From: Planctomycetota bacterium
Lineage (GTDB): Bacteria > Planctomycetota > UBA1135 > GCA-002686595
Length of the DNA stretch: 64,000 bases
Direction: 5' to 3'
Assembly (NCBI GenBank): GCA_016220085.1
Contig: JACRIN010000006.1
Coordinates: forward strand, 20,208-84,207
Under the pieces are notes generated by a model. It did not search any database, was not told the DNA's origin, and saw nothing but the letters and a program-made list of their open reading frames with translations. Position 1 is the first letter of the stretch. Every line of letters starts with the position of its first letter. Positions 1 to 64,000 of the stretch are shown here, piece after piece. Both the position numbers and the translations under genes were made by a program.

Positions 1-2223
1 GACGAGCGCCGCGCGCTCGCGCTGGTCGGCGAGCTCGCCGCGCAGTTCGCGCCCGCCGAAGACGTCGGCGCCGAGCGTCGGCGCGCGTGGGCCGAGGACC
101 GGCCGCTCGACTTCACCGCGTTCGAGCAGTGGCTCGTGCTCGGCGAACTCGACCACCTGACCGTCGCGGCGTGTCCGGGCGGACTCGGCGACGAACGCGA
201 GCACACGTTTCCGTTCCAAGAGCTGCGCGGCGACGCCGGGGCGGGCGTCGATCCGTGGCAACGCGCGGCCGCGCTGGAGCTCGCGCTGCGCGGCGAGAAC
301 GCCGCCGATTCCGCCGCGGTGCAGAAGCGCGCCGCGGAGTGGTATCAGCGGTGCGTCGACGACTGGGACTCGAGCTGGATCGCCGCGAACGTAGAGGCGC
401 TGATCGTCGCGTGCGACGCGCGCTTGCAGCGCGAAGCGGCACGCGAGCTCGACTCGCTCTTCGCGTGCGCGGAGCCCGACGAGCTCGGCGCGAGCAAGCG
501 CCTGCTCTGGAACCCCGCGCGCATCGCGCTCGCGGGCGAACAGGTCGCGTACGTGCAAAAGGACCGCGGCAATCGGCCGTTCGTCGTCGAGGAGGAGCCG
601 CCGTACGAACTCGTCGAGACGCTTTCGCGCTACCGTGCGCGCTTCGCCGGCTTCTCGGTGCGCGGGCGGCAGGAGCGCGTCCGCGAGGTCGATCCGTCGA
701 CCGGCCGCACCGCGGCGGCGGGCTTGATCGGCGGGCTCGGCGAGCCCGGGATGGTCGAGCTGCGGCGCCAACGGCGCGACGCGCACGAGCTCGCGGCGCT
801 CCTGCGGCAGGGTTCGCGCAACGAAGCGGAGGCGCAGCGGCTCGCCGAGCTCGTCGCGAGCGTCGATCGACCCGGCGAGAAGCGCGGGACCAGCGGGCTC
901 GAAGGCTATTTCGATCCCGAGCTCTCCGGTCACAACGGGTATCGGGAGAGCCGCGGCTTGCAGGAGCTCTCCGAGCGCGACGCCGGCCGGCGCGACGTCG
1001 ATCTCGACGCGCGCGACGGCAACGACGTCGTGCTGACGCTCGATCTCGACCTGCAGCGCGCCGCGGAGTGGGTGCTGCAGCATCCCGTCGGCGATCCCGA
1101 TCCCGATCGACGCGACGAGCGTTGGCTCGCCGCGCCGGTCGGCGCGATCGTGCTGATGACCGTCGACGGCGACGTGCTCGCCGCGGCGTCGGTGCCGCTC
1201 GACGATCGCGGCGAGGCGGCGACCGCGAACCACCGCGACCTCGCGGTCGATCGCACGCTGCGCATCTTCGATCACCAGCCGCCGGGCTCGGTCTTCAAGC
1301 CGTTCGTCGCCGCGTGGGCGCTCGATCACCTCGGGCTCGATCCGACGCGCACGGTGCTCTGCCAAGGCGCGGCCGGCGACGGCGCGAACTACAAGGGCCT
1401 GCACTGCGCGAGCACGTACGGCCACGGCACGGTCGATCTCGCGGAAGCGCTGAAGGTGTCGTGCAACTGCTACTTCGCATGGCTCGGCGAGCAGTTCGAC
1501 GACGCGGCGGCGGTCGCGTGCCTCGAAGCGTTCGGCTTCGGGGCGCCGACCGGGATCAAGACGTTCGGCACGCGCTCGGCGTGGCGCGAGGACACGTGGC
1601 GGAGCTACTCCAAGCTGCGCTTCACCAACGTCCGCCAACGGCTGTCGTTCGGCAACGGGCTCTCGGTCGTGCAGTCGACGCCGATGCAGGTCGGGCGCGC
1701 GCTGTGCGGGCTCGCGACCGGCGAGTTGCCCGATCTGCGGCTCGCCGCCGAGATCGGCGGCTCCGCGGTGCCGAAGTCCGCGCGACCGCTGGAGATCTCC
1801 GAGTCGGCGCGCGCGCGCATCCGCGCCGCGTTGCTGACCGTCGCGAGCGACACGCGCGGAACGGCGCACGCGGCGCTCAGCGTCGCCGACCTCGGCTTCG
1901 CCGTCGCGGTGAAGACCGGCAGCGCGGACTACAAGGCGTTGCCGAAGGGCGCGAGTGCCGACGGCTCGAACAAGGTGCGCAAGCACACGTGGATCGGCGG
2001 TTGGCTGCCGGAGGAGGATCCGAAACTCGTCTTCGTCGTCTTCGAGTTCGACACGCTCGCGACCGCGAGCCACGGCGCCGTCTGGCTCACGCAGGAGCTC
2101 CTGCAGCGCGACGAAGTGCGCGCGTGGCTCGCGGCGCGAGCCTCGGCCGACGCCGCGCGCGCGGTCGAGGCGTCGTCGCCGACGTCCGGGACCGGCGACG
2201 ATGCCGTGGAGCCGAAGCAATGA
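1..2223 (+). CDS. mrdA: Penicillin-binding protein 2-type peptidoglycan transpeptidase (5' partial)
   Basis: This is a class B PBP that cross-links peptidoglycan in the periplasm during cell elongation. The frame is open from base 1, so the true start and the membrane anchor lie off the left edge; the ORF-track start at 136 is only an internal GTG. The transpeptidase domain shows all three active-site motifs in order: SVFK (the serine nucleophile) near visible residue 430, SCN near 486 and KTG near 637. A PBP-dimerisation-like region precedes it, around FSVRGRQERVREVDP. The visible 740 residues already exceed a typical PBP2 of about 630, so the N-terminal part is long. The stop overlaps the start of the SEDS gene (ATGA), the usual translational coupling of a PBP2-RodA pair. 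A division-type FtsI paired with FtsW is the alternative. Confidence 0.9.
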   Translation, partial: DERRALALVGELAAQFAPAEDVGAERRRAWAEDRPLDFTAFEQWLVLGELDHLTVAACPGGLGDEREHTFPFQELRGDAGAGVDPWQRAAALELALRGENAADSAAVQKRAAEWYQRCVDDWDSSWIAANVEALIVACDARLQREAARELDSLFACAEPDELGASKRLLWNPARIALAGEQVAYVQKDRGNRPFVVEEEPPYELVETLSRYRARFAGFSVRGRQERVREVDPSTGRTAAAGLIGGLGEPGMVELRRQRRDAHELAALLRQGSRNEAEAQRLAELVASVDRPGEKRGTSGLEGYFDPELSGHNGYRESRGLQELSERDAGRRDVDLDARDGNDVVLTLDLDLQRAAEWVLQHPVGDPDPDRRDERWLAAPVGAIVLMTVDGDVLAAASVPLDDRGEAATANHRDLAVDRTLRIFDHQPPGSVFKPFVAAWALDHLGLDPTRTVLCQGAAGDGANYKGLHCASTYGHGTVDLAEALKVSCNCYFAWLGEQFDDAAAVACLEAFGFGAPTGIKTFGTRSAWREDTWRSYSKLRFTNVRQRLSFGNGLSVVQSTPMQVGRALCGLATGELPDLRLAAEIGGSAVPKSARPLEISESARARIRAALLTVASDTRGTAHAALSVADLGFAVAVKTGSADYKALPKGASADGSNKVRKHTWIGGWLPEEDPKLVFVVFEFDTLATASHGAVWLTQELLQRDEVRAWLAARASADAARAVEASSPTSGTGDDAVEPKQ

Positions 2224-3416
2224 GCTCGTCGCCGTTCGCCCGCGAGCGCGGCTCTTCGCTCGAGCGCGCGCTGTCGCTGCGCCACGTGCGCTGGCTCGAG
2301 GTCGATTGGCACGTGCTGGTGGTCGCGCTCGCGCTCTGCGCGCTCGGCTTGGTCTTCGTGCACGCGATGGACCAAGCCGACGAGTACTTCCTGCGCGGCG
2401 ACATCGATTTCGCCAAGCAAGCGGAGCGCGTCGTGTTGACGTTGCCCGCGCTGCTCTTCGGTCTCTTGGTGCGGCCGCGCTGGCTGCGGCGCAGCGCGTG
2501 GCTGGTGTTCGTCGTCGCGTTGATCCTGCTGCTGCTCGTGCCGCTCGTCGGCGAGGTGCGCAACGGCGCGCGGCGTTGGATCCAGCTCCCGCGCTTCGAC
2601 CTGCAGCCGTCGGAGTTGGCGAAGCTCGGCGTGATCGTGATCCTCGCCCGGGCGCTCTACACGACGCGCTTGAAGCGCTGGCGCGATTGGCTGTTGCCGC
2701 TCGGGCTCGCGATCCTGCCGATGGGGCTCGTCGCGCTCCAGCCCGACCTCGGCACGGCGATGACGCTCGTGCCGATCACGCTCGGGATGCTGTACGCGGC
2801 GGGCGCTCGGTTGCGCGTGCTCGCCGGCGGCGTGCTGCTGGTCATCTCGCTCGGCGTCGGCGCGGTGCGCTTCGGCATCGTGCACGAGTACCAAGCTCAG
2901 CGCGTCGAGACGTGGCTCGATTCGCTGACCCCCGACGACCTGATCGCCAACCGCAACGGCGCCGGGTTCCACACGTACCAAGCGCGGGTCGCGATCGGCA
3001 ACGGAGGCTGGCTCGGCACCGGGCTCGGCCAAGGCGTCGCCAACGAAGCGGCGCACTTGCCCGAGCGCGAGACCGACTCGATTTTCGCCGTGATCGCGGA
3101 GGAGACCGGTTTCGTCGGCACGGCGGGGTTGCTCGCGCTCTACACGCTGCTCGTGATCCTGCTGTTCAGCACCGCCGGGCACGTCCGAGAGCGTTTCTCG
3201 CGCCTCGTGGTCACCGGCGTCGGGCTCTACTTCGCCTCGCACCTCTTCATCAACGTCAGCGTGAACCTCGGTCTCGTGCCGATGACCGGCGTGCCGTTGC
3301 CGTTGTTTTCGACCGGCGGTTCGTCGCTGCTCGTCACGTTCCTCGCGCTCGGCCTCGCGGTCGGACTCGCCGCGCACCGCGAACCGAGCCTCGACGAGGA
3401 CGCGTTCCGCGAATGA
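2220..3416 (+). CDS. rodA: RodA/FtsW family SEDS peptidoglycan glycosyltransferase
   Basis: This is a polytopic membrane glycan polymerase that works with the transpeptidase encoded just upstream. The 398-residue protein has about ten hydrophobic segments and the SEDS signatures RRWIQLPRFDLQPSELAK, QPDLGTAM, LGTGLGQG, LPERETDSIFAVIAEETGF and GVPLPLFSTGGSS. The start is set by an ATGA overlap with the upstream gene; the ORF-track start at 87 is a shadow extension through the PBP frame. RodA versus FtsW cannot be settled from sequence alone, but a PBP2-like partner favours elongation. Confidence 0.92.
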   Translation: MSSSPFARERGSSLERALSLRHVRWLEVDWHVLVVALALCALGLVFVHAMDQADEYFLRGDIDFAKQAERVVLTLPALLFGLLVRPRWLRRSAWLVFVVALILLLLVPLVGEVRNGARRWIQLPRFDLQPSELAKLGVIVILARALYTTRLKRWRDWLLPLGLAILPMGLVALQPDLGTAMTLVPITLGMLYAAGARLRVLAGGVLLVISLGVGAVRFGIVHEYQAQRVETWLDSLTPDDLIANRNGAGFHTYQARVAIGNGGWLGTGLGQGVANEAAHLPERETDSIFAVIAEETGFVGTAGLLALYTLLVILLFSTAGHVRERFSRLVVTGVGLYFASHLFINVSVNLGLVPMTGVPLPLFSTGGSSLLVTFLALGLAVGLAAHREPSLDEDAFRE

Positions 3417-3422
3417 GCGGGC

Positions 3423-3445
3423 GCGAGCGCCGGACCGGCGCTCGC
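3423..3445 (+). terminator. GC-rich hairpin after rodA
   Basis: A 9-bp perfect stem, GCGAGCGCC/GGCGCTCGC, with a GGACC loop lies 6 bases after the rodA stop. It has no clear U-tract, so it may be a weak terminator or an mRNA 3'-end stabiliser. Confidence 0.45.
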
Positions 3446-3576
3446 TCTCCGTCGTCGACGTCCGTCGCGCTTCGTCTTGCGGGGCGAGCGCTGGGGCGAC
3501 CCAGCCGCCTTCGTCGGCGTGAGTGGGCGGCAAGTTCACGGCGAGTCCAGCCGATCTTCCGCGCGCACTCCGACGA

Positions 3577-3605
3577 TTGCGCTCGCTCCGCGACGCTCGT
3601 ACACT
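3577..3605 (+). promoter_or_regulatory. Candidate sigma70-type promoter of the BMC operon
   Basis: TTGCGC and TACACT are separated by 17 bases, about 70 bases upstream of the first BMC start. The -10 box fits the TAnnCT form seen upstream of other operons in this window. Confidence 0.5.
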
Positions 3606-3621
3606 CCGCGCCTCTTTCCGT

Positions 3622-3653
3622 GCGCGCGCGAGCCCTCGGGAGCTCGCGCGCGC
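3622..3653 (+). promoter_or_regulatory. 12-bp perfect inverted repeat in the BMC operon leader
   Basis: GCGCGCGCGAGC pairs perfectly with GCTCGCGCGCGC across an 8-base loop (CCTCGGGA). It lies between the candidate promoter and the first BMC-H start, only 24 bases before the ATG. It could be a leader RNA hairpin, an attenuator or a dyad operator. No T-run follows, so a plain terminator is less likely. Confidence 0.4.
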
Positions 3654-3677
3654 CCGGTGCGAACCAGCAGAGGATCC

Positions 3678-4004
3678 ATGGACAACAACGCTTTGGGAAT
3701 GGTCGAGACCAAGGGTCTCGTGGGCTCGATCGAGGCGGCGGACGCGATGGTCAAGGCGGCCCAGGTCCAGCTCTTCGGCAAGGAGAAAGTGACCGCCGGC
3801 CTGGTGACGATGTTCGTCATCGGCGAGGTCGGCGCGGTCAAGGCCGCGACCGACGCCGGAGCCGCGGCCGCGCGCCGCGTCGGCGAGCTCGTCAGCGTGC
3901 ACGTCATCCCGCGCCCGCACGAGCAGCTGAAGCGCATCCTGCCGGCGATGGTTCCGATCCAGCCCCAGAAGGGCAAGGACGGCAAGGACAAGAACCCCGA
4001 CTGA
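3678..4004 (+). CDS. BMC-H microcompartment shell protein (hexamer former)
   Basis: This is a single-domain BMC (Pfam BMC family) protein whose hexamers tile the facets of a protein shell. The 108-residue sequence carries the family signature from [22 protein letters not shown] through [17 protein letters not shown] to [11 protein letters not shown], followed by a short charged Lys-rich tail. The pore-loop region reads KVTAG instead of the more usual K-(I/V)-G-G-G, so the central pore may differ in size or polarity from the second BMC-H of the operon. The ATG follows AGAGGATCC; the longer ORF-track start at 3477 runs through the promoter and is not used. It is the first gene of the BMC operon, directly before the aldehyde dehydrogenase. 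Confidence 0.95.
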
Positions 4005-4037
4005 GCGGCGCGCGCCTAGCCGCCCGTTCCGAACGCC

Positions 4038-5876
4038 GTGTCGAACCTCGATCCGGACCTGCGCGCTCTCCAGGAGGTGCGCGACTACGTCGAACGCTCG
4101 AAGAAGGCGTGCGAGGCGGTCGCGCATTACTCGCAAGGCGAGATCGACAACGTCTGCCGCGCGATGGCGGAAGCCGGCGCGGCGGCGGCGTACGACCTCG
4201 GGCGCCTCGCGGTCGAAGAGACCGGCATCGGGCGCGTGCACTACAAGGTGCTCAAGAACCTGTTCGGCTCGCTCGGCATCTGGGAGTCGATCAAGGGCGA
4301 GAAGTCGGTCGGCATCCTCTCGCGCGACGAGAAGACCGGCATCGTCGAGGTGGGGACGCCGAGCGGCGTGATCGCCGGCATCATCCCGACGACCAATCCG
4401 ACCTCGACGGCGCTCGGCAAGGCGCTGATCTCCGTCAAGGGCCGCAACTCGATCGTCATCAGCCCGCACCCGCGCGCCAAGCGCTGCATCGGCGAGACGG
4501 TCGAGGTGATGCGCCGCGCGATCGAGCGCGTCGGCGCGCCCGCGGATCTCGTGCTCTCGCTCTCGAATCCGACGATCGAGTCGACCGGCGCGCTGATGAA
4601 GCACAAGAAGGTCGCGATCATCCTCGCGACCGGCGGCTCGGGGCTGGTCGAAGCCGCGTACTCGTCGGGCAAGCCGGCGTACGGCGTCGGTCCGGGCAAC
4701 GTGCCGTGCTTCGTCGATCGCTCCGCCGACGTCGCGCTGGCCGCGCGCGCGGTGGTCACCAGCCAGAGCTTCGACAACGGCACGCTCTGCTGCTCCGAGC
4801 AAGCGTTGGTGCTCGACAAGCCGATCGCCGAGCGCTTCCTCGCCGAAATGACCAAGCGCGGCGCCTACCTCTGCAACGCGGAGGAGACCGACAAGCTCGC
4901 GAAGTACTGCAACCGCCGCGGGCACATGAACCCCGACGTCGTCGGGCTCGATCCGTGGCGCATCGCCGAGAACGCGGGCTTCCGCGTGCCGCGCGAGACC
5001 AGCGTCCTGCTCGCGCACCAAGGCGGCGTCGGTCCCGAGTGGCCGCTTTCGATCGAGATCCTCGCGCCGGTGCTCTCGGTGCACGTCGTCGACGATTGGA
5101 AGCACGGCTGCAAGGTCTCGATGGAGCTCCTGCAGTACGGCGGCCTCGGCCACACGTGTGCGGTGCACGCGAAGGACGAGCGTGTGCTCGACGCGTGGTT
5201 CCTCGAAAAGCCCGCGAGCCGCATCATCGTCAACGGTCCTTCGTCGCAAGGCGCCGTCGGCTACTCGACGTGGCTGATGCCGTCGATGTCGCTCGGTTGC
5301 AGTCCGCTCGCCGGCAACATCACCAGCGACAACATCACGTTCAAGCACCTCCTGAACGTCAAGCGAGCCGCCTACCCGCGCAAGGACTGGGACGCGGTCG
5401 AGCGTCGCGACCACGAGCGCGTCGCCAAGTTCACGCGCGACCTCGCGCCGCGCGGTTCCGGTCTGCAAGGCGATCCCGCGATCTCCGGCGGCACGTTCTC
5501 GCCCGACGTGCGCAGCGCGCTCAAGAACGAGCGCGTGCAGTCGAACTGGCAAGGCAACCCGGTGACCGCGTCGTCGCCGAAGGCGGCGTCCGCGCCGAGC
5601 ACCACCGGCGTGCCGCGCTCGTTCAGCGACACTGCTTCGAGCTCCGCGCGCGTGCACGCGGCGCCGAAAGCTCCGGCTGCGCCCGCCCCGGCGAGCTCGC
5701 CGATCTACTCGACCTCCGTGTCGCCGATCGGTGGCGCGAGCCAGGTGTACTCGGGCTCCGCGCTCTCGGTCCCCGAGATCCAATCGATCATGTCGCACGC
5801 CGGCTCGGGCTGCCCGCTCGGTCCGTGCAAGGGCTGCGGCCACCAAGAAGTCCAGACCGGCGCGTGCAAGGCCTGA
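4038..5876 (+). CDS. CoA-acylating aldehyde dehydrogenase of the microcompartment, with long C-terminal tail
   Basis: This is a PduP/EutE-like enzyme that oxidises an aldehyde with NAD+ and CoA to acyl-CoA, expected inside the shell. The catalytic domain spans about residues 1-470, with IIPTTNPTSTALGKALI, ATGGSGLVEAAYSSGKPAYG and the catalytic cysteine in SFDNGTLCCSEQ; the family is usually about 460-490 residues. The remaining 140 residues are a Ser/Ala/Pro-rich linker, a predicted amphipathic helix (LSVPEIQSIMSHAG) resembling an encapsulation peptide, and a Cys-rich end (GCPLGPCKGCGH, then GAC). The GTG start lacks a strong Shine-Dalgarno but no better start exists. The gene lies between two BMC-H genes. 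The aldehyde substrate cannot be read from the sequence because no upstream enzyme is present. Confidence 0.93.
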   Translation: MSNLDPDLRALQEVRDYVERSKKACEAVAHYSQGEIDNVCRAMAEAGAAAAYDLGRLAVEETGIGRVHYKVLKNLFGSLGIWESIKGEKSVGILSRDEKTGIVEVGTPSGVIAGIIPTTNPTSTALGKALISVKGRNSIVISPHPRAKRCIGETVEVMRRAIERVGAPADLVLSLSNPTIESTGALMKHKKVAIILATGGSGLVEAAYSSGKPAYGVGPGNVPCFVDRSADVALAARAVVTSQSFDNGTLCCSEQALVLDKPIAERFLAEMTKRGAYLCNAEETDKLAKYCNRRGHMNPDVVGLDPWRIAENAGFRVPRETSVLLAHQGGVGPEWPLSIEILAPVLSVHVVDDWKHGCKVSMELLQYGGLGHTCAVHAKDERVLDAWFLEKPASRIIVNGPSSQGAVGYSTWLMPSMSLGCSPLAGNITSDNITFKHLLNVKRAAYPRKDWDAVERRDHERVAKFTRDLAPRGSGLQGDPAISGGTFSPDVRSALKNERVQSNWQGNPVTASSPKAASAPSTTGVPRSFSDTASSSARVHAAPKAPAAPAPASSPIYSTSVSPIGGASQVYSGSALSVPEIQSIMSHAGSGCPLGPCKGCGHQEVQTGACKA

Positions 5877-5932
5877 ACGCCTCGCCGTCGGTCGAAGCCA
5901 CTCCACCCAACCTCTTCGCGAGATAACCCAGC

Positions 5933-6226
5933 ATGGAAACCATGATCGCTCTCGGTCTCATCGAGACCAAAGGGCTCGTCGGCGCGGTCGAAGCCGCCGA
6001 CGCGATGTGCAAGGCAGCCAAGGTGACGTTGCTCGGCCGCGAGCAAGTCGGCGGCGGTCTCGTGACGGTGATGATCCGCGGCGAGGTCGGCGCGGTGAAG
6101 GCGGCTGTCGAAGCGGGCGCCGCGGGCGCGAAGCGCGTCGGCGAGCTCGTCAGCGTCCACGTGATCCCGCGCCCCGCGGGCGATCTCGACAAGTACCTGC
6201 CGCCGCTGCCGCCGGAAGGCAAGTGA
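5933..6226 (+). CDS. BMC-H microcompartment shell protein, second paralogue
   Basis: This is a 97-residue hexameric shell protein. It starts [29 protein letters not shown] and continues [42 protein letters not shown]. The pore loop is a conventional VGGG, unlike the first BMC-H. An internal ATG three codons later is an equally possible start. The two paralogues share the segment [12 protein letters not shown] exactly, which points to a duplication within the locus followed by pore change. Confidence 0.95.
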
Positions 6227-6279
6227 CGTCCGCGAGGCGCGCGCGCGTCGCTTGACGCGCCGTTCGCCTCTCGACCGAC

Positions 6280-6930
6280 ATGGCCACCCGCTCCTCGAGC
6301 CCGATCGACCTGCGCGGCGCGCTGGTGATCGACCACATGCAGCCCCAGTTCGCCGCGACGATCGCCGCGAACTCGGACGGCTACTTCCCCGTGGTCGGCG
6401 AGAGCGCGTTCTGGCTCGAAGTGCGTCCGGGCATCGTGATCAATCGCTTGATGGACGTCGCGCTCAAGCGCTGCCGCGTCACGCCGGGCGCGCTGGTGAC
6501 CGAACGTTCGTATGGCACGCTCGAGGTGCACGGCGACGACCAGGGCCAAGTGCGCGAGGCGGGCCGCTTGATCCTCGCCGCGGCGAACGTGACCGAAGCG
6601 GATCAGCTCCGGCCGAACCTGATGACCAACGAGGTCATCCGCCAGGTCGACAGCCACCACGCGATGCTGATCAACCGCACGCGCAGCGGGATGCTGTTGC
6701 TCGCGAAGGACTCTCTCTACACGCTCGAGGTCAACCCGGCGATCTGGGTGCTGCTCGCCGCGAACGAGGCCGAGAAGGCCGCGCCGATCCGCATCGTCGG
6801 CCTCGGCAACAACGGCGCGGTCGGACGGCTGCGCCTCGCGGGCACCGACGCGGCGATCGACGCCGCGGTCGAGGCGGTGCAACGCGTGCTCGCGAACGTG
6901 CAAGGCCGCAAGAACGAGGGCGTCGACTGA
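6280..6930 (+). CDS. BMC-locus protein, probably a diverged tandem BMC-fold shell or accessory protein
   Basis: This 216-residue protein does not match a standard shell family on sight. The two halves can be lined up with each other: a stretch around PGIVINRLMDVALKRC...SYGTLEVHGDDQGQVREAGRLILAA and a second around PAIWVLLAANEAEKAAPIRIVGLG...VGRLRLAGTDAAIDAAVEAVQRVL. Each has the BMC-like pattern of helix, loop, beta strand with a small-residue turn, then an Ala-rich helix. I infer a degenerate BMC-T-like architecture. Context supports a shell role: it sits between a BMC-H and the BMC-P genes, and its stop overlaps the next start (TGATG). A non-shell accessory protein remains possible. Conserved unknown proteins occur in planctomycetal BMC loci. 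Confidence 0.6.
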   Translation: MATRSSSPIDLRGALVIDHMQPQFAATIAANSDGYFPVVGESAFWLEVRPGIVINRLMDVALKRCRVTPGALVTERSYGTLEVHGDDQGQVREAGRLILAAANVTEADQLRPNLMTNEVIRQVDSHHAMLINRTRSGMLLLAKDSLYTLEVNPAIWVLLAANEAEKAAPIRIVGLGNNGAVGRLRLAGTDAAIDAAVEAVQRVLANVQGRKNEGVD

Positions 6931-7319
6931 TGTTCCTCGGGCGCGTCGTCGGCGAAGTGTGGATGACCAAGAAGGTCGCGGACCTCGCGGGCAAGCGCTT
7001 GCTCGTGATCGAAGCGCTCGACGAGCGCCGCGAGCCCGGCGCGCCGAAGGTGACGCCGGTGGTCGCGGCCGATCCGCTCGGCGCCGGCATCGGCGAGCAC
7101 GTCGTCGTCGCGTTCGGCAAGGCCGCGCGCGTCGCGTTCGGCGGCGACGGCGATTTCGCATTCGAGGCGGCGGTCGTCGGCATCGTCGACGACTTCGACG
7201 TGCCGGGCGCGCCGAAGGAGTGGCGTCTGAGCGAGTTGCCGCCCCCGAATGGCTCGCCAGAGGGCTCGCCAAAGGGCGCGTCGAAGTCCCCATCGACATC
7301 GTCGGCGGGAGGCGCCTGA
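6930..7319 (+). CDS. BMC-P (EutN/CcmL family) pentameric vertex protein with C-terminal extension
   Basis: BMC-P pentamers cap the twelve vertices of the shell. The 129-residue sequence has the family start MFLGRVVGEVWMTKK, the segment VVAADPLGAGIGEHVVVAFGKAARVAFG, and AFEAAVVGIVDDFDV. About 35 extra residues rich in Pro, Ser and Gly follow the normal C-terminus. The ATG overlaps the previous stop and its own stop overlaps the next ATG (both TGATG), so the three genes are translationally coupled. The ORF-track version starting at 6252 is only an upstream frame extension. Confidence 0.93.
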   Translation: MFLGRVVGEVWMTKKVADLAGKRLLVIEALDERREPGAPKVTPVVAADPLGAGIGEHVVVAFGKAARVAFGGDGDFAFEAAVVGIVDDFDVPGAPKEWRLSELPPPNGSPEGSPKGASKSPSTSSAGGA

Positions 7320-7633
7320 TGTTGCTCGGCACCGTCGTCGGCAACGTGTGGGCGACCGTGAAGGACCCGACGTTGACCGGCCTGCGCTTGCTCGTCATCC
7401 AACCGTACACGCTCGACGGCAAGCCGTCGGCGGAGACGTTGATCGCGGTCGATCCGCTCGGCGCCGGGATCGGCGAGCGCGTGCTCGTCGTCTTCGGCCG
7501 CGCCGCGCGTCACGCGATCGGCCGCGGCCACGACATCGGGTTCCAAACCGCGGTCGCGGGCATCATCGACCGCATGGAGCTCGGCGACGGCCGCACGGTC
7601 GGTCCGGTGAAGGCCCAAGACACGGCACCCTGA
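7319..7633 (+). CDS. BMC-P (EutN/CcmL family) pentameric vertex protein, second paralogue
   Basis: This 104-residue vertex protein shows MLLGTVVGNVWATVKDP, LIAVDPLGAGIGERVLVVFGRAARHAIG and FQTAVAGIIDRMEL. It is closer to the standard EutN length than the paralogue upstream. The core segment DPLGAGIGE is identical in both, so they are recent or well-conserved paralogues. It is coupled to the upstream BMC-P by a TGATG overlap. Multiple BMC-P paralogues are common in planctomycetal loci. Confidence 0.93.
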   Translation: MLLGTVVGNVWATVKDPTLTGLRLLVIQPYTLDGKPSAETLIAVDPLGAGIGERVLVVFGRAARHAIGRGHDIGFQTAVAGIIDRMELGDGRTVGPVKAQDTAP

Positions 7634-7644
7634 AGGATCCAAGC

Positions 7645-8241
7645 ATGGAACGCAACGACTACAACCCGGAGATGCGCGCGGACGTCAAGCTCGCGCACTG
7701 CATCGGACTGCTCGAGCTGTGCTCGGTCGCGCGCGGCGTCGAGGTCGCCGACGCCGTGCTGTGGCAAGCGCGGATCGAGCTCCTCTTCGCGACGCCGGTC
7801 CACCCGGGCAAGTACGTGCTGCTCTTCACCGGCTCGGTCGACGACGTGCGCGCCGGCGTGCGTCGCGGCGCGGAGATCGCGGGCTCGGATCTCGTCGATC
7901 AACTGATGATCCCGCAGATCCACGAGCAGGTGGTTCCGATCCTCAAGCGCAACGGCGGCCGCATCAAGGGCGAGCTCGACGCGATCGGTTTGATCGAGAC
8001 GACGACGGTCGCGTCGGCGATCGTCGCGGCCGACATCGCGTTGAAGACGGCGACGGTCGACTTGATCGACCTACGGATCGCGAACGGCCTCGGCGGGAAG
8101 AGTTTCCTGACGCTGACCGGCGAAGTGTCCGACGTGCGCTCGTCGATCGCTGCGGGCGCGCGCTCGGCCCAGGAGAAGGGACTGCTCGCGCGCGAAGTCG
8201 TCATCGCGCGTCCGCACCCCGACCTCGTCCACCACCTTTGA
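7645..8241 (+). CDS. BMC-T tandem-domain shell protein (trimer former)
   Basis: The 198-residue protein contains two fused BMC domains. Domain 1 covers about residues 14-105 (AHCIGLLELCSVARGVEVADAVLW to QIHEQVVPIL). Domain 2 covers about 110-198 (LDAIGLIETTTVASAIVAADIALKTA to VVIARPHPDLV). BMC-T trimers form pseudohexamers that often carry larger or gated pores or bind cofactors. I see no cysteine at a pore position that would suggest an Fe-S cluster as in PduT. The ATG at 7645 follows GGATCC, a spacer like the one before the first BMC-H. As I recall the described planctomycetal (PVC-type) loci, they have BMC-H and BMC-P only, so a BMC-T would set this locus apart. Confidence 0.92.
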   Translation: MERNDYNPEMRADVKLAHCIGLLELCSVARGVEVADAVLWQARIELLFATPVHPGKYVLLFTGSVDDVRAGVRRGAEIAGSDLVDQLMIPQIHEQVVPILKRNGGRIKGELDAIGLIETTTVASAIVAADIALKTATVDLIDLRIANGLGGKSFLTLTGEVSDVRSSIAAGARSAQEKGLLAREVVIARPHPDLVHHL

Positions 8242-8261
8242 GATCGAGCTAGAGCACGTCC

Positions 8262-8564
8262 GTGGCGCAGAAGCGTCTGATCGTCGAGTCCGAGGTGCAC
8301 GCGCTCGCGCGCGGCTCCGAGCTCGTGATCTCGAAGGACGTGATCATCACTCCGGCGGCGCTCGACGCCGCGTTCGCGCGCCAGATCCGCGTCGTGCGCA
8401 TCGACAAGAGCCCGGACTCCGCGCCGAGCGTCGTCGCCGCGCCGACGAATCTGTGGCAGCGCATGCACCAAGGCGAAGGCACGTACGTCGTGCAAGTGAA
8501 GAACGGCCGCGCGACCGTCTCGCGCCTGACCGACCAAGGGCCGATCCACTTCGGCTCCGAGTGA
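8262..8564 (+). CDS. Small BMC-associated protein with EutQ/EutT-like head segment
   Basis: This 100-residue protein of unknown function starts at a GTG. Its first 45 residues include ALARGSELVISKDVIITPAALDAAFARQIRVV. The pattern of a short helix, G-S, a beta strand, then IITPxAxxxA matches the N-terminal segment of EutQ and EutT and the head of the next gene. The second half (YVVQVKNGRATVSRLTDQGP) is not recognised. A targeting or scaffolding function within the shell is plausible but inferred. It lies in a row with the BMC-T (20-base gap) and the ACT fusion (10-base gap). Confidence 0.6.
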   Translation: MAQKRLIVESEVHALARGSELVISKDVIITPAALDAAFARQIRVVRIDKSPDSAPSVVAAPTNLWQRMHQGEGTYVVQVKNGRATVSRLTDQGPIHFGSE

Positions 8565-8574
8565 GGAGCTCTCG

Positions 8575-9081
8575 ATGGCCCGCCGCTTCCTGACCGCCGA
8601 CGACGTGCGCCGCGAGCATTCGGGCTCGATCGTCGTCGAGGCCGACACGATCGTGACGCCGCAAGCGCAGGAGACCGCGCGCGAGCTCGGCAAGGTGATC
8701 AGCACCACCAAGGGCCCGTACGTCCAACCGACGCCCGATCGCGGCCCGGACGCGGACAAGGCGCGGCGCTCGCTGCCGAACCTGCCCGAGCCGGCAGACG
8801 GCGACATGGCGCCGACATCGATGATCGTGACCGCGGTCGGCAAGAACCGGCCGGGCGTGCTCGCGGAATTGACCAGCGCGCTCGCCGAGTTCCACGCGAG
8901 CGTGCACGACATCAGCCAGCGCGTGGTCGACGGCTACTTCCACCTGATCCTGGTGGTCGAGACGCCGCAGGGCGTCGGCTTCGGCACCTTGAAGCAACGG
9001 ATGGAGTGCCTCGGAGGCGCCGACGACTACGCAGTGCGCGTGATGCACGAGCGCGTGTTCCGGTTCATGCATCGCGTGTAG
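8575..9081 (+). CDS. UPF0237-type ACT-domain protein fused to an EutQ/EutT-like BMC head
   Basis: This 168-residue two-part protein begins with about 45 residues (FLTADDVRREHSGSIVVEADTIVTPQAQETARELGKVI) that match the EutQ/EutT N-terminal segment found in microcompartment enzymes. After a linker of about 35 residues comes a complete ACT domain of the UPF0237 type (MIVTAVGKNRPGVLAELTSALAE, SVHDISQRVVDGYFHLILVV, ending HERVFRFMHRV). Free-standing UPF0237 proteins are about 90 residues and in many genomes sit beside UPF0210. An intact UPF0210 gene does lie downstream at 12103, separated by about 3 kb of foreign-looking DNA. ACT domains bind small molecules, often amino acids, so a ligand-sensing or regulatory subunit addressed to the compartment is a reasonable inference. 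Confidence 0.8.
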   Translation: MARRFLTADDVRREHSGSIVVEADTIVTPQAQETARELGKVISTTKGPYVQPTPDRGPDADKARRSLPNLPEPADGDMAPTSMIVTAVGKNRPGVLAELTSALAEFHASVHDISQRVVDGYFHLILVVETPQGVGFGTLKQRMECLGGADDYAVRVMHERVFRFMHRV

Positions 9082-9093
9082 GGGAGTCGTCCA

Positions 9094-10155
9094 GTGTTTC
9101 TCTCCGTGCGGGATCTTCCGGAGATGGTGAAGCTCCAAACCGCGCCAGAGAGTGTTGTGTTCCTCGGCGCTGGGGCGTCGTTCGCTAGCGACTTCTCGAA
9201 ACCGACCATGCGGTCGTTCTTCGACGCGGAGCACGAGAAGTACGGGAATCTCGCGAGGTTACTGACAGACTTCTACGGCACCCGCCCTCGCACGGAATGG
9301 AATCTCGAGGAGATCCTCGGGTACATCGACCTGAGCTCCACTCGTCTGGCTCGATGGGATCCGCGGCGGGTTCTGCTAACCGACGACCGCCATGCGCGCG
9401 CGTATGGCGAATGCCTTGCGTACGTCGATGAGCGTCTCGGCGTGGATCCTGACTCCGTCTGTGAGCGGCACGCACGGTTGTTCCGATCGCTGGCGCCTCG
9501 CGACAGCGTCGTGAGCCTCAACTACGATCTGATCGCTGACCAGGCTCTGCTACGCGTTGACGCGGATCGGGTAGGCGCAACGAACCCAAAGCGTCGATCG
9601 CGTGCGATGAAACCGGCGAGTCTGTTGGCGGCTCCGAACCTCATGGCTGGGTTCGTTCCTGGGTTTATCGGAGACGAGTTCGAAGAGGGTTTCCTGCTCA
9701 AGCTTCATGGCTCGTTGGACTGGATTACCTGTTCGAATGAGCAGTGCCCGGCGGCCAGCGACATCTTCAGGCGGACGGGCAGCGAGATTCCCGGCCAGAT
9801 CGCAGGGAGTCCGTGTCGACGATGCGGTAGCGCATTGCGGACCGTACTCGTTCCTCCGGTGGCGTCGAAACGCGCGCTCGAGCACCACCAGTTGCAGCTG
9901 CAGTGGTCGATCGCGTATCGGGAGTTGTCGCGCGCGAGGACTTGGGTTGTGGTGGGAGTTTCGCTCGCCCCGTCGGACTTCGACGTACGCTGGCTTCTGC
10001 GCGTCTCGGCAGCTAGGGAATTCGACTCGGGCCTCGTGGTGCACGTTGTCAATCCAAGTCGCGACGCCAGGCAGCAGTTCCGCGAGTTGCTCGGGCCGGC
10101 GGGTGTCTCGCTTGTGGAGCACGATGGGATGGACTCCTTTCTTGTCGCAAAGTGA
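9094..10155 (+). CDS. SIR2-family protein with zinc ribbon, probable accessory or defence gene
   Basis: The 353-residue protein has an N-terminal NAD-binding GAGAS motif (VVFLGAGASFASD), SLNYDLIAD, and LLKLHGSLDWI with the family histidine, followed by a four-cysteine zinc ribbon (CSNEQC and CRRC). The C-terminal part (VVGVSLAPSDFDVRWLLR) resembles the distal Rossmann strands of SIR2-like proteins found in phage-defence and accessory loci, rather than a compact CobB deacetylase. Base and codon use are visibly less GC-rich than the BMC genes on one side and the UPF0210 gene on the other, suggesting acquisition. It starts at a GTG 12 bases after the ACT gene; no second defence-type gene is adjacent. 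NAD depletion versus deacetylation cannot be decided from sequence. Confidence 0.75.
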   Translation: MFLSVRDLPEMVKLQTAPESVVFLGAGASFASDFSKPTMRSFFDAEHEKYGNLARLLTDFYGTRPRTEWNLEEILGYIDLSSTRLARWDPRRVLLTDDRHARAYGECLAYVDERLGVDPDSVCERHARLFRSLAPRDSVVSLNYDLIADQALLRVDADRVGATNPKRRSRAMKPASLLAAPNLMAGFVPGFIGDEFEEGFLLKLHGSLDWITCSNEQCPAASDIFRRTGSEIPGQIAGSPCRRCGSALRTVLVPPVASKRALEHHQLQLQWSIAYRELSRARTWVVVGVSLAPSDFDVRWLLRVSAAREFDSGLVVHVVNPSRDARQQFRELLGPAGVSLVEHDGMDSFLVAK

Positions 10156-10269
10156 TCGTCGGTCCAAGGCATCCACCGGATCGACAGTTCGCCGCAGCGC
10201 GCAGAACCGGAATCGGAACGGGTGAAACCGAGCGCCCGATTGCCGGTCTAGTCGATGGAGGTGATCATC

Positions 10270-10497
10270 ATGCTCACCATGGAGTTCAGTTCGGATCAGC
10301 TTCGCAAGCTCTCGCCCTCGCAGCGCTTCCAGCTCGCGCAAGATCTCTGGGACACCGTCGCGCACGACGGTTACGAGCCGGCGCTCACGGCCGAGCAGCG
10401 CAAGTTGCTCGAAGCTCGTCTCGCTACGCTGGACGAGGACTGCGCGACCGCCCGGTCATGGGAGGACATTAAGCGGAGCCTTGGGTACTCGGGATAG
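10270..10497 (+). CDS. Addiction-module antitoxin-like protein (Unstab_antitox family), orphan
   Basis: This 75-residue protein has the family pattern F-x-x-D-QLRKLSPSQRFQLAQDLWDTV, a linker, LTAEQRKLLEARLATLDED and a tryptophan near the C-terminus (SWEDIKRSLG). The start is chosen at the ATG at 10270 because GGAGG lies 8 bases upstream; ORF-track 10255 is an in-frame upstream ATG. In this family a RelE/ParE-type toxin gene normally follows at once. None does here; the next gene is another antitoxin-like protein. Confidence 0.7.
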   Translation: MLTMEFSSDQLRKLSPSQRFQLAQDLWDTVAHDGYEPALTAEQRKLLEARLATLDEDCATARSWEDIKRSLGYSG

Positions 10498-10530
10498 CGT
10501 CTCACGCCGTGACGGAGAGGACTGGGTCGC

Positions 10531-10749
10531 ATGCTTTGGAGTTGGGATGAGTTGCGGAAGCTGTCGATCGAGGACCGCCTGCGGTTGATCGAGACGATCT
10601 GGGAGAGCATCGAGGAAGACCGTGCCCCGACCGAGATCTCCGACGAGCTGAAGCAGGAACTCCACGCACGGTGGGCGGAGCACCTGCGCGATCCTTCGAA
10701 GGCGATCGACTGGGAGTTCTTGCGCCGCTCGTACCGCCTGGAGCCGTGA
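10531..10749 (+). CDS. Second addiction-module antitoxin-like protein (Unstab_antitox family), orphan
   Basis: This 72-residue protein contains DELRKLSIEDRLRLIETIWESIEED, ISDELKQELHARWAEHLRDPSKAIDWE and a short basic end, the standard layout of this antitoxin family. GGAGAGG lies about 10 bases before the ATG. It shares its plan with the gene 33 bases upstream, so the pair looks like a tandem duplication. No toxin gene follows; instead a decayed fragment of the UPF0210 gene begins about 80 bases downstream. Confidence 0.72.
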   Translation: MLWSWDELRKLSIEDRLRLIETIWESIEEDRAPTEISDELKQELHARWAEHLRDPSKAIDWEFLRRSYRLEP

Positions 10750-10826
10750 CGCGAGTCCCGTCGGGTCTCTCCGGTGCCTCCGCTTCACGCCGCCCGGCCT
10801 TCCTAATCGATCGATCTCGATGGAGG

Positions 10827-11060
10827 CCAAACTTCCGCGCCCACGCAGAACCGCGAGTCAGTGTCCTTCACCCAACGCGAGACCTTCGAGCCGTCCGCAT
10901 GAACGAGCTCGAGACGTCGACATCCGCACGACAGCGCTCGGCATCAGCGTGTTCGATTGCGTCGAGCCGGACAACGCGTCGGCCTGCCGGAAGGTCCGCT
11001 CGAAGATCGTCGAAGCAGCACCGGACCTCTTGAGGAGATTCGCCGCTCCGCGATCGCGCT
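10827..11060 (+). pseudogene. Decayed duplicate of the 5' end of the UPF0210 gene, with its upstream region
   Basis: From the GTG at 10861 the DNA lines up with the start of the intact UPF0210 gene at 12103: GTGTCCTTCACC, then CGAGCTCGAGACG, TCGACATCCGCACGAC, GCTCGGCATCA, GTCGGCCTGC and AAGATCGTC occur in the same order. Small insertions and deletions break the reading frame. Alignment continues about 34 bases upstream of the start without gaps, so part of the leader was copied too; the TAAGCT there has become CAAACT here. Similarity fades near 11060. The fragment marks a duplication or partial gene conversion at the left edge of the segment that separates the ACT and UPF0210 genes. Confidence 0.8.
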
Positions 11061-11072
11061 GAGTGTTGCGCT

Positions 11073-11867
11073 TCAGGGCGCCGAGCAGCGAAACGAGTCC
11101 CCGACGGCGGCGAGTTGCGTCCAGACCGTGTGGCCGGGCGGCCGCGGCGAGACCAAGAACATGGCGACGGTGCGGTCTCGAGCTTCGCAGCGGAAGGACT
11201 CGACCTCGACATGGAGCTCGATGCGCGCGTGCGTCGCGAACGCATCGTAGGACGAGACGGTGCCGTGCCAACGCGTGCGCTTCGCGTCGTCGGAGGGCGC
11301 GGGCGCGAGCCTCGAGACGACCTTCGCGCGCTCTGCGTCGAAGTCCGGACCCTCGACGGCCGCGGACAGGCCTTCGAAGTAGATCGCGAGCTCTTCGTTC
11401 AGCTTGCTCGCGTCCAACGCGACCTCGCCTTCGAGCCACCAGACGAACGCATAGGTCCAGAAGTCTTCGCTCTCCGCCTTGAACATCCCCGGCGCGAAAC
11501 GCAGCTCCTCGAGTCCGCTGTAGTTCAGGCTCGGCGCGAAGCCGAGCGGGAACGGGATCGTCTCAGCGATCCAACCGGGCGGGAGCGGCCAGGGGAACGG
11601 GAGCGGCTCACGCGGCGCCGGTTCGTTCGCGGGTTCGACCGATGGCTCGATCGCCGGCGCGACCGCCGGTTCGTTCGGCGGTTGGTTCGGCGGTTCGAGT
11701 GCGGGCTCGACCGCGGGCGTCGCGACGACCTCCGTTCGCGCCGCCTCTCGGTCGCCGGCCCGCGGGCCCGCGCAAGCCGACGACACCGCGAGGAACATCA
11801 CGGGCCACAGCGCGCCGACCGGGCTCGCGCGTCGCGTTCGTCTGCTGTCGATCCGTCTCCAGAGCAT
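11073..11867 (-). CDS. Hypothetical lipoprotein with Glu/Pro/Asn repeat linker
   Basis: This 264-residue protein is of unknown function. A basic N-terminus and hydrophobic stretch end at a lipobox-like cysteine (AVSSACAG), so the protein is probably lipid-anchored. A linker of repeated E-P-x-x-(Q/E)-P units covers about residues 60-100 (EPPNQPPNEPAVAPAIEP). The C-terminal 150 residues look globular (WIAETIPFPLGFAPSLNYSGLEELRF; FLVSPRPPGHTVWTQL). The start is the ATG at 11867, which gives a proper signal sequence; the ORF-track start adds 28 unlikely residues. It runs opposite to its neighbours, between the UPF0210 remnant and the intact UPF0210 gene. Confidence 0.65.
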   Translation of the reverse strand: MLWRRIDSRRTRRASPVGALWPVMFLAVSSACAGPRAGDREAARTEVVATPAVEPALEPPNQPPNEPAVAPAIEPSVEPANEPAPREPLPFPWPLPPGWIAETIPFPLGFAPSLNYSGLEELRFAPGMFKAESEDFWTYAFVWWLEGEVALDASKLNEELAIYFEGLSAAVEGPDFDAERAKVVSRLAPAPSDDAKRTRWHGTVSSYDAFATHARIELHVEVESFRCEARDRTVAMFLVSPRPPGHTVWTQLAAVGDSFRCSAP

Positions 11868-11916
11868 GGCGCCTCCGAGCGGGAGGGTAGCCGGCCTGCG
11901 CGGTGCACTCCACGAA

Positions 11917-12019
11917 CTCCACGGAGTCCTCGGAGTCCGAACTGCGGTCACGTCGCCGTTCGGCGGAGTGACCTATCGGGTCCACTAGCTCCACGCAGTC
12001 CACGGAGTCCGAACCGCGG
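11917..12019. repeat. Pair of 31-bp imperfect direct repeats
   Basis: Copy one (11917-11947) and copy two (11989-12019) differ at only a few positions: CTCCACGgAGTCCtCGGAGTC and CTCCACGcAGTCCaCGGAGTC, both ending CCGAACyGCGG. They start 72 bases apart, upstream of both the minus-strand lipoprotein and the intact UPF0210 gene. They could be regulatory sites or a scar of the local duplication. Confidence 0.6.
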
Positions 12020-12102
12020 CCCGAGCCCACCTCGCACGGGATCCGGCGTCGATCGCCGCCGACGGACGCTAAGCTCTCGCGCCCGCGCGGAGCCCCGAAC
12101 CC

Positions 12103-13467
12103 GTGTCCTTCACCGAACAAGAGATCCTCGAAACCGTCCGGATGTTCGAGCTCGAGACGCTCGACATCCGCACGACCACGCTCGGCATCAACCTGCTCGA
12201 CTGCGCCGATCCGGACATCGAGTCGGCCTGCGAGAAGGTCTACGCCAAGATCGTCCACCAAGCGCGCGACCTGGTCCGAGTCGGCCAGTCGATCACCGCC
12301 GACTACGGGATCCCGATCGTCAACAAGCGCATCGCGGTCACGCCGATCTCGCTGGTCGCGGCAGCGTGCGGGAGCGACGACCTCGTGCCGTTCGCGCGAG
12401 CGATGGACGCCGCGGCGAAAGCGGTCGGCGTCGACTTCATCGGCGGTTTCACCGCCTACGTCCACAAAGGCTACACCAACGCCGACCGCGCGCTGATCGA
12501 GTCGATCCCGCGCGCGCTCGCCGAGACCGATCACGTCTGCTCGTCGATCTCGCTCGCGTCGACGCGCGCCGGCATCAACATGGACGCGGTCGGGCACTTC
12601 AGCCGCATCGTGCTCGCGACCGCGGCGCTGACCGCTGACCGCGGCGGGCTCGGCTGCGCGAAGCTCGTCTGCTTCTGCAACACGGTCGAGGACAACCCGT
12701 TCGTCGCCGGCGCGCACATCGGGATCGGCGAGGGCGAAACCGTGCTCAACGTCGGCGTCTCCGGCCCCGGCGTCGTCCGTTCCGCGCTCGCGCGCCTCGG
12801 GCCCGATGCCGACCTGCTCGCGGTCGCCGAAACGATCAAGCGCACCGCGTTCAAGATCACACGCATGGGCGAGCTCGTCGGTCGCGAAGCCGCGCGTCGC
12901 CTCGGCACGACGTTCGGCATCGTCGACGTGTCGCTCGCGCCGACGCCGGCGATCGGCGACTCGGTCTCCGACATCCTCGAGCTGATCGGCACCGAGCGCA
13001 CCGGCGCGCCCGGCACCACCGCGGCGCTCGCGCTCTTGACCGACGCGGTCAAGAAGGGCGGCGCGATGGCGAGCTCGTCGGTCGGCGGCCTCTCCGGCGC
13101 GTTCATCCCGGTCAGCGAGGACGCCGGCATGATCGCGGCGGTGCGCGACAACGCGCTCAGCCTCGCCAAGCTCGAAGCGATGACCGCGGTGTGCTCGGTC
13201 GGCCTCGACATGGTCGCGGTGCCCGGTGACACGCCGCCGGCGACGATCGCCGGCATCATCGCGGACGAGATGGCGATCGGCATGATCAACAACAAGACGA
13301 CCGCCGTCCGGATCATCCCTGTCCCGGGCAAGGGGCCGGGGGAGACGGTCGAGTGGGGTGGCTTGCTCGGGACCGCGATCGTCCAGGACCCCGGCAAGTA
13401 CTCGTGCGAGCGCTTCTACCTGCGCGGCGGCCGGATCCCGGCACCCTTGCAAGGCTACAAGAACTGA
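12103..13467 (+). CDS. UPF0210 / DUF711 family protein (PFL-RNR-like fold)
   Basis: The 454-residue protein is full length for the family. Typical segments are [83 protein letters not shown] and [15 protein letters not shown] structure of the Streptococcus pneumoniae member (SP0239) is known to resemble pyruvate formate-lyase and ribonucleotide reductase, but the biochemical role is unknown. I see no C-terminal glycyl-radical motif here. The family is normally encoded next to a UPF0237 ACT protein; here that partner is the ACT fusion at 8575, about 3 kb upstream. A TAAGCT box (12070-12075) could serve as the -10 element of its own promoter. A duplicated, decayed 5' fragment lies at 10827-11060. 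Confidence 0.92.
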
Positions 13468-13593
13468 CGCGTCGCCGGTGCGGCGCGGATCGCCTGGCCT
13501 TCGCGGAAGCTCTCAGGCCGGAACTATCCGCGGTCGTCCCGATCGGAGTTCCGTTTCACGCAGGAAACGAACGACCTCAAGCGCAGGGCCGCC

Positions 13594-15186
13594 GTGGTCG
13601 AAGTGGGGGGTGTCGCGCGCGCCCCGTGCGCGCTCTTCCGCGTCCTCCCGACCGACCGAACCGCCTTGGCCGATCGCATCCTCATCGTCGACGACTCCCG
13701 CGAGGTGCTCGCGAGCTTCGAGCGCTTGCTCGGTAGGAATTTCGACGTCGTCACCGCTTCGAGCGGCGAGAGGGCGCTCGAACTCTGTCTGGAGCAAGGC
13801 CCCTTCGCCGTCGTGGTCGCCGACTACGAGATGCCGGGCATGAAGGGGATCGAGCTCCTGATGCGTGTGCGCGAATGTTGGCCGGACACCGTGCCGATCA
13901 TGATCACCGGCGTCGTCGACGTCGACGTCGCGATCGATGCTCTGCACAACGGACGGATCTTCCGCTTCCTCGAAAAGCCTTGTCCGCCGGGGCTGCTGAC
14001 CTCGGCGATCGAGGACGCGCTCGCCGAACACCGGCGCATCGCACACGAACACGAGCTCGCCAACACGCTGCGCTTTTCGCGCGAGACCTTGGTGCGGTTC
14101 AATCAGACGCTGAACGGCTTGGTCGACGAGCAGACCGAGGCGTTGCTGCGCCTCAATCGGTTCGTCAGCGACCTCAACGCCGCCGATTCGCTGCAGGAGA
14201 TCGGCGAACTCGCCGCGCGTGCCGCGCGCGACCTGGTCGGCGAACGCGCGGTGACCGCCGAGATCTGCTCCCGGCCGGGCGGAGACGTCGAATGCCGCTC
14301 GTCGGTCGGTCCGAGTCCGTGCGGCGAGCAGCGGCGCGAGCCCGCGCGTTCGCCCGACGGCGAGATCGGGTGCATCCGCGTCGACGAGCACGATCGAGCC
14401 GGGCGACCGCTGAGCTCGCTGCAAGCGAGTCTGCTCGCCGCGATCGCAGGCTCGACCGCCGTCGCCGCGCACAACCAGGTTCGCAGACGCGAGCGCGACG
14501 AGGCGCAGCACGCGACGATTCTCGCGCTCGCGAAGCTTGCGGAGCAGCGGGACAACGAGACCGGCAAGCACCTCGAGCGTGTCAGCCTCTTCTGCACGCT
14601 GATCGCGGAGGGGCTGCGCGAGGACGGCTGCTACCGCGACGTGATCACCGACGATTTCGTCCGCGACCTCTACCGTTCCGCGCCGTTGCACGACATCGGC
14701 AAGGTCGGGATCCCCGATTCGATCCTGCTGAAGCCCGGGAAGCTGACGCCGGACGAGTGGGTCATCATGAAGACGCACACCGAGATCGGCGCGGACACGC
14801 TGCGCACGGTGATGGCGCACAACGGCACGCAGGGCTTCCTGCGGATGAGCCTCGACATCGCGTGGTGTCACCACGAGTACTGGAACGGCCTCGGCTACCC
14901 GCGCGGGCTCGCCGGCGAAGCGATCCCGCTCTCCGCTCGCATCCTCGCGTTGGCGGACGTGTACGACGCGCTGACGAGCGTGCGGATCTACAAGTCCGCG
15001 TGGACGCACCAAGCCGCGCTCGAGTGGATCCGCAAGGAATCGGGGACGCACTTCGATCCTCTCTGCGTCGAGAGCTTCGTGAAGCGCGAGCAGCTCGCCG
15101 AGCGAATCCGAGCGCAGCTCGCCGACACCCGCGACGAAGTGCTCGCGCACCTCGGCGGCTCCGGCGCGAACTCGCACGCGGCGTGA
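13594..15186 (+). CDS. Response regulator with HD-GYP domain (predicted c-di-GMP phosphodiesterase)
   Basis: Receiver domain at about residues 27-150 with the acidic pocket DDS, the phospho-acceptor in VVADYEMPGMKG, and the switch threonine/lysine region (MITGVVDV, FRFLEKPCPPG). A coiled and GAF-like middle part covers about 150-305. The HD-GYP domain follows, with HDIGKVGIPD, KTHTEIG and HHEYWNGLGYPRGLAGEAIP, all metal- and substrate-binding motifs intact. Phosphorylation would control hydrolysis of cyclic di-GMP. The first 25 residues are atypical, so the TTG at 13666, just before ADRILIVDD, may be the real start. No histidine kinase is adjacent. Confidence 0.88.
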   Translation: MVEVGGVARAPCALFRVLPTDRTALADRILIVDDSREVLASFERLLGRNFDVVTASSGERALELCLEQGPFAVVVADYEMPGMKGIELLMRVRECWPDTVPIMITGVVDVDVAIDALHNGRIFRFLEKPCPPGLLTSAIEDALAEHRRIAHEHELANTLRFSRETLVRFNQTLNGLVDEQTEALLRLNRFVSDLNAADSLQEIGELAARAARDLVGERAVTAEICSRPGGDVECRSSVGPSPCGEQRREPARSPDGEIGCIRVDEHDRAGRPLSSLQASLLAAIAGSTAVAAHNQVRRRERDEAQHATILALAKLAEQRDNETGKHLERVSLFCTLIAEGLREDGCYRDVITDDFVRDLYRSAPLHDIGKVGIPDSILLKPGKLTPDEWVIMKTHTEIGADTLRTVMAHNGTQGFLRMSLDIAWCHHEYWNGLGYPRGLAGEAIPLSARILALADVYDALTSVRIYKSAWTHQAALEWIRKESGTHFDPLCVESFVKREQLAERIRAQLADTRDEVLAHLGGSGANSHAA

Positions 15187-15421
15187 GCGCGTCTTGCGCC
15201 CGAGCGGCGTGAGCGAGACTCGGACGCGGGTCTGATCCGAGCTCCGCGCGCGCCCGGACGGAGCCCGACCGTTCCGCGTACCGGCGGCTCGCGGTTTCGC
15301 GCGCGTTTCGTGCCGCGGCGTGAGCCCGGTGCCCGCGCACTCGCGGCGCGCCGGTACACGGAGTGAAGGCGCACGGAGCGAGGGCTGACGGTGCACGACG
15401 TGAGGCGTAGTCGTTTGAGGC
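15187..15421. other. Intergenic GC-rich stretch before the minisatellite
   Basis: No gene, RNA or clear hairpin terminator is recognised here. GTGAG, CGGAG and GGCGTGAG words recur with increasing density towards the tandem array that begins at 15422, as if the array grew out of this sequence. Confidence 0.5.
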
Positions 15422-15591
15422 GTGAGTGGCGTGAGTGGCGTGAGTGGCGTGAGTGGCGTGAGTGGCGTGAGTGGCGTGAGTGGCGTGAGTGGCGTGAGTG
15501 GCGTGAGTGGCGTGAGTGGGTGAGTGGGTGAGTGGGTGAGTGGGTGAGTGGGTGACAGGGTGACAGGGTGACAGGGTGACAGGGTGACAGG
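15422..15591. repeat. Minisatellite with three successive repeat units
   Basis: Ten exact copies of the 9-mer GTGAGTGGC (15422-15511) are followed by five exact copies of the 8-mer GTGAGTGG (15512-15551), then five exact copies of the 8-mer GTGACAGG (15552-15591). Degenerate GTGGCCGC / GTGACTG variants continue to about 15645. The array ends about 80 bases before the MFS transporter start. Uninterrupted perfect copies imply recent expansion by slippage. Confidence 0.97.
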
Positions 15592-15672
15592 GTGGCCGCG
15601 TGGCCGTGGCTGCGTGACTGAGTAGCCGTGTGACTGCGTGACGGCGCGCGCGACGAATTCCACTCGGCGACG

Positions 15673-16944
15673 ATGTGCGGGCGTGGCTGCGGTGTCATCC
15701 TGCTCGGCTCGATGGAAGCCTGGCGTCGAACGCAGCGCGCGGTGTGGCTCGCGAACCTGGTCACCGCGGCGGGGATGATGAGCTTCCTGCCGTTCTTCCC
15801 GAGCCATCTGCAGGCGCTCGGCCTCGAGGATCGCAGCGAGATCGCGACGTGGGCGGGCGTGCTCTACGGCGCCGCGCCCCTTTCCGCGGCGGTGATGAGT
15901 CCGATCTGGGGCGCGGTCGGCGATCGCGTCGGCCGCAAGGTGATGGTGCTGCGCTCGATGCTCGCGATCGCGCTGTTCGTCGGCGCGATGGCGTTCGCGA
16001 CGTCGCCGTGGCAAGTCCTCGTACTCCGGCTCTTGCAGGGCGCGTTCTCGGGTTTCGTCGCGCCGAGTCTGACGTTGGTCAGCGTCTCCGCGCCCGCCGA
16101 TCGGCAAGGTTCGATCTCCGCGTCGCTGCAGCAAGCGATGACGCTCGGCGCGGTCGCCGGGCCTGCGCTTGGCGAGTCCGCGCGCGCGCACGGCGGCATC
16201 CGCGCGGCGTACCTCGTCGTCGCCGCGCTCGCGTTGCTCTCCGCCGGTTGCGTCGCCGTGTTCGCGGAGGAGCACGACGGCCATCGCCGCGGCGCTTCGG
16301 CCGAGGGCGGCGCGCTTGGCGACTCACACGGCGACTCTCACGGCGCCGCGCGCGGCCGAACGAGCTGGCGCAGCGCTTTGCGCGCGAGCTTCGGCGATCT
16401 CGCGGAGCTGCGGACGAACCGCGCGCTGCGCGCCGCGGTCGTGCTGACGTTCTGGCTGCAGTTCGGAATGGGCGCGACCACGCCGATGCTCGAGCTCGTC
16501 GTGCAGGACTTCCCGAGCGACGCGCCGCACATCCTGCCGCTCTCCACGGGAGCGCTCTTCAGCGCGGTCGCGATCGCGAACCTGGTGTTCCTGCCGTGGT
16601 GGGGACGCTTCGGTGATCGCCATGGGCACGCGCGCGCGTTGCTCGCGTGCTCGGGGCTCTCGGGCGCCGTGCTCGCATTGCATGCGCTGCCGCTCACGTT
16701 CGACGGGTGGATGGCGATGCGCTTCGCGCTCGGTGCGGTGATGGCGGGCGCCGGTCCGCTCGCGTTCGGCGTCGTGTTCGCGGCGCGCTGCCTCGCGGTC
16801 GCGATCGCCGCGGCGCTCGGCGGCACCGGTTTCGGCTGGCTGGGCGCGCGCGGGCTCTTCCTGGTCGCCGGCGGGCTGGTGCTCGCCTCGGTCGGGTGGT
16901 GCGGCGCGCGCACCCGCCGCGTGCGGTCGGTCGGGGTTCCGTGA
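15673..16944 (+). CDS. MFS transporter, drug-efflux-like
   Basis: A major facilitator superfamily permease with about 12 membrane helices. The loop after helix 2 carries the MFS motif GDRVGRKVMVLRS, and the second half has the equivalent GRFGDRHGHARALL. The layout (ARTWLAN-like start, VLRLLQGAFSGFVAPSLTLV, GALFSAVAIANLVFLPWWG) is that of drug/H+ antiporters of the 12-helix group. The central cytoplasmic loop contains a small His/Gly/Ser-rich stretch (GDSHGDSHG). ATG 15673 gives 423 residues; the ATG at 15712 (MEAWRRTQRAVWLAN) gives a more typical N-terminus and may be the true start. The substrate cannot be predicted. Confidence 0.88.
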   Translation: MCGRGCGVILLGSMEAWRRTQRAVWLANLVTAAGMMSFLPFFPSHLQALGLEDRSEIATWAGVLYGAAPLSAAVMSPIWGAVGDRVGRKVMVLRSMLAIALFVGAMAFATSPWQVLVLRLLQGAFSGFVAPSLTLVSVSAPADRQGSISASLQQAMTLGAVAGPALGESARAHGGIRAAYLVVAALALLSAGCVAVFAEEHDGHRRGASAEGGALGDSHGDSHGAARGRTSWRSALRASFGDLAELRTNRALRAAVVLTFWLQFGMGATTPMLELVVQDFPSDAPHILPLSTGALFSAVAIANLVFLPWWGRFGDRHGHARALLACSGLSGAVLALHALPLTFDGWMAMRFALGAVMAGAGPLAFGVVFAARCLAVAIAAALGGTGFGWLGARGLFLVAGGLVLASVGWCGARTRRVRSVGVP

Positions 16945-16980
16945 CTTGTCCACCGGCTCTCCACAATCCGTAGGGGGGGA

Positions 16981-17008
16981 TTGTCAGGTCTGGCCCCGGC
17001 GGTAGGGT
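16981..17008 (+). promoter_or_regulatory. Candidate promoter of the NadR-like gene
   Basis: TTGTCA and TAGGGT are separated by 16 bases and lie about 30 bases before the ATG at 17041. Confidence 0.35.
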
Positions 17009-17040
17009 GTCGCGCCGACCCCAAGTCCGCGGAGGAAGCG

Positions 17041-17727
17041 ATGCGCAAACCGGTTCGGATCTACTTCGTCGGCGCCCACTCGACCGGCAAGACCACGCTC
17101 GCCCGGTGGGTTCGCGATCAGTACGAGCTGCCGATGATCTCCGAGGTCGCGCGCGGCGTGCTCGCGGAGATGGAGGAGCGGCTCGATCAAATTCGTTCGA
17201 ACCTGGACGTCGTCGACCGCTACCAGAAGCAGGTCTTCGAGCGGCAGATCGCTGCCGAGGCCGATCACCAAGGCGCATTCGTCAGCGACCGCGCGTTTTG
17301 CAACCTCGCGTATGCCGCGCATCACTCGACGGTGCTCGCCGACCTCGCGCGCGATCGGCGCCTCGCCGACTACATGGCGTCGGTTCGCGAAGGCATCGTG
17401 TTCTTCCTGCGGCCGCACGCGGAGCTGCTCTCCCACGACGGAGTGCGCGCCGGCGTCGCGTGGGAGGAGGTCGTGCGCATCGACGGCATGGTCAAGTTCA
17501 TGCTCGAGATGTTCGCGGTGCCGTACATCCCGGTCGAATCGCTCGCGATGCAGGAGCGCGTGCGCTTGATCGAGCGCGTGCTCTCGCTCGCTGGAGTGGA
17601 TCGCGCGCACGACGTCCATGCGCCGATGGAATCGCTGCCGGCGCGGCGAGCGACGTTGCGCCCGACTCGCCGCGACGGCGACGGCGAGAATTCGGGTCTT
17701 CGCAACTCCGAATCGGCCAGCCTCTGA
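17041..17727 (+). CDS. NadR-like P-loop ATPase / nucleoside kinase domain protein
   Basis: The 228-residue protein begins with a Walker A motif (VGAHSTGKTTLARWV) directly after the first beta strand and has the AAA_28/NadR-kinase-like layout: EVARGVLAEM, FERQIAAEADHQGAFVSDRAFCNLAYAA and a strand VFFLRP. NadR kinases phosphorylate nicotinamide riboside, but the nucleotidyltransferase and HTH parts of NadR are absent, so the substrate here is uncertain. The start is the ATG at 17041; the ORF-track start lies inside the predicted promoter. The C-terminal 35 residues are polar and look disordered. It appears monocistronic. Confidence 0.75.
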   Translation: MRKPVRIYFVGAHSTGKTTLARWVRDQYELPMISEVARGVLAEMEERLDQIRSNLDVVDRYQKQVFERQIAAEADHQGAFVSDRAFCNLAYAAHHSTVLADLARDRRLADYMASVREGIVFFLRPHAELLSHDGVRAGVAWEEVVRIDGMVKFMLEMFAVPYIPVESLAMQERVRLIERVLSLAGVDRAHDVHAPMESLPARRATLRPTRRDGDGENSGLRNSESASL

Positions 17728-17829
17728 GCGGAGCTTCGCGGCCCCCGCGGACGTGACTTCGTCCATTCGCTGCCCCCGTGCTCCGCATCCTTGCGGATAA
17801 CGGGCGCGATAGTCGCGTAGGGCCGTCCC

Positions 17830-17857
17830 TTGCGAGCCGCAGACGAGCGGATACCCT
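17830..17857 (+). promoter_or_regulatory. Candidate promoter of the DUF481-like gene
   Basis: TTGCGA and TACCCT are separated by 16 bases, 43 bases before the ATG at 17901. Confidence 0.4.
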
Positions 17858-17900
17858 CCTTCGCTCTCCGAACGTCCCCGACCTTTCCAATCATCGAGCC

Positions 17901-18686
17901 ATGCTGATTCTCCCGATCTTCCTCCTCAGCGTTCCGACCGAATCCTCCGCGACGACCCGTGCGACCGATACCGCGCCGGTCTCCGTGCAAGACGCCGCGC
18001 AACCGATCGAGCCCAAGTGGACCGGCGCCATCAGTCTCGGGCTGTCGCTCTTCGACGGCGACACCGACACGCGCAGCGCGACGGCGACCGCCGACGCCGA
18101 GTACCGCCGCGAGCACGACCGCACGACGGTCGGCTTCTACTGGAACTACCAACAAGACAAGAACGCGACGCCGTCGATCACGCAGCGTCGCACCGGCCTC
18201 AAGGCGAAGTACGACTACTTCTTCTCGAAGCGCACGTACGGTCTGGTCCAAGCCAGCGCGGAAGCCGACAAGGCCGCCGACGTCAAGCTGCGCACGACGC
18301 TGGGCGTCGGCGCCGGTCACCAGTTCCTCGAGGACGAGGCGTGGATCGGCTCGGGCACGTGGAAGGTCTCGGCGGAAGCCGGCGTCGCGCAATTCGATGA
18401 GGACTTCAACGTCGCGAAGGACAGCGACTACATCACGGCTCGCGCGGCGTACTCCGCCGAATGGAAGGCGAGCGAGAAGTGGAGCCTCTCGCAGAACTGC
18501 GAAATCTTCCCGTCGCTCGAGGACTCGAGCGACCTGTTCATCAAGCTCGACACGCGCGGCAAGATCGCGCTGACGGAGAAGATGTTCGGCCAGATCCAAT
18601 GGCTGTGGACGTACGACAACACGCCGGCCGCCGGACTGTCGCGCACGAACGATCTCTACGCGTTGACGCTCGGTTGGAGCTTCTGA
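17901..18686 (+). CDS. DUF481-like outer-membrane beta-barrel protein
   Basis: The 261-residue protein has a signal-peptide-like N-terminus ([17 protein letters not shown]). The mature part is an alternating beta pattern with many aromatic residues: [77 protein letters not shown], ending with an aromatic strand (YALTLGWSF) as barrels do. This is the DUF481 (YdiY-like) pattern; the family's function is unknown and is probably structural or a small barrel channel. The start is the ATG at 17901, not the GTG at 17778. Confidence 0.8.
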
Positions 18687-18697
18687 TCCCGACTTCC

Positions 18698-18740
18698 AGT
18701 GCGGGCATCCGTGCGCGAGGCGCCGGGTGCCCGCGGCACT
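18698..18740 (+). terminator. Interrupted hairpin between the DUF481-like gene and mscL
   Basis: AGTGC-GGGCA pairs with TGCCC-(gcg)-GCACT around a GC-rich loop, about 12 bases after the DUF481-like stop. Only TTCCCTCT follows, so termination would be weak. Confidence 0.35.
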
Positions 18741-18783
18741 TCCCTCTGAACGGTCCCATTCCCACCCAGCAGGAGTTCAAGTC

Positions 18784-19161
18784 ATGGGCATGATGCAAGA
18801 GTTCAAAGAGTTCGCCATGAAGGGCAACGTCGTCGACATGGCGGTCGGCGTCGTGATCGGCGCTGCCTTCGGTAAGATCGTGTCGTCGATGGTGAACGAC
18901 ATCATCATGCCGTTGGTCGGCCTGATCCTCGGCGGCATCGACTTCACGAAGCACGCGGTGTCGATCGACAAAGCGAGCGCCACGCTGCAATCGCTCGCGG
19001 GCGACGCCGCGATCAAGGCCGCGACCGATGCGGGTCAGTCGGTCGTGAAGTATGGCGCGTTCATCCAGAACGTCATCGACTTCGTGATCGTCGCGTTCGC
19101 GATCTTCATCGCGGTTCGGATGATGAACAAGATGCGCAAGCAAGCGCCGCCCGCGAAGTAG
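18784..19161 (+). CDS. mscL: Large-conductance mechanosensitive channel MscL
   Basis: This inner-membrane channel opens under membrane tension and releases solutes during osmotic downshock. The 125-residue protein is of usual length, with the conserved N-terminal helix and TM1 ([46 protein letters not shown]), a periplasmic loop, TM2 ([22 protein letters not shown]) and a basic C-terminal helix (RMMNKMRK). The ATG at 18784 follows CAGGAG. Its stop codon abuts the stop of the minus-strand gene with no spacer, so any transcription end must lie inside the neighbouring gene. Confidence 0.96.
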
Positions 19162-20193
19162 TCAGTCCGGAAGGACCAGGGCGCCCCGCAGCGCCGCGGC
19201 CAGTTCGCGTCTGACCACGGTCGGCGAGAGCGAGCTCGCAGCGAGGCAGCGGTTGTGCTCTTCGAACGCATCGAGCCCCTCGGCTCCGAACCAGAGTTCG
19301 GGAGAGGGGCTCGAGCTGTCTTCCGCGCGCCACGCGAGCGCCGCGGCAGGGGCAACGCCTTCGAGCGCATTCAAGCGCGCCGCGAGCGCCGCGAGGTCCG
19401 GACGCGGGAGCCGCGCCGGCTCCGCGCCGTCGAACCAAGAGCGGGTGCCGATCACGAACCGGTACAGCGTCCCCTTGGGCCGCGGCGCGATGGTGAGGAT
19501 CCGATCGCGCGGTGTCGATCCGAAGAGCGCATGTCGGCCGGGCGCGAACGGCGCGCGAGCATCCTTCGCGGTCCAGATCGACCAATCGAGGTGCACCAGG
19601 TCGTCGTGCGTCGCGCGCTCGAGCTCGGCGCGACCTCGCGCGAGCGACGAGAGCGCGTCTTGCCAGAGCTCGCGATGGAGCTCGAGCTCGCCGCCGAGCA
19701 GCGCGGGGAGCCGTTCGACGAGTTCGCGCGCCGCGAGCTCCCACCGCGCCCACGCATCGAGCCCGACGAAGCGCGCGGCGAGCGGCGAGCGCGCGCGATC
19801 GGCGAACGCGGCGACCAACGCGTCGAGCGCGACCGCGGCGTCGCTCGGCGCTTCGAAGAAGTCGCCGGCGGCCGCGGCATCGAGCAGCGCGCGCTCGTGC
19901 GCCAGCGCCTCGTCCGGGCGCAGGAACGCGAACAACGCGAGCACGCCGTCGGTGTCGTAGTGGTTGTTGACGACCAGGCGCGCGCCGCCGATCCGTCGCG
20001 CGCGCTCGGCGGCCGGGAGTCGCGCGAACGCGAGCACGATGCCGGTCGAAAGCGGCCGCTTCAGCTCCGCCGGCGTGCGATTGCCGGGCCAGTGGCTCAG
20101 GTTCAGGCCGGGCGCATCCCACGCACCATCGACGCTGACCACCGGCTCCGAACCGAACGACGGCCCGAGGCGGAGCTCGAACGCGGCGCTCAC
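19162..20193 (-). CDS. Conserved hypothetical protein (DUF6687-like)
   Basis: The 343-residue cytoplasmic protein carries two conserved-looking motifs near the N-terminus, LNLSHWPGNRTPAELK and LVVNNHYDTDGVLALFAFL. The second, with its H-x-D-x-D-G pattern, recalls metal-dependent hydrolases of the DHH type, and together they suggest the DUF6687 family. Function is unknown. The start is the GTG at 20193, which overlaps the stop of the upstream TPR gene (GTGA); the longer ORF-track start would run inside that gene. It is the last gene of a three-gene minus-strand operon. Confidence 0.65.
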   Translation of the reverse strand: MSAAFELRLGPSFGSEPVVSVDGAWDAPGLNLSHWPGNRTPAELKRPLSTGIVLAFARLPAAERARRIGGARLVVNNHYDTDGVLALFAFLRPDEALAHERALLDAAAAGDFFEAPSDAAVALDALVAAFADRARSPLAARFVGLDAWARWELAARELVERLPALLGGELELHRELWQDALSSLARGRAELERATHDDLVHLDWSIWTAKDARAPFAPGRHALFGSTPRDRILTIAPRPKGTLYRFVIGTRSWFDGAEPARLPRPDLAALAARLNALEGVAPAAALAWRAEDSSSPSPELWFGAEGLDAFEEHNRCLAASSLSPTVVRRELAAALRGALVLPD

Positions 20194-21857
20194 TGCTTGC
20201 CGTCGCCGCCCTTGCGCTCCAGCTGCTTCTTCAAGAGCGCGAGGTTGTTCTTCGAGTCGCGGCGCGCGAGCTCGATCGCCGCGCGATCGTCGGGCGAGAG
20301 ATCCGTGCGCGCGAGCTCCTTCTCGGCGCACGCGAAGGCCTTCGCGTAGAGCTCCAGCGCGCGCTCGAAGTCGCGTTCGAGGTTGTAGTGCAGGATCACC
20401 GCGGTGTCGTTCAGGTAGTTCGGGTTCTCCGGCGCGATCGAGAGCGCGGTCTCGTACGCGGCGAGCGCGCGCTCCCAGAACCCGACCAGCGTCTCGTGCG
20501 GCGTGTCCCTAGTTGTGCGCTTCAGCGTGTCGGCATGGTCGCGCAGGAACAGCCCGAGGTTGTTCCAGTGGCGGCCGACCTCGGGGCTGACGCGCGTGCA
20601 GATCTCGCAGAGCAACGCGGCGTCGAGGTTCAGCGCCTCGCCCTGGTGCTTGTCCGGATTCGCGCACCAACCGACCAGGAACTCGATCTCGGCGAGCGTC
20701 ATCTCCTTCGCCGCGGCGATCGCGGCGGTGAGGCCGTTCGGATCGGCTTCCGAGAACGTGCGCAGCGCCGCGATGCCCTCGGGATACTTCTGCTGCGAGT
20801 AGCAGGCCTTGTAGACGTAGAACCACGAGTTGACGAACTCCGGGTTCTTCGCGAGCGTCGCTCGGAACGCCTCCTCGGCCTCGGGGTACTTCTTGCGATC
20901 GAAGCGCGTCCAACCGAGCCACCACAAGAGCGTCGCTTCGCCCCACGCGTCGTCGGGGTGCGCGACGAACGCCGTCTTCGCGGCTTCGAGCACCGCGAGC
21001 AGCTCGTCCGCGCCGAGCGCTTGGTACGCCGCGAGATAGTCGACGGTGCTCGGCGACGCGACGATCGCCGTCGTGTAGGCGAGGCTCGCCTTGTCCTTCG
21101 CCTGTTTCCAGAGCTGCGCGTTGCCGAGCTCCTTCGCGGCGTCGGCGCGTTTCGCGCGCGAGCCGAGGTCGTCCCGGCCCGCGAGTTCGGCGAGCGCGCG
21201 CTCGAGCGACTCGACCGCGACGGTCCAATGGGCGTCGGCTTCCGCCTTGGTCTTCTCATCGGCTTGCGCGGCGACGAACTGCGACATCGCGATGCGTCCG
21301 CGCAGCGTCAACGCGTCGGCGCTCTTCGGCGCGACGGTCACCGCGCGTTCGACCGCCTTGCGCGCGCGCGGCAGGTCCGGCGCGAACCACGCGGCTTCGG
21401 CGAGCGGTAGGAACGCGTCGCGATAGCGCTCGCCGTTCGCGGCGGTCGCGCGCTCGAGGAACGTGACCGCGTCCGCGAACTGCTGGCCGACGAAGCCGCC
21501 GGGGTTGCCGCCGGCGACCGCCTGCTTCGCGAGCTCGACGAGGCCGACACCCATCACGTAGTCGACGTCGGGGCCCTTCGCGCCGGCGGCTTGCGCTTGG
21601 TCGGCCGCGGCCAGCGCGTCCTCGACCTGCCCGAGCGCGATCTGCGTGCGCAGCACCCACACGCGCGTGCGGAACTGGTCGCCGTCGCGTTTCGCGGCGT
21701 CCTCGAACAGCGGCAGCGCCTCGTCGGTCTTGCCGGCGTCGAGCAACGCGCGTCCGCGCGCGATCAGCGCGTCGAGCGACTCCTGTTCGACGAACGAAAC
21801 GGCGGCGGGCGGCAGGACCGGAGCGGGAACGCAGAACACGAGGAAGGGAACGAACAT
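20190..21857 (-). CDS. Secreted TPR-repeat protein
   Basis: The 555-residue protein starts with a cleavable signal-like segment (MFVPFLVFCVPAPVLPPAAVSF). Tetratricopeptide-type helices run along the whole length: ALIARGRALLDAGKTDEALPLFEDAAK, YPEAEEAFRATLAKNPEFVNSWFYVYKACYSQ and ALAAYETALSIAPENPNYLNDTAVILHYN. TPR arrays bind partner proteins; no catalytic motif is seen. It is followed by the DUF6687-like gene with a 4-base overlap and preceded 37 bases away by another TPR protein, which shares a C-terminal feature (LNDTAVILHYN here, LNDVALIQVYY there), so the two are probably paralogues. Confidence 0.78.
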   Translation of the reverse strand: MFVPFLVFCVPAPVLPPAAVSFVEQESLDALIARGRALLDAGKTDEALPLFEDAAKRDGDQFRTRVWVLRTQIALGQVEDALAAADQAQAAGAKGPDVDYVMGVGLVELAKQAVAGGNPGGFVGQQFADAVTFLERATAANGERYRDAFLPLAEAAWFAPDLPRARKAVERAVTVAPKSADALTLRGRIAMSQFVAAQADEKTKAEADAHWTVAVESLERALAELAGRDDLGSRAKRADAAKELGNAQLWKQAKDKASLAYTTAIVASPSTVDYLAAYQALGADELLAVLEAAKTAFVAHPDDAWGEATLLWWLGWTRFDRKKYPEAEEAFRATLAKNPEFVNSWFYVYKACYSQQKYPEGIAALRTFSEADPNGLTAAIAAAKEMTLAEIEFLVGWCANPDKHQGEALNLDAALLCEICTRVSPEVGRHWNNLGLFLRDHADTLKRTTRDTPHETLVGFWERALAAYETALSIAPENPNYLNDTAVILHYNLERDFERALELYAKAFACAEKELARTDLSPDDRAAIELARRDSKNNLALLKKQLERKGGDGKQ

Positions 21858-21894
21858 GGCGGTCTCGTCGGAAAGGGAGGAGTTGGAGAGCTGG

Positions 21895-23964
21895 CTAGCG
21901 TCGCGCTTCGAGCCCGTCGCACTGCTTCAGCCAGACATCGGTCACTTTCGGCCGCGGGTCGGGGCCGATCTCGACGGCGCGTTGGAACCACTTGCGGGCG
22001 GCGGCGACGTCGTGATCGTGCTCGAGCGCGAGCACGCCGAGGTTCTCGTGCGCGTCGCCCCACGCGTTCTCGAGCTCGAAGCGTCTGTCCTTCGCGAGCG
22101 TCGTGTCGGCGAGCTGCCGTTCGCCGAGCTCGACTGCGCGCAGCAACCACCCGCGCGCGCGATCCCAGTCGCGCTTCAGGTAGTAGACCTGGATCAGCGC
22201 GACGTCGTTCAGGATCCGGACGTCCTCGGGGGCGAGCTCCGCGGCTTTCTCGTACGCGGCGAAGCTCTGCTCGAAGAGACGCGTCGCGTTCGCGCGCAAT
22301 GCGTCGGCCGCGCGCGCGAGCGCTCGGCGCGAAGCTTCGTCGTCGGCGCCGGAGCGCGGGAGTTCCGCCGCCGCTCGCAGTTCCGCGAGCCTCGCTGGAT
22401 CGCGAATGTCGCCGCGCGAGGCGCGCGCGAGATCGTCGGCGGTGCCCGCGAGCTTGTCCGCGAGGTCGCGAGCGAAGAGCCCGGCGTTGTTCGCGAAGTC
22501 GAGGTTGCCGGGCTCGTACTCGAAGAGGCGCTGGAACGTCGCCGCGGCGTCCTCGAGCGCACCGGCGCGCTGGAAGCCCGCGCCGACGTACGTCAGGCCC
22601 TCGACACCGGAGCGCATGCGGCCCTCGATCGTGCAGCGCAGGCCGCCGGGATAGAGCGTTTCCATCGACTCGAACGCCGCGCGCGCACCGACGAGGTCGT
22701 TCGCCGCGAGCCGGGTCCATCCGACGCCCGCGCGGCACATCGCTTCCCAGCCGAGCGCCGCGGATTCGAGGCTCGGGTCCGCGCGGCGTGCGGCGGCGAG
22801 GTCGGCCTCGGCGCGCGCGTATTCGGCGACGCTCGACGCGTCGTTCTTCGCGAGCGCGAGCTCGAAGCGCGTGACGCCGAGGTCGAAGCGCGCGCGAGCG
22901 AGCTCGGGATGCGAGCCGAGCACGCGCGTCAGCGCCGCGGCGGCGGCGTCGAAGCCGCCGAGCTCGCGCGCGGCGCGCCAGAGGCCGTCGAGCAGCGCGG
23001 TTTCGGAGCTCGCGCGGTGCAACCCGCGCTCGTAAGCACTGCGCGCTTCCTCGAAGCGGCCGTCGCTCTCCGCCAGCGCGCCGAGCTGCACCCAGATCCA
23101 GCCGTCGGGCGCGTTCGTGCCGAGGTAGCGAGCGAGCGCGTCCTCGCATTCGACGCGCAGCGCGTCGGCTTCCGCGGATTGATTGGCGCGCGCGAGGTAG
23201 TACGAGGCGAGCGCGGCTCGCGCCCACGTGCGCTCGCCGGGCTCGGCGAGCGGGCTGGTCGTGCCGCGTGCGTCGAGGCGGCGCAGGCCTTCGCGTGCGA
23301 AGCGCAGCGCCTCGTCGGTCCGGCCGAGCGCGGCGGCCGCGCGGCTCGCGCCGAACGCCGCGGCCGGCTCGCCGTCGAGCTGCGTGAACGCGCCGAGCGC
23401 GCGCTCGATCAACGCGGACTCACCGAGCTGTCGGCCCGCGTGCAAGCTCGCTTCCGCGAACGGCAGCAGCGTGTCCTGACGACCGGGCGCTTCGTGGCGG
23501 ACGTCCTCGAGCAGCGCGACCGCTTCGAGCGCTTGGCCCGCGGCGAGCAGGCGGACGCCTTCCTGGAGGCGCGAGCCGACGATCAACTCCTCGAGCAGGT
23601 CGCGCGCGCTCGCGAAATCGCCGTCCTCGATCGCTCGGATCGCCGCCGCGCGTTGGTCTTCGATCGCCGCCGGGTCGGTCGGCGTCTGGGCCACGGACTC
23701 GGAGGGCGCGGGCTCGCCGAGCGCGGCCGGCGCGGGGGGACCGGTCGGTCCGGAGAGTTCGGAGCTCCCGGCGTCCGGGTCGCGCGGCATCGCGTCGGCG
23801 TCGTTCCGCGCCGCGCTCGCCGAGTCGGGAGGTTTCGCGGCGTCCGCGGCCGCGGTTTCCGCATGCCCGGCGGGACCGGGGGCCTCCGCGGGGGGCTCGT
23901 TCGGCGTCGCGCGGCACGCCGCGAGCGCGGCGAGACCGACCAGACCGAAGCGCGCGACGTTCAT
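21895..23964 (-). CDS. TPR-repeat lipoprotein
   Basis: The 689-residue protein has a lipoprotein signal (MNVARFGLVGLAALAACRAT) and a Pro/Ala/Glu-rich spacer of about 80 residues, then many TPR-like helix pairs: GAFTQLDGEPAAAFGASRAAAALGRTDEALRFA, ALAESDGRFEEARSAYERGLHRA, YEKAAELAPEDVRILNDVALIQ and ALEHDHDVAAARKWFQRAVEIGPD. It is the first gene of the minus-strand operon and diverges from the Ig-like-domain lipoprotein gene. The operon promoter should lie in 23965-24304, where a 20-bp repeat array also sits. Confidence 0.78.
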   Translation of the reverse strand: MNVARFGLVGLAALAACRATPNEPPAEAPGPAGHAETAAADAAKPPDSASAARNDADAMPRDPDAGSSELSGPTGPPAPAALGEPAPSESVAQTPTDPAAIEDQRAAAIRAIEDGDFASARDLLEELIVGSRLQEGVRLLAAGQALEAVALLEDVRHEAPGRQDTLLPFAEASLHAGRQLGESALIERALGAFTQLDGEPAAAFGASRAAAALGRTDEALRFAREGLRRLDARGTTSPLAEPGERTWARAALASYYLARANQSAEADALRVECEDALARYLGTNAPDGWIWVQLGALAESDGRFEEARSAYERGLHRASSETALLDGLWRAARELGGFDAAAAALTRVLGSHPELARARFDLGVTRFELALAKNDASSVAEYARAEADLAAARRADPSLESAALGWEAMCRAGVGWTRLAANDLVGARAAFESMETLYPGGLRCTIEGRMRSGVEGLTYVGAGFQRAGALEDAAATFQRLFEYEPGNLDFANNAGLFARDLADKLAGTADDLARASRGDIRDPARLAELRAAAELPRSGADDEASRRALARAADALRANATRLFEQSFAAYEKAAELAPEDVRILNDVALIQVYYLKRDWDRARGWLLRAVELGERQLADTTLAKDRRFELENAWGDAHENLGVLALEHDHDVAAARKWFQRAVEIGPDPRPKVTDVWLKQCDGLEARR

Positions 23965-24100
23965 GCGGGGAGGGCGGGCCGCGGCGTGCGGACCCGGGAT
24001 GGAGGGGGAGTGTAGCCGACGCGCGCGGGCCGTTCACTCGCTTCACCGGCTCGGGCGCGCGCTCTAGCTCCGGCGAACTCGCCGGTCACGCGACCGAAAC

Positions 24101-24196
24101 GCGACCGAGTGGAACCGGACGCGACCGCGTGGCACGGGTCGCGATCGCGCGGCGCGCGCCGCGACCGCACGCGGCGTGACGGGATCGCGATCCGCG
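24101..24196. repeat. Imperfect 20-bp tandem repeats in a divergent intergenic region
   Basis: The 340-base gap 23965-24304 between divergent genes holds about five head-to-tail 20-base units, each starting GCGACCG or a close variant: GCGACCGAGTGGAACCGGAC, GCGACCGCGTGGCACGGGTC, GCGATCGCGCGGCGCGCGCC, GCGACCGCACGCGGCGTGAC, then a partial unit. The two-turn spacing places the motif on one DNA face, so a protein-binding array is possible. A TATCCT -10-like box lies at 24246. Nothing else was recognised in the gap. Confidence 0.7.
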
Positions 24197-24304
24197 CGGA
24201 AGAAGCTCGGCGCTCGCGCGTCCTGCAGCTCCCCGTCGCGTTCGCTATCCTGCTTCGTCCCGCGGGGGAACCTGCGCCCCGTTCTCCAGCCCGCGAGCGT
24301 TCCC

Positions 24305-27300
24305 GTGATCCCGATTCTCCGCCCGTCCGCCCGCCTCGCCTCCCTCGCTGCGCTCGCCGCCTCCGTCCTGATCGCCGGCGCGCTGCTTCCGGGTTGTGAC
24401 AACCCCGCGTGCATCTTCGGGCCCAACGGCTGCCAGTCGGGCGGCGGCACCGGGGCGATCGGTTCCGAGCCCGCGACCGCGCCTTCGAATCACACGTGGT
24501 TGCGCACCGGCTCGCCGACGTTGACCGCGAAATTCCCGTCGACCAACACCGCGCACCCCGACTCGCCGATCGTGCTGGTGTTCAGCGAGTCGATGGCGGC
24601 CTCGAAGCTCCAGAGTTCGTTCCGACTCGACGTCGAAGGCAGCCTGGGACAACCGGTGCCGATCGGGGCGGTCGCGTTGGTTGGCGACGGACGGATGTTG
24701 GTGCTCTTCCCGGCGGTCGCGCTGACCCCGGCGACCGGGTACACGCTCAGTTACGCCGAGCAAGCGGTGGTCGCCGACCTGCAGGGCACGCCGATCGATC
24801 AGACCGCGGACAAGGTGATCTTCAGCTTCAAGACCGCCGACACCGCGCCCGCGACGCCGAAGGTGCTCGCGACGTGGCCGCCGGACAACGCGACCAACCA
24901 GAGCCCGTTCGGCGAGATCGTGGTCGTGTTCGATCGCCGCGTCAACGCGAGCACGGTCGACACCGATTCGTTCGACATCCAGGTCGACGGCGCGCCGCCG
25001 CCGTTCGATCCGCTGCCGCAGGCGCTGCTGACCGTGACCAACGGCATCCCGGTCTCCGACACACGCGTCTACCGTTTTCGCAGCGTCGACGACGAGAACG
25101 AGGCGGTCGATCTCGGCGCCGACGCCGACGTCGCGGTGACGCTCTCGCCGAGCGGCCATCGCATCCGCATGGCGGACGGCTCGCAGCTCGCGGAGACCAA
25201 GTTCGACTACACGACCGCGTCGTTCGCGCCGCCGTCCTCCGCCGAAATGGTGTCGCTGCCGTTCGACGGCATCGGGATCGCGCACCTCACCGGGGGCAGC
25301 ACGAAGGTCGGCGAGCTCGAGATCGCGTTGACGCTCGACGACGGCCAAGCGACCGACCTGATCGGCGTCTTCGTGTTCGGCTACGAGAAAGCGTCGTCGC
25401 CGCCGACGCTCGCCGCGCTCTATCGCGAGTTCGAGCTCGGCGACGTCCCGTACGACGCGAACACGCACGTCGCGACGATTCGCGAGGCACAGCTCGAGCT
25501 CACGGGCTCGACGTCGCCGCTTTCGACGCGCTTCTCCGACGGGCCGCTGTACTTCGCCTTTCGTCGTCAACGCGGCTCGGTCGCGAGCACCGTGCGCCTG
25601 CTCGACGCAGACGTCGACGCCCAGGGCACGCAGACGCCGACGCAGGACACCAAGGTGCCGACGCTGACCGGTTTCGGCCTGAGCGGCAGCGACAAGACCA
25701 AGTTCCGCGGCGACCTGCGCAACTTCGCCCTGGTCGGCCGCGCGAACGAGCCGATCGAGTCGGTCGAGATCACGACGGCGCTCGGCGACAACGGCACGTT
25801 GCCGTCGGTCGTCGCGTCGAACTCGAGCGGGCTCTTCGTCGCGCAGCCGTTCACGCAGCCCGAGTTCCTCTCGGCGCTCGATCCGCTCGCGGGCAACAAC
25901 CCGCTCGACTTCAGCGTCGTGCTCTACGACCGCGCGCTCAACGACTCGACGCAGATCGACGCGGCGTACACGCAGGTCGGCGCGGTCGGCACCGGCTCGG
26001 CGCTCGGCGCGACCGTCACCGTCGAGGTGTTCGACGCGAACACGCTCGCGTTCATCGCCGACGCGAACGTGTTCACGCACGAGGACTTCCTGCTGACCGT
26101 CGATCCGCTCGACCAGGACGTCACCGACGCGAGCGGGCTCGCGACGCTCGACGCCGCGACGCTCGGCGACACACTGGTCACCATCGACGCGCCGGGCTAC
26201 GACCTGGTGACGGTGCACGCGGTCGCCGTCGACCGCATCTCGATCGGTCTCGAGCCGAGCGGACTCTTGCTCGGCTCGGTCGACGGTCTGCTCTCGAGCG
26301 GCGACGGCGACATCGCCGACTTCGAGCGCGTGTTCGCCGACTCGCGCAAGCTCGAGGACGACGAGCCGATCGATGCGGTGCAGGTCTGCTCGATCAACCC
26401 GACGACCGCGAGCTACGAGTGCGCCTTCGGGCCGTACGATGCGCGTCCGAATCGGATCGGCGCGGTCGCGGTCGGCGTCACCGACACGCCGGCGAGCGAG
26501 TTCAATTACACCGCCGCGGGCTTCCTGAAGGGCTACGCGGTCGAAGTGCCGGTCAAGCAGGTCGCGGTCGACGGCTCGCAAGACGTCGACGTCGATCTCG
26601 ACGTGTTGCTCGACGATCCGTCGACGACGCTCGAAGACGCGCCGATCGACGGACCGGCGACGCTGTTCGACGCGTCCGCGGTGACCGGGCTCGACGTCAA
26701 CGATCTCTCCGGCGCTCCGCGCGTCTACCTCGAGAGTCCGATCCCGGCGCTCGCGCGACCGGGCGTCGTCGGGTTCGGCCTGGCGTTCGACCAGGGTGCG
26801 AGCGTCTGGAAGCTGCGCAGCGCGTACCCCGGCGTCGCCGATCCGACCGACACCAAGTACCCGGGCGACAAGAAGGGCGAACTCGTGCTCGACGGCACGA
26901 TCGATCCCGATTTGATGCTCCATTGCGAGCTGCGCGACGTGTACGGCGCCCGCGTCGGCCGTCGGCCGCGGATGTCGGTCGTCGGCGCGAACCTCGCCGC
27001 GCCGAGCGCGCCGCAGCTCTTGCTGCCCGCGCCGTCGGGCTCGACCGGCGGTGAGGGCTTCGACCTCGAGTTCGAAAACACGCTGACCGACGCGCTCGGC
27101 GTGCCCGGGCTCTACCGCGTGACGCTCTCGGACGACTCCGGCCGCGCTTGGCGGCTGTACGTCGCCGACCCGGACGACGCGTCGCCGACCGTTCGCGTGC
27201 ACGCGCCCGATTTGCTGGTGTCGACCGGCGTCGGGCTCTCCGACGGGACGATCCACGCGACGATCGAGGCCTTCGCTTGGTCGGGCTTCGCCTGGGACGC

Positions 27301-27376
27301 CTTCTTCTGGACCGACATCGCGCGCGAGCACGACGTCTTCGCCCAGAGCGCGCCCTTCACGTTCAGCAAGCCCTGA
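24305..27376 (+). CDS. Large lipoprotein with SbsA/Big_5 Ig-like domains
   Basis: This 1023-residue predicted surface or periplasmic lipoprotein starts at the GTG at 24305, giving a clean lipoprotein signal (LAALAASVLIAGALLPGCDN). Two Big_5-type Ig-like domains follow: TAHPDSPIVLVFSESMAASKLQSSFRLDV with LTPATGYTLSYAEQAV at about 60-160, and PPDNATNQSPFGEIVVVFDRRVNASTVDTDSFDIQVDG at about 180-290. A third region (about 570-630) has a carboxypeptidase-regulatory-like pattern (GATVTVEVFDANTLAFIADANVF). The C-terminal 300 residues are beta-rich and not recognised. Such proteins occur in the cell envelope of planctomycetes and deltaproteobacteria; the role is unknown. Confidence 0.78.
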   Translation: MIPILRPSARLASLAALAASVLIAGALLPGCDNPACIFGPNGCQSGGGTGAIGSEPATAPSNHTWLRTGSPTLTAKFPSTNTAHPDSPIVLVFSESMAASKLQSSFRLDVEGSLGQPVPIGAVALVGDGRMLVLFPAVALTPATGYTLSYAEQAVVADLQGTPIDQTADKVIFSFKTADTAPATPKVLATWPPDNATNQSPFGEIVVVFDRRVNASTVDTDSFDIQVDGAPPPFDPLPQALLTVTNGIPVSDTRVYRFRSVDDENEAVDLGADADVAVTLSPSGHRIRMADGSQLAETKFDYTTASFAPPSSAEMVSLPFDGIGIAHLTGGSTKVGELEIALTLDDGQATDLIGVFVFGYEKASSPPTLAALYREFELGDVPYDANTHVATIREAQLELTGSTSPLSTRFSDGPLYFAFRRQRGSVASTVRLLDADVDAQGTQTPTQDTKVPTLTGFGLSGSDKTKFRGDLRNFALVGRANEPIESVEITTALGDNGTLPSVVASNSSGLFVAQPFTQPEFLSALDPLAGNNPLDFSVVLYDRALNDSTQIDAAYTQVGAVGTGSALGATVTVEVFDANTLAFIADANVFTHEDFLLTVDPLDQDVTDASGLATLDAATLGDTLVTIDAPGYDLVTVHAVAVDRISIGLEPSGLLLGSVDGLLSSGDGDIADFERVFADSRKLEDDEPIDAVQVCSINPTTASYECAFGPYDARPNRIGAVAVGVTDTPASEFNYTAAGFLKGYAVEVPVKQVAVDGSQDVDVDLDVLLDDPSTTLEDAPIDGPATLFDASAVTGLDVNDLSGAPRVYLESPIPALARPGVVGFGLAFDQGASVWKLRSAYPGVADPTDTKYPGDKKGELVLDGTIDPDLMLHCELRDVYGARVGRRPRMSVVGANLAAPSAPQLLLPAPSGSTGGEGFDLEFENTLTDALGVPGLYRVTLSDDSGRAWRLYVADPDDASPTVRVHAPDLLVSTGVGLSDGTIHATIEAFAWSGFAWDAFFWTDIAREHDVFAQSAPFTFSKP

Positions 27377-27460
27377 ACGAACTCGCGCGGCGTCGCGGTT
27401 TTCCGTTAGGCCCCGTGCCACCCGGCTCCGTAGAATCCGCGCCGTCTTCCGACGCGAGAG

Positions 27461-28066
27461 GTGACCGTGAAGCTCCGAATCGTTGCGATTTCCTCGTTCC
27501 TCGGCCTGGCGGCCCTCCTTTCTTCCCTGAGCGGCTGCGACTCGCCGCGCACGGCCCCGCGTGGCGCCGACAACCTCGAGCTGCACACCGGACGGCTGCG
27601 TCAGGCGAACCCGCTCGACATCGCGGTCCTGCCGGTGCAGAACAACTCAGGGAAGGAGAACGTGCCGCTCGACCTCGTGCGCGCCGCGTTCCACCGCGGG
27701 CTCGTTCACCAGCGCTACACGCCGCTCGCGCTCGCGTACGTCGACTCGAAGATCGTCGAAGCCGCGTACACGCCCGGCGACACCGACGAGAACGCGATCC
27801 TCCAGGTCTTCGTCACGCACTGGGACGACGCGCGCTGGAAGTCGAGCGCCGAGTTGCGCATCGACGGCGAGGTCTATCTGCTCGACGTCGGCAATCCGGA
27901 TCCGACCAAGGCGCTGTGGGGCGGCAAGGTGTCGCGCACGGTGTCGATGCTCGCGCGTCGTCAGGTCGTCGCCTCCGATGGCGAGCTCCTCGACGAAGCG
28001 GTGCAGCAGTTCGCCGCCGACGTGTTGGCCTCGTTGCCGGCGCGCAACCCCGAGCAAACGCCGTAG
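27461..28066 (+). CDS. Small lipoprotein, GNA1162-like
   Basis: The 201-residue protein has a lipobox (LAALLSSLSGCDS) and a mature domain starting NPLDIAVLPVQNNSGKENVPLDLVRAAFHRGLVHQRYTPLA, with a WDDARWKSSAELRIDGEVYLLD strand pair. This pattern resembles the GNA1162 / CsgG-like outer-membrane-associated lipoproteins. The GTG at 27461 is chosen; the GTG two codons later is also possible. The TAGAAT at 27431-27436 could be its -10 box. It is not obviously in one operon with its neighbours. Confidence 0.65.
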   Translation: MTVKLRIVAISSFLGLAALLSSLSGCDSPRTAPRGADNLELHTGRLRQANPLDIAVLPVQNNSGKENVPLDLVRAAFHRGLVHQRYTPLALAYVDSKIVEAAYTPGDTDENAILQVFVTHWDDARWKSSAELRIDGEVYLLDVGNPDPTKALWGGKVSRTVSMLARRQVVASDGELLDEAVQQFAADVLASLPARNPEQTP

Positions 28067-28134
28067 TGCCGCGCGGAGCGCGCCGCGGTCCGTTCCCGCC
28101 GCGCCCCGCTCGCCACGGCCCGCCGGTGCTCGCG

Positions 28135-29607
28135 ATGTCGCTCCTCGGCACGAGTCCGCCGCGCTTGCGTCGCGCGGGCCGCGCAAGTCGGGCAAGCCGC
28201 GCAAGTCGGGCAGGTCGGGCAAGTCGGGCAAGTCGGGCAAGTCGGGCAGGTCGCGCAGGTCGCGCACTAACGGCGCTCGCGACGCTGCTGCTCCTCTGCG
28301 CATCGCTTTCGTTCGCGCCCGTCGGCGAGGGCGAGCGCAAGCCGAACATCGTCCTGATCGTCGCCGACGATCTCGGGTACGCGGATCTCGGCGTCCAAGG
28401 CGCGCGCGACGTTCGCACGCCGCACCTCGATCGACTCGCGGCGGAGGGCGTTCGCTTCACCGCCGGCTACGCGACCGCGCCGCTGTGCGCGCCGAGCCGC
28501 GCGGCGCTCTTGACCGGCCGCTACGGGCAGCGTTTCGGGCTGGAGACCAACCCGGGTTCCGAGCGCGACGCCGCCGCCGGCTTCGGCGTGCCGCGCGACG
28601 AACCGATGCTCGCCGAGCGCCTGAAGGCCGCCGGCTACGCGACCGCGATCGTCGGCAAGTGGCACGTCGGTTACGAGGCCGAGTTGCGGCCACAGCGCCG
28701 CGGCTTCGACAGCTTCTTCGGCTTCCTCTCCGGCTCGAGCCGCTACGTCGCGCGCAACCTGCGCAACCCGATCCTGCGCGGCGACGAGCCGACCCAGGTC
28801 GAGGGCTACCTGACCGACGCGTTCACGCGCGAAGCGGTCGAGTTCATCGGCGCGCATGCCGAGCAACCGTTCTTCCTCTACGTGCCGTTCAACGCGGTGC
28901 ACGTACCTCTCGAAGCGCCCGAGCCCGAGCGCGAGAGGTTCGCCGGCATCGCCGACGAGAAGCGGCGCACGTTCGCCGCGATGCTCGCGAAGCTCGATTC
29001 GGGCGTCGGCGCGATCCTCGCCGCGTTGGACGAGAAGAAGCTCGCCGAGGACACGCTGGTGATCTTCCTCTCCGACAACGGCGGCGCGACGGCTGAAAAC
29101 ACGTCGCGGAACGAGCCGTTGCGCGGCGAGAAACCCGAGCTCTACGAAGGCGGCGTGCGCGTGCCGTTTCTCGTCCGGTGGACCGGCAAGCTGAAGCCCG
29201 GCGCGGTCGAGGCGCGGCCGGTGAGTTCGCTCGACGTCGTGCCGACGGTGCTCGCGGCGGCGGGGCTCGCGAAGTCAGGCGCCCGGCCCGACGGCAAGAC
29301 CGACGACAAGCCGCTCGACGGCGTCGACCTCGTGCCGTTCCTGACCGGCAAGTCGAAGGCGCGGCCGCACGACGCGCTCTTCTGGCGAATCGGCAAGGAC
29401 TCCGCGGCGCGCATGGGGGACTGGAAACTCGTCGTGCACGGCGAGCAGGTCGAGCTCTACGACTTGTCCGAGGACCTCGCGGAGAAGACGAACCTCGCGA
29501 AGCGCCGGCCCGAGGTCGTCGCGAAGCTGCGCGCGGCGTACGCGGCGTGGGAGCGTCAGCTCGTCGCGCCTCGTTGGGTTCCGACGCGCGGCGCGGGTGA
29601 CGAATAG
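28135..29607 (+). CDS. Type I sulfatase (arylsulfatase-like), secreted
   Basis: A formylglycine-dependent sulfate ester hydrolase. The 490-residue protein has the N-terminal metal site KPNIVLIVADDLGYADLG, the modification motif CAPSRAALLTGR (Cys to formylglycine), GKWHVG, DEPTQVEGYLTD and the second metal site IFLSDNGG. The signal peptide (LTALATLLLLCASLSFAPV) is preceded by an unusual run of about 27 residues of RAS/RAG repeats encoded by a 9-bp minisatellite. No start codon exists between the repeats and the hydrophobic segment, so translation must begin at the ATG at 28135 or the GTG at 28126. Neighbouring genes give no substrate; polysaccharide desulfation is typical for planctomycetes. 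Confidence 0.9.
   Translation: MSLLGTSPPRLRRAGRASRASRASRAGRASRASRASRAGRAGRALTALATLLLLCASLSFAPVGEGERKPNIVLIVADDLGYADLGVQGARDVRTPHLDRLAAEGVRFTAGYATAPLCAPSRAALLTGRYGQRFGLETNPGSERDAAAGFGVPRDEPMLAERLKAAGYATAIVGKWHVGYEAELRPQRRGFDSFFGFLSGSSRYVARNLRNPILRGDEPTQVEGYLTDAFTREAVEFIGAHAEQPFFLYVPFNAVHVPLEAPEPERERFAGIADEKRRTFAAMLAKLDSGVGAILAALDEKKLAEDTLVIFLSDNGGATAENTSRNEPLRGEKPELYEGGVRVPFLVRWTGKLKPGAVEARPVSSLDVVPTVLAAAGLAKSGARPDGKTDDKPLDGVDLVPFLTGKSKARPHDALFWRIGKDSAARMGDWKLVVHGEQVELYDLSEDLAEKTNLAKRRPEVVAKLRAAYAAWERQLVAPRWVPTRGAGDE
28180..28269 (+). repeat. 9-bp coding minisatellite in the sulfatase leader
   Basis: About ten tandem 9-base units of the form CG(C/G)GCA(A/G)GT encode R-A-S or R-A-G. They lie exactly in frame (codons 16-45 of the sulfatase), so copy-number change alters length without a frameshift. 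Confidence 0.9.
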
Positions 29608-29678
29608 GCGCCGTCCGCCGCGGCGAGTCCGCGGGTCGCGCCGGTTAGGATGGGCGTTCCGCCGCCGAGGCGGGAGCC

Positions 29679-31229
29679 ATGCAGCTCGAAAGCGCGACCC
29701 CCGTTCTCCGCGACGCCCGACGCGGCCGCACCGCGACGGTCGTCGCGAGCGTGATCGCCGCGGCGCTGCTCTGCGTCGTCGTGGCCGGCGCGTTTTGGTG
29801 GCAACGCCAGAGCGAGCCCGCGCGTCGCCCCGACGTCGTGTTCCTGCTGATCGACACGCTGCGCGCCGATCGGCTGTCGTGCTACGGCTATCCGCGGCCT
29901 ACGTCGCCGTTCCTCGACTCGCTGGCGGCCGACGGCGTGCTCTTCGAGGACGTCACGTGCCAGTTCTCGTGGACGCGACCGTCGATGGTGTCGCTGATGG
30001 AAGGCCGCTACCTGACCGCGTACCGCGACGCGATCGAGGACGGCGTGCCGACGCTGCCCGACGCATTCCAGCGCGCGGGCTACCGAACGGTCGGGATGGT
30101 CGCGAACGCGTCGGTCGACGCGGAGACCGGTTTCGCGCGCGGCTTCGACCACTACGACTCCGGCGACCTGAAGGCGAGCGGTCCGATCTACGCGGACTTC
30201 TTGCGCGACGTCGACGAGCTCTCGTCTTCGCTCTGGCAACCGCTCGCGACCGCGCTCGCGCGCGACGAGCACGGCGCGCGTCCGCCGCTCTTCCTCTACC
30301 TGCACGTGATGGACGTGCACGATCCCTACGATCCGTATCCGGAGTTCGACGCGGCGCTGCCGAACACGAGCAGCGCGCCGGTGCTGCCGCTCGACTGGCA
30401 GCTCGAGACCCTGCGCGCGAAAGGCGCGGCCGCGGCCGATCCGATGGCGCACGATCGAGCGCTCGGCGAGCTCGCGGGCGAGCGCGGTCTCTACGACCAA
30501 GGCGTGCGCCACACCGACCAAGCGCTGCAGCGGCTCTTCGGGCGCCTGCGCGAGCTCGGCGTGCTCGACCACACCGTGCTCGCGATCGCCGCGGATCACG
30601 GCGAGGGTCTGTGGGAGCACCTGACGCCGAGCTCGGACGCGGAGCTCGCGACGTTGCCGCCGGCCGAGTTCTTCTACCAGAAGCACGGCGCGTCGCAGTT
30701 CCAAGAGGTGCTCGCGACGCCGTTGATCGTCTCCGGGCCCGGCGTCGAGCGCGGCGTGCGCGTGCGCGAAGCGGTCGAGAACGTCGACCTCTTCCCGACG
30801 CTGCTCGAGCTCTGCGACTTGCCGCGACCGAATGGACTGCACGGCCGTTCGCTCGCGCCCGTGCTGCGCGGCGACGGCGAGCCCGCTTCGCGCCCGCGCG
30901 ACTTCGTCTACAGCTTCGGCGTGCACGGCAACGCGCTGCGCGAGGTCGCGACCGGGCTCAAGCTGATCATGCCGCGCGGCAAGGCGTTGGCGGCGGGGCA
31001 CGAGCTCCAGCTCTACGACCTGAAATCGGACCCCGAGGAACGCCACGACCTCGCGCTCGCTCGCCCGGCCGACGTCAAGCGACTGGTCGCCGCGTTCCTC
31101 GCGTGGGAGCAGGCGTACCCGACCGACGCGAGCCTGCGCGACCGCACGGTCGAGCGCTTGAAGGCCGAGCAAGGCGAGCTCTTGCGCGGGCTCGGCTACA
31201 CCGGGCTCGACGTCGGCGGCGATCAGTAG
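29679..31229 (+). CDS. Membrane-anchored sulfatase-fold hydrolase lacking the formylglycine cysteine
   Basis: The 516-residue protein has an N-terminal membrane anchor (VVASVIAAALLCVVVAGAFWW) and the alkaline phosphatase/sulfatase fold. Metal-site motifs are present: RPDVVFLLIDTLRADRLSCYGY, HVMDVHDPYDPY, AIAADHGEGLWEH and QKHGASQFQEVLATPLIV. At the catalytic position the sequence is FSWTRPSMVSLMEGRY, with threonine where C/S-x-P-S-R sulfatases have the modified Cys or Ser. The enzyme may use the threonine directly, as phosphatases and phosphotransferases of this superfamily do, or act on a different ester. The C-terminal 30 residues (LRGLGYTGLD) match similar proteins from planctomycetes. It is 71 bases after the first sulfatase gene, so probably co-transcribed. 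Confidence 0.82.
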   Translation: MQLESATPVLRDARRGRTATVVASVIAAALLCVVVAGAFWWQRQSEPARRPDVVFLLIDTLRADRLSCYGYPRPTSPFLDSLAADGVLFEDVTCQFSWTRPSMVSLMEGRYLTAYRDAIEDGVPTLPDAFQRAGYRTVGMVANASVDAETGFARGFDHYDSGDLKASGPIYADFLRDVDELSSSLWQPLATALARDEHGARPPLFLYLHVMDVHDPYDPYPEFDAALPNTSSAPVLPLDWQLETLRAKGAAAADPMAHDRALGELAGERGLYDQGVRHTDQALQRLFGRLRELGVLDHTVLAIAADHGEGLWEHLTPSSDAELATLPPAEFFYQKHGASQFQEVLATPLIVSGPGVERGVRVREAVENVDLFPTLLELCDLPRPNGLHGRSLAPVLRGDGEPASRPRDFVYSFGVHGNALREVATGLKLIMPRGKALAAGHELQLYDLKSDPEERHDLALARPADVKRLVAAFLAWEQAYPTDASLRDRTVERLKAEQGELLRGLGYTGLDVGGDQ

Positions 31230-31475
31230 CTCTCACCCGGCGCGGAACCGCGCGACGGGCACCGCGAGGCTCTCAGAGCGTCCCGTGCCGCGCGGGGAGC
31301 CGCGCCGCCGGACCGACGCGGCTGCGTGCGGCGCTCGAGGCACCGGCCGAGTGTGCCGGCCGAGCGAGTGGGCCGAGTGAGCCGGCCGAGTGTGCCGCCG
31401 AGTGAGTCGAGGGCGGGCTCGGAACCGCGCTCGCGGGGCGCCGCGAGCGCTTCGCGCGCCGTTCGGGCGGTCGAT
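31230..31475. other. Intergenic region with imperfect GCCGAGTG repeats
   Basis: No gene is recognised in the first half of the 474-base gap before rpsO. At 31343-31410 the words CCGGCCGAGTGTG, GGCCGAGTGAG and GCCGAGTGAG recur five times in an imperfect tandem pattern. Confidence 0.5.
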
Positions 31476-31503
31476 TTGGTTCCGCCGGGGAGCTCGCTAT
31501 ACT
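31476..31503 (+). promoter_or_regulatory. Promoter of the rpsO-pnp operon
   Basis: TTGGTT and TATACT are separated by 16 bases, followed by a leader of about 190 bases before rpsO. The leader contains pairing potential (CTGGAGTTCC with GGCAAGTTCCAG; AACCC with GGGTT) that could form an S15-binding leader structure; the latter is a guess. Confidence 0.6.
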
Positions 31504-31703
31504 CCTCGGCCCCTTCGCTGGGTTTGGGGCGGGTGCCTACCCGCGCCAAGGGCCGGTCGATCGCACCGTCGGTGCGAGCCGGCGCACCCGTTACCTGGAG
31601 TTCCAACCCTGGGTTCCGGGCAAGTTCCAGGATCGCCGACCGTGTCGACGCGCTGTCGACGCACAACGGCCGACGATCAGTCGCCAGCCATTTGGAGATT
31701 GCC

Positions 31704-31973
31704 ATGGCAATCACTGCCGAACGCAAGGCTCAGGTCATCAAGGAGTTCGCCCGGATCCCGGGCGACACCGGTTCCCCGGAAGTTCAGGTCGCCGTCCTCA
31801 CCGAGGAGATCAAGGCGCTGACGGAGCACCTGCGGACGCACCGCAAGGACTACACCTCTCGCCGGGGCCTCCTCATGATGGTCGGCGGGCGCAGCAAGCT
31901 CTTGAAGTACCTGCGCACGAAGGCTCCCGAGCGCTATCAGCTCGTGGTCAACAAGCTCGGCCTCCGTCGCTGA
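31704..31973 (+). CDS. rpsO: 30S ribosomal protein S15
   Basis: S15 binds 16S rRNA early in small-subunit assembly. The 89-residue length is exactly that of the family, with the conserved segments [36 protein letters not shown] and [11 protein letters not shown]. The start is the ATG at 31704 with TTGGAGAT upstream; the ORF-track start at 31326 extends through the leader. It precedes pnp, the ancient conserved gene order. Confidence 0.98.
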
Positions 31974-32062
31974 GCCGAGCCTGAAGGAGGACTCCTCGAC
32001 GTGAGCGCGTGCAGCCGAGCCAAGACGAAGCTGACGCGGTCGACACGCGAGGTGATTTGGAG

Positions 32063-32089
32063 GAGCGTTCGCCTGGCGCGAACGCTCCG
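32063..32089 (+). promoter_or_regulatory. 11-bp perfect hairpin in the rpsO-pnp spacer
   Basis: GGAGCGTTCGC pairs with GCGAACGCTCC over a 5-base loop, about 50 bases before the pnp start. In E. coli the equivalent spacer holds RNase III-cleaved stem-loops used for PNPase autoregulation. The position suggests a similar processing site; no U-tract follows, so it is not a typical terminator. Confidence 0.6.
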
Positions 32090-32140
32090 CGTGGTAAGGG
32101 AATTCAACGCAACGATTCGAGACAAAAGGACATTGGTTTC

Positions 32141-34303
32141 ATGACCAGCACGTACGCGAGTGTGACGCGCGAGATCGCCGGACACACGATCACATTGGAG
32201 ACGGGCCAGATGGCTCGTCAGGCGCTCGGAAGCGTCATCGCCACGGTCGACGGCACGAAGTGCTTCGCCGCCGTTTGCGCAGGCCCGGGCCGCGAAGATC
32301 AAGACTTCTTCCCGCTCACCGTCGACTATCGCGAGAAGACCGAAGCCGCGGGCAAGATCCCAGGCGGCTTCTTCAAGCGCGAGGGTCGTCCGACGACGAA
32401 GGAGATCCTCACGATGCGCCTGATCGATCGCGCGATCCGGCCGCTCTTCGCCGACGGGTTCAAGCAAGAGGTGCAGTTGATGAGCCACTGCCTCTGCTAC
32501 GACGGAGTCACCAACTCCGACGTCACCGCGATGATCGCGGGCTTCGCCGCGGTGCGCATCAGCGGCATGCCGTTCCACGGTTCGCTCGGCGCGGTGCGCG
32601 TCGGCCAGATCGACGGCAAGTTCGTCGCGTTCCCGAGCGACGAGGAACGTCGCACGAACTCCGCGCTCGACCTCGTCGTCGCCGGCCACGCGGACGCGGT
32701 GTGCATGGTCGAAGCGAGCGCCAAGCAGCTCAAGGAACGCGAGATGGTCGACGCGCTCGAGTTCGCGCACGACGTCATTCGCCAGATCGCGGAGCTCATC
32801 GACGAGCTCAACGCGAAGGTCGGCAAGCCCGCCTACCCGTGGACGCCGCCGACGGTCGACGAGGCGCTCGCGAAGTCGGTGTCGGCCTACCGGCCGCGCG
32901 TCAAGGACGTGCTGTTCACGCCGGGCAAGCACGACCGCGCCGACGCGATCGACGCGATCCGCGACGAAGCGGTCGCCGCCCTGGTCGCCGGCATCACCGA
33001 CGAGAAGGAGCTCGCGAAGCGCACCAAGGCCGCGAAGGGCGCGTTCGACGAACTCGCCTCGAGCGTCGAGCGTGAAGCGATCGTCGACGGCAAGCGCGCC
33101 GACGGCCGCGCGTTCGATCAGATCCGCGAGATCACGATCGTCCCGAACTTCATCCCGCGTCAGCACGGCTCCGTGCTGTTCACGCGCGGTGAAACGCAGG
33201 CGTTGGTCAGCGTCACGCTCGGCACCGCCGACGACGAGCAGATCATCGACGGTCTCGACGACGAGTACCGCAAGAACTTCTACTTGCACTACAACTTCCC
33301 GCCGTACTCGGTCGGTGAGACGCGCCGCATCATGGGCCCGGGTCGCCGCGAGATCGGACACGGCATGCTCGCCGAACGCGCGCTCGGCAATGTCACGCCG
33401 CCGAAGGATCGCTTCCCGTACACGATCCGCATCGTCTCCGACATCATGGAGTCGAACGGCAGCTCGTCGATGGCGAGCGTGTGCGGCGGTTGCCTCGCGA
33501 TGATGCTCGCCGGCGTCCCGTTGATGCAGCCGGTCGCGGGCATCGCGATGGGCCTCGTCGAGGAAGGCGGCAAGCAGGCCGTGCTCTCCGACATCCTCGG
33601 CTCGGAAGACCACCACGGCGACATGGACTTCAAGGTCGCGGGCTCCGGTCTCGGCATCACCGCGCTGCAGATGGACATCAAGATCAAGGGCGTCACCCGC
33701 GAGCTCCTCGAGCGTGCGCTCGAGCAAGCCCGTCGCGGCCGCATCGAGATCCTGAAGAAGATGCTCGACGCCGTGCCGCGTCCGGCGAAGGAGATCTCTC
33801 CGTACGCGCCGCGCATGGAAGTGATCCGCATCCCGTCCGACAAGATCGGTTACCTGATCGGGCCCGGCGGTCGCAACATCAAGGCGATGCAGGAGCAGTA
33901 CAAGGTCAAGATCGCGATCCTCGACGACACCGGCACCGTGCAGGTCGCGGGCGTCGAGCGCGACAACGTGGCCGCCTGCATCCAAGCGATCCAAGCGATG
34001 TGCGAGACGCCGAAGATCGGCACTCGCTACAAGGGCACCGTCAAGTCGATCAAGGACTTCGGCGCGTTCATCGAGATCCTGCCGGGCGTCGAAGGCCTGT
34101 GCCACATCTCCGAGCTCGACGAAGGCTACGTCGACCGCGTCACCGACATCGTCCAGATCGGTGAAGAGGTCGAGGTCGAGATCATCAACGTCGACGACCG
34201 CGGCAAGATCAAGCTCTCGCGCAAGGCGGTGCTGGTCGGCAGCGGCGCGGGCCCGGAAGAGCCCGAGGGCGACGTGAATGAAGGTCAACCGAACGACGAG
34301 TGA
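32141..34303 (+). CDS. pnp: Polyribonucleotide nucleotidyltransferase (PNPase)
   Basis: This 3'-5' phosphorolytic exoribonuclease degrades mRNA. The 720-residue protein has two RNase PH domains ([50 protein letters not shown]), the motif [13 protein letters not shown], a KH domain ([21 protein letters not shown]) and an S1 domain ([33 protein letters not shown]). The ATG at 32141 follows AAAAGGA; the ORF-track start at 32009 lies upstream of the leader hairpin. Co-transcription with rpsO is expected. Confidence 0.98.
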
Positions 34304-34322
34304 TCGTCGACGGCGATCGAAG

Positions 34323-34366
34323 CCGCGGGCCGCTAGGGGACTGACCCCGCGCGGCCCGCGGTGTTT
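34323..34366 (+). terminator. Rho-independent-like terminator after pnp
   Basis: CCGCGGGCCGC pairs perfectly with GCGGCCCGCGG, with a further GGGG/CCCC pairing inside the loop, followed by TGTTT. It overlaps the ORF-track GTG start at 34361, which argues that the next gene begins further downstream. Confidence 0.8.
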
Positions 34367-34423
34367 CGGCGCGGCGTGGCTCGGCCCTACTTCGCCGGGC
34401 TCGCCGAGCTATCTTGGAGCCGC

Positions 34424-37400
34424 GTGAGCCTCCTTGTCGTCGGTCTGCTCGCCGCCGCGCTCCAAGGCGCGGACCTCGCGCCGTCGACTTCGCCGCCGCG
34501 CCCGAGGGTCCACGCGGTGTGGATCGCGCCCGCGACGCTGGTCGTCGACGGCGATTCGACCGAGTGGCAGCCCGATACTCCCTCCGAGGTCGTCGTCGAC
34601 GACCTGCGGCAGTTCATCGCGCTCGGCCGACCGATCACCGATCTGTGGTCGGGACTCGACGATGCGTCGCTCGAGCTCTGGGTCGGTTGGAACCGCGACG
34701 ACCTGGTGCTCGGCGGCGTCGTGCTCGACTCCGTCGCGGACCACAACGCGCAGCGTTGGTACCAGGGCGACAGCCTCGAGCTCTTCCTCGATCTCGGCGA
34801 ACGCCGCGCGCAGTGGGGCCGCGACGACTACCAAGTGATGCTCGCGCCCAATTGGGAGGAGCGTCCGTGGGGCGTGTACCTGCACGAAGGCCAGGGCGGG
34901 CCCGCCGGTCCGTCCGACGGCGGCTTCGGCGGCGTCGAAGTCGCGTCGAAGCGCATCGACGGCGGCTATCGGTTCGAGGCCCGCCTGCCGTGGCGCAACT
35001 TCCACGGCTTCGTGCCGCGGGCGGGCGCCGAGCTCGGCTTCAACTTCGCGCTCTGCGATCGCGACAGCATCGGGCCGCTTGAGAGCTACGCGAATTGGAC
35101 CGGCGAGACCGACATCGCGTTCCACGCGGATCGGCGCGGCACGCTCTCGCTCGTCGCGCCTCCGCTCGAGGCCGCGGCGTCGACCGACAGCGCGGGCGAG
35201 TTCGAGGTGCTGCCGAACTTGCGTTGGATCGAGCTCGTCGCGCTCGCGGGGCTGTACGTGCTCGCGCTGTGGACGTGCGGGCTGTGGAGTCGGCCTCGCG
35301 CTCGGCGCGCGGCGGCCGCGTTCGCGCTGTTCGCGTTGCTCGGCGCGGTCGCCGCCGCGTTCGTCGCCGGCGCGATCGACCAGCGGGAGCGCGCCGGGCG
35401 CCGCGACGCGCTCGACGAGTACTGGGCACGCTTCCAGGCGTTGCTCGACTCCGGCGCGCTCGGGCATCCGGAGCCCGACGAGCTCGCCACCCGCGTCGAA
35501 GCGTTGCTCGCGGGCAAGTCGATCCCGGCGAAGCGCCCGTCGGCGTTCGTCAGCGTCGCGCCCGAGGGCTCGGAGCTCGGCGCGGTCGAGCGCACGCTGC
35601 GACGCGGCATTCCGTACCGACCGATCGTGTCGCCGGGCGCTGCCGATCCGCTGCGCGGTGTGAAGCTCGCACCGGGCGAGACGCGGACGCTGAAGCTCGA
35701 CCCGCCGATCGAGATCGACGCCGTCGAGCTGGTCGCTCGCGTATCGGATCCGCGCTACGTGCAGTTCGGCGTCGCGCAGACCAGCGTCCTGTCGCTCTCG
35801 TTCCTGCGCGGCGGCGAAGCGGTCGGCATCGCGCGCGAGGTGCGCCACCGTCAGGACCTGCACTTCGAGGAAGACGTCCACCGCGACCACCCGGGCCTCG
35901 AACCCGCGTTCTACCGCGCCGGCGGTCGCGTCGGGCGCGTGCACGCCGACGCGCTGTTGCTCGATCTCGGGCCGCCGAGGGCGGTCGACGAAATCGTCGT
36001 GCGGCACGTCGGCGGCGAGCGCGGGTACCTCGTCGAACTCGTCGCGTTCGCGGTGCGCGCGCCCGCGGTCGGCGCGGAGCTGCCGGAGGGCTTGCGCGCC
36101 AACGCCGCGGGCGAATGGGAATGGAGCTCTTGGACGCGCGTGATCGCCGCCGAGGTCGCCGCGCCCGCGCGCGCGCCGAAGACCAGCGCCGAGCTCGAGA
36201 TCGTGCGCGAGCTCTCGATCGGCGGCGAGCCGATCGGCACCGTCTACCTGCGCGACACGCGCGCCGTGCCGTCGCTCGCGCGTTGGCGGTGGCTGCCGAT
36301 CTTCGTCGCCGCCGGCCTCGCGCCGTTCGCGGTCGCTTTCTTCGCCGAGTGGCTCTCCGCTCGTCGTCGCATCCGCAACAAGCTCGCGGTCGGCTTCGCG
36401 ATCTCGTCCGCGGTGCCGCTGCTCGCGTTGACGTTGCTGCTCGAGAAGTCGCTGGAGCAGGAGCACGTCCAATACGAGGGCGAGCGCGTCTCCCTCGAAC
36501 TCGCCGACGCCGAGCGCGCGCTCGACGCCGAGCAGCGCGAACTCGCGCGCGAGGCCGAACGGCTCTTGCGCGTCGCCGCGGTGCGGTGGGAGCTCTCGCG
36601 TGAAGTGCCGGCGATCAGCGAGACGCTCGCGAGCGACGCGTGGTGGGGCCCGGGCGAAACCGGCGTCCTGCGGATGCTGATGCGCGTCGCGCCGGACGGA
36701 CGGTGGCTGCGCGTCGGCACCGGTCCGGGCTGGCAGAGCTTGCCGGCGTCGTTCCAACCGAGCTCCGGCGTGTGGCGGCCGTGGGGGCGCACGCTCGTCT
36801 GCGGTGTCGCGCAGACCGCGAGCGGCGCGGAGCAGCCGCTCTTGGTGCTAGTCGCGCGCGAACCGCGCTTCGAAGTCGCGACGCGCGCGGGACGGGAGGA
36901 GCGCGCGGCCTCGTCGCTCGCCGTGCTCGGCGTCGGTCGCGATCCCGCGCCGCGCTTGGAGGACCTGCGGCCCGCGCGCGCCGGCGAGACGCGCCGCGGC
37001 GTGTTCACGCCCGACGGCGAGCTCGCGCTCGTGCTGGTCGCGTCGCGCCGCGAGCGCGGCGTGCCGGTGTTCGGCACGTGGACGCTGACCGAGTTGCTCT
37101 TCGCCGCCGGTCTCTCCGCCGTCTTCACGGCGTTGCTCTTCGCGGGCATCCTCACCGGGCACTTGGTCGGTCCGATCGAGCGACTCGACCGCGCCGTGCG
37201 CGCGGGGCAGGGCTCCGACGCGAACGTCGAGGTCGAGGACGAGGTCGGGCACCTCGCCGGCGCGGTGCAATCGTTCGCACGCGAGGTCGCGCACCGCGTC
37301 CGTCAGCTCGAGTCGTTGCGCGACGTGCAGGAGGACCTTGCGAAGCACCTGGACACCGAGCTCGCGCGCGAAGCGGCGCTGACTTTCGTCGCCCGCGAGG

Positions 37401-39232
37401 TCGGCGCCGATTCGGTCTGGATGGCATGGCGCGGCGAGCCCGGCGAGGAGGCGCGCGTCTTTGCTCTCGGCGGCCGCTCGTTCCCGATCGCCGACGACGC
37501 GCAGTGGCTCCGGCGCGCGCTGCGTTGCGATCAGCTCCAGGAGTACCGCGACGAGCGCGGCTTGCCCGGGCTCTCGGCGTCCGAACGCACGTTGTTCGGT
37601 TCGGTCGAGCGCATGCTCGCGTTGCCTTTGGTCGCCGGCGGCGACGCGCGCGGAGCGTTGCTCGTCGGTACGTCGAACGAGCGCCAGCTCGACCTGACGT
37701 TCCTGCGCGCGGCGTCGGCGCAGGCGGCGATCGCGCTCGAGAACGCTCGCCTCTACGCGCGTGCCGTCACCGACGCGGTCACCGGCTTCCTGTTCGAGCC
37801 GGGGTTCCGCCAGCGCCTGGGCGAGGAGATCCAGCGCGCCGAAACCCAGCCCGAGGCGGGCGTGCGCGTCTTCCAAGTGCGTTTCCGCGACCTACCGCCG
37901 ATCGAGGCCGTCGCGGCGGAGCGCATCCGCGAAGCGTCGCGTCGGATGCGCAACGCGCTGCGCGGGATGGCGATCTATGGGCGCTCCGGTGCGACCGATC
38001 TCTTGGTCGCGCTTCCATGGAGCGGCCACAAGCCGAACATCGAGGCGCTGGAGGCGCGGCTGGTCGAGCAGCTGACCGCCGCACCCTGGCCCGACGGCAG
38101 CGCGGTCGGAAACCCGCTGGTCTCGACCGCCGCGTGGCCGGACGACGGCCCGAGCGCGCGCTTCGTGCTCCAGGTGCTCTCCGAGCGCCTCGCCGAAGTG
38201 CAGTCCGCGCAGCCGGTCGCCGCGCTCGAGTTCCTGGAGCGCAACCTGCCGACGGACTTCGTCGCCGGATCCCCGTTGATGGTCGAGCTGCTCGACACGG
38301 TGCGGCGCGTCGCCGAGCAGGACGTCACCGTCGTCGTCACCGGCGAGACCGGCACCGGCAAGGACCGGGTCGCCGAGCTGATCCATCGCTGGAGTGCGCG
38401 GACCGAGGGACCGATGGTCCACGTGCACTGCCCGTCGCTCTCCGGCGCCCTGATCGAGGACGAGCTCTTCGGCCACGAAGTGGGGGCCTTCACCGGCGCG
38501 GATTCGAGGCGGATGGGTCCGTTCGAGTACGCCGCCGGCGGCACCGTCGTGCTCGACGAGGTCGCAGGGCTTTCCCCCGAAGGCCAGGTCGCCCTGCTGC
38601 GCTTGGTCGAGACCCGCCAGGTGCTGCCGCTCGGCTCGACTCGGCCTGTGCAGCTCGACGTCCGCCTCGTGGCGACCAGCTCCAAGGACCTTTCCAGGGA
38701 AGTCCAAAGCGGGACGTTCCGCAGCGACCTCTACTTCCGCCTCAACGTCGCCCAGCTGACCCTGCCGCCGCTGCGCCTGCGCAAGCAGGCGATCCCCGAG
38801 TTGGTCGACGCCGCGCTGCGCCGGTTCAACGCCGCGGCGCCCAAGCCGGTGACCGGAGTCGCGCCGGGCGTGCTCGACCGGCTGTTCGACCACGACTGGC
38901 CGGGCAACCTCCGCGAGCTCTTCAACGTGCTGTCGGGCGGCTTCATCGTCGCCCAGGGCGGGGAGCTCCGCCTCGAGCATGTGACGCTGGAGCCCGCCGA
39001 GGAACCGGCGCCGACCGGCACCGCCGCGCTCAACGAGCGCCAGCGGGCGGTGCTCTCCGACCTCGGAGCCGGCGGCCAGATCACCTCGACCCAGTACGCC
39101 GACCGGCATGGCATCTCGAGCCGCACCGGCCTGCGCGATCTGCTCGACCTGGTGGAGCAGGGCTACCTCGCCAAGGAGGGGGAGCGTCGGGGCACCCGCT
39201 TTCGTCGCACCGCCAAGGCCGGACCAGCCTAG
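34424..39232 (+). CDS. Giant membrane-bound sigma-54 activator: CBM9-like sensor, HAMP, GAF, AAA+
   Basis: A 1602-residue regulator that joins an extracytoplasmic sensor to a transcription output in one chain. A signal/anchor segment is followed by a CBM9-like beta-sandwich at about 35-245 (VVDGDSTEWQPD, LWVGWNRDDLVLGGVVLD, DSLELFLDLGE). Several membrane helices occur near 270-320, 620-690 and 890-915. HAMP is at about 915-965, GAF about 965-1115, and the AAA+ sigma-54 interaction domain about 1285-1530 with GETGTGKDRVAELIH, GAFTGAD and DHDWPGNLRELFNVL. The C-terminus is a winged-helix-like domain (ITSTQYADRHGISSRTGLRDLL), not a Fis domain. The GTG at 34424 with GGAG upstream is preferred because the earlier start overlaps the terminator. 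The sensed ligand may be a carbohydrate. Confidence 0.85.
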   Translation: MSLLVVGLLAAALQGADLAPSTSPPRPRVHAVWIAPATLVVDGDSTEWQPDTPSEVVVDDLRQFIALGRPITDLWSGLDDASLELWVGWNRDDLVLGGVVLDSVADHNAQRWYQGDSLELFLDLGERRAQWGRDDYQVMLAPNWEERPWGVYLHEGQGGPAGPSDGGFGGVEVASKRIDGGYRFEARLPWRNFHGFVPRAGAELGFNFALCDRDSIGPLESYANWTGETDIAFHADRRGTLSLVAPPLEAAASTDSAGEFEVLPNLRWIELVALAGLYVLALWTCGLWSRPRARRAAAAFALFALLGAVAAAFVAGAIDQRERAGRRDALDEYWARFQALLDSGALGHPEPDELATRVEALLAGKSIPAKRPSAFVSVAPEGSELGAVERTLRRGIPYRPIVSPGAADPLRGVKLAPGETRTLKLDPPIEIDAVELVARVSDPRYVQFGVAQTSVLSLSFLRGGEAVGIAREVRHRQDLHFEEDVHRDHPGLEPAFYRAGGRVGRVHADALLLDLGPPRAVDEIVVRHVGGERGYLVELVAFAVRAPAVGAELPEGLRANAAGEWEWSSWTRVIAAEVAAPARAPKTSAELEIVRELSIGGEPIGTVYLRDTRAVPSLARWRWLPIFVAAGLAPFAVAFFAEWLSARRRIRNKLAVGFAISSAVPLLALTLLLEKSLEQEHVQYEGERVSLELADAERALDAEQRELAREAERLLRVAAVRWELSREVPAISETLASDAWWGPGETGVLRMLMRVAPDGRWLRVGTGPGWQSLPASFQPSSGVWRPWGRTLVCGVAQTASGAEQPLLVLVAREPRFEVATRAGREERAASSLAVLGVGRDPAPRLEDLRPARAGETRRGVFTPDGELALVLVASRRERGVPVFGTWTLTELLFAAGLSAVFTALLFAGILTGHLVGPIERLDRAVRAGQGSDANVEVEDEVGHLAGAVQSFAREVAHRVRQLESLRDVQEDLAKHLDTELAREAALTFVAREVGADSVWMAWRGEPGEEARVFALGGRSFPIADDAQWLRRALRCDQLQEYRDERGLPGLSASERTLFGSVERMLALPLVAGGDARGALLVGTSNERQLDLTFLRAASAQAAIALENARLYARAVTDAVTGFLFEPGFRQRLGEEIQRAETQPEAGVRVFQVRFRDLPPIEAVAAERIREASRRMRNALRGMAIYGRSGATDLLVALPWSGHKPNIEALEARLVEQLTAAPWPDGSAVGNPLVSTAAWPDDGPSARFVLQVLSERLAEVQSAQPVAALEFLERNLPTDFVAGSPLMVELLDTVRRVAEQDVTVVVTGETGTGKDRVAELIHRWSARTEGPMVHVHCPSLSGALIEDELFGHEVGAFTGADSRRMGPFEYAAGGTVVLDEVAGLSPEGQVALLRLVETRQVLPLGSTRPVQLDVRLVATSSKDLSREVQSGTFRSDLYFRLNVAQLTLPPLRLRKQAIPELVDAALRRFNAAAPKPVTGVAPGVLDRLFDHDWPGNLRELFNVLSGGFIVAQGGELRLEHVTLEPAEEPAPTGTAALNERQRAVLSDLGAGGQITSTQYADRHGISSRTGLRDLLDLVEQGYLAKEGERRGTRFRRTAKAGPA

Positions 39233-39476
39233 AAAACGGGCAGAAACTGCACGCCTCTGACGGATAATGTCGAATAGGTCGGCGTGGCGCTATCGCAGCT
39301 CGAGCCCGTCCGCAGCCGTTGCACGCCCCGATTGGCGGAGCTAAGTCGATTCTCGGCAGTGACTTGGGGGGATGGCGAACGAACGATTTCGTTATCCGTG
39401 GGCACTCGGACTACGCGTTGCGCTGCCCCCGGCGCGCCCAGCGACGTGTCGCTCGGCCAAGGAAGGACCCCCAGTC

Positions 39477-39995
39477 ATGAAGCTCACCCCCCCCGACCTT
39501 CGGCCCGCCCGTCAGCCCGCCTGCTCGCCCGCCCGCTGGTTCCAGGCCCTCGCGGCGCTGGTCTTGGTGGTAGGTGCGCTGGCGCATGCCGACCCGCTGG
39601 TGGACGCCGCAGCGCCCGTGTCGCCCGAGACGGCGGCGGTGCCGGCCGAGGCCTCGAGCCGGGCAGCGTCGCTCGTGATGGGGAAGGACTGGATCATCAA
39701 AGCCGCCGACAACATCTGCGGTCTGAAGGACGCCAGCCAGCTCAGCAATCCGGCGGTGGTCGACTACGACGCGCTGCTGGCGGCGACTCCGGAGATGAAG
39801 TCGATGCGCGATCAGAAGATCGACGCGAACACCCCGGAGGGGATCCGACTGACCAACGCGGCGGTCGACCGGGTGACGAAGGCCTGTGAGGAGATCCGGA
39901 CCCAGCTTGGCCACTGCAGCGTCTGGAAGGAAGTCCGCCACCGCGACGGTCGGACCCTCACCGACATCACCAGCAAGGTCAAGGCGCAGTTCTGA
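39477..39995 (+). CDS. Hypothetical secreted protein
   Basis: The 172-residue protein has a signal peptide (WFQALAALVLVVGALAHADP), a low-complexity Ala/Pro/Ser stretch and a small globular C-terminal domain of about 100 residues (GKDWIIKAADNICGLKD; TNAAVDRVTKACEEIRTQLGHC) with three cysteines. It is not recognised. AAGGAAGG precedes the ATG by about 10 bases, which fixes the start at 39477. It is followed by the secretin lipoprotein gene after an 83-base gap, so it may belong to the same secretion or envelope function. Confidence 0.6.
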   Translation: MKLTPPDLRPARQPACSPARWFQALAALVLVVGALAHADPLVDAAAPVSPETAAVPAEASSRAASLVMGKDWIIKAADNICGLKDASQLSNPAVVDYDALLAATPEMKSMRDQKIDANTPEGIRLTNAAVDRVTKACEEIRTQLGHCSVWKEVRHRDGRTLTDITSKVKAQF

Positions 39996-40078
39996 CCCGC
40001 CCCCGCCCGGCCCAGGTCCATCGCCTGACCGCGGCAGTCGAAATGACCTGCATCGGGCAGTCCCACCCCCTCGTTCGA

Positions 40079-41512
40079 ATGACGGTTTCGACCCCCCGAC
40101 GCGCGCTGCTCTCCGCCTGCCTGGCCACGATGTTGGGCGCGGGAGCCCTCAACGGCTGCGCTGGCCCGCGGGAAGTCTCCGAGCCCGGCGAGAAACCCGC
40201 GCTGACCGCCGAGGAGTTGCGCGCGTTGCTCCAACAGCACACGATCCAGCCGGTCAACGCCGTCGAGGGCGACGACCCGAATGCGCCGGTCGACCCGACG
40301 ATGCAGGACTACGCCGACCCGGCGAAAGCGGCGGCGCTGGCCTCGGATCCCCAAGGGTCTGGAGCGGAGCCCGACGCTCCGAAGCCGGCCCCCGAGCTGC
40401 CGGCGGAGAACCCGTACCTCGTCTTCGGCGAGCGCATCAAGGTCAATCCGGACGGGACGATCACCAAACCCTTCCCGCTGCGCAACGGCACCGGCGACAA
40501 GCTGCGCGACCTGATCGTCAACTACGGCAACTTCCCGCTGTGGAGCGAGACGCTCGGGCCGGGTCCGTCGACGCCGAACACGGTCAAGCTCGATCTGCTC
40601 GCGGGCTGGGACGTCGAGCTCTACCAGGACCTGCGCGCGCCCGGCGCCGCCGCGACGCCCGCGGCGCTCGCGGACTGGCTGGTGGTGACCGCGGGCGCCG
40701 ACCTGCTCTCGGAGGTCGAGGACTTCATCAACCTGTTCGCCGCCGGCGTGCCGCAGATCGAGATCGAGGCCAAGGTGGTCGAGATCGCGCTCTCCGACAT
40801 CCTCGACATCGGAATCAAGCCGGTCACCGGCAAGCCGATCTTCGACGCGCCGGGCTCGAACACGTTCATCCGCGGGCTGGACTACGCGCTGCCGAACTCC
40901 GCCGACGGCGTCGAAGCGCTGTTGACCCTCGGGTCGATCCAAGACGGGCTCGCGTTCAACGCGATCATCGAAGCGGTCCAAGGCCGACAGAACGTCTCGA
41001 TCATCAACCAGCCCAAGATCGCCGTGCGCGAGGGGAATCGAGCCGAAATCAGCTCGATCACCAAAGTGCCGTACCTGCAGGTCACCGGCATCAACGCGAC
41101 GGGCGGGTATGGCGCGCAGATCGGCTACCAGGAAGTCGGCGTCAAGCTCTACGTGATCCCGCGCGTCGTCGGGACGCAGACCGTAGCGCTGAACATCGAC
41201 ATCGAGGCTTCCCAGCAAACCGGATCGGCCGTCGCCCTGGTCGCCTCGACCGGTGAGGAAGTGCAGGTGCCGGTGCTGTCGACGCGCGCGGCGAAGACGA
41301 TCGTCTACCTGCAACCGGGCCAGGCGGTGATCCTCGGCGGCTTGATCACCGAGCGCACCGTCGACCGCGTCAACAAGGTCCCGTTGCTCGGCGACATCCC
41401 GATCCTCCAGTACCTGTTCCGTTCGACGACGAAGAGCAAGGAGCAGACGAACGTGCTCTTCTTCATCCGCCCGCGGATCCTGCAGGGCGTCGACCTCCAC
41501 CGTCAGTTCTGA
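40079..41512 (+). CDS. Secretin-domain lipoprotein (type II/IV secretion or pilus family)
   Basis: The 477-residue protein has a lipoprotein signal (SACLATMLGAGALNGCAG). A Pro/Glu-rich region is followed by one short N-type domain (INLFAAGVPQIEIEAKVVEIALSDILDIGIK) and a secretin core (VQGRQNVSIINQPKIAVREGNRAEI; VGVKLYVIPRVVG; LSTRAAKTIVYLQPGQAVILGGLI; VPLLGDIPILQYLFRS). Secretins form outer-membrane rings. The protein is short for GspD or PilQ and seems to keep a reduced set of periplasmic domains. The ATG at 40079 is chosen because it puts the signal at the N-terminus; 40043 is also in frame. It precedes the GspK-like gene. Confidence 0.85.
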   Translation: MTVSTPRRALLSACLATMLGAGALNGCAGPREVSEPGEKPALTAEELRALLQQHTIQPVNAVEGDDPNAPVDPTMQDYADPAKAAALASDPQGSGAEPDAPKPAPELPAENPYLVFGERIKVNPDGTITKPFPLRNGTGDKLRDLIVNYGNFPLWSETLGPGPSTPNTVKLDLLAGWDVELYQDLRAPGAAATPAALADWLVVTAGADLLSEVEDFINLFAAGVPQIEIEAKVVEIALSDILDIGIKPVTGKPIFDAPGSNTFIRGLDYALPNSADGVEALLTLGSIQDGLAFNAIIEAVQGRQNVSIINQPKIAVREGNRAEISSITKVPYLQVTGINATGGYGAQIGYQEVGVKLYVIPRVVGTQTVALNIDIEASQQTGSAVALVASTGEEVQVPVLSTRAAKTIVYLQPGQAVILGGLITERTVDRVNKVPLLGDIPILQYLFRSTTKSKEQTNVLFFIRPRILQGVDLHRQF

Positions 41513-41702
41513 GCGCCTCGGCCGGCGCGTGCGACTTCGGCCGGTCGGCGCGCTCGCTCCCGACGCGAGCCAAGACCGCGCGTCCGCCCGATTTCGGCCG
41601 GCGTCGGGGAGTGAGCGTGGCGGGGGTCCGAGGGCGGGTCTAGACTCGCGGCTCGCCGCGCGCATCGGGAAGATCGGCCAACGCCGCGCGTCGACTTCCT
41701 CC

Positions 41703-43286
41703 ATGCATCCGTCGTCGTTCCGTTCGAGGCGCCGCGGCTCGGCGCTGTTGCTCGCGCTGCTGGTGCTCCTGATCCTGCTCGCGATCATGGCGCAGCTCGT
41801 ATTCGGCACGAAGAGCGACGCGGACGTCGCGCGCAACGACATCGCGCTGACGACGATGGACCTGGCGATCGAGTCGTCCTTGCTCGAGGTGTTCGATCGG
41901 TTGAAGACCGACGGCGAGAGCGCGGGCGCCAGCTCCGGTTCCGGCGCGGCGCCGACCGATACCGGCGCGGCGGCGGCCCCCGGCGCGACCTCCAACGCGG
42001 CGGGAGGTGCAGGCGGCGAGCAACAGGGCTCGGTCGACTCCCGCGAGGATCCGTGGGGGCGTCCGCAGCGCACGTCGATCAACGAGATCGAGCTGCGGGT
42101 CGTCGTGCAGGACGAGGACAGCAAGCTCAACGTCCTCGGCATGCTCGCCGCGAACCAGGCCGAGGCCGAGAAGTGCTTCGACCGCGTGCAGCGCACGATC
42201 GACGCGTTCCGCGAAGGCACCGACTCGGACATCGATCCGTCGAGCGCGCGCACGATGGCCGAAGCGATGCGCGACTACATGAAAGACCGCTCGCGGCAGG
42301 TGCTGCCGAAGCCGCACTTGCTCTCGGACGACGAGAAGGTGCCCGATCAAGGGCTCGCGATCTCGCTCGACGAGTTCGCGGTGCTCGAACCGTTCGACGA
42401 GTCGATGTTCCGCGACTTCCGCGAGCCCGATGGACGGATCGTGCACTCGCTCGGCTCGTTCCTGACGACGTGGACGTCGTTGTCCGCCGGCGGCGCCGCG
42501 AGCGGCGGGGCGAGCGGCTCCGGTGGCGCGGCGCCCAGCGGTGGTGCGAACGATCCGGCCGCGGGCGACGCGAACACCGATGGCCAAGGCGGCGAGGGCG
42601 GCGACCAACCGCCGGGCGAGGGCGGCGACGTCGGCGACGCGGGCAGCGGCGCGAACTCCGGCCAATCGGGCGACCAAGGCAGCGGTGCGCAAGGTGGCGC
42701 GAACCAAGTCGGCGGCCAGACGAGCGCGGCGAGCAAGTACGGAGTCGCGGTCAACGTCAACACCGCTCCGCCGGCGCTCTTGAAGTCGCTGATCGACGAC
42801 CGCGACATCCCCAGTCGCTTCTGGGACAAGGTGATCGAGTACCGCAACCTCGAGGAGGAGTCCGAGGAGACCGACACCAGCACCACCGCGTCGGAGCCCG
42901 AGCCGGTGTACGACGAGTACGGCGAGGAAGTGATCCAGCGGCAGGTCTTCGATTCGCTCGACGAGCTCCGTGAGGTCGACGGTTATGAGAACCTCGACGG
43001 CGCGGCGCGGGCGCAGCTCGATCAGTTGTTGACCACCGAGAGCCAAGTCTTCACGATCATGATCACCGCGCGCAAGTCGACCGGGCTCGAGGATCCGACG
43101 CGCGGCGGCATGCGCGATCCCGAGGAGCGCGAGGATCTGATCGCGAACACGCTGACGCGCACGGTTCGCTGCGTCGTCTGGCGTCGCAAGTCGGGCGAAA
43201 ACCTCACGATCGTGCCGTTGGTGCGCTGGGAAGTCGTCGACTACATGCCGCTCGTCGTCGAGGACTTCCCCGACGATCGTCGCTGA
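41703..43286 (+). CDS. GspK-like minor pseudopilin with long Gly/Ser/Ala insert
   Basis: The 527-residue protein has a type II secretion pseudopilin-like N-terminus (RRRGSALLLALLVLLILLAIMAQLVFG) with basic residues before the hydrophobic helix. The GspK-type signatures are ELRVVVQDEDSKLNVLGML, where GspK has DEDGKININ, and VNVNTAPPALLKSLIDDRDI. Two long low-complexity inserts rich in Gly, Ala, Ser, Asp and Gln lie at about 65-110 and 260-340, more than in any standard GspK. The usual GspE, GspF and GspG genes are not nearby. A TAGACT box at 41641 may be its -10. The stop overlaps the next start (TGATG). Confidence 0.78.
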   Translation: MHPSSFRSRRRGSALLLALLVLLILLAIMAQLVFGTKSDADVARNDIALTTMDLAIESSLLEVFDRLKTDGESAGASSGSGAAPTDTGAAAAPGATSNAAGGAGGEQQGSVDSREDPWGRPQRTSINEIELRVVVQDEDSKLNVLGMLAANQAEAEKCFDRVQRTIDAFREGTDSDIDPSSARTMAEAMRDYMKDRSRQVLPKPHLLSDDEKVPDQGLAISLDEFAVLEPFDESMFRDFREPDGRIVHSLGSFLTTWTSLSAGGAASGGASGSGGAAPSGGANDPAAGDANTDGQGGEGGDQPPGEGGDVGDAGSGANSGQSGDQGSGAQGGANQVGGQTSAASKYGVAVNVNTAPPALLKSLIDDRDIPSRFWDKVIEYRNLEEESEETDTSTTASEPEPVYDEYGEEVIQRQVFDSLDELREVDGYENLDGAARAQLDQLLTTESQVFTIMITARKSTGLEDPTRGGMRDPEEREDLIANTLTRTVRCVVWRRKSGENLTIVPLVRWEVVDYMPLVVEDFPDDRR

Positions 43287-44872
43287 TGGCTGCGAAGCGC
43301 GGGCGAGCGAACGGCGCGGTGCGCGCGGCGCGGCTCGAGGTCTTCGACCAGCTCTTCGCCTCGGTCGCGGAGGAGATGGGGGCGGCGCTCTCGCGCGCGG
43401 CGTTCTCGCCGAACATCAAGGAGCGCCGCGACTTCTCGTGCGCGCTGTTCGACGCGCGCGGCCGCATGGTCGCGCAGGCGGCGCACATCCCGATCCACCT
43501 CGGCTCGATCCCGGCGTGCGTCGCCGCGGCGCGCGAGGACGTCGAGATGCGGCCGGGCGACGCGGTGCTGCTCAACGATCCGTACCGAGGCGGCACGCAC
43601 TTGCCCGACGTGACCCTGGTGTCGCCGATCTTCCTCTCGGGGAAGAGCAAGCCCGACTTCTACGCGGCGAATCGCGCGCACCACGCGGACGTCGGCGGCG
43701 CGCATCCGGGCTCGATGGCGCCGGCGCACGACCTGCACGGCGAGGGGTTGGTGATCCCGCCGATCCGGTGGATCGTCGGCGGCGAGCCCGATCGAGCGCT
43801 GACGAGGCTCCTGCTCGCGAACATGCGCATCCCGCGCGAGCGCGAAGGCGACTTGTTCGCGCAGTGGGCCGCGAATCGCACCGCGGAGCGCCGCCTCGTC
43901 GAGCTCGCGCGCGAGCTCCGGACCCGCGGGCTCGCGCGCGCGTGCGACGACCTGCGCGGCTGGACGGCGAACCTGGCGCGCGCGTTCGTGCGCTCGTTGC
44001 CGCGGCGCGAGGTGAGCTTCGAGGACGTGCTCGAGGTCGGCGCGCGCGACGTCGCGTTGCGCGTGACGCTGGCGCGCCGCGGCGACGAGCTCGTCGTCGA
44101 TTTCCGCGCGAGCGACGCGCAGTCCGACGCGCCGATCAACACGCCGCGCGCGGTCGCGGTGTCGGCGGTGTTCTACGTGCTCCGGCTCTTGCTCGCCGAG
44201 CGCGCGCCGACCAACGACGGCCTGCTCGCGCCGGCGCGCATCTTGACGCGACCGAAGAGCCTGGTCGACGCGCGCTACCCGGCGCCGGTCGCCGCAGGAA
44301 ACGTCGAGACGAGTCAGCGACTGGTCGACGTGCTGCTCGGCGCGTTCGCGCGACTCTTGCCGGGTCGGATGCCGGCCGCGAGCTCCGGCACGATGAGCAA
44401 CCTGAGCTTCGGCGGCTCGCGCGCGGACGGCGAGGGCTTCACGTATTACGAGACGATCGCCGGCGGGGCGGGCGCATCGCGAGCCGGCGACGGTGCGAGC
44501 GGCGTCCACACGCACATGACCAACACGCGCAACACGCCGATCGAGGCGTTCGAGCTCGGCTTTCCAGCGCGCGTGCTGTGGTACGCACTTCGACCGAACA
44601 GCGGCGGCTCCGGCGAACATCGCGGTGGCGACGGGTTGGTGAAGCGCGTGCACTTCTTGGCGCCCGTCCAGGCGGGCTGGATCGCCGATCGCTCGCGGCG
44701 CGGGCCGTGGGGGCTCGGCGGCCAACGCGGGGCCGCGAGTCGCGCGGCGCGCGTCGATCGCCGCGGCGGGGTTCAGGAACTCGGCTCGAAGGTCTCGCTA
44801 GCGCTCGCCGCCGGCGAGGGCCTCGCGCTCGCGACTCCCGGCGGCGGCGGATTCGGCCGACCGCGTCGGTAG
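43286..44872 (+). CDS. Hydantoinase B/oxoprolinase (HyuB) family protein, orphan subunit
   Basis: HyuB-type subunits take part in ATP-dependent hydrolysis of hydantoins or 5-oxoproline, or in acetone carboxylase-like reactions, normally with a HyuA subunit. The 528-residue protein has SRAAFSPNIKERRDFSCALFD, QAAHIPIHLGSIPACV, GDAVLLNDPYRGGTHLPDVTLVSP, FYAANRAHHADVGG, LSFGGSRADGEGFTYYETIAGGAGA, HTHMTNTRNTPIEAFE and a Gly-rich end (ATPGGGGFGRP). It is near full length for the family. No HyuA gene is adjacent; instead it is coupled by a TGATG overlap to a GspK-like gene, which is unexpected. Confidence 0.88.
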   Translation: MAAKRGRANGAVRAARLEVFDQLFASVAEEMGAALSRAAFSPNIKERRDFSCALFDARGRMVAQAAHIPIHLGSIPACVAAAREDVEMRPGDAVLLNDPYRGGTHLPDVTLVSPIFLSGKSKPDFYAANRAHHADVGGAHPGSMAPAHDLHGEGLVIPPIRWIVGGEPDRALTRLLLANMRIPREREGDLFAQWAANRTAERRLVELARELRTRGLARACDDLRGWTANLARAFVRSLPRREVSFEDVLEVGARDVALRVTLARRGDELVVDFRASDAQSDAPINTPRAVAVSAVFYVLRLLLAERAPTNDGLLAPARILTRPKSLVDARYPAPVAAGNVETSQRLVDVLLGAFARLLPGRMPAASSGTMSNLSFGGSRADGEGFTYYETIAGGAGASRAGDGASGVHTHMTNTRNTPIEAFELGFPARVLWYALRPNSGGSGEHRGGDGLVKRVHFLAPVQAGWIADRSRRGPWGLGGQRGAASRAARVDRRGGVQELGSKVSLALAAGEGLALATPGGGGFGRPRR

Positions 44873-44888
44873 GGCCCGCACGTTTTCC

Positions 44889-44917
44889 TTGTCGGGTGCC
44901 GCGTCGATCAGGACAAT
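44889..44917 (+). promoter_or_regulatory. Candidate promoter of purA
   Basis: TTGTCG and GACAAT are separated by 17 bases, about 40 bases before the purA ATG and just after the HyuB stop. Confidence 0.45.
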
Positions 44918-44957
44918 CCGCGCCTTTGGCACGAGCCCCGACGAACGAGCGACACGC

Positions 44958-46265
44958 ATGCCCTCCTTGAGTGTTTTTGGTGCCCAGTGGGGTGACGAGG
45001 GCAAAGGCAAGATCATCGACCTGCTCGCGCGCGGCGCGGACGTGGTCGTGCGCTACCAGGGCGGCGCGAACGCGGGCCACACCGTGGTCGTTGGCGGGAC
45101 GAAGTACGTGATGCACCTGATCCCGTCCGGGATCCTGCACTCCGAGAAGATCAACGTCATCGGCAACGGGGTCGCGCTCGACCCGCTTGCGCTGTTCGCG
45201 GAGATCGACGAGCTCACCGGTCGCGGCGTGAAGATCGACGGAACCAACCTGCGGCTCTCGTCCGGCGCGCACGTGATCTTCGAGCACCACCGGCGCATCG
45301 ATCACGCCGCCGAGCGCTGGCGCGGCGTCGGGCGGATCGGCACGACCGGTCGCGGCATCGGACCGTGCTACGCGGACAAGGCGGCGCGCACCGGGCTGCG
45401 ACTCGCAGACCTGCTCGAGCCCGAGCGTTGCCGCGTGCGCCTGACCGCCGCGCTTGCCGAGAAGAACGCGCTCTTGCGCGACGTGCACGGCGAGGAGCCG
45501 CTCGATCTCGATCAACAACTTTCGCGCTACATGGCGCTCGGCGAGCGGTTGAAGCCCTACGTCGGCGACACCGGCGCGGAAGTGCGCTCCGCGTATCGCG
45601 AGGGCAAGCTGGTGCTTTTCGAGGGAGCCCAGGGCGCGATGCTCGACCTCGATCACGGCACGTACCCGTACGTGACTTCGTCGAGCACCGGCACCGACGG
45701 CATCGCACCCGGCGCCGGCTTCCCCGCGCGCTGGATCGAGCGCGTGCTCGGCATCGCGAAGGCGTACTGCACCCGCGTCGGCGAAGGTCCGTTCCCTTCC
45801 GAGGACAAGGGCCCCGAAGGCGACCGCATCCGCGAGCAAGGCCGCGAGTTCGGCGCGACGACAGGTCGGCCGCGGCGCTGCGGCTGGTTCGACGCGCCGC
45901 AGATGCGGTACACGCTCGAACTGAACGGCGCCGACGGTTGGATCATGACCAACCTCGACGTTCTGTCGGGCTTCGAGCGCATCAAGGTCGGCGTCGGCTA
46001 TCGCATGGGCTCGAAGCGCTACCGCGAGTGGCCGGCTTCGCTCGCCTCGTTCGAGGGCCTGGAGGTCGACTTCGAGGAACTCCAGGGCTGGAACGACGAC
46101 ATCACGGCCGTGCGCGAATACGCTGAGCTACCGCGCGCAGCCCGCGAGTACGTCGAATGGGTCGAGGACCGCGTCGGCGTTCCGATCGTGATGCTCTCGG
46201 TCGGGCCTGAGCGCGACCAAATCATCCCGCGCCGCGACGCGCCCCAATTCCACGTCCTCGCCTGA
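44958..46265 (+). CDS. purA: Adenylosuccinate synthetase
   Basis: This GTP-dependent enzyme joins IMP and aspartate to make adenylosuccinate in AMP synthesis. The 435-residue protein has the family signatures FGAQWGDEGKGKIIDLL, YQGGANAGHTVVV, GTTGRGIGPCYADKAAR, EGAQGAMLDLDHGTYPYVTSSST and GATTGRPRRCGWFDA. The start is the ATG at 44958, which gives the canonical N-terminus MPSLSVFGAQWGDEG. It is followed by uppS and cdsA with short gaps, forming a housekeeping operon. Confidence 0.98.
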   Translation: MPSLSVFGAQWGDEGKGKIIDLLARGADVVVRYQGGANAGHTVVVGGTKYVMHLIPSGILHSEKINVIGNGVALDPLALFAEIDELTGRGVKIDGTNLRLSSGAHVIFEHHRRIDHAAERWRGVGRIGTTGRGIGPCYADKAARTGLRLADLLEPERCRVRLTAALAEKNALLRDVHGEEPLDLDQQLSRYMALGERLKPYVGDTGAEVRSAYREGKLVLFEGAQGAMLDLDHGTYPYVTSSSTGTDGIAPGAGFPARWIERVLGIAKAYCTRVGEGPFPSEDKGPEGDRIREQGREFGATTGRPRRCGWFDAPQMRYTLELNGADGWIMTNLDVLSGFERIKVGVGYRMGSKRYREWPASLASFEGLEVDFEELQGWNDDITAVREYAELPRAAREYVEWVEDRVGVPIVMLSVGPERDQIIPRRDAPQFHVLA

Positions 46266-46276
46266 ATCGCTGAGCC

Positions 46277-47071
46277 ATGGTCCCCCGTCCGCCTCGCACG
46301 ATCGCGCGCCCGGATTTCGGAGGCTCGTTTCCCGAGCACATCGCGATCATCATGGACGGCAACGGGCGTTGGGCGGAGCAGCAGGGGCTGCGCCGCGTGC
46401 TCGGCCACCGCGAAGGCATCAACTCGGTGCGCGAGATCACGACCGAGTGCGCGCGGATGGGCGTCAAATCGCTGACGCTCTACGCGTTCTCGGTCGAGAA
46501 CTGGAAGCGTCCGCGGATGGAGGTGCGCTACCTGATGCGCCTCCTGCGACAGTTCCTGGTCGCCGAACGCGGCACGCTGATGGACAACGGCGTGCGGCTG
46601 CGCGCGATCGGACGCCTCGACACGCTGCCGGACAACGCGCTGCGCGAGTTGCGCGCGACCGAGAACATGACCGCGCAGAACGACGGCATGCTGCTGCGCC
46701 TCGCGCTGTCCTACGGCTCGCGCGCCGAGCTCGCCGACGCGCTGCGCGCCGCCATCGCCGACGTTCGGTCGGGCCGCCTCGATCCGGCGACGATCGACGA
46801 CGAGACGTTTCGTCGCTACCTCTACGACCCGACGACGCCGGATCCCGATCTGCTGATCCGCACGGCGGGGGAGAAGCGCATCTCCAACTTCCTCCTGTGG
46901 CAGATCTCGTACTCGGAGATCTACGTCGCGACGGAATGCTGGCCGCAGTTCCGCAAGGCGCAGTTGCTCGCGGCGATCGCCGACTACGCGCGACGCGTGC
47001 GCAAGTTCGGCGGCTTGGTCGCCGACGCGCCGCCGCTCGAGCGCCGCGGCCGTCGCGGGATGGAAGCCTGA
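46277..47071 (+). CDS. uppS: Isoprenyl (undecaprenyl diphosphate) synthase
   Basis: A cis-prenyltransferase that makes the C55 lipid carrier for peptidoglycan and other envelope polymers. The 264-residue protein has HIAIIMDGNGRWAEQQGL, GHREGINSVREI, LTLYAFSVENWKRP, LIRTAGEKRISNFLLWQISYSEIYV and the C-terminal region for dimerisation. It lies 11 bases after purA and 10 bases before cdsA, the common uppS-cdsA order. Confidence 0.97.
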   Translation: MVPRPPRTIARPDFGGSFPEHIAIIMDGNGRWAEQQGLRRVLGHREGINSVREITTECARMGVKSLTLYAFSVENWKRPRMEVRYLMRLLRQFLVAERGTLMDNGVRLRAIGRLDTLPDNALRELRATENMTAQNDGMLLRLALSYGSRAELADALRAAIADVRSGRLDPATIDDETFRRYLYDPTTPDPDLLIRTAGEKRISNFLLWQISYSEIYVATECWPQFRKAQLLAAIADYARRVRKFGGLVADAPPLERRGRRGMEA

Positions 47072-47081
47072 TCCGTTCGCG

Positions 47082-48143
47082 ATGACCGCTTCCAAGCGCG
47101 CCAAGATCCTGCAGCGCACGTGGGTCGGCGGCTCGATCGCCGCGGCGTTGACGCTCACGCTCTACGGCGCGCACGCCGTCGGCAGCGGTTGGCCGATCCT
47201 GATCGCCGGCGCGGTGGTCACGCTCGTGTGCGTGTTCGAGCTCGGGCGCATGGGCCGGCTCGCGCAGCGCGACTTCGCGTGGGTGCTGACGCCCGCGGCG
47301 CTCGCCGTCATCCTGTCGACCGCCGACGCGACGCGCGCGTTCTACGGCGAGAGCGTCGCCGATCGAGAGCGTTGGCTCGGCTACTGGCAGGGCACGCTCG
47401 CGTCCGAATACCTCTGGGCGATCGTCGTCGCGGCGATCCTGCACGCGATCCATTCGACGCTTCGACCGCTGGGGCGTTGGAGGCCGTGGCCGCAGATCGC
47501 GGTGCTCGCGCTCGCGAGCGCGTGGCTCTGGCGGCTCTTCGTGCGACCGAGCACGCCGCCCGAGGAGAACTACCTCGTCTTCGCCGCCGCCGGCTTGGTC
47601 GCGTTGCGTTCGCTCGCGCGCGGCGCGTACTGGCGCACCGACTTCCTGATCGCGATCGGGCTCGCGGCGTGGGCGAGCGTTCCGTTGCCGGCGCTGACGA
47701 AGGTCTGGTACCTGTTCGGCGAGCAAGGGCTGATCGCGCTCGTCCTGCTCTCGAAGATCGGCGACATCGCGGGCTACTACGCGGGCAGCGCGCTCGGAAA
47801 GCACCATCCGTTCAAGTCGATCAGCCCCGGCAAGACGACGGAAGGGTGCGTCGCGTCGCTGGTCGCGGGCACGCTCGCCGGCATGGCGGTCGTCGGGACC
47901 GGACTCGTCCACTCGAGCTCGCTCGGTGTGCTCGGCGGCGCGCTCGCCGGCGCTGCGATCAACCTCGCGGCGCAGGCGGGCGACCTGTTCGAGAGCTGGG
48001 TCAAGCGCCGCTCCGGCGTGAAGGACTCGAGCACGTGGTTCGGGCCGTCGGGCGGGATGCTCGACCTCGTCGACAGCCTGCTATTCTCCATCCCGGTCGC
48101 GTTGTGGGTCTGGCCGCACGTTTTCGACCTCGCTCAGGTTTGA
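47082..48143 (+). CDS. cdsA: Phosphatidate cytidylyltransferase
   Basis: An integral membrane enzyme making CDP-diacylglycerol from phosphatidic acid and CTP. The 353-residue protein has about eight hydrophobic helices and the family signature near the C-terminus: KIGDIAGYYAGSALGKHHPFKSISPGKTTEG and GDLFESWVKRRSGVKDSSTWFGPSGGMLDLVDSLLFS. The usual PGHGG is GPSGG here. The N-terminal helices are poorly conserved, as in other family members. It lies 10 bases after uppS. Confidence 0.93.
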   Translation: MTASKRAKILQRTWVGGSIAAALTLTLYGAHAVGSGWPILIAGAVVTLVCVFELGRMGRLAQRDFAWVLTPAALAVILSTADATRAFYGESVADRERWLGYWQGTLASEYLWAIVVAAILHAIHSTLRPLGRWRPWPQIAVLALASAWLWRLFVRPSTPPEENYLVFAAAGLVALRSLARGAYWRTDFLIAIGLAAWASVPLPALTKVWYLFGEQGLIALVLLSKIGDIAGYYAGSALGKHHPFKSISPGKTTEGCVASLVAGTLAGMAVVGTGLVHSSSLGVLGGALAGAAINLAAQAGDLFESWVKRRSGVKDSSTWFGPSGGMLDLVDSLLFSIPVALWVWPHVFDLAQV

Positions 48144-48218
48144 CAGATCGGCCGCGCGGCGCGCATCGTTAGGCCTTCCCGCAACCCACCACCACGCACG
48201 AGCCCCCGCACACCCGCT

Positions 48219-49247
48219 TTGATCGAAGTCACGATTCCGCTGAAGAGCCACGAGGAAGCGATCCTCGTCCTCGGGCCGTACGATCGACACGCGAAGCTGC
48301 TGGAGCAGGCGCTCGCGATCGAGATCTACACGCAGAACGGCAACCTGCGCCTGCGCGGACCGGATCAGAACGTCTTCGAAGCCCAGCGGCGCGTCGAGCA
48401 CCTGCTCGGCAAGGTGCGCAAGGGCCGCGAGGTCGACGCTCGTGACGCGGAGGTGATCTTGCTCGGCACGTCTTCTTCCGGCGCGCAACCCGCGTCCGAG
48501 CGCTCGAACGGCGGCGTTGCGAACGCCGGCATGCACTCGGCGGCGCCGCGCTCGGCGAAGCTCGTGCGCGCGGGTCCGATCGCCGTCCGGCCGTTCGAAG
48601 GGCGCACGGAACACCAGCGCAAGTACCTCGACGTGATCCAGAAGCGCTCGCTGACGTTCGGGCTCGGCACCGCGGGCACCGGCAAGACGTTTCTCGCGGT
48701 CGCGTCCGCGGTGCGCGCGCTGCGCAACGGCGAAGTCAAGAAGCTGGTCGTCACGCGCCCGGTCGTCGAAGCCGGCGAGCACCTCGGCTTCTTGCCCGGC
48801 GACGTGCAAGCGAAGCTCAATCCGTACATGCGGCCGGTGTACGACGCGCTCTCGGAGCTGATCGACATCGAGGACGTGCAGCGCCTCGAGGAGCAGAACG
48901 TCCTCGAGATCGCGCCGCTCGCGTACATGCGGGGTCGCACGCTCGCTCATGCCTTCGTCATCCTCGACGAAGGCCAGAACACCACCGTTCCCCAGATGAA
49001 GATGTTCCTCACCCGTCTGGGTGAGGGGTCGAAGATGGTCGTCACCGGCGATCCGACGCAGAGCGATCTGCCGCGAGGGACGCGCAGCGGTCTCCTCGAC
49101 GCGGTCGCGCGCCTGCAGGGCTTCGCCGACATCGGCGTGGTCGAGTTCGACGTGCGCGACATCGTGCGCCACCCCTTGGTCGAGCAGATCGTGCGCGCCT
49201 ACGAGGCGCCCAATCGCGTTGGCGGCGCGCCGGAAGACGCACCGTAA
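48219..49247 (+). CDS. phoH: PhoH-family ATPase
   Basis: The 342-residue protein belongs to the PhoH/YbeZ group linked to RNA metabolism with YbeY. An N-terminal region with a small RNA-binding-like domain precedes the ATPase domain, with Walker A GLGTAGTGKTFLAVASAV, RPVVEAGEHLGFLPGDVQAKLNPYMRP, Walker B AFVILDEGQNTT and TGDPTQSDLP. A TTG at 48219 is the likely start. TTGACA occurs at 48140, but the matching -10 is unclear. The C-terminus overlaps the start of ybeY by 29 bases, a common coupling. Confidence 0.95.
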   Translation: MIEVTIPLKSHEEAILVLGPYDRHAKLLEQALAIEIYTQNGNLRLRGPDQNVFEAQRRVEHLLGKVRKGREVDARDAEVILLGTSSSGAQPASERSNGGVANAGMHSAAPRSAKLVRAGPIAVRPFEGRTEHQRKYLDVIQKRSLTFGLGTAGTGKTFLAVASAVRALRNGEVKKLVVTRPVVEAGEHLGFLPGDVQAKLNPYMRPVYDALSELIDIEDVQRLEEQNVLEIAPLAYMRGRTLAHAFVILDEGQNTTVPQMKMFLTRLGEGSKMVVTGDPTQSDLPRGTRSGLLDAVARLQGFADIGVVEFDVRDIVRHPLVEQIVRAYEAPNRVGGAPEDAP

Positions 49248-49701
49248 GCCCGCGCCGACGCGCGTCGACGTCGCGTGGCGGGTCCGGCGCCGCCCGCTCG
49301 CCGACGCGCTCGTGCGCAGGGCGGTTCGTGCGGCCGCGGTGGCCGGCGGGCGCGGTTCGGCGTGGTTCTCGGTCGTCTTCGTGTCCGACCTCGAACTCGC
49401 GCGACTGCACGCGGAGTGGCTCGACGACCCGACGGTCACCGACGTGATCACGTTCGACCTCGGCGACGAGCCGGGCGGCCCGGTGGGGGAGCTCTTCGTC
49501 AGCGTCGACCGCGCGCGAGCGATCGCCGCGGAGCGAGGCGGGTCCGAGGCGCGTGAGCTCGCGCTCTACGTCGTGCACGGCGTGCTGCATCTCTGCGGTC
49601 ACGACGATCATGCCGATGGTGCGCGGCGTCGGATGCGCCGCGAGGAACGACGCGTGCTCGCCGAGCTCGGCTACGCGCACGAAGGCGAGCTGTACTTCTG
49701 A
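49219..49701 (+). CDS. ybeY: Endoribonuclease YbeY (rRNA maturation factor)
   Basis: A zinc-dependent endoribonuclease acting in 16S rRNA maturation and ribosome quality control. The zinc motif H-G-x-L-H-L-x-G-H-D-D-H is present (HGVLHLCGHDDH), and VTDVITFDLG matches the family beta-strand. The start is a TTG at 49219, inside the end of phoH, giving about 160 residues; no ATG or GTG gives the family N-terminus. The ORF-track start at 49021 runs through phoH. Confidence 0.9.
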   Translation: MAARRKTHRKPAPTRVDVAWRVRRRPLADALVRRAVRAAAVAGGRGSAWFSVVFVSDLELARLHAEWLDDPTVTDVITFDLGDEPGGPVGELFVSVDRARAIAAERGGSEARELALYVVHGVLHLCGHDDHADGARRRMRREERRVLAELGYAHEGELYF

Positions 49702-49964
49702 GGTCGTCGACGTGTTCGCGAGCTGGTCGAGCACGGCGAGTTCGCGGGTGCGAGTCGGTGTCGAGCGGCGACTCGCGCGACCTTCGACGCGTACGAGCGT
49801 GCAACTCGGGACTTGAACGGCACGCAGGATTCCGTATGCCAAGGGGGTCAGCGAGCTCGCGGCGACGCGAGTTCGACGCTCGAGAAGCCGTGCACGACCC
49901 CATCCGAACGACCGCTCCACGCCGAGGCGGGCCATCGCGCGTCGGCGTGGCCGCGCGCTGACCC

Positions 49965-50780
49965 ATGACACCGATCGCGAAGGACGCTCGCAGTCGGACG
50001 TCGCGCGTCGCGCAATCGCCGGAACGTGATCGGGAGCGTCGGGCACGCACGCTGTGGCGCGCGTATGCGCGCAAGCCGGGCGACGCTCCGCGCAATCTGC
50101 TGGTCGAGCATTACCAGCGTTTCGTGCGCGAAGTCGTGCGCCGTTTCGGTTCTCGGCTTCCGCGCAGCGTCGAACGCGGCGACCTGGAAACGGCGGCCAA
50201 CGTCGGCCTGATCGGCGCGATCGAGAGCTTCGACGCGGCGCGCGGCGTGCGCTTCGAGTCGTACTGCGAGCTGCGCGTCCGCGGCGCGTTGCTCGACGAG
50301 CTGCGCACTCAGGATTGGCTGCCGCGTCCGTGGCGCACGCGCATCGAGCGGCACAAGCGCGTGTGCGAGGAGTTGCGCGCCGGGCTCGGCCGCGAGCCGA
50401 CCGACGACGAGATCGCGCGGGGCATGGACCTCGATCCCGCGGAGTATCGACAACTTTTTTCGACCGGGGTCCCGTTGCAGCCGACCGGGTCCGGCGGCGA
50501 ATCCGATGGCCACGACGACGAGGCGCACGGGATCGACGTCGTAGCCGACACGCACAGCGACGCTCCCGGTGAGAAGCTCTCGCGCGAGGAGCTGCTCCGG
50601 CTGGTCGCGCAGAAGCTCTCCGACCAGGAGTACCGCATCGTGTACTTGCGCTACTGGGAGGAACTCCCGATGCGCGAGATCGGTCAGCTCGAAGGTCTCT
50701 CGGAGTCGCGGGTCTGCAAGATCCACCAGCGCTTGATCGAGCGACTCAAGGATCGCTTGCGCGCCAACGCGAGCGAGTGA
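49965..50780 (+). CDS. RNA polymerase sigma factor of the FliA/WhiG type
   Basis: The 271-residue protein has region 2 (NLLVEHYQRFVREVVRRFG, NVGLIGAIESFDAARGVRFESYCELRVRGALLDELRTQDW), region 3 (GREPTDDEIARGMDLD) and region 4 (LVAQKLSDQEYRIVYLRYWEELPMREIGQLEGLSESRVCKIHQRLIERLK). This layout, with the phrase LRTQDW-P, is typical of sigma-28 family factors that run motility or differentiation genes. No flagellar genes are in the window. An acidic/Gly insert of about 30 residues lies between regions 3 and 4. The 263-base gap upstream holds no clear gene. Confidence 0.92.
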   Translation: MTPIAKDARSRTSRVAQSPERDRERRARTLWRAYARKPGDAPRNLLVEHYQRFVREVVRRFGSRLPRSVERGDLETAANVGLIGAIESFDAARGVRFESYCELRVRGALLDELRTQDWLPRPWRTRIERHKRVCEELRAGLGREPTDDEIARGMDLDPAEYRQLFSTGVPLQPTGSGGESDGHDDEAHGIDVVADTHSDAPGEKLSREELLRLVAQKLSDQEYRIVYLRYWEELPMREIGQLEGLSESRVCKIHQRLIERLKDRLRANASE

Positions 50781-50789
50781 GGGAAAAGA

Positions 50790-50826
50790 GCGAGGGCCCG
50801 AAGCGCGGCTTCAGGCCCTCGCAGTT
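50790..50826 (+). terminator. Strong hairpin terminator after the sigma factor gene
   Basis: GCGAGGGCC pairs with GGCCCTCGC; inside the loop GAAGC pairs with GCTTC around GCG, with only one C-A mismatch between the two stems. AGTTTCC follows. It begins 10 bases after the sigma factor stop. Confidence 0.8.
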
Positions 50827-51580
50827 TCCGTCGAGGCGGATCGCTACCCGGACCTTGCGGCTCGGGCATTCCCCGTTGCGATCGCCGCGGCACGAAGCCG
50901 CACGACGGAAAACGCCGCCGACGAAGAGCGTCCCCACACTCTCGCGGCAGGCGCACCTCCTTCTGCAGCGCGAGCTCGTCCCGTCCCCACAAGACGAGAC
51001 CCACGCTGGCTCCCCCTTCGCGAACACGCCGGTGTCCCCATCCGGCGCGCCCGTTCTGCTTCCTTCCCCGTGGCGAACGACTCGCGTCCCTCGCCGTGGC
51101 CCCGGTTCGCGCGGTGCGCACGAACCGTAGTAAGGACGAACGCCGCGTCGCTTCGCGCTCGAGCTGTCGCGGGAGCGCCGGGCCCAAGGGCACGGTGGAC
51201 GCTCGGCGCGCGAATCAGGAACTCTGAGGTGGAAGGCATGGTGTGGCGTTCGCTCGAGACCATGCCGCCAAGGTGCGCAGACCTTCGGTCCGGTCCGCGC
51301 CGCGGGTGTCGACCCGCGCCGGTGGGACCGTGCGCTCCGAGGCGGGGGATGGCCCCGTCTGCCCCTCGGATGCGATCTCCCTTTCAGGAGCGACGACGTT
51401 CGGCAGTCCGGCAGTCCCCGGTTTCCCGTGGATCCGCGACTTTGCGCCCCCGCCTCGCGACGGGTTTGCCTGGTCGGGTCATCGTTGGAGCCCCACAGGA
51501 TAGCTTGAAAATCGCATTGGGGCAAATCGCGGGCCGCGGGCGTCTCTCCTGTGCGCGTGAGCCACGTCGCAAGCTGTTGG
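50827..51580. other. About 750 bases with no recognised gene
   Basis: The region between the terminator and the promoter at 51581 has ORFs in several frames, but none has codon bias, a Shine-Dalgarno or a recognisable domain. Composition is C-rich in the first half, with repeated CCCC words on the plus strand. I searched by eye for tmRNA, RNase P, SRP and 6S RNA core motifs on both strands and saw none. Confidence 0.45.
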
Positions 51581-51610
51581 TTGACATAGGTTTGTGGTCT
51601 GGATTACACT
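51581..51610 (+). promoter_or_regulatory. Promoter of the NifU-like gene
   Basis: A consensus TTGACA is followed after 18 bases by TACACT. The predicted transcription start leaves a leader of only about 10 bases before the ATG at 51628. Confidence 0.65.
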
Positions 51611-51627
51611 TCTGTCCGGAGCGCGAA

Positions 51628-52005
51628 ATGGCCAGGCTTCCTCCCAAACTTCAAGCCCATTTCCTAGCGCCGCGCCACGCACGGACGCCGGTCGGTGCCG
51701 ACGGGCTCGGCCGCAGCACCAACCCGGCGTGCGGCGACGCGCTTGAGGTCGGTGTCTGGCTCGCGGAGGGCCGAGTGCGCGAGCTCGCGTGGGCCGGAAG
51801 GGGCTGCGCAGCGTCGCTGGCGTGCGCTTCCCTCGCCGCGGAGCGACTGAGCGGGCTCGCGCTCGCCGACGCGCGCGCGTTCGACCTCGCCGGCGCCGTC
51901 CAGGAGTTGGGCGGATTGGGCCCGACGCAGCAGCACGCCGTGCAGCTTGTGGCACGCGCGATTGCCAACGCCCTTTCGAAAGCGGCCGATTCGTGCCAAA
52001 GTTAG
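51628..52005 (+). CDS. NifU/IscU-like Fe-S scaffold-family protein
   Basis: The 125-residue protein is related to the Fe-S cluster assembly scaffold domain: STNPACGDALEVGVWLAEGRVRELAWAGRGCAASLACASLAAERLSG. Two ligand cysteines are in place (NPACGD and GRGC). The third ligand, normally a cysteine in a helix such as R-x-x-C-A-x-L, seems to be a histidine here (QQHAVQLVARAIANAL). It is short, with a compact C-terminus. No cysteine desulfurase is nearby. The next gene is a sigma-54 activator, so a regulatory or specialised Fe-S role is possible. Confidence 0.78.
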   Translation: MARLPPKLQAHFLAPRHARTPVGADGLGRSTNPACGDALEVGVWLAEGRVRELAWAGRGCAASLACASLAAERLSGLALADARAFDLAGAVQELGGLGPTQQHAVQLVARAIANALSKAADSCQS

Positions 52006-52049
52006 CCAGTCGTGTCCGGGATGGGCACGGCTTGCACAGAAGGCACGCC

Positions 52050-53708
<1,659 letters not shown>

Positions 53709-53712
53709 CGCC

Positions 53713-55380
53713 ATGTTGACCGCGTTGGCGTTCGTGCTCGGCGCGCTCCAAGCGCCCGAGCTTCCGTCCGAGACGGCCGTCGAGCGTCCGAAGCTCGTGG
53801 TGATCTTCGTCGTCGATCAGATGATCCCCGAGCACCTCGATCGACTGCGCGCGCACTGGACCGGCGGCTTCAAGCGCTTCGTCGAGCAAGGCCGGCGCTT
53901 CAGCGAGGCGCACTACGACTACGCGGGCACCGAGACGTGCCCGGGGCACACGACGCTCGGTACCGGGCGGATGCCTTGGAAGCACGGCATCGTCGCGAAC
54001 GACTGGCTCGCCCGCGAGGAGAACGCCGACATCTACTGCGTCGCCGACGCGGCGGTCGAGCCGGTGCGGCAGCTCGCGCGGCCCTATGCCGACGGCCGCT
54101 CGCCGCGCGCCATCCGAGGGCCCGGGCTCGCCGACTTCCTCGAAGCGGCCGACCCGAAGTAGCACACGGTGACGATCAGCACCAAGGACCGCGCGGCGAT
54201 CGGGCTCGGCGGCCAGCATCCCGACCTCGCGCTCTGGTGGGACCTCGCGGGAAGCGGCTTCATGACGTCGACGTGGTTCACCGGCGAGTTGCCGGCGTTC
54301 GTGCGCGCGTGGAACGAGGGTTGGGTCGAGCGAGCGCGCGCGAGCGATCTCGGCGCGAGTTGGGCGAGCTCGCTGCCGGAATCGCTCGACGGCACCCTGA
54401 CCGCCGCCGACGACCGCGTCGGCGAAGCCAACTTCCTCGACAAGCGCCACACCTTCCCGTACGACGCGCCCGACCTGTCGAAGCCTCCCGAGGACAAGCA
54501 GCGCGCGCAGTGGGCGAGTTTCGTCTACCACTCGCCGCTCTCGGATCGCTGGGTGCTCGAACTCGCCGGCCGCGCGGTCGAAAGCCTCGCGCTCGGCTCC
54601 GACGAGCACGTCGACTACCTCGGCGTGTCGTGCTCGGCGTGCGACATCGTCGGGCACGCGACGGGTCCGTACTCGCGCGAGGTGACCGACCTGCTCCTGC
54701 GCGACGATCGCGAGCTCGGAAAGTTCTTCGCGCTGCTCGACGAGCGCGTCGGCGCGGGTCGGTGGCTCGCGGTGCTCAGCGCCGACCACGGCGTGCTCGA
54801 ACTCCCCGAAGCGCTGCTCGCGCAGGGCGTCGACGCGGGCCGCGTCTCGTCCAAGGAGCTTTCGGCCGCGGTCAAGGGCGCGCGCGCCGCGGTGAAGGCG
54901 CGCTTCGGCGACGATTTCTTCGTCGATTCCGATGCGAGCGGGATCCGTTTCTCGGCCGAGCGCTTGCGCGCGGCCGGAGTGGCTCCGAAGGATGTCCGCG
55001 CCGAAGCCAAAGCCGCGTTCGCGGCCGCGGCGCCGTGGTGTGAGCGGGTGTTCACGTGGGACGAGCTCGCGGAGCTCGATCCCGCGAAACCGTGGCCCGA
55101 GGACCTTCGACTGCAGCGACACTCGTTCGAAGCGGAGCGCTCCGCCGACGTCCTCTTCCAGCCGCGGCGCGGTTGGCTGGTGTCCGTCGGTGTCGGCACG
55201 AGCCACGGAACCCCGCACCCGTACGACCGGCGAGTGCCGTTGGTCTTCCTGGGCGGTCGCGTCGTCGCGGGCGGCGATCCGCGCGCGGCTTCGCCGGCGG
55301 ACGTGGTGCCGACGCTGCTCGGAGAGTTGGGGCTCGCGCTGCCTGCGGAGCTCGACGGCCGACCGCTGCCGCTGCGGTGA
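53713..55380 (+). pseudogene. PafA-like alkaline phosphatase gene interrupted by one in-frame TAG
   Basis: Two ORFs (53713-54162 and 54169-55380) are in the same frame and together encode one alkaline phosphatase/phosphodiesterase of about 555 residues. The first contains the signal sequence, metal site LVVIFVVDQM, and the active-site threonine region DYAGTETCPGHTTLGTGRMP, then HGIVANDW. After a single TAG codon (54160-54162) the second resumes HTVTISTKDRAAIGLGGQHPDLALWWD, exactly where homologues continue. It also has the remaining metal-site residues (SACDIVGHATGP, LSADHGV, TSHGTPHPYDRRVPLVFLG). A TCG-to-TAG change is the simplest cause. Everything else is intact, so this is either a very recent nonsense mutation, a sequencing error or a readthrough site. 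It starts 4 bases after the sigma-54 activator stop. Confidence 0.85.
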
Positions 55381-55397
55381 TGGACGTCGGCGGGTGC

Positions 55398-55426
55398 TTG
55401 TCGACTCCGCGGCCCTCGACTAACCT
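55398..55426 (+). promoter_or_regulatory. Candidate promoter of the ExbBD energy-transduction operon
   Basis: TTGTCG and TAACCT are separated by 17 bases. This leaves a leader of about 300 bases before the ATG at 55733, in which I see no gene; a CACCGGTG palindrome lies within it. The ORF that crosses this leader has no recognisable features. Confidence 0.5.
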
Positions 55427-55732
55427 ATCCCGCCTCGAATTTCGGCCCGACGGTCGCCGACCTCGCGCTCGCGTAGCGCGGGACCGACGACCCCCGGTCT
55501 GGTTCGAGGTTCTCGTCGAATGGGTCAGGTACCGCGAGGTGCCGCCGCCGGTGGGGGAAGTGAAGGACGCGCTCCGATCGCTTCGCCCCTGTGTGAAACC
55601 GAACACCGGTGAGCGGGTAGGTCGCTCGGTCCTGCCTTACTCGACGCGAGCGATGCACGGCGGTCACCGTCTTCACCGTCGTCCTCACCTGCCCGCGGCC
55701 CCCCCTCTCGTCCACCCCGACGGAAGCGAACC

Positions 55733-57508
55733 ATGGCGTTCAATCCGGTTGACTACGTCAAACAGGCCTACCAGAACTCTCCCTGGGTAGTCATCTCGAT
55801 TGCCTTCCACGTCGTGCTCGGTGCGGGCGTGGTCGTGTTCGCGGTCTCCGAGAACAAGAAGGAGATCGAGATCCCTGTCACGGTGAACATGGCGAAGCGC
55901 CCCGACCCGCCGCCGGTCGTGGAGCAGCCCGAGGAGGCGATCGAGCGCAAGGCCGTGCCGAAGAACGAAGAGGCGGAGATCGTCACGTTCGAAGAGGACG
56001 CTTACATCCCGACGAACGATCCGCAGGAAGACCTGCACATGAAGCGCGGCGACCCGACCGCGGCCGAGAACCTGCCCCCCGGCGCGACCGGCGGCACGTC
56101 GATCGGCGTCGGTATCGGACCCGGCCACTACGGCACCGGCGTCCCGTCGACCTACGCTTCGCGCCGACCGGGCGGCGGCGGCAAGGGTCGCGGCGGCGGC
56201 GCGACGCAGGGCACGGAAGCCGCGGTGCTCGAAGGCTTGCGCTGGCTGATCCGCCACCAGCAAGAGGACGGCTACTGGAGCGCCGCGGAGGTGCTCGCGA
56301 AGTGCTCCGAGCTCGGTCCGAAGTGCGTTCCGATGGACCAAGCGGACTCGTACCAGCGGAACTTCGACGAGGGTCTGACCGCGCTGTCGCTGCTCGCCTT
56401 CCTCGGCGCCGGCTACGACAACACGTCGAAGCAGACACTCGTCGACGAGGCGATGGCGAAGCGCCACGGCATCGGCGACGTGATCAAGAACGGCTTGAAG
56501 TGGCTGAAGGAGCGTCAGAACGAAGAAGACGGCTCGTTCACCAGCCCGCGCGCGTTCATGTACAACGAAGCGCTCGCGGCGCTGGCGCTGTCCGAGGCGT
56601 ACGGCATGACCAACAGCCGTGCGTGGAAGGAACCTGCTCAGAAGGCGATCAACTTCCTGGTCAACGCCCAGAAGCCGAACCCCCAGAACTCGACAGGCTT
56701 GTGGGGCTGGCGCTACGCCTCGAAGCAGGACGTCATCGATCGTCGCGACCGCGGCGAGCTCGACCAGAACTCGTTCGAGGTCGAGATGCGCGACGCCGAC
56801 ACGTCGGTGACGACGTGGGTGGTGATGGCGCTGAAGTCCGCGTCGCTCGCGGGCCTCGAGGTGCCCGAGGATTCGATGAAGGGCGCGCAGGACTTCATCA
56901 CCTACGTCACCGCGAAGGACGGCCGCGTCGGTTATCTGATGCCCGACCAAGCGGGCGCCGATCTCGGCGGCCACGGCGACCAGTACAAGTACCACCCGGC
57001 GGTGATGTCGGCGCTCGGCATGCTCACCCGGACGTTCGTGTCCCACGACATCGACGATCCGGTGCTCGAACTCGGCGCGAAGTGGCTGGTCAAGGACCCG
57101 CCCGACATCGGCAAGGAGCGCCTGTCGATCGACTACTACTACTGGTACTACGGCTCGCTCGCGCTGAACCAGTTCGATGGTCCGGACAGCCCGCGCAAGT
57201 CGCAGACGTACTGGAACCAGTGGAACGAGCGGATGAAGGACTGCGTCCTCCAGCTCCAGGACAAGAGCACGGAGAACGACGTCTGCACCCGCGGCGGCTG
57301 GCTGACGCCGGACCGTTGGTCGCTCTCGGGCGGCCCGATCTACGCGACGGCGATCAACGTGCTGACGCTCGAGGTGTACTACCGCTACGGCAACGCGTTC
57401 ACGGGTCACGAGAAGGCCAAGAAGGCCGCGCCCTCCGATTCGCGCAAGAAAGACGCCAAGGGTGACAAGCCCAGCGAGCCCGCCAAGGAAGACGGCAAGG
57501 GCGAGTGA
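55733..57508 (+). CDS. TonB-like membrane protein with squalene-cyclase/prenyltransferase-like alpha toroid
   Basis: The 591-residue protein starts with a single membrane anchor (WVVISIAFHVVLGAGVVVFAV) and a Pro/Glu-rich periplasmic stretch (KRPDPPPVVEQPEEAIERK), as in TonB. After a Gly-rich linker an alpha/alpha-toroid of the squalene-cyclase fold follows from about residue 160: AVLEGLRWLIRHQQEDGYWSA, NEALAALALSEAYGM, AINFLVNAQKPNPQNSTGLWGWRYA and AINVLTLEVYYRYG. No catalytic DxDD motif is seen, so it is probably a binding module. The last 35 residues are Lys/Glu-rich. Similar proteins sit beside ExbB/ExbD in planctomycetes, as here, suggesting an energised envelope complex. Confidence 0.8.
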   Translation: MAFNPVDYVKQAYQNSPWVVISIAFHVVLGAGVVVFAVSENKKEIEIPVTVNMAKRPDPPPVVEQPEEAIERKAVPKNEEAEIVTFEEDAYIPTNDPQEDLHMKRGDPTAAENLPPGATGGTSIGVGIGPGHYGTGVPSTYASRRPGGGGKGRGGGATQGTEAAVLEGLRWLIRHQQEDGYWSAAEVLAKCSELGPKCVPMDQADSYQRNFDEGLTALSLLAFLGAGYDNTSKQTLVDEAMAKRHGIGDVIKNGLKWLKERQNEEDGSFTSPRAFMYNEALAALALSEAYGMTNSRAWKEPAQKAINFLVNAQKPNPQNSTGLWGWRYASKQDVIDRRDRGELDQNSFEVEMRDADTSVTTWVVMALKSASLAGLEVPEDSMKGAQDFITYVTAKDGRVGYLMPDQAGADLGGHGDQYKYHPAVMSALGMLTRTFVSHDIDDPVLELGAKWLVKDPPDIGKERLSIDYYYWYYGSLALNQFDGPDSPRKSQTYWNQWNERMKDCVLQLQDKSTENDVCTRGGWLTPDRWSLSGGPIYATAINVLTLEVYYRYGNAFTGHEKAKKAAPSDSRKKDAKGDKPSEPAKEDGKGE

Positions 57509-57531
57509 GCCGGCCCCCTCGAGCGACCTCC

Positions 57532-60432
57532 ATGAAGCAACGCTGGATCTCCCTGGCTTTCCTCGTCGCCACGACGAATGCCGCGCTCGGTCAGTCCGAC
57601 GCCGTGTTCGGCAAGGACGACGCCGATTTCGTCCAGCGCCTCACCGAGCGGGGCTACGGTGACCTGGCCGAGTCGTTCACCGCGGCGATGCGCAAGCGCG
57701 GTCCCATCGACAGCGCGGAGACGCTGAAGCTGATGGTGATCGACATCGCGCTGCGCTTGCAGAAGGTGCGCGACGAAGCCGACCTCCAGAAGCGCCGCGA
57801 CGAGCTCGACTCGATCTTGAAGGCCAAGCTCGATCTGATCTCGGCGTATCCGCGCCGCGAAGAGGCGGCGGGCGAGCGCAACAGCTTGCCCGAGGTCTAT
57901 CGCCTGCTCGGCGAAACGTACTCGTCGATGGTCGGCCAGGAAGAGAACCCCGACCGGAAGCGCGCGCTCAAGGACAAGGCTCAGGAGACCTTCACCGAGG
58001 CGAAGTCCGGCCTCGAGGCACGCCTCGAGGAGTTCCAGCGACTGCTCTCCGACCCCGGTGCGACCAACGTCGAGTACCTGAACGACCAGTTCATGCAGGC
58101 GCGGTACAACCTCGCCAAGACGTACTACTTCAACTCGAAGATCTACGCGCCGGACGAAGCCAGCCGCAAGGATCGCCTGAACAAGGCGGTCGCGGCGTTC
58201 GAGGACTTCACGCTCGACTATCAGAACACGAGCTTCCTCGGCTACGAAGCCTTCATCTACATGGGCTTCTGTCACCGCGATCTCGGGAAGATCGACGATG
58301 CGCTCGCCGACTACGACGAAGCGATCGGCCTGGCGTCGTCCTGGGACGACCCGAACAACCCGACCGATCCGAGCGAGCTGTACCCGATCCCGGAGGAGCT
58401 CCACGACGTAGTCGCCGACCTCACCGGCAACGCGACGCTCCAAAAGGTCAAGCTGCTCGCCGAGCAGAAGCAGGTCGAGGCCGCGAAGGAGCTCGCCGAC
58501 TGGTACTTCGCGCGGGTGCCGCGCGCGATCGAAGCGCGCGACGCGATGCCGATCTACGCGGCGCTCGCCGACGCGTACATCGACGCCGGCGAGACCGGCG
58601 CCGCGACCGCGGCGGCGAACAAGCTGATCGAGAGCGATCCGGACGGGCCGTGGGGCCGCAAGGGTCGTGACCTGATCTCGCGCCTGGTCGAAGGCGGCGG
58701 CAGCACGACGATGTCCGCGGAGAACCTGCTGCGCATCGCCGGCCAGATGGTCGGCAGCCAGAACTGGGATCGCGCGCTCTTCTTCGCCAACCTCGCGCGC
58801 GAAACGGCGCGCGGCATGCCGAACGAGACCGCGGTCGGTCCGCAGGCGCTCGAAGTCGTCGCTGCGGTGTACACGCGCCAGGAGCGGTTCCTGGAAGCAA
58901 CCGTCGCGTACGACGCGGTGTACGAGCTCTATCCGAAGTCCGAGCGCGCGCCCGAGGCGCTCTACTGGGCGAAGGTGTTCTACCAGCGGCTCTACGAGAA
59001 AGAGCGCCGCCAGTTCTTCAAGAAGCGCGTCGACGAGCGCAACGAGACGCTCGCTCGCGAGTTCCCCGACAGCCCGCGCGCCGTCGACGCGATCATGGGC
59101 GAGGGCGACGGCCTCGAAGCGAACAAGGAGTGGCTGAAGGCCGCGGACTTCTACAAAAAGTTCCGTCCGGGCCAGGCGGGTTACGAGCTCGGCCAGAGCC
59201 GCGCCGCGCGCTGCTACTTCGAATACGCCCGCGAGCTTTGGGGCAAGGAGAAGAAGGACGACGCGGTCTCCTACTTCAAGCAAGCGGACGAGCTCGCGAA
59301 GGCCTGCCAAGCGGAGCTCGACAAGCAGCGCGCCACGTCGCTCGACACCAACGTCACTCGCGTCGCATCGGATCTCGCGTTCACCGTCCGGGTGTTGCGC
59401 GCGACGATCGCTCTCCACGAAGCCGTCAACCGACCGCAGGACGTCTTCACGTTGCTCGGCGACGCCGAGAACGACCTCGCGAACACCCCGAAGAAGGTTT
59501 CGGCGGTCTGGAACCTGCGCATCACCGCGCTGCAGAGCCAGGGCAAGCTCGAGGAAGCCTGCGCGAAGCTCGACACGTTGATCGCCCAGGATCCGAACTC
59601 GGAGACGGTCGCCGCCGCCGCGGGCCAGGTCGCGCGCGCGCTCGACCGCGCGGGGCTCGAGCTCTTCGAGAAGGACGCGAAGTCGCGCGACGGCTTCACG
59701 CTATGGAAGCGCGCCGCCGACTACTACTGGCTCAGCGTCGCGCCCGAGTTGACCAAGACCGAGGGCGCGCCGGACGACCAGGAAATCGACAAGGTCGCGA
59801 AGCGCCTCTACCTGTTCGCGCTGGTCTTCAACGAAGTGCCCGAGAGGGTCGAGACCTTCGTCGGCGGCGACGAGCGCGCCGCGCGTCAGCCCGAGTACTT
59901 CGAGAAGGCCGTGCAGCTCTTCGACCTGCTCGCTTCGGTCAGCGCTTCCGAGGAGCGCACGGTGCTCCGCGCGCGTTGCTACGGCTTCCTCGCCAAGTTC
60001 GACGAAGCCGCATCCGCGCTCGATGGCCTGTTCGCCGAAGCGCGCTTCGTCGACACGTCGAGCGGCGCGCCGCGCATCAATTCGAAGGTCGCTCAAGCGC
60101 GTCCGCGCCTGATCTACGCGTTCCTCGACTGGGCGGTCGCCGACCTGCTCGCCGGGGCCGCCGCCAAGGACCAGCCGCGGATGGATCGAGCGCTCGACCG
60201 CTTCCGCGTCCTGCTCGCCGGCACCTCGCCCGAATCGGGCCTCTGGTGGGGCGCGAAGTACTACCAACTGCGCGGGCTCTTCGAAGCCGGCAAGTTCCAA
60301 GACACGACGCTGGTGCTGAACGACCTCGAGCGCAACAGCAACGAGGCGGACTGGTCCAAGTTCGGCTACGGCGACAAGCTCGTGAAGCTGCGCGACAAGC
60401 TGGTCGAGCTCGGTCACAAGCCCAAGAAGTGA
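57532..60432 (+). CDS. Large secreted TPR-repeat protein of the ExbBD operon
   Basis: The 966-residue protein has a signal peptide (MKQRWISLAFLVATTNAALG) and then many TPR-like helical repeats, for example LPEVYRLLGETYSSMVGQE, FIYMGFCHRDLGKIDDALADYDEAIG, EVVAAVYTRQERFLEATVAYDAVYELYPKSERAPEALYW and AYELGQSR-type segments. The ATG at 57532 is chosen because it starts the signal peptide; the GTG at 57505 overlaps the previous stop and adds nine unlikely residues. Its place between the cyclase-fold protein and a second TPR protein suggests a periplasmic scaffold for the same machinery. Confidence 0.8.
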   Translation: MKQRWISLAFLVATTNAALGQSDAVFGKDDADFVQRLTERGYGDLAESFTAAMRKRGPIDSAETLKLMVIDIALRLQKVRDEADLQKRRDELDSILKAKLDLISAYPRREEAAGERNSLPEVYRLLGETYSSMVGQEENPDRKRALKDKAQETFTEAKSGLEARLEEFQRLLSDPGATNVEYLNDQFMQARYNLAKTYYFNSKIYAPDEASRKDRLNKAVAAFEDFTLDYQNTSFLGYEAFIYMGFCHRDLGKIDDALADYDEAIGLASSWDDPNNPTDPSELYPIPEELHDVVADLTGNATLQKVKLLAEQKQVEAAKELADWYFARVPRAIEARDAMPIYAALADAYIDAGETGAATAAANKLIESDPDGPWGRKGRDLISRLVEGGGSTTMSAENLLRIAGQMVGSQNWDRALFFANLARETARGMPNETAVGPQALEVVAAVYTRQERFLEATVAYDAVYELYPKSERAPEALYWAKVFYQRLYEKERRQFFKKRVDERNETLAREFPDSPRAVDAIMGEGDGLEANKEWLKAADFYKKFRPGQAGYELGQSRAARCYFEYARELWGKEKKDDAVSYFKQADELAKACQAELDKQRATSLDTNVTRVASDLAFTVRVLRATIALHEAVNRPQDVFTLLGDAENDLANTPKKVSAVWNLRITALQSQGKLEEACAKLDTLIAQDPNSETVAAAAGQVARALDRAGLELFEKDAKSRDGFTLWKRAADYYWLSVAPELTKTEGAPDDQEIDKVAKRLYLFALVFNEVPERVETFVGGDERAARQPEYFEKAVQLFDLLASVSASEERTVLRARCYGFLAKFDEAASALDGLFAEARFVDTSSGAPRINSKVAQARPRLIYAFLDWAVADLLAGAAAKDQPRMDRALDRFRVLLAGTSPESGLWWGAKYYQLRGLFEAGKFQDTTLVLNDLERNSNEADWSKFGYGDKLVKLRDKLVELGHKPKK

Positions 60433-60472
60433 AAAGAACGCCTCCGACTCGATCTCCGAGCGTCCTCTCCAG

Positions 60473-61579
60473 ATGCAGAACTCCACGATGAAGACCTGGT
60501 TCGTCAGCCTCGCTGCGCTGCTCCTCGGCGCGTTTCTCTTCGCTCCTTCCGCCTTCGCGCAGAAGAAGGAGAAGGACGTCGTGCAGATCAAGGGCGGCAA
60601 GTCCGAGATCGGCAAGGTGACCGCCGAGGACTTCGCCGGCGTGTCGATCGAGATCAAGGCCGGCCAGACCAAGGTGATTCCCTGGGCGGAGGTCGCCAGC
60701 ATCGACTACAATAACCCGAGCGGCCTCAACGAGGCGCTCGAGGCGCTGAATTCGGGCAAGCTCGACGACGCGTTCACGCAGTTCGAAGCCCTCAAGAACG
60801 GCGCGGGTAAGACCCGTCCGGTGCTGCAACAGCATGCGCTCTACAACCGCGCGCTCGTGCTGCAGCGCCAGGGCAAGCTCGACGAAGCCGCCGCCGGCTA
60901 CAAGGAGCTCTTTGCGGCGTTCCCGCGCGGTCGCTACCTGCGCATGGCGGGGGAGAACTGGATCAACGCGCTCTTGACCAAGGGCGACGCGAACGCGGCC
61001 GAATCGGCGGTCGCGACGATCAACCTCGCCGCGCAGGGCGCGACCGGGGTCGAAGCGGACCTCGCGATGCTCAAGGGCCGGGTGTCCGAGAGCAAGAAGG
61101 GCTGGGCCGAGGCGCGCGCCGCGTATGAGGCCGCCGAGAAGGCCGCCGCCGCGGGGTCGAGCATCGCCCAGGAGGCGCAACTGGGTCGCGCCCGCTGTTT
61201 GATCGGCGAAGGTAAGCGCGCGGAAGCCGAGACGATCTTGAACGACCTCAAGAAGTCCGGCTCGTCGAACGTGGTGCTCGCCGGCGCTTGGAATGCGCTC
61301 GGTGAATTGCTGACGGAAGACGGCAAGTCGAAGCGCAATACCGAAGTGCTGCTCGACGCGCTGTACGCGCACCTACGCGGCGTCGTGCAGTACCAACCGC
61401 TTCCGGGCGAGCCGACGGTCGAGTACGAGCGTGCGCTCTTCGATGCCTCGGTGGTCTGCAAGTACATCTCCGAGGTCGAATCCAACGGCGACAAGAAGCG
61501 CACCTACAAGGCGCGCTCGGAAGAGAACCTCGCCCGTCTCAAGCGCGAGTTTCCGAACTCGCGTTTCCTCCCGAAGTGA
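60473..61579 (+). CDS. Secreted TPR-repeat protein of the ExbBD operon
   Basis: The 368-residue protein has a signal peptide (TWFVSLAALLLGAFLFAPSAFAQ). A short beta-type region (DVVQIKGGKSEIGKVTAEDFAGVSIEIKAGQTKVIPWAEVASIDY) resembles a small SH3-like module seen at the start of several planctomycetal proteins. TPR helices follow (ALYNRALVLQRQGKLDEAAAGYKELFAAFPRGRYL; EAQLGRARCLIGEGKRAEAETILNDLKK). ATG 60488 is an alternative start. It lies 90 bases upstream of exbB. Confidence 0.78.
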   Translation: MQNSTMKTWFVSLAALLLGAFLFAPSAFAQKKEKDVVQIKGGKSEIGKVTAEDFAGVSIEIKAGQTKVIPWAEVASIDYNNPSGLNEALEALNSGKLDDAFTQFEALKNGAGKTRPVLQQHALYNRALVLQRQGKLDEAAAGYKELFAAFPRGRYLRMAGENWINALLTKGDANAAESAVATINLAAQGATGVEADLAMLKGRVSESKKGWAEARAAYEAAEKAAAAGSSIAQEAQLGRARCLIGEGKRAEAETILNDLKKSGSSNVVLAGAWNALGELLTEDGKSKRNTEVLLDALYAHLRGVVQYQPLPGEPTVEYERALFDASVVCKYISEVESNGDKKRTYKARSEENLARLKREFPNSRFLPK

Positions 61580-61668
61580 AATACCTCTGATCGCGCCTCG
61601 GCCCCCGCCGCGGCGACCAGGGTCCCCCTGCTCCATCCCCAACTCGAACCCACACGACTGAGAGAAGA

Positions 61669-62394
61669 ATGAAGTCCTTCAAGCGACCCCTGATGTTCGG
61701 ACTGGCGGCGGTGGCCGTCGTCTTGGTGGCCAACACCGCCCTCGCCCAAGAGGCGGATCCGCACGGCGGCGGCAAGAGCTGGCTCGAACTGTTCGAGACG
61801 ACCGGCTTCGTCGGTTACTTGATGCTCGCGGTGTCGATCATCGGCGTGTCGCTCGTGGTCGAGCACTTGGTCAACATCCGTCGCGAGAAGCTCGCGCCGG
61901 CCTCGCTCGCGCAGGAGCTCGAAGCCCTGATCGACGAAGAGCAGTACGACGACGCGGTCGAGCTCTGCGACGAGGAAGGCGGCTACCTGTCGCACCTCAT
62001 CGGTTCGGCGTTGCGCATGCGCGCGGCCGGCTACGAGGAAATGATCCAGGGTCTCGAAGCGGCGGCGAACGAAGAAGCGTTCAAGCTGCAACAGAAGATC
62101 TCCTACCTGTCGCTGCTCGGCAACGTCGCGCCTCTGCTCGGCCTGCTCGGCACGGTGACCGGCATGATCAGCTCGTTCCAGGCGATCGAGAAGCTCAAGT
62201 CGCCGACGCCTGGTGACCTCGCGAAGGGCGTGTACGAGTCGCTCGTGAACACGACCATGGGTCTGTTCCTCGCGATCGTGTTCTTGACGGCCTACTTCCT
62301 GTTCAAGAACAAGGTCACCAAGATGACCCTGTCGATCAACCTGCAAGCGGTCGACATGCTGAAGCACCTCGCGGTCAACGCCAAGGGCCACTGA
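61669..62394 (+). CDS. exbB: MotA/TolQ/ExbB proton-channel family protein
   Basis: The 241-residue inner-membrane protein uses the proton gradient together with ExbD. It has a signal-like N-terminus (FGLAAVAVVLVANTALAQ), TM segments (FVGYLMLAVSIIGVSLVVEHLV; ISYLSLLGNVAPLLGLLGTVTGMISSFQ; MGLFLAIVFLTAYFLFKNKV) and the family signature region GLLGTVTGMISSF...ESLVNTTMGL. An extra N-terminal signal sequence before TM1 is common in planctomycetal and Bacteroidetes ExbB-type proteins. It is followed by two ExbD genes. Confidence 0.95.
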   Translation: MKSFKRPLMFGLAAVAVVLVANTALAQEADPHGGGKSWLELFETTGFVGYLMLAVSIIGVSLVVEHLVNIRREKLAPASLAQELEALIDEEQYDDAVELCDEEGGYLSHLIGSALRMRAAGYEEMIQGLEAAANEEAFKLQQKISYLSLLGNVAPLLGLLGTVTGMISSFQAIEKLKSPTPGDLAKGVYESLVNTTMGLFLAIVFLTAYFLFKNKVTKMTLSINLQAVDMLKHLAVNAKGH

Positions 62395-62446
62395 TCTCGT
62401 CCCGTCCCGAACCGCTCCTTGAGTCCATCCACCTCCGGTACGAAGC

Positions 62447-62995
62447 ATGAAGAAGCGCAAGAAGGCAGAGTGCGGCGAGCCGCCGATGTGCAACCTGATC
62501 GCGATGGTCGACATCATGTTCCTGTTGCTCTTGTTCTTCATGCTCGGCGCGGACATGGGTCGGCGCGAGTTGGCCGAGCTGGTCCTGCCGAAGGCGGATC
62601 AGGTCAAGCCGGAAGACAAGAAGGACGACGTGAAGGACGTTTACACGACGATCAACGTCCACCACAGGTACCCCGAGGGCGGCTTCCGCTGCGCGGTCAA
62701 CGAGGAGGGCGGGGTTTGCCGCGAGTCGGATCACTGGCTCTACGCGATCCGCGGACGCGAGTACACGGCGGCCGACATCAAGCCGCGCCTCGACGAAGAG
62801 GCGGCGGAAGCGATGGAGACCGAGATCGACCCCGCGGCCGGACAGCTTCTCTCCCGGCGCAAGGTGTTGATCCGCGCCGACCTCGCGGCTCCGTTCGGAG
62901 ACGTGAACAAGCTGATCGAGCTCTGCGGCACGGCCAAGCTCTACAAGATCGAAGTGGCGGCGGCGCAACCGCCGCCCGAAGAGATGGGCCAGTGA
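62447..62995 (+). CDS. exbD: ExbD/TolR family protein, first of two
   Basis: The 182-residue protein has one N-terminal membrane helix (NLIAMVDIMFLLLLFFMLGADMG) carrying the family aspartate in MVDIMF, needed for proton use. The long periplasmic domain includes two cysteines (FRCAVNEEGGVCRES) that may form a disulfide, and an ExbD-like end (KVLIRADLAAPFGDVNKLIELCGTAKLYKIEVAA). It is longer than typical ExbD (about 140 residues) because of an insertion near residues 65-100. It lies 52 bases after exbB. Confidence 0.9.
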   Translation: MKKRKKAECGEPPMCNLIAMVDIMFLLLLFFMLGADMGRRELAELVLPKADQVKPEDKKDDVKDVYTTINVHHRYPEGGFRCAVNEEGGVCRESDHWLYAIRGREYTAADIKPRLDEEAAEAMETEIDPAAGQLLSRRKVLIRADLAAPFGDVNKLIELCGTAKLYKIEVAAAQPPPEEMGQ

Positions 62996-63046
62996 GCCCC
63001 GTTCTCGTCGCCCAACTCAACCCCTGATAGCAAGAAGGAGCTTCTC

Positions 63047-63508
63047 ATGGCCGGCGGTGGCATGGATGAAGACAACCCAGTCGCGATCAACGTAACGCCT
63101 CTGATCGACGTCATTTTCTGTCTCTGTGTGTTCTTCATGTGCTCCTTCCGCTTCAAGCAGTTGGAGGGCAAGTTCGACACCTGGTTGCCCAAGGGGAAGG
63201 GCAATCAGGGCGTCAGCGCGGCGACCGACATCCTCAAGGAAGTCCGCATCGCGATGTTCTGGGACAAGGACACGCAGAAGACGATTCGTCGCATGGGCAC
63301 CCGCGAAGTGCGCAGCAACGACGAGCTTCAGACGCTGATCCGCGATTCCTACCGAGACCTCGTGCTAGCGAACAACCCCGACGCGCCGGTGACGATCGAC
63401 GCGCAGGCGGCGGTGCCGTGGAACGAAGTGATCACGGTGGTGAACATCTGCAAGCGCGAGAAGATCGAGAAGATCGAGTTCGCGCTCGGGGCGCCGCCTC
63501 CGCAGTAG
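63047..63508 (+). CDS. exbD: ExbD/TolR family protein, second of two
   Basis: The 153-residue protein has the classic ExbD start (NVTPLIDVIFCLCVFFMCSFRF) with the conserved aspartate in LIDVIF, and a periplasmic domain ending VTIDAQAAVPWNEVITVVNICKREKIEKIEFAL. Two ExbD proteins with one ExbB are common in planctomycetes and Bacteroidetes and may form a heteromeric stator. AAGAAGGAG upstream fixes the ATG at 63047. It is the last gene before a strong terminator. Confidence 0.93.
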   Translation: MAGGGMDEDNPVAINVTPLIDVIFCLCVFFMCSFRFKQLEGKFDTWLPKGKGNQGVSAATDILKEVRIAMFWDKDTQKTIRRMGTREVRSNDELQTLIRDSYRDLVLANNPDAPVTIDAQAAVPWNEVITVVNICKREKIEKIEFALGAPPPQ

Positions 63509-63573
63509 GCGCGCCGCTCCGGCGGCGTGGGTCCGAGAGCGCAGGGGGCGCCGAACCACGCCGCAGAACCCAC

Positions 63574-63610
63574 AGCTCGCGGCGCTCCGCACGGAGCCCC
63601 GCGAGCTTTT
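63574..63610 (+). terminator. Rho-independent terminator after the ExbBD operon
   Basis: AGCTCGCGG pairs with CCGCGAGCT; inside, GCTCCG pairs with CGGAGC around CA, and the stem ends in TTTT. This is the clearest terminator in the window. Confidence 0.85.
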
Positions 63611-63647
63611 CATGTAGAACGCTCGTTTCGTTAGACTAAGCCTCCGG

Positions 63648-64000
63648 ATGACCTCCCAACCGCCTCTCGGCCTGCGTTCCACCGCGCTCGCGCTCGCGCT
63701 CGCTCTCGTGTCGAGCGCGTTCGCCACGCGGACGCTCGCGTCGCCGGCGCTCGCGACGGGCTCGTCCGCGCCGAGTTCGACCGCACTGAGTTCGATCGCG
63801 CCGAGCTCGACCACGCCGAGGTCGACCACGCTGAGTTCGACCACGCAGACGAACGGCTCCAGCGAGGCGCCGGCGCCCCAAGCGCCCCAAGTGCCCCCGG
63901 CACCCGCGGACGCCACGGTCGAGGCCGCGCCCGCGGCCTCGACGGCGCTTGCACCCACGCCCCAGGGCCCGGCGCCGACCCCGGCCGGGGGGCGCCCGCG
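63648..64000 (+). CDS. Start of a secreted protein with Ser/Thr/Pro-rich repeats (3' partial)
   Basis: The frame is open from the ATG at 63648 to the end of the window (117 codons). It begins with a signal peptide (STALALALALVSSAFA) and continues as low-complexity Ser/Thr/Ala/Pro sequence including five 15-bp coding repeats. A TAGACT box at 63632 lies just upstream, too close to the ATG for a long leader. The functional domain is beyond the window, so no function can be given. Confidence 0.6.
   Translation, partial: MTSQPPLGLRSTALALALALVSSAFATRTLASPALATGSSAPSSTALSSIAPSSTTPRSTTLSSTTQTNGSSEAPAPQAPQVPPAPADATVEAAPAASTALAPTPQGPAPTPAGGRP
63768..63842 (+). repeat. Five 15-bp coding repeats
   Basis: Five in-frame units of the form (G/A)CGC(C/T)GAG(T/C/G)TCGACC encode S/T-rich pentapeptides (APSST, ALSSI, APSST, TPRST, TLSST). 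The unit length is a multiple of three, as in the sulfatase minisatellite. Confidence 0.85.

What the first reader, a model, noticed from the sequence alone, without database searches (positions are those of the whole stretch)
34424..39232. One-protein pathway from an extracytoplasmic CBM9-like sensor to sigma-54 transcription
A single 1602-residue chain joins a carbohydrate-binding-like domain, several membrane helices, HAMP, GAF, AAA+ with intact GAFTGA, and a winged-helix-like end in place of Fis. Membrane-anchored sigma-54 activators are rare. A tethered AAA+ hexamer would have to reach its DNA from the membrane.
Basis: partly seen in the sequence, partly recalled or inferred. Interest (0 to 1): 0.62.

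Follow-up and report, generated by a model that had tools for sequence, protein, structure and literature searches.

The report
Membrane-bound sigma-54 activator of secretin operon
A single giant planctomycete protein appears to sense something outside the cell, span the membrane and switch on, through sigma-54 RNA polymerase, the neighbouring genes for an outer-membrane secretion pore; its probable DNA target and promoter can be read in the sequence right beside its own gene.

Summary
The ORF is real and built as described. It reads signal peptide, CBM9-like domain, five predicted membrane helices enclosing two more outside domains, HAMP, GAF, AAA+ with intact Walker motifs and GAFTGA, and a winged helix. 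The protein is not an oddity: I aligned 18 relatives, and at least about 42 of 343 sampled Planctomycetota genomes carry it. I found no description of it in the papers searched. What it controls is readable in the DNA. Downstream of its stop codon lies a tandem 10-bp repeat (TGNCGNATAA x2), the only near-match in the 5.5-Mb genome, and about 130 bp further a -24/-12 (GG-N10-G[C/T]) element, just before an operon of an OmpH-like protein, a secretin and GspK. The -24/-12 element is present in 26/30 loci with the sensor and 2/17 without it. It is absent in the two relatives with broken ATPase motifs. In four genomes where the genes are unlinked or divergent, the secretin operon still carries the element and a 10-bp repeat. 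Best reading: a dedicated membrane one-component sigma-54 activator of a secretin operon. Ligand, tethered action and DNA binding are inferred, not shown.

The parts
34424..39232 (+). Membrane-spanning sigma-54 activator, 1602 aa, GTG start
34424..34480 (+). Signal-peptide-like hydrophobic N terminus (aa 1-19)
34601..35173 (+). CBM9-like extracytoplasmic domain (about aa 60-250)
   Evidence: Pfam PF06452; profile match to xylanase CBM9-2 1i82, E=1.4e-15
35228..35377 (+). Membrane helices 1 and 2 (aa 269-287, 300-318)
   Evidence: hydropathy; same places in orthologues
35378..36289 (+). Second extracytoplasmic domain (aa 319-622), no known family
36290..36442 (+). Membrane helices 3 and 4 (aa 623-641, 655-673)
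36443..37096 (+). Third extracytoplasmic domain (aa 674-891), no known family
37097..37318 (+). Membrane helix 5 and HAMP (aa 892-965)
37316..37744 (+). GAF domain (aa 965-1107)
37751..38170 (+). Degenerate GGDEF domain (about aa 1110-1249), catalytic motif lost
38258..39010 (+). AAA+ sigma-54-activation domain with GAFTGA (about aa 1279-1529)
39029..39220 (+). C-terminal winged helix-turn-helix (aa 1536-1599)
39258..39277 (+). Tandem 10-bp repeat TGACGGATAA|TGTCGAATAG, proposed enhancer site
   Evidence: only match within one mismatch in the genome
39406..39422 (+). -24/-12 element TCGGACTACGCGTTGCG (GG 39408-39409, GC 39420-39421)
   Evidence: a weak copy by itself (3.6 bits), conserved in position in relatives
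39477..39995 (+). Small secreted protein, 172 aa; some orthologues match OmpH/Skp weakly
40043..41512 (+). Secretin (GspD/PilQ superfamily), probable lipoprotein
   Evidence: PF00263 E=1e-39; TIGR02517 best NCBIfam match
41529..43286 (+). GspK-like minor pseudopilin
   Evidence: NF037980 E=6e-9, below cut-off; T2SSK weak
32009..34303 (+). pnp (polynucleotide phosphorylase), constant upstream neighbour in the order
   Evidence: identified from its sequence; synteny

Best explanation
A membrane-embedded one-component sigma-54 activator dedicated to one target. Outside domains (CBM9-like plus two unclassified ones) detect a signal. The change passes through five membrane helices, HAMP, GAF and a catalytically dead GGDEF domain to the AAA+ domain. 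The winged helix binds the tandem 10-bp repeat, placing the AAA+ assembly about 120-170 bp upstream of a -24/-12 promoter, where ATP-driven contact through GAFTGA opens sigma-54 RNA polymerase and transcribes the OmpH-like/secretin/GspK operon. Shown by sequence: domain order, intact motifs, repeat and promoter-like element, their conservation and co-occurrence with the gene. Inferred: DNA binding by this protein, topology, signal identity, direction of control, action while tethered.
For: Intact AAA+ motifs in all aligned members except family f8. Two sigma-54 genes in each of ten genomes tested. GG-N8-TTG[C/T] within 420 nt after the sensor stop in 26/30 loci against 7.2 expected from shuffles and 3 on the opposite strand; 2/17 in genomes without the sensor (Fisher p=5e-7). 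With the stricter TTGC form 20/31 against 1/17 (p=7e-5). Positions not used for selection still match the sigma-54 consensus: A 23/29, C 20/29, G 20/29 in GGCACG. Tandem repeat: significant in all 9 f1 loci used for training and in several held-out families, 0/17 without the sensor; one match within one mismatch in 5.5 Mb. In four genomes where the sensor is unlinked from or divergent to the secretin operon (f21 x3, f73), the operon has the -24/-12 element with a 10-bp repeat 120-132 bp upstream. f8, with altered Walker motifs and no CBM9, has no element.
Against: The window's own -24 half is poor (GGACT; 3.6 bits). TTG[C/T] was adopted after seeing the sites. Relatives are not independent: the tree needs only 3-4 gains or losses. 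Two intact-ATPase loci (L045, L053) lack the element; in f63 and part of f35 none was found at the secretin. The repeat is not significant in several families, and the sequence-free self-similarity test reached p<=0.05 in only 10 of 29 loci. No experiment links this protein to this DNA.
Confidence: 0.74

Rival explanations
1. Same circuit, but the signal is the state of the secretin/pseudopilus itself (feedback, as PilS senses pilin or Psp senses mislocalised secretin), not a carbohydrate.
For: The target encodes an envelope pore and a periplasmic OmpH-like protein. Three large outside domains, two of unknown family. The second CBM9 clamp tryptophan is not kept. f8 keeps two outside domains without CBM9.
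Against: CBM9 is kept in 17 of 19 members with the first clamp aromatic in 15 of 17, which suggests ligand binding there.
Confidence: 0.4
2. The AAA+/winged-helix part is cut from the membrane by proteolysis and acts as a soluble activator.
For: It would solve the problem of reaching DNA; in f21 and f73 the target is not beside the gene.
Against: HAMP follows the last helix directly and HAMP-GAF-GGDEF is conserved as a relay, which suits conformational signalling; no cleavage site was seen, though none was searched for systematically.
Confidence: 0.2
3. The -24/-12 element is real but served by another of the roughly 19 sigma-54 activators of the genome; the sensor does something else.
For: Many activators in the genome, and one lies at window 51789-53708.
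Against: Element and repeat are missing where the sensor is missing although those genomes keep many other activators; the repeat sits directly after the sensor gene in f1 and nowhere else in the genome.
Confidence: 0.12
4. No regulation: the adjacency is a passive by-product of a conserved pnp-secretin locus, and motif matches are chance in GC-rich DNA.
For: pnp-small-secretin-gspK is conserved without the sensor as well.
Against: Counts far exceed shuffles, opposite strand and sensor-less loci; unlinked cases keep the elements.
Confidence: 0.06

Closest known systems
Bacterial enhancer-binding proteins (NtrC/NifA/ZraR class, Pfam PF00158)
   Same: AAA+ domain with Walker A/B, GAFTGA, arginine-finger region; GAF in front as in NifA; site about 120-170 bp upstream of a -24/-12 element
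   Different: Five membrane helices and three outside domains in the same chain; degenerate GGDEF before the AAA+; winged helix instead of Fis HTH; tandem 10-bp direct repeat rather than a palindromic site
PilS-PilR and other two-component sigma-54 systems (from general knowledge)
   Same: Membrane sensing linked to sigma-54 control of a secretin-type envelope machine
   Different: Sensor and activator are one polypeptide; no kinase, no receiver domain
Membrane-bound one-component activators CadC/ToxR (from general knowledge)
   Same: Outside sensor, membrane helix and DNA-binding domain in one chain
   Different: They use sigma-70 polymerase and have no ATPase; here an AAA+ assembly must form
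CBM9-2 of Thermotoga xylanase 10A (PDB 1i82)
   Same: Profile E=1.4e-15 over the fold; Trp71 position kept in 15 of 17 members (clamp from PMC8280721)
   Different: Trp175 position mostly not aromatic; here a receptor domain, not an enzyme module
Type II secretion GspD and GspK
   Same: Secretin domain and GspK-like protein in one operon
   Different: No GspE, F or G alongside; an OmpH-like protein is first in the operon

Membership tests
Bacterial sigma-54 enhancer-binding proteins | AAA+ domain with Walker A, Walker B and GAFTGA | tested here: met
   GETGTGKD, VVLDE, GAFTGA; 17 of 19 members intact, 2 altered
Bacterial sigma-54 enhancer-binding proteins | Sigma-54 gene in the genome | tested here: met
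   two per genome in ten genomes
Bacterial sigma-54 enhancer-binding proteins | -24/-12 promoter with an upstream binding site | tested here: met
   (by sequence; binding not tested)
Bacterial sigma-54 enhancer-binding proteins | Fis-type C-terminal HTH (usual, not universal) | tested here: not met
   winged helix (HTH_27, HTH_DeoR), no HTH_8
Bacterial sigma-54 enhancer-binding proteins | ATP hydrolysis and open-complex formation | not testable with these tools
   needs biochemistry
CBM9 carbohydrate-binding modules | CBM9 fold by profile | tested here: met
CBM9 carbohydrate-binding modules | Two-aromatic sugar clamp | tested here: inconclusive
   first position kept, second mostly not
Active diguanylate cyclases | GG(D/E)EF motif | tested here: not met
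   SGATD and other non-catalytic motifs in all members
Type II secretion system | Secretin and minor pseudopilin present | tested here: met
   (GspK below the curated cut-off)
Type II secretion system | GspE, GspF and GspG in the same locus | tested here: not met
   not among the ORFs scanned after the secretin; GspF homologues lie on other contigs; GspE and GspG not searched genome-wide

The most novel reading that the evidence does not exclude
A sigma-54 AAA+ activator works as a full-length integral membrane receptor: its hexamer assembles at the inner face of the membrane on a single genomic operator, in many genomes right behind its own gene so that transcription and membrane insertion may bring the site to it, and a dead GGDEF domain relays the outside signal to the ATPase.
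Probability: 0.4. Interest if true: 0.78.

Novelty: new variant of a known kind. Interest (0 to 1): 0.64.

Why it matters
Sigma-54 activators are treated as soluble proteins fed by separate membrane kinases. A phylum-wide family that fuses outside sensor and ATPase, with a readable single target, makes it testable whether a sigma-54 activator can work from the membrane. It also gives a promoter-level lead to how planctomycetes, whose envelope and uptake of large molecules are debated, control an outer-membrane pore.

Tried and rejected
First scan with a strict sigma-54 matrix found nothing convincing and I nearly dropped the target question; comparison across orthologues revealed the element because this phylum's copies often have CGG and TTGT. 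Exact TGGCAC-N5-TTGCW in the genus gave one hit upstream of a small-heat-shock-like gene, not this operon. An early idea that a conserved GGATAAT block might be a sigma-70 -10 box was dropped once it resolved into a tandem repeat. Conservation of pnp-secretin adjacency alone was rejected as evidence, since it holds without the sensor. Two AlphaFold runs without a deep alignment gave pLDDT 40 and 33 and were not used. PDB profile searches with outside domains 2 and 3 gave nothing reliable. An attempt to sample another phylum was not possible with the handles available, so presence outside Planctomycetota is untested apart from one genome-contig scan that found only ordinary activator domains elsewhere.

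Full report
OBSERVATION. The ORF runs from GTG 34424 to the TAG at 39230-39232 and encodes 1602 residues. Pfam finds CBM9 (E=9e-14), the sigma-54 interaction domain (E=3e-55), its lid, and a weak GAF. Hydropathy gives a signal-like N terminus and five membrane segments at 269, 300, 623, 655 and 892, at equivalent places in the relatives. With the N-terminal domain outside, five crossings put HAMP and everything after it in the cytoplasm and leave three outside domains: CBM9, 319-622 and 674-891. Its catalytic motif is lost in all members, so it can be at most a relay or ligand-binding domain. The AAA+ motifs are intact. The end is a winged helix (HTH_27 weak in this protein; HTH_DeoR in 8 of 19 members).

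DISTRIBUTION. The genome is a Planctomycetota MAG; its near relatives in GTDB carry that title. Sixty relatives and 343 genomes of the phylum were searched. Eighteen near-complete homologues were aligned and 19 of 20 further loci from other families show CBM9, AAA+ and winged helix in one frame (one is cut by a contig end). I count about 42 of 343 sampled genomes with a match spanning well beyond the AAA+ domain (read from the table; a lower bound because few candidates per genome were scored). CBM9 is present in 17 of the 19 aligned members. The two without it (family f8, loci L056 and L057) also have altered Walker A/B and GAFSGA/GAYSGA.

NEIGHBOURS. In this order the locus reads pnp - sensor - small secreted protein - secretin - GspK-like. 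In related genomes without the sensor (17 with the pnp junction in hand, mostly of the same family) pnp is followed directly by small - secretin - gspK in nearly all. So the neighbourhood by itself is not evidence for function. The small protein resembles OmpH/Skp weakly in four of seven orthologues (E 0.0009 to 0.016, below cut-off).

PROMOTER. A strict matrix scan of the window found nothing beside the gene, but the orthologues did. GG-N8-TTGC lies within 400 nt after the sensor stop in 20 of 31 loci (shuffles 4.1, opposite strand 2) and in 1 of 17 sensor-less loci. Allowing TTG[C/T], which I adopted after seeing the sequences, gives 26 of 30 against 7.2 expected, 3 on the opposite strand, and 2 of 17 without the sensor (Fisher 5e-7). 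The strongest non-circular point is that bases not used to select the sites agree with the known GGCACG consensus: A in 23, C in 20 and G in 20 of 29. The window's own copy, TCGGACTACGCGTTGCG at 39406-39422, is one of the weaker ones and is accepted because it aligns with its relatives. Both f8 loci, with broken ATPase motifs, have none.

ENHANCER-LIKE REPEAT. Directly after the stop codon lies TGACGGATAA TGTCGAATAG (39258-39277). A matrix trained on nine f1 loci finds tandem copies in several held-out families and in 0 of 17 sensor-less loci. In nine f1 genomes the pattern with up to one mismatch occurs once in each of G000, G001, G002, G028, G030 and G338, each time just after the sensor gene; G007 has that site and two strays, G015 has two strays only, and G003 has no match at this stringency (its own copy has more mismatches). 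The repeat starts about 120-170 bp upstream of the -24 element in most loci where it is seen, the spacing usual for enhancer sites of this class. A test that uses only self-similarity is weaker: 10 of 29 loci at p<=0.05 against 0 of 17.

UNLINKED CASES. In family f21 the sensor gene lies elsewhere in the genome and in f73 the secretin operon is on the opposite strand. All four operons examined have the element (TGGGCATGGTCCTTGTT, TAGGCACAGCTATTGTG, TAGGCACGCTAGTTGTG, GCGGTACAGTGTTTGCT) and a 10-bp repeat 120-132 bp upstream. In f63 and part of f35 no such element was found at the best secretin hit, so the circuit may have changed there or the wrong secretin was taken.

INDEPENDENCE. A pnp tree needs three to four changes of the sensor label, so the correlation rests on a few independent events plus the decay in f8 and the unlinked cases.

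MECHANISM. Best reading: a dedicated membrane receptor-activator of the secretin operon. What it senses is open. CBM9 keeps the first clamp aromatic in 15 of 17 members but mostly not the second, so binding of a sugar or of another ligand, or feedback from the secretin itself, are all possible. Whether it acts tethered or after cleavage is open; HAMP straight after the last helix favours conformational signalling. That the operator sits behind the gene in linked genomes suggests, but does not show, that coupled transcription and membrane insertion bring DNA to the membrane; the unlinked cases show that this closeness is not obligatory.

KNOWN WORK. Searches of the held papers for membrane-bound sigma-54 activators found no description of this architecture. 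A 2025 survey of sigma-54 regulons includes Planctomycetota but no such protein came up in the passages read (PMC12316311). Many subscription papers, among them an early survey of activators in Pirellula, are not in the library, so absence of a description is not proven.

Noticed in passing
L056 5029-9684 and L057 4003-8694 (family f8): Relatives without CBM9 and with altered Walker A/B and GAFTGA, still beside pnp and secretin but without a -24/-12 element: a possible change from sigma-54 ATPase to another kind of regulator.
   Followed up: partly
L064-L067 (G000 C94:16357 and relatives): The only perfect TGGCAC-N5-TTGCW site in each of four genus genomes lies upstream of what reads like an Hsp20-type gene, a likely sigma-54 heat-shock promoter.
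   Followed up: partly
whole genome: Two sigma-54 genes in each of ten genomes of the order tested.
   Followed up: no
39477-39995: Small secreted protein family, weakly OmpH/Skp-like, first in the secretin operon wherever it was read.
   Followed up: partly
34319-34363: Long GC-rich inverted repeat between pnp and the sensor gene, possibly a terminator that separates the two.
   Followed up: no
51789-53708: A second, conventional GAF-AAA+-Fis sigma-54 activator 12 kb downstream.
   Followed up: no
G000, six loci: Six secretin genes in one genome, two of them on C63 in frames of 900 and 995 aa.
   Followed up: no
L058 6344-11779: Another very long open frame (1812 codons) that holds a sigma-54 AAA+ domain, not an orthologue of this family; the true gene start is unclear.
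   Followed up: no
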